From positions 1 through 32,807 of the IMG/VR virus record IMGVR_UViG_3300033153_005110: a stretch of 32,807 bases of DNA; one strand, given 5' to 3'. The notes under the pieces were generated by a model. That model searched no databases, was not told the origin of the DNA, and saw only the letters and a list, made by a program, of their open reading frames with translations. This DNA is from a virus. The position numbers and the translations under genes were made by a program. This document shows, in pieces, positions 1 through 32,807 of the stretch (positions within the stretch are counted from its first letter, which is position 1; the number at the start of each line of letters is the position of its first letter).

Positions 1-708
1 TACCGACTTCTTACTAAACAAAATACCGCTATCTTCTTTTTCTTGGATCTCTTTCTTCGCAAAAAGAACCTCAGATTCAACATCAAGCCCCCTCTCAACG
101 CCTTTTACCTCTGCTTTGGGGGGTATTTTAGCCTGTTCAGGAGTTTCCTTTCTAATTTCAGGCTGTTCTGGCCTCTCACCAATCTGCACACCAGACTCAA
201 GAAACCCGGCCATAAGATTATCACGAAAACGGGCCTCTTTCGCGTCAAGCTCTCGGCCTCGCGCTTTCAGGTTGGCGGTTATCTTCTTCTCAAATGGTTT
301 TAGCTGTGGATGCTGCTCAAAGAACTCAGGCATTTCGTCAAGCATGGAACGCACGTTGTCGGGTTCGGCTACCTCTGATATTCCGGCTAATATGGTGTCG
401 GCTTGCTGGCGTGATTCTGGGGTTTCTGTTGGTTCTGTAGCTGCTGGGGTCTCGGCAATAGGTTCCGTCGGCTGTGGGCGCATTTCAACGCTCATGTCAG
501 GCTTTACCGTTGCGTCTTGGGCTTGTTGCTCTGCGTCCTGCCATTCAGCTTTCTTGTTATCGTAAAGCTGCTGCTCGTAAACCTTCTTGGCTGGCACGCT
601 TTTCCACGCTTCGATCATTGCGTCAGCAGATGAATAGCCCTGTTCACCGGCAAACTCGTCAACATCCACTTTGCCTTTGTGCTGAAAGATTCCTGGGTAG
701 TTTATGTC
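1..708 (-). CDS. Continuation of large internal virion (ejection-type) protein, +1 frame, open to left edge
   Basis: The minus strand is open without a stop for 236 codons from 708 to the window edge, one base downstream of the frame used by the preceding gene (stop at 707-709). Its translation looks like genuine protein: DINYPGIFQHKGKVDVDEF, then a charged helical region, a Pro/Glu/Thr-rich linker and more charged helices. The early part resembles the vdvDe-A-GY-SadamI style segments of giant polyvalent phage proteins injected with the genome (family knowledge, not tested). No ribosome binding site precedes it. A TTG at 712-714 would allow an 8-base overlap, but there is no Shine-Dalgarno sequence. 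I infer that this is the rest of the 707-2182 protein, reached by a frameshift or separated by a sequence error; a separate gene is possible. Confidence 0.6.
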
Positions 709-2182
709 AGACAATGTGTGGTTGTCGGTCGTATGGTTTACCAACTGCCTCAACACCTCGAACCGGCTCAGGCAACGCTTTAGGCTCAGTCTTCCGCAAG
801 TTCTCTGCGGCTTCCTGCTCAAACTTTGTCCGGGTAGTGTCGGCCACATCCTGTTTCTTTAGCTTTTCAAACTGAGCTTTGCGGCCCTTAACGTCAACCT
901 GTTCCTGCTGGGAAACAGCATTGCGGAAAGCATCGCCCATTAAGGTGTCTTCAAACTCTTGATCTTGCGCTTGGGTCAACTTCTCCTCAGCTTTGGCAAG
1001 GTCTTCTTTGGTGGATCGCGCTGGCTGGTCTGCAACAGGGGCTTCGTCTTTCTTGGCAACATCCATTAACTTCTGAAACTCACCGGAAAGATTTTCGTCT
1101 GAATTAAGCAGGTCGATTAGTTCTTGCTCGTTACCCTCAAATGACCCTGCCTGCATGGCATCGTGGAGCATGGCCGCTTGGTCTGCTGGCTTGATAGCTT
1201 CTTCCGGGGTTGCAACCTCTGCTGGTTCTGCCTCTTTTGCTCTTGCCTCACCAACAGTCTTGATCGGCCCCATGGCACCACCCATGAAAGCACCCGCTGC
1301 ACCGGACTCAATAAGCCTTTCTTTGGCTTCTCCTGGGTGCAATTCAATATCGTTCAGCATGAGGTTGCCGAGACTAAGCATCTCCTGCCCAACCTCCTGT
1401 GCGCCCTCTTCAACCATCATCTTGCCAGTGTCGGTAACCACCTTTGTTAAAAGTGTTTTGTCGCCTTTCGCTATGGCTCTTGCCGCTGCTTTCCCTGCGG
1501 AATCTCCACCAAACTTATTGATCATGGAAATAAAGCGAGAGGAACCACCAACATTTTCAAGCAAGCCAGCAAAAATACCGGTTACTGCTGCGGCTCCGGC
1601 ACTCGGCTCCTTACCACGTTCAACAGCTTCAAGATAATTATGCCCGGCTTCCATCTGGGCCATGGCCCCGGTTCCGGCAACTCTGCCCATTATAGCGGCT
1701 ACTTTTGGTGCTGCGCCAAGTGCTTGCGCTCCCTTACCAACAACGCCACCAGGGATAAGAAAAGCTGCCAGGTTTGGTGCTTGGCTTGATATTAACGCTA
1801 TGCCGTACTTGCCAACATCTGATAGTGACTTGATTTCCGTGAATGACGGCGCTGTGCTTGGGTGCTCTCCGGCTTGCCGTTCCTGTTCTGCGGCCTTCTC
1901 AAGCCACCATTTCTTTGATTCGTCTGCGCCAACTATGTCAGCGGCTACAGCTGCCCCAGCCATAAGCCCTGCTTGCAGGTTGTCAACGCCACGCTGAACT
2001 CCTTGGCTTACTTCTTCGGTAAAAGACCATGGCTTTTCTACCGGTTCCGGCCTCCCACCCATAACAGGAGTAGTCGGTGGCCCGTCCATCCTCGTAAACG
2101 GCTGTGTTGGGTCAAACTTGTAACCTTCTGGTGGCTGTTCCATCCTGGTGAAAGGCTGAGTAGGGTCAAACTTAGCTGGCAT
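707..2182 (-). CDS. Large internal virion / ejection-type protein, N-terminal part
   Basis: 491 residues. The N-terminus carries a duplicated 11-residue motif, KFDPTQPFTRM, at about residues 4-14 and 22-32. Residues about 125-215 are hydrophobic and Gly/Ala-rich (IALISSQAPNLAAFLIPGGV and AAVTGIFAGLL), which could insert in or cross a membrane. The remainder is acidic and helical, ending in coiled coil. This architecture is typical of very large podoviral ejection proteins, which leave the virion with the DNA and may help it cross the envelope; the assignment is by composition and position, not by a catalytic motif. GGAG lies 8 bases before the ATG. The stop at 707-709 seems premature: coding resumes at once in the +1 frame and runs off the window, so this is probably only the first part of a longer product. 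Confidence 0.65.
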   Translation of the reverse strand: MPAKFDPTQPFTRMEQPPEGYKFDPTQPFTRMDGPPTTPVMGGRPEPVEKPWSFTEEVSQGVQRGVDNLQAGLMAGAAVAADIVGADESKKWWLEKAAEQERQAGEHPSTAPSFTEIKSLSDVGKYGIALISSQAPNLAAFLIPGGVVGKGAQALGAAPKVAAIMGRVAGTGAMAQMEAGHNYLEAVERGKEPSAGAAAVTGIFAGLLENVGGSSRFISMINKFGGDSAGKAAARAIAKGDKTLLTKVVTDTGKMMVEEGAQEVGQEMLSLGNLMLNDIELHPGEAKERLIESGAAGAFMGGAMGPIKTVGEARAKEAEPAEVATPEEAIKPADQAAMLHDAMQAGSFEGNEQELIDLLNSDENLSGEFQKLMDVAKKDEAPVADQPARSTKEDLAKAEEKLTQAQDQEFEDTLMGDAFRNAVSQQEQVDVKGRKAQFEKLKKQDVADTTRTKFEQEAAENLRKTEPKALPEPVRGVEAVGKPYDRQPHIV

Positions 2183-2221
2183 TATTGTTCTCCGGTTGTT
2201 TGATTCGGTGGTATTGCTTGA

Positions 2222-3907
2222 TTAACGGCCCATCATTTGCTGTCGTCCTTGCTGTGTGGACTCCGATGCCATTTTGAAATAGTCCTTTATTAAGCCAGCT
2301 ACGGCCATAGCGTATTCACCCGCCATCTTGGGAGGACTTTTTACCTTTGACAACTGTTGAGCTGCATATTTTATTGCGTCAATGCTCGTCTGCCCTCCAC
2401 TAGATATCAAGTTGGCTATATCTGTATCTTGGGCAAGCGGATTCTTTGGATCGTTGAGCGCAGCAATAATACCTTGTTCCTCTGGTTGTGCCTGCTCAGG
2501 TTGGCCACCTCCACCCATAGCGCCACCAGGGGGCAACTCTGCGGCCCCTGCTTCCCGCACGCCAAGACCACCCATTCCACCGCCTTGCTGCGCCTCTGGG
2601 GCAGCAGGTTGAATTGCCTCCGCTGCGCCGCCATCAAGAACAGCTCTGGTTGTTGCTGGGGTCTTGGCCGATCTTGCTTGCTCTTTCTCTGCCGCTTCAA
2701 GGTCACCGGTTGGCACTTGCACAGGAACACCATTCTGCATTACCCACTCTGTGCCTGGTTGCGTTGGCTGGCCAGGCTGCGCCACTCCTGCTGGCGCTTG
2801 CCGACCATCTATTGGCGAAATAACAGGATAATCTTTTGTGGTGTCCCAGAAAAAACCATCTTTTGTTTCTGTAACATTATCAAGCTTATAGCCAGAGTTT
2901 TGCAGCAAAGCCTTAATCGTTGCGGTGTCAGAAGGATTAAGCTTGCCGTCTTTTGCGTTGGCAAGTAGGTCATTGACCTTCACCACCCTCTGCCGAACCT
3001 CTGACTCTTTCATGGCTGGCGGCTTGCCACCCATAACATTGGCGTCCTCTGCTGTGACAGCTTGCGCTTCTGCTTTTCTGGCATCAAACTTAGCCTTTTG
3101 TTCAGCAATAGTAAGGGCATTTACATCACCCATGCCGGATCTCTTAATAATCTTCCCGCCACTATCGGTATAAATATGCTCTACGTTGTTTCCCACGCCT
3201 CGCTGCATGTAATGCCAATAGTCTTTCCCCTTAATATTGACTCGCTGCGGTTGCTCTTTCTGCGTTTTATTCCAGGCAATCCTGCCATCATGGGCTTTTT
3301 GGGCCTGACCAGAGTTAAGAAAGGCGTTTGATTCACCCAGAAAACGATTAAGGTTTTCCTTGTCAGCGGGAAAAAACTGCTGTTGACCGCTTGAATTGTC
3401 AACAACAGAGAACACAACACCATCTGGAGTAGAAGCGGCTAATGCCTCAACCTCCGGGTTGCCTTCAACCATGGCCTGATAATATCCATCACCTTTTTCT
3501 TGCGACTCCTGAGCGAACTTTTTCATATCAAAGGTCTTAACAGAAAAGGGGGCAGAAGAATAGTTGGACATTCTCCCAAGGTTGATAGCCGCACGCCTGG
3601 TGTCACCGGTATTTATCTGACTCTGTGCCAGTGTTCCATACCTGTTCGCGCCTTTCTTGGCTTCGTCAAAGCTGGCTTGCGCTGTCTGTAGGCTTTTAAG
3701 TTTGGCAGCATCACGCATAGATGCAGGGACATCCTCGGTGAACTCGTCACCATCTGAATATTGCTGATATGCTTTCTTGAATAGCTTTTCGTCTGCTATC
3801 TCTGTGCCTCTTTGTTGGTTTCGTTGACTCTGGGCGTGAATACCCATAGCCATTGACCCCATCCTCATCCAATCTTCTCCGGTAACCCGGCCCCATCTAT
3901 CTGGCAT
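2222..3907 (-). CDS. Probable internal virion protein (ejection cassette)
   Basis: 561 residues with no family motif I recognise. The first 120 residues are helical and charged. The middle contains a mixed segment (about 150-270) that could be a small globular domain. A Gly/Pro/Ala/Gln-rich low-complexity linker spans about 375-480 and a helical Lys/Gln-rich tail follows. It sits between two other Gly/Ala-rich proteins and the giant ejection-type protein, matching the place where P22-like phages keep two or three DNA-injection proteins. AAGGA lies 8 bases before the ATG. The role as a DNA-ejection or internal core protein is inferred from position and composition; a structural scaffold of the tail is the main alternative. 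Confidence 0.5.
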   Translation of the reverse strand: MPDRWGRVTGEDWMRMGSMAMGIHAQSQRNQQRGTEIADEKLFKKAYQQYSDGDEFTEDVPASMRDAAKLKSLQTAQASFDEAKKGANRYGTLAQSQINTGDTRRAAINLGRMSNYSSAPFSVKTFDMKKFAQESQEKGDGYYQAMVEGNPEVEALAASTPDGVVFSVVDNSSGQQQFFPADKENLNRFLGESNAFLNSGQAQKAHDGRIAWNKTQKEQPQRVNIKGKDYWHYMQRGVGNNVEHIYTDSGGKIIKRSGMGDVNALTIAEQKAKFDARKAEAQAVTAEDANVMGGKPPAMKESEVRQRVVKVNDLLANAKDGKLNPSDTATIKALLQNSGYKLDNVTETKDGFFWDTTKDYPVISPIDGRQAPAGVAQPGQPTQPGTEWVMQNGVPVQVPTGDLEAAEKEQARSAKTPATTRAVLDGGAAEAIQPAAPEAQQGGGMGGLGVREAGAAELPPGGAMGGGGQPEQAQPEEQGIIAALNDPKNPLAQDTDIANLISSGGQTSIDAIKYAAQQLSKVKSPPKMAGEYAMAVAGLIKDYFKMASESTQQGRQQMMGR

Positions 3908-3930
3908 TGTGTAAATCCTTATTAATTAAA

Positions 3931-4188
3931 TTATGATAGCAAGTAAGCACCGATTCCCAACACGCCGCCAACCGCTGCGCCGATGCCCGTACCAACGCCT
4001 GGGATAATTGACCCTATTGCGGCCCCGGTTGACGCTCCGCCCATACCAGCCTGAATAGCCCCGCCAGCACTTGGCCCCGGATCTTCGGGGCCTTTCCGCT
4101 GCATCCCACCAAATGTTCCGGCAGCTCCGCCCATGGCCTGCTGCGCCCGACCAACATAGTCAGGTGTTTGATATAATCCAGTTGGCAT
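3931..4188 (-). CDS. Small glycine-zipper protein, probable membrane-active virion protein
   Basis: 85 residues from the ATG at 4188, chosen because GGAGG lies 8 bases upstream; an ATG at 4203 lacks such a site and lies inside the upstream gene. The N-terminal half is Gly/Gln/Pro-rich. Residues about 48-85 are almost only Gly, Ala, Ile and Val, with repeated GxxxG spacing (GAAIGSIIPGVGTGIGAAVG), a glycine-zipper pattern expected to pack in membranes. Its place in the ejection cassette suggests it is packaged and helps form a channel. A holin is less likely, because no charged C-terminal tail or lysis neighbour is present. Confidence 0.55.
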   Translation of the reverse strand: MPTGLYQTPDYVGRAQQAMGGAAGTFGGMQRKGPEDPGPSAGGAIQAGMGGASTGAAIGSIIPGVGTGIGAAVGGVLGIGAYLLS

Positions 4189-4190
4189 TA

Positions 4191-4832
4191 TTATGTCCTC
4201 CAAAGACTTGATGCGGCAGTTGTTGCGGCACCGGTTCGTCTAAACTTTTCTTCTCCGGCAGCGCGCCTGCCCATGGTTCTGGCCCCGCCAACCTGCTTGG
4301 CTTTCTCAAAACGTAAGTTTTGCATGGCCTTGCTGTGTTCCGGCGACCCCGGCGTAAATTGTCTATTAATCTGAGCTTCAGCCCCGGCGTAACCCTGGGC
4401 AACATCTGCTTGGGCTGTGCCCATCCATTCCCGCTGGTTTATATCCCCGGCCTGTTCCATCATGGAGCGAGCGCCGCCCATGGCGGTTAAGGCTGTTTCT
4501 GTTTGGTACGGCACCAATTCAGTTGCTGCACTTGTCCTCTCAGATTCAAGCCCAATTTGTTCTTTTCTCAGCCCTGTTTCCATCGGCAACAACTCGCGAG
4601 CATAACCCATCTGCTCACCCTCAAAACCGATCCGCTCTTTTTCGGCCTCAGTTTGATATGGGATCAGCTCAAGGTTCGACGCTATTTGCGCTTGCTCCAA
4701 AGGCTTGGCATCTGACTTCCAGAAATCAAATAACTCTGTTCCCATTGATTGCTGCGCTTCTGCAATCGTAGCCATGCGTGCGTTGTACGCTCGATCATAC
4801 GAATCACCACCACCACCACCACCACTACCCAT
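4191..4832 (-). CDS. Ala/Glu-rich helical virion protein (ejection cassette)
   Basis: 213 residues from the ATG at 4832, which has AGGAGG 6 bases upstream and overlaps the stop of the previous gene by 8 bases. After a Ser-Gly6 run near the N-terminus the protein is predicted to be long helix, with repeats of the type ELxPYQTExxxxxxG (about residues 57-110) giving three related segments. Two or three imperfect repeats beginning LIPYQTEAE, LLPMETGLR and LVPYQTETA are visible. The C-terminus is basic. No enzyme motif is present. The setting between adaptor-like proteins and the large internal proteins suggests an internal virion protein; the exact role is unknown. Confidence 0.5.
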   Translation of the reverse strand: MGSGGGGGGDSYDRAYNARMATIAEAQQSMGTELFDFWKSDAKPLEQAQIASNLELIPYQTEAEKERIGFEGEQMGYARELLPMETGLRKEQIGLESERTSAATELVPYQTETALTAMGGARSMMEQAGDINQREWMGTAQADVAQGYAGAEAQINRQFTPGSPEHSKAMQNLRFEKAKQVGGARTMGRRAAGEEKFRRTGAATTAASSLWRT

Positions 4833-5289
4833 GTCGAACCTCCTGTTGCCATTCAGCAAACGATTCTTGATCGTCTGTGTGATATAATTTATTTACTTCT
4901 AAAGCTATTTCGATGCACCTAATCTCATCCACCCCGCAAAGCATTGCCACAAATGGTATTATCTGTTCCAATACCTCCCGGTAAACAAACCCGTACATCT
5001 GGGTCAGCGGCCTGCTGCTTTTTGCCAAGGTGTTTGTTGCTGCCCACATTGTCAATGATGATATCATTATCCCAGACAAGGCGATTGCATTCTGCTTGTA
5101 GAATTGATTGAAGCCCATCAATGATATAAGTTTTGATATCGCCGGGACAATCATTTCTGGTGGTTCATCCTGATCAACAACATCATCTATTATCTGCGAT
5201 ATTTTAAATATTTCATATAGAAAAACAGCGGCATCACGATTGCCGTTTGTCCATCCTAGAAACTTTTCATATTCCTTGTTGTTTGTCAT
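4825..5289 (-). CDS. Unknown helical phage protein
   Basis: 154 residues, mostly helical, beginning with an EKFLGWTNGNRDAAVFLYEI segment and an acidic IIDDVVDQDEPP patch. Residues about 45-80 are moderately hydrophobic (IVPAISKLISLMGF and IALSGIMISSLTMWAA) but not a clear membrane span. Proteins with a similar short W-x-G-N-R-D-A start occur next to ejection-protein genes in podoviruses as far as I recall, but no function is known to me. The Shine-Dalgarno sequence is weak (GGAG about 13 bases away), so translation may depend on the gene just upstream. Confidence 0.5.
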   Translation of the reverse strand: MTNNKEYEKFLGWTNGNRDAAVFLYEIFKISQIIDDVVDQDEPPEMIVPAISKLISLMGFNQFYKQNAIALSGIMISSLTMWAATNTLAKSSRPLTQMYGFVYREVLEQIIPFVAMLCGVDEIRCIEIALEVNKLYHTDDQESFAEWQQEVRHG

Positions 5290-5293
5290 CGTT

Positions 5294-5833
5294 TTAAGAT
5301 ATCTCCAAGTAGCATGTTTTTATCTCTGATTCTCGGTCAACGAGATACCCCCGGTAATCACGATAAGTTACAATTATCTTGTAAGTCACTTCATCGTCAC
5401 CTGTAGCGGAGGTGTTAGGGATATATGTCAATGTACCAATAATGTTGTCAGTAAACAACCCTGTTCCAAGAGCGCCACCGTCAACCACCTCAAAGCTTCG
5501 GCTCTCGTATTCCTCGTCTTCAAACCATGTGCATTTTATTTTAAAAGCTTCTGGCTTGTCAACGTCAACATGTTCTCTTGCCGCTCCAGTGCCCACGTCA
5601 AAAGTTGCTGGGTGTGGGCGGTCATACTCATACCACACCACCTCTTCCATAGTGGCGTACATCCCTGGGATATGCACCGTTTTATACCGGTTGTCTTCGT
5701 AGTATGCCTTATCCACCGCAGATAGGTTTGGATCATTTATCCACCCGTCGATCTCTGCCAGCCGTCGGGCAACTTCTGCGTCAAGGTCGGCACTATTGGT
5801 AAAATAGCTCTTTTGAACACTAAACTGTGCCAT
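5294..5833 (-). CDS. Probable virion structural protein, beta-rich
   Basis: 179 residues. A short helical N-terminus (DLDAEVARRLAEIDGWINDP) is followed by a beta-rich domain with many aromatic and acidic residues, ending in VTYKIIVTYRDYRGYLVD. The pattern fits a small tail or appendage protein. It lies 3 bases downstream of another small beta-rich protein in the tail region, and the two may belong to one structure. The Shine-Dalgarno (GGCGGG) is weak. No family is recognised. Confidence 0.5.
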   Translation of the reverse strand: MAQFSVQKSYFTNSADLDAEVARRLAEIDGWINDPNLSAVDKAYYEDNRYKTVHIPGMYATMEEVVWYEYDRPHPATFDVGTGAAREHVDVDKPEAFKIKCTWFEDEEYESRSFEVVDGGALGTGLFTDNIIGTLTYIPNTSATGDDEVTYKIIVTYRDYRGYLVDRESEIKTCYLEIS

Positions 5834-5836
5834 TTA

Positions 5837-6259
5837 TTACCCGCCCAGCCTAATGTCTATCCCGGTTACCGGAAAAGTAATCAGATCCTCTGGGGTTTCA
5901 GTAACCCCAAAATCTATAAACCCAACAACGGTATCGTCAGCAGATGTATCATCAAAGATGATTACCCCTACTGTGCTGTCATAATCTGCCCCAGATGGAG
6001 TCCATGCCAAATCGCTAACCGATACATCACAAGTATTGTCGGTGTCGTTTTCGATAACTCCGTCTACGGTCAATTCGTCCCTTGCGTAACCCCCAGCCGA
6101 TGTGATTTCATTTGCTACCACGTCAGCCAAAGTTGCGTGTGTGTCTCTATCGAATGAAAAAGACGTGTCCATAAGTAGACAATTGAAAGTGTCATTCGCC
6201 CAATCTATATTACCTGTCATCACCTGATACAGATAGTGATTTGTTAGTTGTGTTGCCAT
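5837..6259 (-). CDS. Small virion structural protein, possible adhesin component
   Basis: 140 residues, acidic and beta-rich. It begins with a short helix and the segment NDTFNCLLMDTSF, then DRDTHATLADV and a Thr/Asp-rich beta domain. This start (a brief peptide followed by a 'LYL LMDSSF'-like strand) is common in small tail-associated phage proteins of unknown function. GAGGG lies close to the ATG. It overlaps the upstream gene by 16 bases, so the two are probably co-translated. Role inferred from position only. Confidence 0.5.
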   Translation of the reverse strand: MATQLTNHYLYQVMTGNIDWANDTFNCLLMDTSFSFDRDTHATLADVVANEITSAGGYARDELTVDGVIENDTDNTCDVSVSDLAWTPSGADYDSTVGVIIFDDTSADDTVVGFIDFGVTETPEDLITFPVTGIDIRLGG

Positions 6260-6924
6260 ATCGCCCTCGCTATTAAATTTCTATGCGCGTCAACAGGCGT
6301 ATTGGATAGAGAAGCTACAGCATACAACGTTTTCTCACCTTTTTTTGCCACATTGAACGTCTTGTGTTTTATCCCTGGCCCGGAAAATGTTATTTTATAG
6401 AAACCAGGAATATCCGTAAACGATATATATTGATCGTCGCCTGCAACTGATCCGGAGATATCATAATTGCGGTTATCTATCCATTTTCCGCTGACGTATA
6501 TATCTTCTTGGCCATTACCGGTAATAAAACCGGTTGCGCCACCAACCTGCTGTGTTAGCGTGTTGTGTGCATCCTTCCATGCTGTGTAATTGTTGTTGCC
6601 TGCGTTGATGTTTTCAGCCGGGAACCTTTCTATTGACTCATGGTATTGTTGGTAGTAAAGAGTTAACGCTTCATCCCCTGCGGCCCTTAAATCAGCATCA
6701 AAGAAGGTGTCGCCGGTCTCGATCATAGATTTAGCGGAGGTGTAGTCGGCTACTGGGGGCACAGCCCACCCTTGTAAAAGGTTGTACTTTTCTATTCTCC
6801 AGTTGATAACATCAGTGTCGAGCGATGGCTCATCGTCAAGATATTGCTGTATCACTGCATTTAGAGCCGTATCGCCAGCTCCAGACTTGATTGACTCGTA
6901 TATGTCTTGGGTTGAGGTGGTCAT
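6244..6924 (-). CDS. Unknown tail-region protein
   Basis: 226 residues. The N-terminal half is helical and acidic (DIYESIKSGAGDTALNAVI onward). The C-terminal half, from about residue 130, is beta-rich with YVSGKWIDNRNYDISG and a strand-turn pattern (YKITFSGPG) that suggests an immunoglobulin-like or carbohydrate-binding fold. It follows the large adhesin-like gene and precedes two small virion proteins. It could be a tail-fibre assembly partner or secondary fibre; no family is recognised. Confidence 0.45.
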   Translation of the reverse strand: MTTSTQDIYESIKSGAGDTALNAVIQQYLDDEPSLDTDVINWRIEKYNLLQGWAVPPVADYTSAKSMIETGDTFFDADLRAAGDEALTLYYQQYHESIERFPAENINAGNNNYTAWKDAHNTLTQQVGGATGFITGNGQEDIYVSGKWIDNRNYDISGSVAGDDQYISFTDIPGFYKITFSGPGIKHKTFNVAKKGEKTLYAVASLSNTPVDAHRNLIARAIWQHN

Positions 6925-6931
6925 ATTTGTT

Positions 6932-9022
6932 TTACCCTGTCTCTGTCGCTGTCCATTTCACTGTACCTACAGCCGGTATATCCTCTGAAGGGGCAGAAAC
7001 ATCAATATAGTCAAGATAAAAGGTGCCGTATATTGTTCCCTTCACTGAGTCGGCTCTATATTTATATACAAGCAACCCTATCTCGACTTTATGTACCGTT
7101 CTTGTCGCGGCAAACGTTAAGTTAAAATGCTTTGTCTCTGTGGGTGCTTGATGGACTGGATTGCACCAGACGGCATCCAAGAACACCCACTCGCCATCGT
7201 CAACCTTATAAAAAATCTGCGATTGACCATCAGAGTCATAAGTAAAATCTGTGTTTCTACAAGTTACATCCCCCACGAATCTCAAAGTTGAACCAACTAT
7301 GGTTTGTGGAATGATTATTTTTTCAACAAAAGCGTAACCGTTCCCGGAGCCTACCCACTGATCGGTATTAGTCTCGGTTAGCTGTGTCGAATTATATGTA
7401 TACCTCTGGATAAACGATTCAAGTTCTAGCTTGGCGTAAATCTTAAAATGATATTGCATGGACTGCAACGGGTCTTCGTACACGCCGCCATGGTTACAGT
7501 TTGTAAATTGCTTCTCATCTGGGTAACTAGGAGAATATGTTTGCATTGTGGCCGGTGACACCAACACATACGGAGCTTTCCTCCAATATCCAGGCAAATC
7601 TATAACATCGTCATGCTCTCCTACGCCCTGTTCAAAACGCCTCACAGAACGGTACTCTCGCATGTCCGGAGAACCAACAGTCCCTATATTATAATAAAAC
7701 TTTAACTCTGAATTTGTTAACTCTGTGTAATCCCCAGTGGTGGGGTTTGCCACCCTGATACCGCCATACCCCGTGAAGTTCCAGGTAGTAGGCATATTAT
7801 TAATAAAGATATGGCCGTAACCGCCACTGAGCGGATCGGCGTCAAACAAAAACCCAACACCAGTACCAGAGGGCTCGTAGTTGCCGGACTGCAAAGACCA
7901 TGTAACTAGATCATGGGCCACCATTTTTTCAGCGGTAATCTCACCAGCATGAAGTGAATTAGCGTAGATGCTGCCGTCAACAATCAAGTCTCCCCTGATC
8001 CCGATAGTTGGCACGCTGTTTAATGTGCCTATCTCGAAGACTGCTTGCCCGTCTGTGTCCACAACTGCGGTTATATCTTTCCACCACTGCGAGGCGGTTA
8101 CGTCACTCCACCATGCCGGGCTGATTGCTGGAGTATTGCCGGTGTTGCCTGCCTGCAATGACTCGTAAAGTGTGTCTCCATCTACCCAAACTCTTGTGCC
8201 AACTCCGTATGTTGCTCCTTCGTCATATATCCCATAAGGATCGTTTGGCGTATTCCCCGTGTTGGCGTCGTGCAATGACTTAAAGTAGTCGCCAGAATAC
8301 TCAACAAGAGAATCTTTCCCATAAGTTGTGCCTGCTGAATAATCGGCAATGGTGTTTGATGGCTGCACAACCTGGAAAGAATCAGCAATAACTTTGTATT
8401 GTAAAGTGTAATTTGCTGACTCACTGGCCAGGGCATCAAGAAGCTCCGGAATAGTTGGATATGACGGGGCAACAAGACCACCCTGCGCTCCGTCTGGCTC
8501 CCATGTGGAATAGACCCCGCCATAAGTGACTGAGCGTATCCAATAATAATATGTTTTGCCGGGCCCAAGAGGATGATGAAGAAACTTAGCTATCGGGTTG
8601 TCTTCATCAAAATCAACTGTGGCCAGTTCATAGGCGCTGCTGCGGTCTGAACTATTTATGGCCACCCACACAGAAATATGTGATATGTCGGAAACATCGC
8701 CAACCGGGTCAGTCCAAGTAATGAGATTGCTTAGGCTGCCACCTCCGTTATCAATCGTGATATTGGTGGGTGGTGGTGGCACATCTTCCGGGGCAACGCT
8801 ACCGCCTGGATCATATTCTGGCGTACCAGGATTAAGATATGCCGGATCAAAGCCTGCATAGCGCAACCCTTGCTCTGTAACGGCTTTATCGTTAGCGTTG
8901 AATCTCCCTTCCCTTATCTCTATCCGCTCTTTTACTCTGGATAAAAAAGAACGTAATGCCGGATCTACCTTTAGCGTAGAGATATCCGGGATATCTGGAA
9001 TAGGCGTTGCTCTGCTAACCAT
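6932..9022 (-). CDS. Tail adhesin / host-specificity-like protein with Fn3 and chitin-binding-like modules
   Basis: 696 residues from the ATG at 9022, which overlaps the upstream stop by 8 bases; an ATG at 9037 has no ribosome binding site. Domains in order: a helical N-terminus that could anchor it to the tail; a proline hinge (VPPPPT); a fibronectin-III-like domain at about 85-175 (ITWTDPVGDVS to YYYWIRSV); two tandem modules at about 224-306 with the Y-x-x-G-x-x-V and YxSLxxxNTGNTP pattern of CBM5/12 chitin-binding-like domains; a J-protein-like segment at about 320-367 (IGIRGDLIVDGSIYANSLHA); and a beta-rich C-terminus. Together these point to a receptor-binding fibre or tip that recognises surface glycans. 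The ligand is not known. Confidence 0.65.
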   Translation of the reverse strand: MVSRATPIPDIPDISTLKVDPALRSFLSRVKERIEIREGRFNANDKAVTEQGLRYAGFDPAYLNPGTPEYDPGGSVAPEDVPPPPTNITIDNGGGSLSNLITWTDPVGDVSDISHISVWVAINSSDRSSAYELATVDFDEDNPIAKFLHHPLGPGKTYYYWIRSVTYGGVYSTWEPDGAQGGLVAPSYPTIPELLDALASESANYTLQYKVIADSFQVVQPSNTIADYSAGTTYGKDSLVEYSGDYFKSLHDANTGNTPNDPYGIYDEGATYGVGTRVWVDGDTLYESLQAGNTGNTPAISPAWWSDVTASQWWKDITAVVDTDGQAVFEIGTLNSVPTIGIRGDLIVDGSIYANSLHAGEITAEKMVAHDLVTWSLQSGNYEPSGTGVGFLFDADPLSGGYGHIFINNMPTTWNFTGYGGIRVANPTTGDYTELTNSELKFYYNIGTVGSPDMREYRSVRRFEQGVGEHDDVIDLPGYWRKAPYVLVSPATMQTYSPSYPDEKQFTNCNHGGVYEDPLQSMQYHFKIYAKLELESFIQRYTYNSTQLTETNTDQWVGSGNGYAFVEKIIIPQTIVGSTLRFVGDVTCRNTDFTYDSDGQSQIFYKVDDGEWVFLDAVWCNPVHQAPTETKHFNLTFAATRTVHKVEIGLLVYKYRADSVKGTIYGTFYLDYIDVSAPSEDIPAVGTVKWTATETG

Positions 9023-11390
9023 TTTGCACCAGCTCATAGATTGTTTTTGCTGCTGAAAATGGTGGCCTTATCTCTGTGTCAGAAATAAGCTCAAACTGGA
9101 ATTGTCTGTTTAAATACCCGGCGGTTAATGGGGTCACTGTGTTGTCAGAAATATCTATGGTTTGGCGAAGTGTCCCGTCGGTGTAAATATTGACTGTCAC
9201 TGTGGTGTCACAATGAAGCTGTATAGCCCCAATGTAAGTATAACCATCTGAGTAGAAAGTTTTTGTTTTGTATGTGAATGTGCCGTTGTCGCTTGAATTA
9301 CTATCAAACTCGAAAAGCCATCTTCCTTCTGTTTCCTCCGGTGCGGCTGGTAGGATTTCGTCACCAGCCGGAAGTATTGCGGTGCCATGGGGCAAGGTAA
9401 AAGCATCGGCATCGCCTGTGCTGATATTGTCGTAAAGCAAAAACAGTGTCTCGCCGTCTGCCCATCCGCAAACAACATCCAATGTGCCATATCCCATACC
9501 GCTGGTGACGTCTACTGTGGTTACACCGGTGGCCTCGGCCAAGGGGAAAACTAAAGCGTCTGGAGTATCATCAAAAAAAGCATGGTAGGCATCATCATAA
9601 TAAAAACCGATGATGTTGGTTATATCAAATTTGTTCCATTGCTCGCGGGTGTAAACGCCCTTGGTCAACAAGTAACCAGAGTCAGCCGATAAATGGAAAA
9701 GCCCTTCGTTCGTCGGATAAACAACGCCGGTCTGGGTTGAGACAATCCCGCGTTCCGCTACGCATGGCCGGTCATAAGGAAGCTCACTTTGTTGAATCAT
9801 TGTTGGGTCGGAGCCGGTAAGCAAAACAGGGTGACCTGCGGTCAGAGCAAAGATTGCACCGCCAGCGTTGGCGATACCAATGATGTCGTTTGACAACCGA
9901 TGCGAATAAGGCCATGCATGTGGAAACCCTGGCTCTGACAGATAAACTTCATCCTCAGTAAACCCTATTAGAATATTATTGGCATATTCGATAATACCGA
10001 TAAGGCTATCAGGTGGCGTGTCCCATCCTTCCGATGGAAGAACGATATCAAGTAGTGCGTCATCGGCTAAATAGTCGTCATGTGACGTTGTGCTGATCGG
10101 CAGGTCGTCAACAAGCTGCTGGTATGCTGACTCTGCGGTGCCTGTTACAAGCCGGTAAATTCTCACGTTGGTGATATTGTGACCTACTGGAGGCGTGGCA
10201 AAGTTGGTAAGCTGTATTCCCTGGCCCGTCAACACATCGAGTGGCCCGGAAGGTTCAGACGGCGCGCTTTCTTCATTCCAATCAGTTACCCATGTGTAGA
10301 CATAAATACCTGTTCTGATTATGTCCGGGTCGTCTGGAGCGGCCACAACGTTGGTATTTATAGCACTTGACCACATATCAGCCATTAACTGATATCCCGT
10401 ATCGGTTGGATGCCAGATGTCAGCCATCAAGGATGTGGCCCATCCAGCCACATCGGTAAAAGCTGTGTGCATGTCAACTTCGTACAGATTAGTTTTCGTG
10501 TGGGCAGCCAGCATAACAGATAAGTCAGTGTTAAAACGTACAAAGTTTGCGTTCCAATCGTTATCAGTTGATGGTATGATTAGCGCAACGTAAACTTGGA
10601 CATCTGGATTTTTCCCATGCAGAAAGTCAACAAGACTCTTCACATTGGCTACAGCGGTATCTATCTCTGCGTCTGTTACTACCTTGTCACCACCATCACC
10701 GCCACCAGCATCATAGATGTCATTAGTCCCTGCGTGGATAATGGCTATCGAGTTGTCGCCATTAACTCCGCTCATGTAAGTGTCGTAGTTCGCGGTGACT
10801 CTAACTAGCATCTCTGTTGACGCGTCACCATCCACGCCACTATGGTTGACGTCGTATGTTGGGTCTGACACTGGATCAGAAAATTCACCAACAAAATCAT
10901 AATTGCCTGTTAGCTCATCCTGCAAGTGGTCTCTAAACCCGAAGTTGTCACCTCCGGCAGTTCCCTTGGTTATTGAGTCACCTATGGGGTACAAAAAAAG
11001 GCTCTCTGTTATAGGCGGCGGATATACAGTGCCAATAATAGAGGCAGTAAGCGCATTGGTCGGAGCCAGAACACCAAGCGGGAAATCGTCACCACTGGCA
11101 TTGCCTTGGCGTGGGCCCGTACCATCGGCATAGATATAACGATCATCGTCACGGATAAATGAAGGAATTGGAACAATATTTACCTCGTCAAACTCTTTCC
11201 AGAGAGAGGAGTTAACCGGGTAAATTGAATTTGTGGTGTCGCTGAACTGGTCGCCAATAAGAACGCTCTTAACCGGATTAATTGAACCGGTATCAAGACG
11301 ACAATTCTCTGCGCCTGCTGCGGTGCCAGCTTTTAACAATCTTGGCTCAATGGCCGGGGTCATGCCTTTAAATGAGTCAATTCTTATCAT
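9015..11390 (-). CDS. Tail/connector protein with an inserted SGNH (GDSL) hydrolase domain
   Basis: 791 residues. Residues 1-120 and 355-791 look like one conserved podoviral protein: it starts with SFKGMTPAIEPRLL, has YVYTWVTDWNEESAPSEPS, RIYRLVTGT and LSEPGFPHAWPYS, and is beta-rich with a probable propeller fold. About 215 residues (roughly 130-345) interrupt it and carry the SGNH hydrolase blocks: GDSIT with nucleophile Ser139, a glycine block near 185-188, GTND with Asn223, and DIWHPTDTG with Asp324 and His327. The full catalytic set is present, so the insert is probably active as a deacetylase or esterase, perhaps on capsule, O-antigen or peptidoglycan acetyl groups; the substrate is inferred. 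It follows the connector-like gene by 3 bases. The start has only a weak Shine-Dalgarno and is probably coupled. Confidence 0.75.
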   Translation of the reverse strand: MIRIDSFKGMTPAIEPRLLKAGTAAGAENCRLDTGSINPVKSVLIGDQFSDTTNSIYPVNSSLWKEFDEVNIVPIPSFIRDDDRYIYADGTGPRQGNASGDDFPLGVLAPTNALTASIIGTVYPPPITESLFLYPIGDSITKGTAGGDNFGFRDHLQDELTGNYDFVGEFSDPVSDPTYDVNHSGVDGDASTEMLVRVTANYDTYMSGVNGDNSIAIIHAGTNDIYDAGGGDGGDKVVTDAEIDTAVANVKSLVDFLHGKNPDVQVYVALIIPSTDNDWNANFVRFNTDLSVMLAAHTKTNLYEVDMHTAFTDVAGWATSLMADIWHPTDTGYQLMADMWSSAINTNVVAAPDDPDIIRTGIYVYTWVTDWNEESAPSEPSGPLDVLTGQGIQLTNFATPPVGHNITNVRIYRLVTGTAESAYQQLVDDLPISTTSHDDYLADDALLDIVLPSEGWDTPPDSLIGIIEYANNILIGFTEDEVYLSEPGFPHAWPYSHRLSNDIIGIANAGGAIFALTAGHPVLLTGSDPTMIQQSELPYDRPCVAERGIVSTQTGVVYPTNEGLFHLSADSGYLLTKGVYTREQWNKFDITNIIGFYYDDAYHAFFDDTPDALVFPLAEATGVTTVDVTSGMGYGTLDVVCGWADGETLFLLYDNISTGDADAFTLPHGTAILPAGDEILPAAPEETEGRWLFEFDSNSSDNGTFTYKTKTFYSDGYTYIGAIQLHCDTTVTVNIYTDGTLRQTIDISDNTVTPLTAGYLNRQFQFELISDTEIRPPFSAAKTIYELVQNG

Positions 11391-11393
11391 TGG

Positions 11394-11966
11394 TTAAAAC
11401 CAGTCTTTTGTTCTTGGGGCACGTTTCCCACGCCTTGTTATTGCATTGATTCTGGCGTTGTCGATGTCTTCGCTGAAAATTTGATAATAGGCGGCGCTCA
11501 ATGCCGGGTTACTCCACGGCTGGTGAACCATAAGCAGTAGCTTGCTTTGTGCGCCAAATATCAACCCTTCCTGCCATCTCGTATTGATGTTGTCCGGGAT
11601 GACTACGGCTGTTTGATCGTTGCCCTTCTGCGGAACCAAGGAGCATGTCAGCGTGTATGTCTTATCACCGCTTGGCTCGGTATCGAGAGAAAACTGTTGC
11701 TTGTTTTTGTCCCATGACCAATCGGTGTATTCATCGCCGTTTTCGTTGAGAACAGAGATGACATTTAGCAAGTCGTAATCAGTTGGTGACGTCACTGTAT
11801 AATCAGTATCACCGGTGGTTATGGGCTGGCTGATATCCTGCTGGTTTGCTTCGGTCTGCGAACAGAAGTACCTAAACACCTCAAAGATACGATTCTCTGC
11901 GGTGGTCTGGGGGCAACCTGGAGCGACTTCAATTACCTGGTCGTAAAGATCGGCAAGCGTGACCAT
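11394..11966 (-). CDS. Probable head-tail connector / adaptor protein
   Basis: 190 residues. A helical N-terminus (MVTLADLYDQVIEVAPGCPQ) is followed by a beta domain (ITTGDTDYTVTSPTDYDLLN) and a helical C-terminus containing the WQEGLIFGAQSKLLLM segment and a basic tail. This alpha-beta-alpha pattern, with a W-x-E-x-L-x-x-G-A-x-x-x-L-L helix, recurs in small phage proteins between capsid and tail genes that I think are adaptor or head-completion proteins. Its position directly before the tail protein agrees. GGTGAG is next to the ATG. The connector role is inferred from position and fold pattern. Confidence 0.5.
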   Translation of the reverse strand: MVTLADLYDQVIEVAPGCPQTTAENRIFEVFRYFCSQTEANQQDISQPITTGDTDYTVTSPTDYDLLNVISVLNENGDEYTDWSWDKNKQQFSLDTEPSGDKTYTLTCSLVPQKGNDQTAVVIPDNINTRWQEGLIFGAQSKLLLMVHQPWSNPALSAAYYQIFSEDIDNARINAITRRGKRAPRTKDWF

Positions 11967-11968
11967 GG

Positions 11969-12388
11969 TTACTCACCGGCCTGAATTGGAGCAATGATAA
12001 AACCATCATCAGTTTCAACAGCTTCGTGGGTTTCGCGACTCATGCCTTCTTTCTTGGCTATGGCCATGTTGGCGGTTCCAGATGTTTTGTAGTTTTTTGT
12101 GCTGGTGGAGAGTGGGGCTGTGTCTTTCACCTCAACAACAAGCGCGTCGCCGGGAGTCCTACCCATAGTATCGGTGTTTTCTTCTGGAAGCGATTGTGGG
12201 GCAGGATTCTCTATATTAAAGCCAACAATCCCAACCGGCGCAAACCCTTTCGGATTCTCACGAATCAACCGGCAAGCGGATTCATCGTCAACGGTAGCCA
12301 TGTTGTTTTCATCAAACGAGCATTTGAGATATTGGAGATCAAGAGTGAAATTCTCTTTACGGCCTAAATATTTAATCGTGGTCTTCAT
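11969..12388 (-). CDS. Unknown small protein of the head-tail region
   Basis: 139 residues. A beta-strand N-terminus (MKTTIKYLGRKENFTLDLQY) is followed by ESACRLIRENPKGF, which resembles the short domain found in phage proteins placed just after the capsid genes, then a low-complexity region rich in Pro, Thr, Glu and Ala. AAGGA lies 6 bases before the ATG. It is the first gene after the strong terminator at 12413-12451, so it either starts a transcript or relies on read-through. Function unknown. Confidence 0.5.
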   Translation of the reverse strand: MKTTIKYLGRKENFTLDLQYLKCSFDENNMATVDDESACRLIRENPKGFAPVGIVGFNIENPAPQSLPEENTDTMGRTPGDALVVEVKDTAPLSTSTKNYKTSGTANMAIAKKEGMSRETHEAVETDDGFIIAPIQAGE

Positions 12389-12412
12389 GTTAATCCTTGA
12401 ATAAGATTAAGG

Positions 12413-12451
12413 AAAAATAAACGGTTGTCCTGAGGATAACCGTTTATTTTT
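12413..12451 (-). terminator. Strong, near-symmetrical intrinsic terminator after the decoration-like gene
   Basis: Two 14-base arms, aaaaataaacggtt (12413-12426) and aaccgtttattttt (12438-12451), are perfect complements, and the inner bases gtcc/ggat extend the stem through one G-T pair to a 3-base TGA loop. The A-run and T-run flanking the GC part make it able to work on both strands. It sits 22 bases after the stop of the capsid-region transcript. Confidence 0.85.
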
Positions 12452-12473
12452 TATTTTACAATAAAACTATGGA

Positions 12474-12899
12474 CTACATCACGTATGTGACGGTCATGGT
12501 ATAAATGTTACCAGCTGTCGGGGCTGCCACGTTAAAAGTGATATCAATGGTGTCAGCTGCGGTGTATTCATACCCAACACCATCATTAGCGGCATCGCCT
12601 GCGCCAGTTAAGCTCGCAATAAAAGCAGCCGAACCGTCAACAGCATCAAGGTACTTATCAACCGTGGTAGCATCACCAACATCAAGGGTCAGGCTGGCGG
12701 TAGTATCAGATGAAGCAATAGTTACTTCAAGAATCTTTGCTCCTTTGGCAACCGGAACCATTTCACATAGGTCACCAATGCCTGGACTGCCTCCTGCGGG
12801 AACTGTGTAAGTAGCCACCTGAGACAGGGTAATACCCGCCGGGCTTAACATGTCTGGCCGAACACCGGCCAGGACTAAATCAGATTTTGTATCTGCCAT
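12474..12899 (-). CDS. Probable capsid decoration or minor head protein
   Basis: 141 residues, almost wholly beta-strand and rich in Ala, Thr, Gly and Asp, with few charged helices. It opens with a short extended arm (MADTKSDLVLAGVRPDMLSP), then TYTVPAGGSPGIGDLCEM and alternating hydrophobic strands, which suggests a jelly-roll or immunoglobulin-like fold. It directly follows the major capsid gene with GAGG near its ATG and is closed by a strong terminator. A head decoration protein is the best fit; no family name can be given. Confidence 0.55.
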   Translation of the reverse strand: MADTKSDLVLAGVRPDMLSPAGITLSQVATYTVPAGGSPGIGDLCEMVPVAKGAKILEVTIASSDTTASLTLDVGDATTVDKYLDAVDGSAAFIASLTGAGDAANDGVGYEYTAADTIDITFNVAAPTAGNIYTMTVTYVM

Positions 12900-12931
12900 C
12901 GTAAAACCTCATAAATATATAAATTAGTGAA

Positions 12932-12949
12932 AGGGGCCGTTAAGCCCCT
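12932..12949 (-). terminator. Weak hairpin between capsid and decoration-like genes
   Basis: AGGGGC and GCCCCT arms (12944-12949 and 12932-12937) with a 6-base loop form a GC-rich hairpin 7 bases after the capsid stop. On the minus strand only three T residues follow, so it is more likely an attenuator, an RNA processing site or an mRNA-stabilising hairpin that raises capsid relative to downstream expression than a full terminator. Confidence 0.45.
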
Positions 12950-12955
12950 CTTTGT

Positions 12956-14047
12956 TTAAGCGTTTGGATCAGCAGCAGCGGAATCAACAGAGATAACGCC
13001 GTAATCAGCACCGTCATAGCGAGACTTCTTAACGCCGTAAATAGCGCCAGCAGTAATTGCCAGAGCGTTGCCACGGTCATCAGACTCCTCATGCCAAGAC
13101 ATCTGGTTTTTGCTAGAGACAGAGCTTGCTCCACCCCATGCAGCCATACCAGCCTGTGCTCCAAGACAGAGAGACCGGGAAGCAGAAACATCGCTACCAG
13201 CACCATAGTCGTCAAACTGGATAACATTACGATGTTCGTGCATTATCATCCCGCCATATTCGCCAAGCGAGTCCTGGTACATCATGGCCTTGTTGCCACG
13301 ATCTGTTGCCTTATGGATCTCCAGCCAATCTGTTTCGCTGGTAGAAGTACGCATATTGTAAACATCAAATGGATGCATCAAAAGTACAAACTTGCGTGAA
13401 CCATTAATCATAAACGGCAACATGACCGGGTCACGGGTTTTCAGCTTGGCATTAAGCTTCTCAACCACGGCCAGGCTCATTACGTCTGTCGCGTCCAAGT
13501 CGGCCTTTGAAACTGCACCACCGGAATAAATCAAACTGGTGGCATCAGGGGCCTGCAATGTGTTATTCGCTCGACCTGTCCAATCCAAACCAACATGGAA
13601 AGAGCTGTCGATACCACGAGCGCCTGCAAGATACATCATGCACTGCTCATCGTAATCTTCTGCCCACCAAGTGGAAAGAGCGTCCCGACCTTCTTTACGA
13701 AGCGCAAATGGAACACGCTGTTCAGACATTTTACCTTTGGACTTGGTTCCCTTACGCCTCTGGTCAATGAACAGAGAATCGTTGAAGAAATCAAGTGCTT
13801 CCTCGGCATCGGTTCCCTCGATAGGGTTGTCGCCTTCGATACCATCGCCAGACAACTTCATACGAAGCGGAACGATGATCTTTTCACCAGCGGCCTTTGA
13901 AAGCTGCTGCTTAATACGAATCATGGAGTTACCATCTGTGCCCATGAACTTACGGAAATACTGCTTTTTCTGTGCTTCTACTTCAAGCGCAGACTCCCAT
14001 CGTTGTACCGCTAACGGGTCACCTAGGGGGAAATCTGTAGCTGCCAT
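12956..14047 (-). CDS. Major capsid protein, N4-gp56 / Phage_capsid_3-like
   Basis: 363 residues. Recognisable features of the N4-gp56 family are: an N-terminal FPLGDPLAVQRWESAL helix; the K-x-A-G-E-KIIVPLRMKLSGDGIEGD segment, with conserved Gly and Asp; a RRKGTKSKGKMSEQRVPF loop; LRKEGRDALSTWWA; and a C-terminal HK97-type segment GALAI-like (NALAITAGAIYGVKKSRYD). It follows the scaffold gene and precedes the decoration-like protein. AGAGG sits before the ATG. The length is normal for the smaller members of the family. The fold assignment to HK97 is family knowledge. Confidence 0.85.
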   Translation of the reverse strand: MAATDFPLGDPLAVQRWESALEVEAQKKQYFRKFMGTDGNSMIRIKQQLSKAAGEKIIVPLRMKLSGDGIEGDNPIEGTDAEEALDFFNDSLFIDQRRKGTKSKGKMSEQRVPFALRKEGRDALSTWWAEDYDEQCMMYLAGARGIDSSFHVGLDWTGRANNTLQAPDATSLIYSGGAVSKADLDATDVMSLAVVEKLNAKLKTRDPVMLPFMINGSRKFVLLMHPFDVYNMRTSTSETDWLEIHKATDRGNKAMMYQDSLGEYGGMIMHEHRNVIQFDDYGAGSDVSASRSLCLGAQAGMAAWGGASSVSSKNQMSWHEESDDRGNALAITAGAIYGVKKSRYDGADYGVISVDSAAADPNA

Positions 14048-14072
14048 TGTAATACCTCTTTATTAATCGGGA

Positions 14073-15203
14073 CTAACCACCTAAATAAGCTTCCATCTCT
14101 TTTTCCGACAACTGAGACAATTCCCCTGGGGTCAGAATCTTTTTGGCATCAAAACCGGAGCCACTTGCGCCGGGCGAGTCCATAAAAGATGTTGTGCTTG
14201 TTGGTGTGTCAGTCCTCATTTTTAACATTAATTCGGAAGTGACCCTTTCAGTCACTTCCTTTTCGATTGCTACTGGGTCAACAGCGGCCATCTTCGCTCT
14301 CATATTGTTTAATGAGATTACGAGATGTGCGGCCATGTCGCCCATTGGTTGCGGCTTGTCGGAGCCTGGCATCATCATCATGGTTTCAGGCATAGTCAGT
14401 ACAAGCATTTCAGCACTGAACCCGTTTTCGTCAGCAAATTTGACCAAATCACTATTTACAGTTTTTGCAGGATCATGAAAACCGGGGATCGCATCACCCA
14501 TTAAAGAACGGGCATTATCACCAATGGTTTGGATGTAACGCTTTTCGTTGGCCGTGGCGTTGTCGGCTGCCATTTTATCGGCTGCGGTCTTGGCTACGTC
14601 CTGGTCATGTGCGCTCTGCTTCTGTAAATAAATTGCTGCCTCTGCTGGGTCATCCTCGGCAAGAGATTTAAACTCGTCACCAGATAGCCGTTTGAAGTCT
14701 TCACCGGTTTTCTCTGTTGCTGCCTCTTGGGTAGCCAGTGGAGTTAACGGGTTATCAACCCTTGCTTTCAGGTCATCAAGCTCACGTTGCAGGTTTTGAC
14801 GCTTACCACGCTCGGATTGAAGGGCACGAATATCTACAAAGCCAGGAACATGTTTCTGTTCCGTTTTTTCTGTGTCGTTTGAATCTGGGGAATCTGATTT
14901 TTCATCAGCTTTTCCATCTTCGCCGGTATCGTCCTTAGCTTCCTGCTTGGTGCCGTCTTCCTTTGCATCTGTGATACTTGACTCTTCCTGCTTTGCCTCA
15001 GTTTCCTTTTGGTCAAACTTAGTGTCTGTGGTCTGATCATCTGCCGCCTGAGAGGATGACGTTTCGCTACTCTCTAATGATTCTGCCGCACTATCGCCGC
15101 CGCCCATGAGTTCTGCATCACTCGGCATTTCTTGCCCAAATAAGCTTGTCTCTGGTGCTGCGGTTTCTGTTGACTCTGTGCTTGCTGCTTCCTGTTCTGC
15201 CAT
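14073..15203 (-). CDS. Probable capsid scaffold protein
   Basis: 376 residues from the ATG at 15203, which is preceded by AAGGAC; an in-frame ATG at 15257 lies inside the hairpin leader and is unlikely. The first 150 residues are extremely acidic and Ser/Thr/Glu/Asp-rich (disordered). A coiled coil with Lys/Arg/Glu follows (residues about 125-150), then a helical region with a Met-rich stretch (ETMMMMPGSDKPQPM), and a C-terminus ending GELSQLSEKEMEAYLGG. Disorder plus coiled coil plus a short basic or amphipathic tail directly before the capsid gene is the usual scaffold design. No catalytic protease triad is visible, so a fused protease is unlikely. Confidence 0.7.
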   Translation of the reverse strand: MAEQEAASTESTETAAPETSLFGQEMPSDAELMGGGDSAAESLESSETSSSQAADDQTTDTKFDQKETEAKQEESSITDAKEDGTKQEAKDDTGEDGKADEKSDSPDSNDTEKTEQKHVPGFVDIRALQSERGKRQNLQRELDDLKARVDNPLTPLATQEAATEKTGEDFKRLSGDEFKSLAEDDPAEAAIYLQKQSAHDQDVAKTAADKMAADNATANEKRYIQTIGDNARSLMGDAIPGFHDPAKTVNSDLVKFADENGFSAEMLVLTMPETMMMMPGSDKPQPMGDMAAHLVISLNNMRAKMAAVDPVAIEKEVTERVTSELMLKMRTDTPTSTTSFMDSPGASGSGFDAKKILTPGELSQLSEKEMEAYLGG

Positions 15204-15217
15204 GATATGTGTCCTTT

Positions 15218-15292
15218 GCTGTTTACGCCTAAGCTGGCGAATTTTGCTTAACGTCATTGCTGACGAAGTTTTTACGTCATTGCTGACGGAAT
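15218..15292 (-). promoter_or_regulatory. Structured 5' leader of the scaffold gene with tandem hairpins
   Basis: Two identical 15-base copies (15251-15265 and 15274-15288) read CGTCA-GCAA-TGACG on the transcribed strand: a 5-bp stem with a GCAA (GNRA-type) tetraloop, centred 23 bases apart. A third small hairpin, CGCC-AGCTTA-GGCG, follows near 15225-15238. Immediately before the ribosome binding site lies GCGTAAACAGC (15218-15228), complementary to 11 bases in the loop of the upstream terminator. No clear -35/-10 pair is visible here. The hairpins could be protein-binding sites on RNA or DNA operators. Confidence 0.6.
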
Positions 15293-15354
15293 AAAAAAAG
15301 GCCGGAAGATTCGCGTAAACAGCTATTAGCTGCGTACTACTGAATCAACCGGCC
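15293..15354 (-). terminator. Branched intrinsic terminator upstream of the scaffold gene
   Basis: Minus-strand arms GGCCGGTTGATT (15343-15354) and AATCTTCCGGCC (15300-15311) pair with two mismatches and are followed by seven T residues (15293-15299). Inside the 31-base loop is a second hairpin, CAGCT-AAT-AGCTG (15320-15332). It separates the terminase-portal group from the scaffold-capsid group and should lower read-through, setting their relative levels. Confidence 0.75.
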
Positions 15355-15402
15355 TATTAAAGTGCTCGTGTTGCTTTTATTTAATTGTGGTGATACTTGG
15401 TG

Positions 15403-15807
15403 CTAAACCTTTATCTTAACCTCACCAAACTTGATAAATTTTAAATGCGGCCCCATAACCTCTGAGACCTCATAGTAAACTTTATGCTTATTCAATATTT
15501 GCTTTATTTCTTCGGCTATTGCAAGGGCTTTTTGTTCTGCTTCTGACCGTCTGACAATAAGCTTGTCAAAAAACCTCTTATCGTCATACTCTTTTTTAAG
15601 CTCCGGTGATAATGTTGCTGAACCGTAGGTTGTATTCATTTCTTCCTTTTCAATTTCCTTCAAAACAGCCACAGTGTTCTTTTTATTAGCATATTCTTTT
15701 GTTGTTGAAGATACTGGGAAATCCATCTCGTTCCTTTCTGTAAATTGTAAAAACAGAGGTTTTGGCTCCGACATTACCATTGCAAAAATCATATCTCCCG
15801 TATTCAT
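15403..15807 (-). CDS. Unknown helical protein between portal and scaffold
   Basis: 134 residues. Helical and charged through the middle (AVLKEIEKEEMN to RRSEAEQKALAIAEEIKQIL), ending in a beta segment (VYYEVSEVMGPHLKFIKFGE) that could form a small domain. It starts with an ATGA overlap with the previous gene. Phages commonly keep small head-assembly or host-takeover proteins here, but no motif identifies this one. Confidence 0.45.
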   Translation of the reverse strand: MNTGDMIFAMVMSEPKPLFLQFTERNEMDFPVSSTTKEYANKKNTVAVLKEIEKEEMNTTYGSATLSPELKKEYDDKRFFDKLIVRRSEAEQKALAIAEEIKQILNKHKVYYEVSEVMGPHLKFIKFGEVKIKV

Positions 15808-15995
15808 TCATCACTCTCAATCTGCTTCTTGTTCCTAAATGAGAAATGGCCTTTTACAACTATTTGCAGCTCTGCCATGGACTGGCAAACGATAGTGTCT
15901 TCAAAAAGAACTGCTTGGTGTGGGCGCTGACTACTCGGTGATACGACAAAACCATTACCTACTTGTTCTATTTGTATTGATTTATTATTTTCCAT
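15804..15995 (-). CDS. Unknown 63-residue protein
   Basis: The ATG at 15995 overlaps the stop of the 59-residue gene (TGATG) and a purine-rich GGGGGTAGGG run lies upstream. The product is short, with a beta-rich core (QIEQVGNGFVVSPSS, ELQIVVKGHFSFR), reading like a small single-domain protein. No family is recognised. It is one of three small genes between portal and scaffold, linked by overlapping start and stop codons. Confidence 0.5.
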   Translation of the reverse strand: MENNKSIQIEQVGNGFVVSPSSQRPHQAVLFEDTIVCQSMAELQIVVKGHFSFRNKKQIESDE

Positions 15996-16174
15996 CACAT
16001 CCCTACCCCCGGAGCGTTGGGAAAAATCCCGTCAAAATTATCAGCATACTTTTTGTCTGCTGCCGGTTGTCTTTCAGAGTTCCAGCGGAAGTCACGCCCA
16101 CAAGGCAGTTCGCGTTGTGAACGGAAGTGACGTTCTGACTTCTTCTTGAAGGCTATATGTTCTTTTTCTGTCAC
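15995..16174 (-). CDS. Small basic 59-residue protein after the portal gene
   Basis: GTG start at 16174, three bases after the portal stop, with GGAG (the end of the portal gene) 8 bases upstream. The product is strongly basic at the N-terminus (HIAFKKKSERHFRSQREL) and ends NFDGIFPNAPGVGM. It is open to a TGA that overlaps the next ATG. The tight packing, ribosome binding site and coupling argue that it is real. A nucleic-acid-binding role is possible from charge only. Confidence 0.55.
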   Translation of the reverse strand: MTEKEHIAFKKKSERHFRSQRELPCGRDFRWNSERQPAADKKYADNFDGIFPNAPGVGM

Positions 16175-16177
16175 TGG

Positions 16178-18274
16178 TTAATCTCCAAAGTTGGCCATCA
16201 TTGGGGATGGCTGCTTATATTGTAACTCTTGAGCTTTCAGTTTAGTTGTTGCTCCAAGCTCAAAAGCGTCAAGCTGCACTTTTTCTTTTGCTGCATCGGC
16301 TTTCTTCTTGCCCGACTCTGCGTCTTCAAGAGTCTTTTCTATATCTGCTTCTATTGAGGCATTGGTCAAAGCCTTATTCTCAAGATCAAGCTGAATACCA
16401 ATATCATCAATCTTCTTGAGCCTTGCATCCTCGTCCTGCTGCGCCTGCATAGACTCAAGAACCTGCTGCTTGACCTGCTCAGGTGTCATATCTTCCTCAC
16501 CTGGAGTACCACCAAGCATAGGCTTGATTTTAGCCATCAACATTTCCTTGTTTGGTAAATCGCTCAACTCCATAGCAACCGACATGAGGTGCGGTATCAT
16601 TTCAGGTGGAGAACGCTTAACCCACTCAACAATCATGTTCAGGTTTCTTTCCCGAACTGTATCAGACTCAGGAGCCTCTGAAACGATAATGTCATACCGG
16701 CCTTGAGTAATATTGTTTTCATAAATAACCTCGCCGGAAGGTGTTTGTATCGGCTTATTCAGTTCAACGAACCTTTCAGCACCGGTAATCGAGTCGGTGA
16801 CACGTAAAACCTTTGGCCCTGTCCAATGTTGCTGGATGCCCGACTGTATCAGCTCACCCATTCTCTTGATGGAACGGGAGCGATTAGCCAGAACAGAAGC
16901 GGTGGTCTTTGCACCCTGCTGCTGCTTTTTTTGTAGCCCAACACCAGATGTGACGTTTGACTGATAGCCCATCATTTCGTTGTTGGCCCCGGAAACCTCT
17001 TGGATCTCCATTTCAGACTGCTGGAGCATCTGCATCTGTGGAGCTGCCAGGCCGGAAAGCTCATCAATCTTAAAGTTTCCCATCTGCCCGTTTTTAAGGA
17101 CAACATGACCGTCAAGCCTATTTGATTCTTCAAACGTAGCTTGCGGGTCTTTGCTTGCGCCTTCTTCCTGGACAATCCTGCGTGAGTTCATCAAGGCCAA
17201 GGCCATTGACCGACGCTTGTTTACTTCCAAGTCCTGCCCACGTATCTGCCGGGGAACACCAAAAGGGAGGCCATAACGATCAAGATAACCGATAAACGGT
17301 ACAAAAGGAAATTCATCATGGTTATGGGGTGACGGTTCGTGCATGAGAATCACTTTGCCGAAGAATCCAACAATGTGCATCTTCATAACCTTGGCCGACA
17401 CAATTTCCTGGGCCTGCTGGATGATACCCATTTGGGTTTGATTATCCATGGTCTCAGGCATTTCAATTACTCGACCATCGGCAAACGTTGCAAAAAGAGA
17501 CGTGGTGTAGCGATAATACCACATTTCTACCGGCCTGATACGCTTACGCCTAAAGTCAACCCAATCACCAGAGGTTAGCTCACCTTTTTTGTTTTCAATC
17601 TGGGTAGCCGGGTCGTACTGATCATTCCACGCCGCCCTGCTGTAATCAGAACTTTCTGTCAGCTCATTGAACTGGCCCTGTATCTCTTTGGCTTGGCCGG
17701 GGTACATGGCGATCAAGTCGTCCATGTCCATCCATTTATCTTGATAAACGTACCGGCAAGTATTGGTATTAAACCAGGGCGATCCGTAAGGATCCCATGA
17801 AACATTACCCCATGGCCGGTGGGCAATTCTAACTTTTTCTTTCCGGGGGTCTTCGTTGACCCCAATCTGCAAACAGCCAAACCCACCAACAACAGACTCT
17901 TTGAATGCTTCTCCAACAACAGAAACGCCATGGTTCTGGTCAACGACAAACTTGATAGACTCACTCATGGTTTGCGACTGCTGCCCGTCTTTGTGGGTGC
18001 GGCCTTTGGCTACAATGTCGGTGTTGTTTACTTGCTGGGAGCCGATGATAAGATTGCAGACAGGGAAAGTACGATTGATGGTGATAGGGTCAACGCCCTT
18101 ATCTTCCAGCTTCTTCTTCTCTTTGTCTGTCCACTGGTCGCCATCGTACATCTCATTGTCACGCCATGAGTCAGCCCGCCATTCTTCGGAGGCTGTGCGG
18201 GAATCGTTCACCCACTGGATAAACTTTTCAATGTTATATGTCTTTTTGCCGTCTGTTGGGTGTTGTGTGTTCAT
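16178..18274 (-). CDS. Portal protein, P22 type
   Basis: 698 residues, near the size of P22 gp1. It opens with a helical segment and RADSWRDNEMYDGDQWTDKE, then ITINRTFPVCNLIIGSQQVN, both typical of the P22 portal family, followed by HRPWGNVSWDPYG and, later, DLEVNKRRSMALALMNSR. The C-terminal 100 residues are a long Gln/Glu/Lys helix that would form the barrel projecting into the head. The portal is the dodecameric ring through which DNA enters and leaves; it docks the terminase. The ATG overlaps the large terminase stop (TAATG). Confidence 0.88.
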   Translation of the reverse strand: MNTQHPTDGKKTYNIEKFIQWVNDSRTASEEWRADSWRDNEMYDGDQWTDKEKKKLEDKGVDPITINRTFPVCNLIIGSQQVNNTDIVAKGRTHKDGQQSQTMSESIKFVVDQNHGVSVVGEAFKESVVGGFGCLQIGVNEDPRKEKVRIAHRPWGNVSWDPYGSPWFNTNTCRYVYQDKWMDMDDLIAMYPGQAKEIQGQFNELTESSDYSRAAWNDQYDPATQIENKKGELTSGDWVDFRRKRIRPVEMWYYRYTTSLFATFADGRVIEMPETMDNQTQMGIIQQAQEIVSAKVMKMHIVGFFGKVILMHEPSPHNHDEFPFVPFIGYLDRYGLPFGVPRQIRGQDLEVNKRRSMALALMNSRRIVQEEGASKDPQATFEESNRLDGHVVLKNGQMGNFKIDELSGLAAPQMQMLQQSEMEIQEVSGANNEMMGYQSNVTSGVGLQKKQQQGAKTTASVLANRSRSIKRMGELIQSGIQQHWTGPKVLRVTDSITGAERFVELNKPIQTPSGEVIYENNITQGRYDIIVSEAPESDTVRERNLNMIVEWVKRSPPEMIPHLMSVAMELSDLPNKEMLMAKIKPMLGGTPGEEDMTPEQVKQQVLESMQAQQDEDARLKKIDDIGIQLDLENKALTNASIEADIEKTLEDAESGKKKADAAKEKVQLDAFELGATTKLKAQELQYKQPSPMMANFGD

Positions 18275-19689
18275 TATGCGGCTCGTTGTGGTCTGAATTG
18301 TGATTGAGACTTGGATGGTGGGTTAAAACCAACACCCATCATTGCTGAGTCTGCAATATTTGGGGACATTATACCAAGTTTTTTCATTTCTGGCTTGGCC
18401 ATAATCTGAAACAGACCATTACCGTTCTTTTTCTCAGGCACCCGGCATATCTCAGAGCGCATCTGAACAAGACACTTGATATCAGACGAAATAGAAATCA
18501 TCTTATCAGGGTCAGTGAATACCTTTTTGTTTACTGCCTGGTAGGTATGATAAAATCTATCTCGAAGACGGGCATAATACTGAGCTCGTTTATTTTTAAA
18601 CATCTGCTTATTAGTGCGGATGTTCTCTGCTTTTTCCGCAGAAACACATATTTCGTCCGGGTCTTCTACTCGCTCAGACCCTTTAAACATGTACCAATCA
18701 ATTTCCGTATCTTCAAGCGCAGTGTCAACTTGCCTCTTTAGCGCCACACCAAGACCGTCACAATCCCAGGTGAAGCAATCAGCGCCATGATTCTTGGCAT
18801 AATCAAGCGCCCAATCTGTCCCGGCGGCCACATCTCCGGTTTCCATTTCCTGGGCATCAAGGATAATAGAACCATGCCGAAAACAGATCGCTTTTGAATC
18901 TGACCCCTCATCGCTCGGATCATAAGACAGGACTTTTTGGCCGCGAGGCTTGAAGCCAAGTTTAATGTGGGCGTCAACGGCGGCATCAAACCATTCTGTC
19001 TTTATGATGGAACCAGGCACAGAATCATTGAAGGCCCCTTCCCATATATGCAGGTATTCAGCCCTGGGTTTGTTCTCGTAATCCCATTGCCTTTGCTGTT
19101 CAAGCTCCGGCGGGAACCACGGGTTTTCTGTGTAGTTGCAGAAAATAACGAGGTGCATATCATCTTCATAATATCCATCGCGCTGGAGCTGTTTTAAGTA
19201 TGGGGTGATAAATCGCTTGGAGAAAGGATCGCTGGAGGCTTGGGGGTTGGCTGTGAAGAATAGCTTAGAGCCTGCCGCACGAATAGTTGGCAGGAGATCG
19301 TCAATAGTTTTTTGGCTAATCGTGTCGGCTTCTTCTATCCATGAATATTTGAAACCCTGGGCAGACTTGACCGCTTCCGGGTTACGAGCAAAACCACGGA
19401 AACGAAAACCTCCACCGGTGGTGCAATTGATCTTCTTGTCAGTGATATCAAAGCCCTGTATGCCCATTGTATCGACAAGACCTTTCAGGAGCTTATGCAC
19501 AGAGTCCTCTATAGAGTTTTGGTACTCACGCCCTGCAAGGATATCTGCTTGCTCTGTTTGGGCCTTCATCAACAGATATCGGGCTATACTCTCTGACTTG
19601 CCCGACCCACGACCACCGACAATAACGATAAGGCGTGCCTTTGTCGCTATTATTGGCAATAGCTTTTCTGGGATCTGGATCTCTGGCAT
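18274..19689 (-). CDS. Terminase large subunit
   Basis: 471 residues. ATPase domain: Walker A GGRGSGKS at residues 26-33, adenine-binding region near the N-terminus, Walker B YSWIEEAD at about 115-122, coupling motif SKLFFTANPQ at about 140-149. Nuclease domain (RNase H-like, terminase_3 C type): first catalytic Asp in VLSYDPSDEG near 252, further acidic residues in FTWDCDGLG near 300, and SDIKCLVQMRSE toward the end. It cuts concatemeric DNA and drives packaging into the portal. The Shine-Dalgarno is weak and translation probably depends on the small subunit gene two bases upstream. Confidence 0.93.
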   Translation of the reverse strand: MPEIQIPEKLLPIIATKARLIVIVGGRGSGKSESIARYLLMKAQTEQADILAGREYQNSIEDSVHKLLKGLVDTMGIQGFDITDKKINCTTGGGFRFRGFARNPEAVKSAQGFKYSWIEEADTISQKTIDDLLPTIRAAGSKLFFTANPQASSDPFSKRFITPYLKQLQRDGYYEDDMHLVIFCNYTENPWFPPELEQQRQWDYENKPRAEYLHIWEGAFNDSVPGSIIKTEWFDAAVDAHIKLGFKPRGQKVLSYDPSDEGSDSKAICFRHGSIILDAQEMETGDVAAGTDWALDYAKNHGADCFTWDCDGLGVALKRQVDTALEDTEIDWYMFKGSERVEDPDEICVSAEKAENIRTNKQMFKNKRAQYYARLRDRFYHTYQAVNKKVFTDPDKMISISSDIKCLVQMRSEICRVPEKKNGNGLFQIMAKPEMKKLGIMSPNIADSAMMGVGFNPPSKSQSQFRPQRAA

Positions 19690-19691
19690 AT

Positions 19692-19979
19692 TTATTTTTT
19701 ATCAACCATGTTTAAATCAGGCTTGATGATGGTGACAGTCCACTTTGTTTCGATAGGATTTTCGGAATCCCCGGACAAAACAACGTCCTTTGGTATCATG
19801 GGCTTCACGAAGTTTGCATAAAACCAAGGAGGATCAGCTTTGCCGGTTTCAATTAGCCCTTTGCCGTCATCTTCCAGCGCCTGCCACGCTTCCATGATGC
19901 GTGTCTTTATCACGGATGTATTTTTATTAACACTGCCCTTTGGTCTTCCAGGGCCAGGTTTAGGGTGCGGATTAGCCAT
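19692..19979 (-). CDS. Probable terminase small subunit (short, AT-hook-like N-terminus)
   Basis: 95 residues. The N-terminus PGPGRPKGSVNKNTSVIKTR holds an AT-hook-like GRPKGS motif followed by a basic helix, a pattern found in small DNA-binding phage proteins coded beside the large terminase. The middle ALEDDGKGLIETGKADPPWF is a helical pair. It is shorter than typical small terminases and has no clear oligomerisation domain, so the name rests on position (2 bases before the large subunit). AGGA lies 4 bases before the ATG. Confidence 0.6.
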   Translation of the reverse strand: MANPHPKPGPGRPKGSVNKNTSVIKTRIMEAWQALEDDGKGLIETGKADPPWFYANFVKPMIPKDVVLSGDSENPIETKWTVTIIKPDLNMVDKK

Positions 19980-20094
19980 TTGTCCTGTTTGTTACATTTT
20001 TGTTAGAAAATCAAATAAAAAAAACACCAATTCGTAAGATATACGAACTAGCGTTACACAAAGCTATATACTTTGTCAAGTGTTTATTTGTACA
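19980..20094 (-). promoter_or_regulatory. 115-bp AT-rich gap with inverted repeats and possible promoter upstream of terminase
   Basis: No gene. A perfect -35-like TTGACA is present on the minus strand (20075-20080), but the -10 at 17 bases (TAACGC) is poor; an alternative TATATA lies closer. Two small inverted repeats follow: ACAAAG-TATATAG-CTTTGT and TTCGTA-TATCT-TACGAA, the latter ahead of a run of eight T residues, which makes it also read as a weak terminator. I regard it as the control region for the packaging and head genes. Confidence 0.4.
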
Positions 20095-20367
20095 TCAACC
20101 CTTCTCCTCAATCAACTTGAGTAACTTTCCATACTCCCCATCAAGCCCCGGCTGCCTCATCTTGAGGTCACCGTATATGGCAAACAAGGTCTTCCTGTCG
20201 CTATGGTCTTCAACTTGATAAAACCCCTCACTTGCTGCGAATTTCTCAAGAGCCTCAACGAAATTATTATTTACATCAATTTTTCTCTTGAGATATTTAG
20301 CTTCACCTTCTAAATCTCTCTGGCAAGTCTTTGGCATGTCATGCCCCATTTTGTTACCACCGTACAT
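20095..20367 (-). CDS. Unknown 90-residue helical protein
   Basis: AAGGAG lies 7 bases before the ATG. The protein is charged and mainly helical (CQRDLEGEAKYLKRKIDVNN and later LAIYGDLK-like segments) with one Cys. No family is recognised. It ends the early/middle gene run; the intergenic control region before terminase follows it. Confidence 0.5.
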   Translation of the reverse strand: MYGGNKMGHDMPKTCQRDLEGEAKYLKRKIDVNNNFVEALEKFAASEGFYQVEDHSDRKTLFAIYGDLKMRQPGLDGEYGKLLKLIEEKG

Positions 20368-20403
20368 AATAGATCTCCTTTTAGTTTTGTTTTATTTTCC
20401 TTC

Positions 20404-20574
20404 TCAAGCACTAGGCACAAAACAAGAAGTGTCGTGCTGCCTGCCTGTCCTTCTGTCCGTCATGTGGTGGAAGTAAATAAATCCACCCTCTATTCTCATC
20501 ACCATGACCTTCAAACCCCGAACATCCTTGATTGTTGTTTGCTCGTATAATTTTAATTCTGTTAGTTTTTTCAT
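20404..20574 (-). CDS. Unknown 56-residue protein
   Basis: ATG at 20574 forms an ATGA overlap with the resolvase stop. The product is small and basic: MKKLTELKLYEQTTIKDVRG, then a beta-hairpin-like VMVMRIEGGFIYFHHM and DRRTGRQHDTSCFVPSA. The strand-rich centre suggests a small single-sheet domain. Purine-rich sequence follows before the next gene. Coupling to ruvC-like supports it being translated; function unknown. Confidence 0.55.
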   Translation of the reverse strand: MKKLTELKLYEQTTIKDVRGLKVMVMRIEGGFIYFHHMTDRRTGRQHDTSCFVPSA

Positions 20575-21077
20575 TTTGCTCCACTCATCCCTATCAAAAC
20601 AGCGTCAGCCCGGCCATGATCTTTTTTACGCTTAAAAAGTTCACTCTTATCGGGGAACATATTAAGCACTAGCCCCCGGCTCGCATCCTTCGGTTTCCCT
20701 ATTAACCCGTGCTGCTTCTTCCACTTCTGAGGAGTAACAAAAGTTATCGGCCAACCTTGCGAAGCCATAACGCCAATTAGCAAACCAAATGCTTTCCCAA
20801 ACGTAAACACACTCGCCACTCCCTGCTTTGGCATGGCATGTACTCGCTCGATCACCACACGAACATCTGTTTCACCATCTGCCCACTGGGCAACAGCAAT
20901 CTTATATATTTCGTGAACGGTATCGCAAAGAAGCTGCGGCGATGTTTCCTGACCTTTCCCTGACAACTTAGGAACAAGAGGCATATCCCAAACGTCAATT
21001 ATTTTGTCGTCCTCAAGCAAAGCAATTGCGCCTGTATCGCCTGGGTCGCACCCGATTGTGTATTTTATTTTACTCAC
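20571..21077 (-). CDS. RuvC-like Holliday junction resolvase
   Basis: 168 residues from a GTG at 21077 that overlaps the upstream TAG. The RNase H-fold signature is clear: first strand YTIGCDPGDTGAIALL with catalytic Asp about residue 10, second acidic residue in VRVVIERVHAMPKQG, the P-x-x-W-K segment (VTPQKWKKQHGL) typical of phage RuvC homologues, and the C-terminal DHGRADAVLIGM with the last acidic pair. It resolves branched DNA from replication or recombination before packaging, which suits its place shortly upstream of the terminase genes. Start at 21110 is possible but would overlap the previous gene heavily. Confidence 0.8.
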   Translation of the reverse strand: MSKIKYTIGCDPGDTGAIALLEDDKIIDVWDMPLVPKLSGKGQETSPQLLCDTVHEIYKIAVAQWADGETDVRVVIERVHAMPKQGVASVFTFGKAFGLLIGVMASQGWPITFVTPQKWKKQHGLIGKPKDASRGLVLNMFPDKSELFKRKKDHGRADAVLIGMSGAK

Positions 21078-21241
21078 TATCTCAGCTCTCCCGATATAAA
21101 AGCCCCACAATACCCATCTTTCTTAAAAGTCTCCTTACTTGCCGTGTTCGGATCTGAACGCCGCAACCAACGAAGACAAGTCGTGTGCTGACTACATGTA
21201 AAGTTTTTGCAACGTGTTGTTGATGGTGCCAATTTCATCAT
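21077..21241 (-). CDS. Small Cys-rich protein (54 residues)
   Basis: Start at 21241 (ATGATG), overlapping the stop of the preceding membrane protein gene; stop TAG overlaps the next GTG. The product has Cys at positions 11, 16, 22 and 45, with basic and Ser/Thr residues between (MMKLAPSTTRCKNFTCSQHT), which could bind one zinc. It is tightly coupled on both sides, a sign of real translation. No family recognised. Confidence 0.55.
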   Translation of the reverse strand: MMKLAPSTTRCKNFTCSQHTTCLRWLRRSDPNTASKETFKKDGYCGAFISGELR

Positions 21242-21384
21242 GGGGTTTCCACCTTTTTCTTTAAGAGAATACCGAATGACGCATTTTCATACTTCTTGCT
21301 ATCTTGGCCGATATAGACCGTCAACGTGCTTAATCTTCCTGCAAGAAAAGACACCAGCATGTAAAACAACAATTCATAATCCAT
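21238..21384 (-). CDS. Single-span membrane miniprotein (48 residues)
   Basis: ATG at 21384 overlaps the end of the upstream gene by 11 bases and has a purine-rich GGTTGAG before it; an in-frame ATG at 21435 would overlap far more. Residues about 4-21 (ELLFYMLVSFLAGRLSTLTV) form one likely membrane helix, followed by a short Lys-rich tail. It could be a small inner-membrane protein; lysis or superinfection exclusion are possible but unproved roles. Confidence 0.5.
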   Translation of the reverse strand: MDYELLFYMLVSFLAGRLSTLTVYIGQDSKKYENASFGILLKKKVETP

Positions 21385-21655
21385 AAAGCTCAACCTCCAG
21401 AAACATCGGGCAAAGATCGCCCAACGAAATATCATAAGGGAACAGCGAAGGACTCACCCACCGATCCCCCACATCATCAAAACGAGCTAAGTACCTGGCG
21501 CAATCATCACGCTGTTCGCACTCATCTACAGCCATACACCTTGTGGCGTCTAGCCGTAGGTTTATTTTTTTCTTCCCAAACACCCGGTCGTAAGACTCAC
21601 GGAAAGCGTTGTTTGACGTGTGGGTGCTCGTGTCGCCCTTGTCTCGGCCTTTCAT
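21374..21655 (-). CDS. Unknown 93-residue Cys-containing protein
   Basis: ATGA overlap with the previous gene. Residues 39-52 contain CMAVDECEQRDDCARYL, that is Cys at 40, 46 and 52, with another Cys near 82 in SLGDLCPMFLEVEL, a possible zinc site. Otherwise soluble and charged. No family is recognised. Confidence 0.5.
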   Translation of the reverse strand: MKGRDKGDTSTHTSNNAFRESYDRVFGKKKINLRLDATRCMAVDECEQRDDCARYLARFDDVGDRWVSPSLFPYDISLGDLCPMFLEVELYGL

Positions 21656-21915
21656 TTGCTACTCTCCAGCTTTATAACATCCAAACAAACCTTCTGAGCG
21701 TTTATGGCCTGCTCTCTTTTGTCAAAAGACAGAGCAAGTGTTTCGCCATCTACCCAATTGACCGTCCAACAACCCTTTAACATTCCGCTGTCTACCACCG
21801 TTTTGGCAAGCTGTTGCTCTTGAAAAAGATCAAACAACTCGCCGACAGTTATGTGCTCGGCCATCCCGTTTTTCTCACTGGCCATTAACACAGATTCTTT
21901 ATTTAAGTTTATCAT
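21652..21915 (-). CDS. Unknown 87-residue protein
   Basis: GAGGTGAG precedes the ATG at 21915. A helical N-terminus and middle (TVGELFDLFQEQQLAKTVVD) is followed by a strand pair (CWTVNWVDGETLALSFDK) and a C-terminal helix. Well-formed but without a recognised family. It is the middle member of the coupled run of small genes. Confidence 0.5.
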   Translation of the reverse strand: MINLNKESVLMASEKNGMAEHITVGELFDLFQEQQLAKTVVDSGMLKGCWTVNWVDGETLALSFDKREQAINAQKVCLDVIKLESSK

Positions 21916-21923
21916 CGCTCACC

Positions 21924-22130
21924 TCACAGTCTATTAAAAGCCATAACTTCGATAATTCCTTCCGGCTTGTCTTTCAGCTTGTCCGTTAAGTAATCAAAAG
22001 TCTCAGCACAGACTGATAAGGGTTGCGGGAACAGGCTTTTTCTTGATGCTATAGATTCATGGAAAGAATAAGATCCGCTGCCGTCGCTATGCATTTTCTT
22101 TAACTTCATGAAGTAATATCTGGTAATCAC
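21924..22130 (-). CDS. Unknown 68-residue protein
   Basis: GTG start at 22130, immediately after the previous TGA, with GGTGGAG upstream. An internal ATG at 22109 is an alternative. The sequence MITRYYFMKLKKMHSDGSGS is followed by a helical half (ETFDYLTDKLKDKPEGIIEV). Function unknown. Confidence 0.45.
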   Translation of the reverse strand: MITRYYFMKLKKMHSDGSGSYSFHESIASRKSLFPQPLSVCAETFDYLTDKLKDKPEGIIEVMAFNRL

Positions 22131-22283
22131 TCACTCCACCTCAAAAAAGTTTTCTTCACCGCAGTCCAAACACTTAAAGCTCCACGAATCACGGTTTTTG
22201 GCAGTTCTAGATTTTGACGGAACTATTGGCGCGCCGTTGCCTGGGAGAATCCAGCCACACTTGCATTGATACTTGTTTTTCAT
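22131..22283 (-). CDS. Small zinc-ribbon protein (50 residues)
   Basis: The ATG overlaps the previous stop (ATGA). Two Cys pairs, C-K-C near residues 7-9 and C-L-D-C at 38-41, are separated by a Lys/Arg-rich loop (SKSRTAKNRDSWSFK), giving a compact zinc-ribbon. Such ribbons bind nucleic acid or partner proteins. It ends 1 base before the next GTG. The fold is inferred from Cys spacing. Confidence 0.6.
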   Translation of the reverse strand: MKNKYQCKCGWILPGNGAPIVPSKSRTAKNRDSWSFKCLDCGEENFFEVE

Positions 22284-22780
22284 TTGCTTTGATACTCCTG
22301 AACAGCCAACAACAGAATGAGATACCCAGCCAAATCTTTTACTGTGTCGTCCCCTGGGTATTCATTGCCTTTAGCTAATCGTGATATTTTGTCATCAATA
22401 CGCACTTTGATTTGTTCAAGTGGATCAGCCTTAGAGAATATACGCACAGGTTCTGCGGCGGAGTTGCCGTATGCTTTGTTCTTTTCAAGCAGTAGTCGTT
22501 TAATGCTATTGCATGTTATCCTTATTTGTTCTTGCATGGGGGGTGTATGATCATCTGCCAACTGTTCAGCCCGTGACGGCTCTCCCTGTGGCTCTGGGGC
22601 TGTGTTGTCGCGCCATTCTTCGTCGAAGTTGCAGATGACAACCCCCTTTTCTTGATCACGGGCCGCACAGTGAATACATTTTTGACAATTACCAGAACCA
22701 ACCGCTGTACGTTCAACGTATTTGCACTGGAGGTTGTGACTAAAAATGCCGGTATTTAACCCATACTTAATTATTTTCAT
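22280..22780 (-). CDS. Nmad1/DUF1599-like protein with N-terminal Cys cluster
   Basis: 166 residues. Cys at 19, 32, 35, 38 and 50 form a probable zinc site. After a Pro/Glu-rich linker, residues about 81-160 resemble DUF1599 (nucleotide modification associated domain 1): LLLEKNKAYGNSA, DPLEQIKVRIDDKISRLAKG and DDTVKDLAGYLILLL, including the K-N-x-x-Y-G and R-I-D-D-K motifs. Proteins of this group occur in phage DNA-modification or nucleotide-metabolism contexts, but the reaction is not established. GAGGAG lies 10 bases before the ATG at 22780. It is the first gene behind the promoter and structured leader at 22791-22920, so its expression is probably controlled by that RNA. Confidence 0.65.
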   Translation of the reverse strand: MKIIKYGLNTGIFSHNLQCKYVERTAVGSGNCQKCIHCAARDQEKGVVICNFDEEWRDNTAPEPQGEPSRAEQLADDHTPPMQEQIRITCNSIKRLLLEKNKAYGNSAAEPVRIFSKADPLEQIKVRIDDKISRLAKGNEYPGDDTVKDLAGYLILLLAVQEYQSK

Positions 22781-22790
22781 ACAGATTTAA

Positions 22791-22886
22791 CTCCTCACCA
22801 AAGTTACTCACCCATTTTGAAAGGAATCAGCTCGCCGGGCAACGGGTGAGGTATGCCCGGCTAACGGATTCAATCCGTTGCTGATT
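22791..22886 (-). promoter_or_regulatory. Candidate structured leader RNA (three-way junction with alternative pseudoknot)
   Basis: On the transcribed strand: outer stem AATCAGC (22880-22886) with GCTGATT (22825-22831), hairpin AACGGATT-G-AATCCGTT (22863-22879), hairpin GCCGGGC with GCCCGGC (22855-22861 and 22834-22840). The 14-base loop of the second hairpin contains CTCACCC (22844-22850), complementary to GGGTGAG (22807-22813) and, over six bases, to GGTGAG (22794-22799), which overlaps the GAGGAG ribosome binding site. The fold begins at the predicted transcription start. It fits a translational RNA switch; no known class consensus is recognised. Confidence 0.6.
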
Positions 22887-22890
22887 GTTT

Positions 22891-22920
22891 ATATTAGCAT
22901 GTTGGTGGTAGCTGCGTCAA
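22891..22920 (-). promoter_or_regulatory. Sigma-70-type promoter, extended -10
   Basis: -35 TTGACG (22915-22920), 18-base spacer, then TGC-TAATAT (-10 at 22891-22896), an extended -10 element. The predicted start near 22884-22885 places the first transcribed bases at the outer stem of the leader RNA. It drives the run of small genes and the resolvase. Confidence 0.65.
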
Positions 22921-22935
22921 ATGAAATTTTAGTTT

Positions 22936-23239
22936 TTAATCAGCTTCATTAAACATCGCCTCCAGTTCTTTTTTCCTAATCTGAATAGGGCACTGTTTGA
23001 TCTTGTGTTCTTTCTTGATCGGCATAAACTCAAAATAGCTTTCACCATCACCCCCCTGCTCATGATGCCGGGGTTGGTTGGGTTGATTGCTGGGGGCGTG
23101 GTGGTGCCGGGGTGGTTTTGGCCTGGAGACGTGGGGGTTCCTGCATGGTTGATGCTGGTTTCTTGATAATCGCTTTCTTGGTTGGCGGTTTCGGTGTTGG
23201 TGATTTCTTGCCGGTCTTTAATGCTGTGAAATTTATCAT
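22936..23239 (-). CDS. Small Pro/Lys-rich protein gene with apparent +1 frame break
   Basis: AGGAC precedes the ATG at 23239. The first frame gives 59 residues (MINFTALKTGKKSPTPKPPT and on, Pro/Lys/Thr-rich) and stops at 23060-23062. The +1 frame, open since about 23215, carries on with HHEQGGDGESYFEFMPIKKE and ends KELEAMFNEAD at 22936, which reads like a normal C-terminal domain. Two runs of five C (near 23086 and 23134 on this strand) are natural places for an insertion error or slippage. Either a single protein of about 100 residues with a frameshift or two small ORFs; function unknown. Confidence 0.5.
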
Positions 23240-23309
23240 GTTGTTTGTCCTGTTATTATGTGATTTCTATAAAAATACTGGCTAACAATACCGGCAAAAA
23301 CAATGCTGG

Positions 23310-23462
23310 TGACTCACTGACTCACTAATTCCCTCTAAAGGTGCTCTAAGAAAAATATACACTATTTCTCTCTTTTATATACCACTCTGTATCACTTCTC
23401 TTACTTATCCTACTTATTATTATTTTCTCAAACTTTATAGGATTTAGTGAGTCAGTGAGTCA
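23310..23462. repeat. 19-bp perfect inverted repeat with 115-bp AT-rich spacer
   Basis: Arms tgactcactgactcactaa (23310-23328) and its exact complement (23444-23462). Each arm itself is a tandem GACTCACT doublet. The spacer holds long pyrimidine-biased runs on the plus strand, such as cactatttctctctttta. Confidence 0.8.
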
Positions 23463-23509
23463 GTAGACACCTAAACCCTCTCATACTGGGTGTTTGTAGC
23501 CGTCACACT

Positions 23510-23545
23510 AAGTGTCACACTGAAAGCATAGTGTGACACTTTTTT
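23510..23545 (+). terminator. Hairpin plus T-run oriented for plus-strand transcripts
   Basis: Arms AAGTGTCACACT (23510-23521) and AGTGTGACACTT (23530-23541) are perfect over 12 bp with an 8-base loop, followed by TTTTT on the plus strand. No plus-strand gene precedes it. It is built from the repeat element of the candidate origin, so the terminator reading may be secondary. Confidence 0.4.
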
Positions 23546-23628
23546 AGGTACAAATACCTACCTAACAATTCGTCTCCGTGTCACACTATAGTTCACTGTG
23601 ACGGGGTCGAGTCGGGGTGTGTGACACC

Positions 23629-26205
23629 CTAAAAAGGCGACTCTTCCAAAGACTTATCCAGCTCCTCTTTTATCTTGTCTCGGTCTTCGGTATTAACCCA
23701 AAATTCCAAGTTTTTTACAGCCCAAACGCGAACCCTGCCCGTACCATATCGCATCTGTTTACCCTCCAAGCATTTCCCGCATCTACTTTTAACGAGAGCC
23801 ACTATCTGACTCTTTTTCTCATTAATATAATTAACAGCTTCATTGTTATCGTCTTTCACCTCTTCCCTATACATCTGCACCATGGCCTCTTTAATGGCCG
23901 TGAAGGTGACGACGTCAGCGTCAACAATACTAAGGTAAAACTCAAACCATGTATCAATATTGCCGTCACCACCACCGATAAGCCGCAACTTGGCTTTACT
24001 CATCAACGCCCGGCCTTTAGGATTAAATGATTTTTCGTTTTTCTTCTTTACGTCAACAAGCCATGAATAAACTTGGGTCAATGCCTCTGTATCTTCTATG
24101 GCTAAATACAAATCCGTATAATACTGCTCTTTTTTGGGTTCGTGGAAGTGTTCAAATATCTCCATTCTCCTGTCGGCTTTGGTCAAAACAAGAGCGTTCA
24201 TGTGGTTGGTCATCATGAGGAAATTGGTAAATACCGGGTAAGTCCCATTGCCACCATACTTGAGATTTAGCGGCAATGTGTCCTCTGTTAACTTGCTCCG
24301 GATCTTATCGTCAACGGCAAAAGCGTCTGCCCCCGCAACTTTAACCTCTGGCAACGAACAGAAAATTGTGTTGTGAAGGTAGTTATGGTACTGCCCCTCG
24401 CTAGATTGACCGGCAAGGGTAGGCATTTCTACAGCGGTACAATTCCACTGGCCAAGCAACTTATGGATCAACTCAACGACAAAGCCTCTGCCCGTGCCAT
24501 GATGACGAGCAATAAGCAGTGGAGTAAACTTAACTCTGGTGCATGGCTCTAGCAGTGTCCAAGCCAACCAACACATAAACCTGCTTTTTTCTTCTGGGAA
24601 CAGATAATCAAAGTGGTCAACAATGAGTCCTATCTTGTCGCGTTTATCTGTATAAACAAACTCGGGCATATAAAAAGGGTTAAACCAGTTTACCCCTTCA
24701 TCGCTAAAAATCTTTTCTCTGCCTGGATAATACCTTTCGCCAACCACCGCCTTTCTTCTTGGATCGTCAAAAAAAGCGTCTACTGCTTTCACCGGTTTGT
24801 CATTGCCATTTAGAAATATTTTCCCAAGTGTTCTAAAAGCCGTGGTAAATTCCTCTTTACGCATGAGCGCATGTTGTTGTGGTTTATCCAAGTCAGCAAC
24901 AATATTACCATTTCGCATGTAAACAAATCTTCTAAGCATCATTGCCAAGGTCTTATTCGATTCCGCTATTTCAGTTTTATTTTCTTCCTTGTCTTTCTCC
25001 TTCTTCTTATCCTTCTTAAGGAGAATCCCACCATCAGCAGAAACAAACCTATATTTAGCCCCACCATGACAAAAACTATTTATTACTGGGTTGCCGTCGT
25101 TCCAAAAGAATCTTGCTGTTGTTGTGCTTCCTCCATTGTAATCAGGTTCTAACGGGTCGGCCAAAGACTTGCCATGGTAGCTTTCCCCTTTGGTTAATAC
25201 TTCGCCGACAGATCGAAACTCGCCATCATCAAAATAAAGGATGTCATCATCTTCAAGCAAATGATTCTTGCGCGAGGCCACAACCCTAACAGCATGTTCT
25301 TTTGTTATGTTACGACGCTTAATCAGCTTGTCAACATGGTCAATGTCGTATTGTTTCCCTATCAGCTCCGAAGCCGGTCTTGTTTTGTCTTTTTCGTCGT
25401 CCTTTTGTTGTTTTAACTGCTCTTGTTCTTCGGCGGTTAAGTTTAGCAGAAGAGAAGTGTCGAGCATCATTCCGTGTAAATATTCTGACTCTGGTCTGTT
25501 CTGTATTAATCCATCTTTCAATACGGGGTCAGCTTCATAAATAATACGTTCCGGGCCTTTTACTGCATCGTCAATAATACATCTCACCAGCATAGATCCA
25601 GAAGAGGACACCATGATGCGCCCGAGCCCGTTTAACCATAGTCGATCAAACAACACGCCCATAAAGCGTGGTATATCTGTTCCGTCTTCTACTATTAAAT
25701 AGATGTGAGCAGAGGTGGAGTCCTTTAATAAAATGCCTTCTTTGTTGTGTATTCCAGATGATGACGAATTGACTATTAGGCGTCCAGACTCAGCAAACCC
25801 CGGCACCACCATGGATATCTTGTTGATAATATCGTCAAGTGGTTGGTTAATACCATCAACATCAATAAGAAAGAATGTCGGTTGCGGCTTGAATTTAAAA
25901 TAATCGGCAGAACGGGGGATAGGGTCATCAGGACATCCTCTTTTAAGATGGTCTTTATTCCACGTAATAGACCCGCCTTCCCTGTGGTCTGGTGTACCTA
26001 GACAAATACATTGTTTATTTGTTAAGTTTCTAAGCCCTTTCTGCAACCTAGCCAATCCAACATTATGAACACTATAGGAACCTTTAGAAATCTTCCCAGG
26101 TCTTTTTTTTGTCAATTTGCCATCTTCATCAAGGCCAAAAGTCTTTGCAAGACAACCTTTGGTGGTTGTGAAGCTGGTAAATTTCGCTTTTGGTGGCTCA
26201 CTCAT
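23629..26205 (-). CDS. Primase-helicase fusion (AEP-type primase, DUF5906/SF3-like helicase)
   Basis: 858 residues. N-terminal primase-polymerase-like part: acidic motif TFFLIDVDG (Asp115, Asp117), NSSSSGIH (147-153), STSAHIYLIV, and VRCIIDDAV (208-215), matching archaeo-eukaryotic primase motifs I-III. A linker rich in Lys/Glu follows at about 395-420. Helicase part: P-loop ARHHGTGRGF (567-575) in which the usual Lys is Arg, Walker B-like CSLPEVK (616-622), sensor NFLMMTNHMNAL (661-672), and ADRRMEIF with probable arginine finger (677-684). It would prime and unwind phage DNA. ATGA overlap with the nuclease gene. The last gene before the candidate origin. Confidence 0.8.
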   Translation of the reverse strand: MSEPPKAKFTSFTTTKGCLAKTFGLDEDGKLTKKRPGKISKGSYSVHNVGLARLQKGLRNLTNKQCICLGTPDHREGGSITWNKDHLKRGCPDDPIPRSADYFKFKPQPTFFLIDVDGINQPLDDIINKISMVVPGFAESGRLIVNSSSSGIHNKEGILLKDSTSAHIYLIVEDGTDIPRFMGVLFDRLWLNGLGRIMVSSSGSMLVRCIIDDAVKGPERIIYEADPVLKDGLIQNRPESEYLHGMMLDTSLLLNLTAEEQEQLKQQKDDEKDKTRPASELIGKQYDIDHVDKLIKRRNITKEHAVRVVASRKNHLLEDDDILYFDDGEFRSVGEVLTKGESYHGKSLADPLEPDYNGGSTTTARFFWNDGNPVINSFCHGGAKYRFVSADGGILLKKDKKKEKDKEENKTEIAESNKTLAMMLRRFVYMRNGNIVADLDKPQQHALMRKEEFTTAFRTLGKIFLNGNDKPVKAVDAFFDDPRRKAVVGERYYPGREKIFSDEGVNWFNPFYMPEFVYTDKRDKIGLIVDHFDYLFPEEKSRFMCWLAWTLLEPCTRVKFTPLLIARHHGTGRGFVVELIHKLLGQWNCTAVEMPTLAGQSSEGQYHNYLHNTIFCSLPEVKVAGADAFAVDDKIRSKLTEDTLPLNLKYGGNGTYPVFTNFLMMTNHMNALVLTKADRRMEIFEHFHEPKKEQYYTDLYLAIEDTEALTQVYSWLVDVKKKNEKSFNPKGRALMSKAKLRLIGGGDGNIDTWFEFYLSIVDADVVTFTAIKEAMVQMYREEVKDDNNEAVNYINEKKSQIVALVKSRCGKCLEGKQMRYGTGRVRVWAVKNLEFWVNTEDRDKIKEELDKSLEESPF

Positions 26206-26771
26206 ACCGGAATCCCTTTCGCCCCATGTTCAAACCTGGCTTGTCTGGCTGTATCTAGGGCTATTCCTATTTCGTTTCCGCTTGTTCCTTTAACACTGAG
26301 GCATAATGGACAACGGAGATCAGGTGTTATTTCAAAGTGACAAAATGGAGTAAATATCTGTTTACATGAATCGCAATAATGCACTGACGTTGCCCTTCCT
26401 CCTGCCACCCCATAATCGTGCCGCCATGTGTAATCTAAGTCTCCGCCACCGTTATCCCTTAAAAAAATGGTAGCCATATCAGGAGAACACCCGCTTGGGA
26501 TATTTCTAAAAACTAAAACATTTTTTAATGATTCATTAGCCAAATCTTGCAACAGTTCTTTATCCACAGGTTTGTTGCCGCCCTTAACCTCAATAAACCA
26601 CCTGTTTTGGGGCAAATAAAAATCAGGTAAATACCACTTACCATTAACGACATATCCTTCTTTCTCGTATTCGTAATTTATCCCCAGTTGATTAAAAAAC
26701 ACCGCCCACCTTGCCTCTAGCCTTGACCTGAATAAGTTACCATCGTACTTTGTATTTATTGCTTTTATCAT
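26202..26771 (-). CDS. PD-(D/E)XK nuclease-like protein with C-terminal zinc ribbon
   Basis: 189 residues from the ATG at 26771, selected because GAGAGG lies 6 bases upstream; an ATG at 26792 lacks a site. The N-terminal 90 residues show FRSRLEARWAVFF (Glu of motif I), EKEGYVVNGKWYLPDFYL (Asp of motif II) and WFIEVKGG (E-x-K of motif III), the restriction-endonuclease-like fold. The C-terminus has CDSCKQIF and CPLC, a four-Cys zinc ribbon. Such proteins in phages may act in recombination, repair or host DNA degradation; the substrate is not known. It lies between an HTH protein and the primase. Confidence 0.7.
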   Translation of the reverse strand: MIKAINTKYDGNLFRSRLEARWAVFFNQLGINYEYEKEGYVVNGKWYLPDFYLPQNRWFIEVKGGNKPVDKELLQDLANESLKNVLVFRNIPSGCSPDMATIFLRDNGGGDLDYTWRHDYGVAGGRATSVHYCDSCKQIFTPFCHFEITPDLRCPLCLSVKGTSGNEIGIALDTARQARFEHGAKGIPV

Positions 26772-26781
26772 TACGAACCTC

Positions 26782-26976
26782 TCAGCATTCATCAGGCATC
26801 ATGTCTTCCAGGCCGACTTCACCTAAAGTTTCTTTTTGGATAACCATAGCGTCATGCAACTTTATACAATTCGTCTTCTTGCAAATACGCAAAACCTTAT
26901 TACTGGTCATGCCCAAATGCCTCCCTAAGTTTTCATACGAGAGTTCTTTTTTAACTCTCCATTCTTCCAGTTCCAT
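26782..26976 (-). CDS. Small helix-turn-helix DNA-binding protein
   Basis: 64 residues with AGGAGG 7 bases before the ATG. Residues about 12-35 (LSYENLGRHLGMTSNKVLRI) match an HTH of the Cro/MerR-like type: a helix, a Gly turn and a recognition helix, then a Lys-rich segment. The size suits a single-domain repressor or activator. Ends 11 bases before the nuclease start. Its own upstream region carries a small inverted repeat (see 26992-27035). Confidence 0.65.
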   Translation of the reverse strand: MELEEWRVKKELSYENLGRHLGMTSNKVLRICKKTNCIKLHDAMVIQKETLGEVGLEDMMPDEC

Positions 26977-27058
26977 AATATAACCTCCTAGTTAAATTTA
27001 TAAGGAGAACGATATACTAATAAAGTATAAAAGTAAAGCGTTATCAACAAATAAAAAA
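26977..27058 (-). promoter_or_regulatory. 82-bp gap with possible promoter/operator for the HTH gene
   Basis: AT-rich sequence holding TATACT (5 of 6 bases of a -10) and the inverted repeat TATACT-TTATT-AGTATA overlapping it. No convincing -35 at 16-18 bases. An HTH protein directly downstream makes autoregulation reasonable. Confidence 0.35.
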
Positions 27059-28315
27059 CTACTCCCCACCACCCAACGCTTCCGATAAATATGTGTTACG
27101 CTTTGTCTCGGTATTATTCTGCACAGCCCTCTTAACAGCCTTCATATTGCCAACCACATGCAACTCTTTTCTGAACCTTGACAATGCTGTGTACAATAAC
27201 TGCCGTGACCACATATAAAAATGACTTGAATGGCAAATCAAAACACCTTTTTTGTATTGGCTGCCCTGGCTCTTGTGAACGGTCAACACGTACCCCAGCT
27301 GGATCTGGTTAATGGAATCGCTATCTGCGTAATGGTATAGTTCACCATCGTAATCAACAATCACTGTTTTATTTCCTGGGTCAATTTTGACAACAACACC
27401 AGTAAACCCATTAAATACATCCATTTTATAATTGTTCTTGGTGTGGAGAACCTTGTCGCCTTCTCGCAACTTCCAGCCATATATTGATATCTCTGCTTTT
27501 CCCATGCTGGGTGGATTTAATTTATCTTGCAAGAAAAAATTCATAGCTTCCACGCCACATATCCCAGTGTGTTGAGGGGAAAGCACCACGTAGTCATCAC
27601 CATTGTTGAACCACTCCCGGCACAACTCAACAACAACCATTGGTATTTCTTCCTTGTCTTCGTGTTCGTGAAAAAACAGGTCATCTTTATTTTGGCTGTT
27701 CAGCGTTCTTTGCCCTGGCTGGCCCCAAACAGGTTTATCACCAGAAATGACAAGTTCACAAGCGTTGGCAATTAGGCTGCCATGCTCTTGCCGGTAATTT
27801 GTTATTAACTCGCTTACGACCTGCTTGTGGTGATTAACTATAGAAAGGAACGGATTTCCGGCACCAACCGGCGGCAACTGCGATTTATCGCCAACCAAAA
27901 CAAATCTGCAGTTCCTTGACACAGAGGTAAAAAGCCTGTTCAGCAGCAAGCTGTCAATCATGCTCGACTCATCCACAATAATAAGGTCAGCGTCCAGCCT
28001 ATCTTTTGCGTTATATTCCCATTCGCGGCCCCGGCAACCCAGGCCCCGGTGGATGGTTGTTGGTTGGTGGTCAAGCTCCACACCGGCGTCACTTAAAGCA
28101 TCCATTAAAACCTTGGCGGCTTTTCCCGTGGGAGCCATGATAAATGTTTTAAAACTTTTTACTTCTTTTGCCCAAAATCCAGCAAGAATAAATTGTGTCA
28201 CTGTGGTTTTGCCACGACCAGGGCCACCGCACAGAACAGAAACTCTTTGATTTCCGGCTACGATATCAGATACCGCTTTATGTTGTATGTCGTCTAGTTC
28301 TATTGTTGTTGTCAC
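27059..28315 (-). CDS. RecD2-like helicase, motor half
   Basis: 418 residues, all SF1B helicase motifs of RecD2: Walker A GGPGRGKT (30-37), Ia APTGKAA (61-67), Walker B DESSM (115-119), III GDKSQLPPVG (142-151), IV TNYRQ (172-176), V VHKSQGSQY (346-354), VI YTALSR (375-380). It lacks the N-terminal OB and helix-hairpin-helix part, which is coded by the gene just upstream and ends in an ATGA overlap with this start. In full-length RecD2 both parts form one polypeptide of about 700 or more residues. 5'-3' DNA unwinding in phage recombination or repair is expected, probably as a complex of the two gene products. Confidence 0.85.
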   Translation of the reverse strand: MTTTIELDDIQHKAVSDIVAGNQRVSVLCGGPGRGKTTVTQFILAGFWAKEVKSFKTFIMAPTGKAAKVLMDALSDAGVELDHQPTTIHRGLGCRGREWEYNAKDRLDADLIIVDESSMIDSLLLNRLFTSVSRNCRFVLVGDKSQLPPVGAGNPFLSIVNHHKQVVSELITNYRQEHGSLIANACELVISGDKPVWGQPGQRTLNSQNKDDLFFHEHEDKEEIPMVVVELCREWFNNGDDYVVLSPQHTGICGVEAMNFFLQDKLNPPSMGKAEISIYGWKLREGDKVLHTKNNYKMDVFNGFTGVVVKIDPGNKTVIVDYDGELYHYADSDSINQIQLGYVLTVHKSQGSQYKKGVLICHSSHFYMWSRQLLYTALSRFRKELHVVGNMKAVKRAVQNNTETKRNTYLSEALGGGE

Positions 28316-29229
28316 GCTGTCACCTCCATTTCAATACTTCTCTCAGCCGCCAACAACTCAGCCGAATAAATTTTTCCGCCGTCAATTTCAATCTTCCCCT
28401 CATTATTGAGGTTATAAATACACCGGCGCACATCGTCATAAACCGGCATGCCGATCAACGAAACCTCAGCCTTGGCCGCACTATCTTTAAGGATATCCAG
28501 CACAATGGCGATTAACTGCTTGCCCCACTGATACACATGGCCGTTGTTTATCTGAGAATCATTGAGGCAATGAACCACACAAGCCATTGTCCTGGCATCG
28601 TTTTTGACACCTATCCCGGCTTTTAGAGCAATGGCATCTGTTATCTTGAAACCAAAACCATCTATTGTCTGGCTCAGGACGTATGGTGTCTCTTGCACAG
28701 TCTTTATAGCATCGTGGCCATACTCTTTTATGATCTTGTTGGCCTGGTTGCTGGTTAATCCTATGCCAAGCAAGTAAATGGTAGCCTCGGCAAATTCAAC
28801 CATGACTGCGGCAATGTCCATGGCCTCGGCTGTTTTTGCTGGCGGAACACCTAGTTTTGTTGGGTCTTTCTTGGCAAAATTCCAAGCGTTTTCCGGGCCA
28901 TGCTCTTTCACGGCTTGCGCTGCTTTCTTGGGGCCAAGTCCTGGGAGTTTTTGCAGCAGTTTAATTACTCCGGCCTCGGTGTTTACGTCCGGGGTTTCCG
29001 GGACGATTTTAAAACACTTTAGCTGGGTACCGTACTTTGTTGATTCGCAGAGTTTGCCGGTTACTGTTACCGTGTCGCCTGTGTCTGTTGATTGCGGCAA
29101 AACTCCGGTACAATTGTATTGCTTGTTGGTGTCATTGGTGAAGACTTTGAATGTCGCCCAGTTGTCCGAATTTCTAAACGGGAGCGATGTTATCTCCCCA
29201 GTTACCGTAATCTCGTTTTTGTTTTTCAC
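28312..29229 (-). CDS. RecD2-like helicase, N-terminal half (OB + helix-hairpin-helix)
   Basis: 305 residues from the GTG at 29229, with GGGAG 8 bases upstream; in-frame ATGs at 29250 and 29256 are alternatives that would overlap the 55-residue gene. The N-terminal OB fold (EITVTGEITSLPFRNSDNWA) is followed by a first HhH, LQKLPGLGPKKAAQAVKEHG, a second LLGIGLTSNQANKIIKEYG and TPYVLSQTIDGFGFKITDAI, then a winged-helix-like part ending near the last residues with IYSAELLAAERSIEME. This is the exact domain order before the motor in RecD2. No ATPase motif is present. The C-terminus matches the point where the motor begins in intact RecD2. Confidence 0.8.
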   Translation of the reverse strand: MKNKNEITVTGEITSLPFRNSDNWATFKVFTNDTNKQYNCTGVLPQSTDTGDTVTVTGKLCESTKYGTQLKCFKIVPETPDVNTEAGVIKLLQKLPGLGPKKAAQAVKEHGPENAWNFAKKDPTKLGVPPAKTAEAMDIAAVMVEFAEATIYLLGIGLTSNQANKIIKEYGHDAIKTVQETPYVLSQTIDGFGFKITDAIALKAGIGVKNDARTMACVVHCLNDSQINNGHVYQWGKQLIAIVLDILKDSAAKAEVSLIGMPVYDDVRRCIYNLNNEGKIEIDGGKIYSAELLAAERSIEMEVTA

Positions 29230-29233
29230 TTTA

Positions 29234-29401
29234 TTATCTCCCGTCCGCATTTTCATCAGTCTCGTAAAGACCAGACTCCCAATCCTTATACTCGACATAC
29301 CCAACTGTCACCCATTGGCTTATTTCCGCTTCCCAGTATTGCAACTCTGGTTCAGTTTTATAGCCAGCGTCATTACATTCTACTGCCCATCTTAGTTTCA
29401 T
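29234..29401 (-). CDS. 55-residue unknown protein between MBL and RecD2 genes
   Basis: TGATG overlap with the MBL stop. MKLRWAVECNDAGYKTEPEL to the acidic tail LYETDENADGR contains several Trp and Tyr residues; a single small domain is likely. TAA ends it 4 bases before the RecD2 N-half GTG start, whose ribosome binding site lies within its last codons. The tight fit argues for real translation. Confidence 0.6.
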   Translation of the reverse strand: MKLRWAVECNDAGYKTEPELQYWEAEISQWVTVGYVEYKDWESGLYETDENADGR

Positions 29402-30126
29402 CACATCACCGTTATAAGAGGTAAGACTTCATTCTGTTTGGCCACGTAAACCGTCACCTGGCAAGGACTGCAACCAGCTGCCTTTAAACCCCTAATGGCT
29501 TCATATTTTGCTAACTCTGGACTATTATTAGACTCGCTCAGATGGAAACAAATAACGTGTTCAAGCTTGTCGCTCCCCACCACCTCCAATAAATCACCAG
29601 CCGACTCATTTGTCATGTGTGTTTCTGAAATCCTTATGCGTAAATCATCCGGGTATTTGGTGTTTGCCAGAAGCATAGACGTATCGTAGTTAAATTCTTG
29701 GATGATTATTGAGGCATCAAGGTAATGTCTTAAACTGTCACATGGAATGGTTACACTATCTGGTGAGTAAACCAGCACGTTACCGTCTGTGTCGGTTATG
29801 CGGAAACCGCAACATGGCTCGTCATGGGCAAGGAGGAAGGGTTCAATTTTGAATTTGTCTGTAGGCGAAGATGCGGCCCCACCCCCAAAATATACAGGAA
29901 CTATTTGGTGTCTATTTTGAAATACATCAACCCCGCCAATATGATCTCCGTGAGAATGAGAAATAAATATTTTACTAATCCACGAAGGATCGCGGTTAAT
30001 ATCGTCCAATCTCTTTTTTAATGTTTTGTAATTCAGGCCGCAGTCTAATAAAAAACCTTGCCCGTCTACTTCCACATAAACAGCGTTTCCCTTGCTGCCG
30101 CTGGCTAAAACTGATACGCGGATCAT
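29401..30126 (-). CDS. MBL-fold metallohydrolase, YycJ/WalJ-like
   Basis: 241 residues. Metallo-beta-lactamase fold motifs: HSHGDH at residues 57-62, VYSPDS with Asp123 in place of the usual D-x-G, SETHMT with His170, and FHLSESN with His195, enough for two metals. Closest type by pattern is the YycJ/WalJ subgroup (SVLASGSKGNA start), suspected phosphodiesterases acting on nucleic acids. It overlaps the KilA-N stop (ATGA) and is followed by a RecD2 pair, so a DNA-processing nuclease role in the same pathway is inferred. Confidence 0.75.
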   Translation of the reverse strand: MIRVSVLASGSKGNAVYVEVDGQGFLLDCGLNYKTLKKRLDDINRDPSWISKIFISHSHGDHIGGVDVFQNRHQIVPVYFGGGAASSPTDKFKIEPFLLAHDEPCCGFRITDTDGNVLVYSPDSVTIPCDSLRHYLDASIIIQEFNYDTSMLLANTKYPDDLRIRISETHMTNESAGDLLEVVGSDKLEHVICFHLSESNNSPELAKYEAIRGLKAAGCSPCQVTVYVAKQNEVLPLITVM

Positions 30127-30755
30127 GCCCTTGCCTCCATAATTGCCATTTTTAAGGTTGTCGCTAAGTCAGGACACATTTTTGAGGCAAATATGATATT
30201 TTTTTGGATCTGATCTCTCAACCTTAGTTGGCTTTCACTGGCGCAATTCCACCTATCTTTGCTTTTTGTGTGGATTCCGCAAGCTCCAGCTACTTCATTT
30301 GATATTTTGGGGTACATGTATGGCATGGACATCGCCACCGGAAATGCAGAGTCAAGAGACATGTTCATTTCTTTGAATGACGACCCACTACAATCTCGTT
30401 GTAACAGTAATTCATCCATCAGCCACTTAAACACCTTTACTTTAAATCTTGGGTTGAACCACATAGCTATATCTAAGAAAATTAAAGGGTGAACCCATGT
30501 CCCGCCGTTTCTCCCTTTCTTCCGAATTATCAGTAAGTCCTTGTCTATTCCAGTTTCAATACTTACCTGCTCAACGTGCTCAATTGCTGACTGTGTTTTG
30601 AAGTAATGTGTGGCTTGTTTGTTTTTTAAATCCATCAACCTCCGTTCTTGATTTCCTATTGCCTCCAAATCTAAGACGCAAAACATCCCGTTCTTATGAT
30701 TTTGACGCACAGTGCCACCAAGGAAATCGCGTTGCATAATTTGCGTAGTTTTCAT
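30123..30755 (-). CDS. KilA-N domain protein (phage regulator)
   Basis: 210 residues from the ATG at 30755, with AAAGGATC before it; an in-frame ATG at 30806 lies inside the operator. The KilA-N pattern covers about residues 1-130: RQNHKNGMFCVLDLEAIGNQ, LIIRKKGRNGGTWVHPLI, FLDIAMWFNPRFKVKVFKWL. The C-terminal part is variable, with ASESQLRLRDQIQ, typical of antirepressor-like phage proteins. It probably binds DNA. It is the first gene after a promoter overlapped by a long palindrome, which it may regulate. Confidence 0.78.
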   Translation of the reverse strand: MKTTQIMQRDFLGGTVRQNHKNGMFCVLDLEAIGNQERRLMDLKNKQATHYFKTQSAIEHVEQVSIETGIDKDLLIIRKKGRNGGTWVHPLIFLDIAMWFNPRFKVKVFKWLMDELLLQRDCSGSSFKEMNMSLDSAFPVAMSMPYMYPKISNEVAGACGIHTKSKDRWNCASESQLRLRDQIQKNIIFASKMCPDLATTLKMAIMEARA

Positions 30756-30785
30756 AAAGATCCTTTTTCGGTTAAAGTTTGATAA

Positions 30786-30820
30786 AAATAAACTATAATA
30801 TATCATATAGTTTATTTCAA
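30786..30820 (-). promoter_or_regulatory. Promoter and operator palindrome for the KilA-N/recombination operon
   Basis: -35 TTGAAA (30815-30820), 17-base spacer, -10 TATAGT (30792-30797). A 12-bp perfect inverted repeat, AATAAACTATA plus one base on each side (30786-30797 and 30806-30817), with an 8-base spacer, covers the -10 and reaches the -35. A dimeric repressor bound there would block polymerase. Confidence 0.7.
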
Positions 30821-30861
30821 GTTATATTTTACTGTTTATGGAATGTTTAATTTCTCTGTCT

Positions 30862-30897
30862 AAAAAAAGCGGCTGTACAAAATAAATGTACAACCGC
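30862..30897 (-). terminator. Intrinsic terminator after the SSB-like gene
   Basis: Minus-strand stem GCGGTTGTACA (30887-30897) with TGTACAGCCGC (30869-30879), one G-T pair, 7-base loop, then seven T residues (30862-30868). It closes the upstream transcript ahead of the KilA-N promoter. Confidence 0.88.
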
Positions 30898-30940
30898 AAG
30901 CGATGAACAAAAAATACTAATAAAAATCACCTACAAAAAA

Positions 30941-31876
30941 CTAAAACTTAGCATCTTGCCCGGCACTCTCACCTTCACCACCACCGTCCTGGCCATCAAC
31001 CTCTTTCACATCGCGCACAGTGAATTTCTGGAGCTGAATGGCCACGGCAACAGTGAACTGCTTCATTTCGTCTTCAAGTTCTTCAATCCCTGAGAAAGTT
31101 GGCTGATATGATGTGCCAGAGTCGCGCTCGTCAAACCTCACACCAAGTGTAAAGTTGAACATGCAGGAGTGAGCCGGTGGAAGGCCCACCCGTTTACGTT
31201 GAGCTGATACGCTCATTTTCTTAAAGCTCATTGGCTTCAACAGGTCTTTCTTCACAGCAGACAATGCAAGAGAATGGCAAGTCAGGAAGTATGGAATATT
31301 GGAATCGAGATCCATAACCAGCAAATCTTTATTCTCTCCACAAGATGGTGGGGTTGTGTTTCCTTCGTCGTCGCGTGTCCAGTCGGCATAAGTACAAAAA
31401 TGCTTACGTTTCTTCCCGGTACTTGGGTCAACTTCACAAGAGTTACACAATGGGGCAAGAAGCTCCCCATCTTTACCGGTTATGTCTCCGGATGGTGTTT
31501 TCCCATCAAAAGACCGGCAAGTAGGCTCATTGTCTTTACTAAACTTTTTGGGCCACTTAACACGGCTGTCGGTGGCTTTAATTAAGCATAGATTCATGGT
31601 TTCCCATGTCTCCTGTAATTCCTCAGACCATATTTTCCCTGCGTCTTCCCCGTCCTGTAGGATTTTTAAGCGAGGGATATAGTCTTGGCCTTCGTCTGTT
31701 TCGGCTTCTGCCGCCAGGAAGTCTTCTTCGTTCTCATAAAGAGCAACTTCGCCAGTGGCCGCTTCATCAACAACCGCTACCTCTGTTCCTTGCTCTGCTG
31801 CAACCTCCTGCTCTGCTGCTACTTCAACTGGACTTTTTTCTTCTTCGATTGCCTGCTCAACTTTTGACTTCTTCAT
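30941..31876 (-). CDS. Cys-rich phage protein, possible single-strand DNA-binding protein
   Basis: 311 residues. An acidic N-terminus with a repeated VAAEQ (residues 18-30) leads to a conserved-looking core: DYIPRLKILQDGED, CRSFDGKTPSGD, LCNSCEVDPSTGKK and CTYADW. Cys at 120, 144, 147, 161 and 179 could form a zinc site. The C-terminus is low complexity and acidic (DGQDGGGEGESAGQDAKF), as in many single-strand DNA-binding proteins. The core pattern resembles phage proteins annotated as DNA-binding in replication modules; function is inferred. AGAGGA lies 9 bases before the ATG. Confidence 0.55.
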   Translation of the reverse strand: MKKSKVEQAIEEEKSPVEVAAEQEVAAEQGTEVAVVDEAATGEVALYENEEDFLAAEAETDEGQDYIPRLKILQDGEDAGKIWSEELQETWETMNLCLIKATDSRVKWPKKFSKDNEPTCRSFDGKTPSGDITGKDGELLAPLCNSCEVDPSTGKKRKHFCTYADWTRDDEGNTTPPSCGENKDLLVMDLDSNIPYFLTCHSLALSAVKKDLLKPMSFKKMSVSAQRKRVGLPPAHSCMFNFTLGVRFDERDSGTSYQPTFSGIEELEDEMKQFTVAVAIQLQKFTVRDVKEVDGQDGGGEGESAGQDAKF

Positions 31877-31973
31877 GATTAATAATCCTCTAGTTTGCGT
31901 TCAATTTATTTGAATCGCTTTTTAGTTTAGCCCAAACGGGCGTTTTGCTGCTTAAATTTGAACAACTTATTCC
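31877..31973. other. 97-bp intergenic gap
   Basis: Contains a 4-bp GCCC-GTTT-GGGC hairpin and a TTCAA-ATAAA-TTGAA inverted repeat on the minus strand, but no clear promoter or T-run. Probably only a spacer carrying the ribosome binding site of the next gene. Confidence 0.4.
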
Positions 31974-32807
31974 TTAGTCAACCCACATCAAATGAGGCAC
32001 CTTGCCTGCAATGATACCGTCAACAAGTTTGCCCTTGCCGTCAAACTTAACAACCGCAGAAAGGCACTCCTGAATATTCTGTTCTCTCATCTTGAAAGCC
32101 TTCGCAGCCGCTTTTTTATCAGCATCTTCCTGCTTCTTCTTAGCCTCCTTGGCCAACCGCTCACTCTGGCAACGCTCCGCCTCGGCCTTCTCAGCGGCAA
32201 GCTTATCATCAACAACCTTCTGAGCAGCCACCGCCGCATCCTTCTTCGCCTGCTCAACCTTAGCCAGCGCATCAGCAATCTCTTGCCTGTCCTTAGCGAT
32301 CCGGTCTTTTTCTTCCTGCAATTTGATCTCTGCCGCCGCCAACTTGTCAGAAAGCTTTTTGTTTTCTGCTGCGATTTTGGCTTGTTCTGCTTTGCGATCT
32401 GCCTCGGCTATTGCTTCTTTGGCTTTTCTTTCTTCTTCGGCCTTGGCTTGAAGTTCGGCGGCTTGTTCGCTTGTTCGCTTCATCAAAAATAATTCTTGCA
32501 GCCTGTCAATCACATTAGCAATGGTGCCTATGGCCTTGGCCTCATGCTCCATTGCCCACTCGGTTGGCTTTTCTCCCATTAAACCCGCAATTACGCCAGA
32601 AATGGTCTGGCTATCAGAAGAGATGTTACTTTCCACCAACGCTTTAATGCTGGCAATATTGCTTGCTATCTCGTCCACTCTTGCTTCTTCTGCTGCTGCT
32701 GCTTTTCTTTTGGCAATTTCTTTGGCCGCGTCAAAAGCAATACGTGGGGCTTTCCATGCCTTTTCGCCTGGGGAGAGTGCCGCTAACCCCTCCCTTTTTG
32801 CCGCGTC
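31974..32807 (-). CDS. Long coiled-coil protein, N-terminus beyond window
   Basis: At least 277 residues; the frame stays open to the edge, so the start is not seen. A GTG at 32678 could be a start but has no clear ribosome binding site, and the upstream residues (KEIAKRKAAAAEEAR) continue the same helix. After a short globular part (about 60 residues with AGLMGEKPTEWAMEHEAKAI), about 150 residues are an Ala/Lys/Glu coiled coil like TolA or colicin domains. The last 45 residues are compact (CLSAVVKFDGKGKLVDGI to HLMWVD). Function is unknown; a partner protein of the SSB-like product is possible. Confidence 0.6.
   Translation of the reverse strand, partial: DAAKREGLAALSPGEKAWKAPRIAFDAAKEIAKRKAAAAEEARVDEIASNIASIKALVESNISSDSQTISGVIAGLMGEKPTEWAMEHEAKAIGTIANVIDRLQELFLMKRTSEQAAELQAKAEEERKAKEAIAEADRKAEQAKIAAENKKLSDKLAAAEIKLQEEKDRIAKDRQEIADALAKVEQAKKDAAVAAQKVVDDKLAAEKAEAERCQSERLAKEAKKKQEDADKKAAAKAFKMREQNIQECLSAVVKFDGKGKLVDGIIAGKVPHLMWVD

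Follow-up and report, generated by a model that had tools for sequence, protein, structure and literature searches.

The window, that is, the whole stretch of DNA analysed here, is a contig of 32,807 bases from an uncultured bacterial virus in an environmental sample. Its morphogenesis genes lie on the minus strand in the order terminase, portal, scaffold, capsid, small genes, a 190-aa phrog_437 gene, and a gene for a 791-aa tail nozzle protein (Table 1). The nozzle gene thus falls within a portal-to-tail block and adjoins a small adaptor-like gene, which, judged from its position and size, probably encodes the adaptor. The nozzle reading frame runs without interruption over all 791 aa. Between its first propeller strands and an Ig-like module it encodes a segment resembling a complete SGNH hydrolase, which is the subject of this report.

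Elsewhere on the contig, Pfam and PHROG profiles identified a primase-like gene. A RecD2-type helicase is split across two minus-strand ORFs that share 4 bases (27059-28315 and 28312-29304), with the N-terminal OB and helix-hairpin regions in one and the motor and SH3 regions in the other; this arrangement reflects either a real split gene or a frameshift. A further minus-strand gene (29401-30126) encodes a metallo-beta-lactamase-fold protein (PF00753, E 7.6e-13), whose likeness to the anti-Pycsar protein Apyc1 was below threshold (20 bits, against a cut-off of 50).

Table 1. Positions of the nozzle gene, its parts, and neighbouring genes in the window
Feature	Coordinates	Strand	Basis
Tail nozzle protein gene, 791 aa plus stop, with inserted SGNH domain; phrog_511 family	9015..11390	-	ORF, profiles, 8jov_A
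Residues 1-121, N-terminal platform strands and first propeller blade(s)	11028..11390	-	Alignment to 8jov_A 4-120 and L121 2-138; strand layout of L121 model
Residues ~122-355, whole insert, in place of a loop of ~8 residues in relatives	10326..11027 (approx.)	-	Homologue alignments
Residues 131-348, SGNH/CE3-like hydrolase domain	10347..11000	-	Pfam; AF2 pLDDT mostly 80-97; VIA Z 23.4 to 2vpt
Ser139, predicted nucleophile, block I GDSIT	10974..10976	-	Alignments
Gly188, block II, predicted oxyanion hole	10827..10829	-	Alignments
Asn223, block III GTND, predicted oxyanion hole	10722..10724	-	Alignments
Asp324-x-x-His327, block V	10410..10421	-	Alignments
Residues 358-440, Ig/FN3-like beta domain immediately following the insert; probably the distal domain of the nozzle	10071..10319	-	Strand order in models; L032 tandem repeat; SU10/T7 analogy
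Residues 441-791, rest of the propeller and C-terminal platform	9018..10070	-	Models, fold matches
Upstream neighbour, 190 aa, phrog_437 virion structural protein; probable adaptor	11394..11966	-	phrog_437 E 1.6e-21
P22-type portal protein	16178..18274	-	PF16510 E 1.9e-110
Major capsid protein	12956..14047	-	PF13252 E 8.9e-49
Terminase large subunit	18274..19689	-	PF04466 E 1e-33
Downstream neighbour, 701 aa, J-like tail fibre segment	6932..9037	-	phrog_31 E 1.5e-9, residues 82-326

The host protein is a tail nozzle

The 791-aa product is the presumably hexameric tail-nozzle protein of a podovirus with a P22-type portal and is a homologue of the GP4 nozzle. The phrog_511 profile matched residues 1-775 (E 6.6e-90), and because these 775 residues align with just 527 profile positions, about 248 residues are surplus. 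The nearest solved relative was 8jov_A (phmmer E 1.7e-47), from the portal-tail complex of Ralstonia phage GP4, an entry that contains six chains of nozzle type. We read 8jov_A as the nozzle on the strength of the entry title, the six chains, the fold matches, and the literature, in which the GP4 entry 8JOU is described as including the tail nozzle collar. The model of the whole window protein matched 8jov_A with a VIA Z of 22.2. For L121, an IMG/VR relative without the insert that shares 145 of 468 aligned residues with the window protein, a model built from 47 sequences (mean pLDDT 90, pTM 0.84) matched 8jov_A with a Z of 33.4 and the nozzles of Pa223, SU10, VP1, P22 (gp10), and T7 (gp12) with Z values of 15-21; the window and L121 models share a platform and propeller fold with the solved nozzles. 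The PHROG label for phrog_511, “internal virion protein,” is misleading in view of these sequence and fold matches.

An earlier note on this DNA had proposed that the regions on either side of the SGNH segment form one continuous podoviral tail protein of the connector or propeller type, and both flanks indeed aligned to single homologues. In the phmmer alignment with 8jov_A, query residues 2-121 lay opposite 4-120 and query residues 362-608 opposite 129-375. In L121, residues 2-138 and 147-600 lay opposite query residues 2-120 and 362-789, so that 8 residues separate the flanks in L121 and 241 separate them in the window protein. Because both flanks align to one homologue, the insert can be delimited to approximately residues 122-355. 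The segment first reported, 10356-11003, was correctly located, but the alignments give it a slightly greater extent, to about 10326-11027.

The insert is absent from the homologues examined

A relative of the nozzle protein was found in 157 phage records, of which 17, all from cultured phages, were looked at. The relatives in these 17 measure 524 to 615 aa, compared with 791 aa in the window; the SGNH insert was absent from all 11 that were aligned, and the 6 others were judged by annotated length alone (533-593 aa). No second SGNH domain was found by motif in ~220 homologous ORFs among the matches listed, a set that includes many near-duplicate loci, so that its counts are not counts of independent events. 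Because the homologues were ranked by how well they matched the window protein as a whole, relatives bearing an SGNH domain should have been favoured. Pattern scans of IMG/VR with the whole protein and with the SGNH domain only, together with one whole-protein genome scan, gave no close relative among the matches listed, and the SGNH domain alone as a query had no match in 50,697 phage records at E 1e-3. The expectation that this family usually lacks the insert is thus borne out among the matches listed, and the alignments confirm that the homologues do not carry the segment.

Since the record comes from an uncultured virus and the fusion occurred just once among the matches listed, we considered whether misassembly of metagenomic reads had joined an esterase gene into the nozzle gene. 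Both junctions, however, are in frame and fall exactly at the loop where other viruses bear inserts (see below). The GC content of the insert is 0.470, against 0.471 and 0.475 in the flanks, and its GC3 and codon usage are like theirs. Matching composition and in-frame ends together make an assembly chimera unlikely, and we regard an artefact of this kind as very improbable; the matching GC content and codon usage also argue against a recent graft.

The insert is a CE3-like SGNH domain with its signature residues intact

PF13472 (Lipase_GDSL_2) matched residues 136-335 with an E value of 1.5e-15 and 58.6 bits (cut-off, 32.9), and PF00657 matched residues 134-338 (E 2.2e-10). Four motifs, GDSIT (137-141), GVDG (185-188), GTND (221-224), and DIWHP (324-328), align with blocks I, II, III, and V of secreted CE3-like esterases, and all of the SGNH signature residues (Ser139, Gly188, Asn223, and Asp324/His327) are kept. 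The block I sequence conforms to GxSxT, a feature of CE3 enzymes (PMC9487903). Block II reads GVDG rather than the usual GxSG, which is a point against the esterase reading favoured below.

In an AlphaFold model of the whole protein, built from 32 sequences, residues 131-348 form a compact alpha/beta/alpha fold (pLDDT mostly 80-97) joined to the nozzle by linkers with pLDDT below 50 (residues 121-128 and 349-356). Since the pTM of this model is 0.48, it does not predict the orientation or placement of the SGNH domain. The prediction of a separate domain with every signature residue present was accordingly upheld by the Pfam match, the motif alignments, and the structural model, in which residues 131-348 stand as an independent SGNH unit. 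The top VIA match was the CE3 enzyme of C. thermocellum (2vpt; Z 23.4, root mean square deviation of 2.5 A over 193 residues, 22% identity), followed by the Talaromyces CE3 structures 5b5l and 5b5s (Z 22.8). Other SGNH families trailed by just 1-3 Z units, and 2vpt was also the top phmmer match, a weak one (E 0.0017). We therefore call the domain CE3-like only, an assignment made by model fold and sequence match.

The nearest relatives in sequence among the matches listed, L154 (41% identity) and L155 (35%), are SGNH proteins that stand alone and seem to carry signal peptides; the bacterial relatives from the genome collection matched less well (best, 32%). The L154 (3857-4639) and L155 (3899-4663) genes lie in viral contigs and may be phage cargo genes for secreted esterases. 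A phrog_511 search of these two contigs gave no match, nor did its control, and both records may be fragments.

The SGNH domain occupies a loop at which other domains have been acquired

In a first set of 150 homologous ORFs, 11 others besides that of the window carried a net insert of at least 40 aa, among the matches listed. Ten of these inserts fell within or close to positions 89-130 of the 580-position profile, and that of L086 lay at 377-388; in L032 and L072 the first match of the profile overruns the site, and the inserts were placed by reading the sequence. A further scan added L213, with an insert in the same zone, L212, with one earlier in the chain, and L211, described below. About 6% of the homologues examined thus carry other inserts, nearly all at or near the SGNH loop, among the matches listed. 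These inserts are mutually unrelated and varied in size and kind: L017 has BNR-like repeats (by eye), L029 has glycine-rich repeats, and L032 (3977-6631) repeats in tandem the Ig-like module that follows the loop. The only Pfam match was to an E1_FCCH-like beta domain in L078, and Pfam gave no confident enzyme in any of these other inserts.

The clustering of nearly all other inserts at or near this loop marks it as a domain-acquisition site and implies that additions there are tolerated. In SU10, the distal nozzle is formed by four Ig-like domains that lie between propeller blades 2 and 3 (PMC9509320), an arrangement that the tandem modules of L032 recall. In T7, the tip of the nozzle arises from a blade 3 loop and is directed at the outer membrane (PMC6702177). 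By analogy with these two phages, the SGNH loop would lie at the entry to a distal Ig-like domain, and because the insert directly precedes that module (residues 358-440), the esterase may be placed near the tail tip; domain order and strand layout suggest this position. The earlier proposal that the domain sits in a surface loop can therefore be kept as to the loop but made more specific: the loop is an acquisition site at the Ig-like domain entry rather than a random surface loop.

Three relatives deserve separate mention. The L211 nozzle gene is in two frames (2862-3725 and 3680-5341) and has another, repeated beta insert; it showed the highest local identity to the window protein among the nozzle relatives listed (40%), and its contig and that of L154 share a metagenome number. 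In L010 (Vibrio phage 1F273_PE002) and L012 (Aeromonas phage phiARM81mr), a reverse transcriptase gene and an Avd-like accessory gene (1294-2945 in L010, 1390-3023 in L012) lie just upstream of the nozzle gene, a pair resembling diversity-generating retroelements.

Discussion

Phage enzymes that act against host glycans are usually viewed as parts of spikes and fibres. Virion-borne SGNH esterases are already known in such proteins: G7C gp63.1, the Moo19 and B2 tailspikes, and fibres of Klebsiella prophages and Acinetobacter phages each carry an SGNH esterase that acts on a host surface glycan (PMC11654681, PMC13123978, PMC11058221). Those enzymes sit in receptor-binding proteins, whereas the predicted esterase described here lies inside the presumably hexameric nozzle. 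The GP4 nozzle (8jov_A; Bcep22-like podoviruses, phrog_511) is homologous to the window protein across both flanks but spans the gap between 120 and 129 with ~8 residues, in contrast to the ~240 that form the SGNH domain and its linkers in the window protein. SU10 gp17, T7 gp12, and P22 gp10 have the platform and propeller fold of L121, and SU10 and T7 likewise bear extra propeller-derived domains at the distal nozzle; the distal domains of these nozzles are Ig-like or beta-barrel structural domains, and no enzyme has been described among them. CE3 enzymes such as 2vpt and 5b5s, which give the best fold match and share all the catalytic blocks, are not virion parts, and block II of the window domain reads GVDG. 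Tail tubular protein A of KP32, KP34, and phiYeO3-12 is a short-tail protein credited with a second, saccharide-hydrolysing role (PMC7582827), but it is an adaptor rather than a nozzle, and no inserted SGNH domain has been described in it. In the literature searched, coverage of which was incomplete, we found no described case of an enzyme inside a nozzle protein.

The insert most likely serves to place a polysaccharide O-deacetylase at the tail tip in six copies. As part of a hexameric nozzle, the tube at the tail tip of the podovirus, the esterase would be present six times per virion, close to where the tail ends. It would act during adsorption, cutting O-acetyl groups, or other small acyl groups like them, from the capsule, O-antigen, or exopolysaccharide of the host by a Ser-His-Asp mechanism, and deacetylation would help the tail tip to reach the outer membrane ahead of DNA ejection. 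The intact catalytic residues and the apparently secreted relatives L154 and L155 fit an active extracellular esterase, and since no signature residue is missing, the likeliest role is to take O-acetyl groups off a host-surface polysaccharide, as SGNH tailspikes do. In other phages, both tailspikes and fibres of the SGNH type have esterase or deacetylase activity (PMC11654681, PMC13123978). On balance we consider it probable that a nozzle-borne esterase deacetylates host surface polysaccharide at adsorption. A point against a polysaccharide esterase is that SGNH folds also include acyltransferases and lipases.

Two other functions were weighed. The domain may serve mainly as a carbohydrate-binding or spacer module for host contact, with catalysis secondary or lost; most other inserts in the loop are beta-rich by eye and match no enzyme profile, and their variation in size and kind fits a loosely constrained decoration. 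The signature residues, however, are all kept at low overall identity (~22% to the CE3 structures, 28-44% where sequences were aligned), as would be expected if catalysis is under selection, and we consider a mainly binding or spacer role unlikely. Alternatively, the esterase may act after the nozzle opens, removing O-acetyl groups from peptidoglycan or attacking membrane lipid in the manner of a lipase, rather than acting on surface polysaccharide. In the tail, it is the nozzle tip that points toward the outer membrane (PMC6702177), and the SGNH superfamily takes in lipases and peptidoglycan-acting enzymes (PMC9487903). The nearest matches in both fold and sequence, however, are CE3-type polysaccharide acetylesterases. 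Entry of the nozzle into the periplasm is also not known, and we regard this possibility as unlikely.

If the preferred reading of a polysaccharide deacetylase is right, catalysis would take place at the site of DNA exit, by an enzyme that comes without a separate receptor-binding protein. A wider proposal, which we advance tentatively and would put at slightly below even chances, is that the nozzle itself is enzymatic, with six esterases at the acquisition loop beside the DNA exit; that the last glycan layer is cleared by the ejection tube and not by the spikes; and that the loop serves Bcep22/GP4-like podoviruses in general as a place to exchange modules for host contact. An esterase within the nozzle would also point to a conserved loop of the nozzle that accepts new domains, and nozzle proteins would be worth screening for hidden enzymes.
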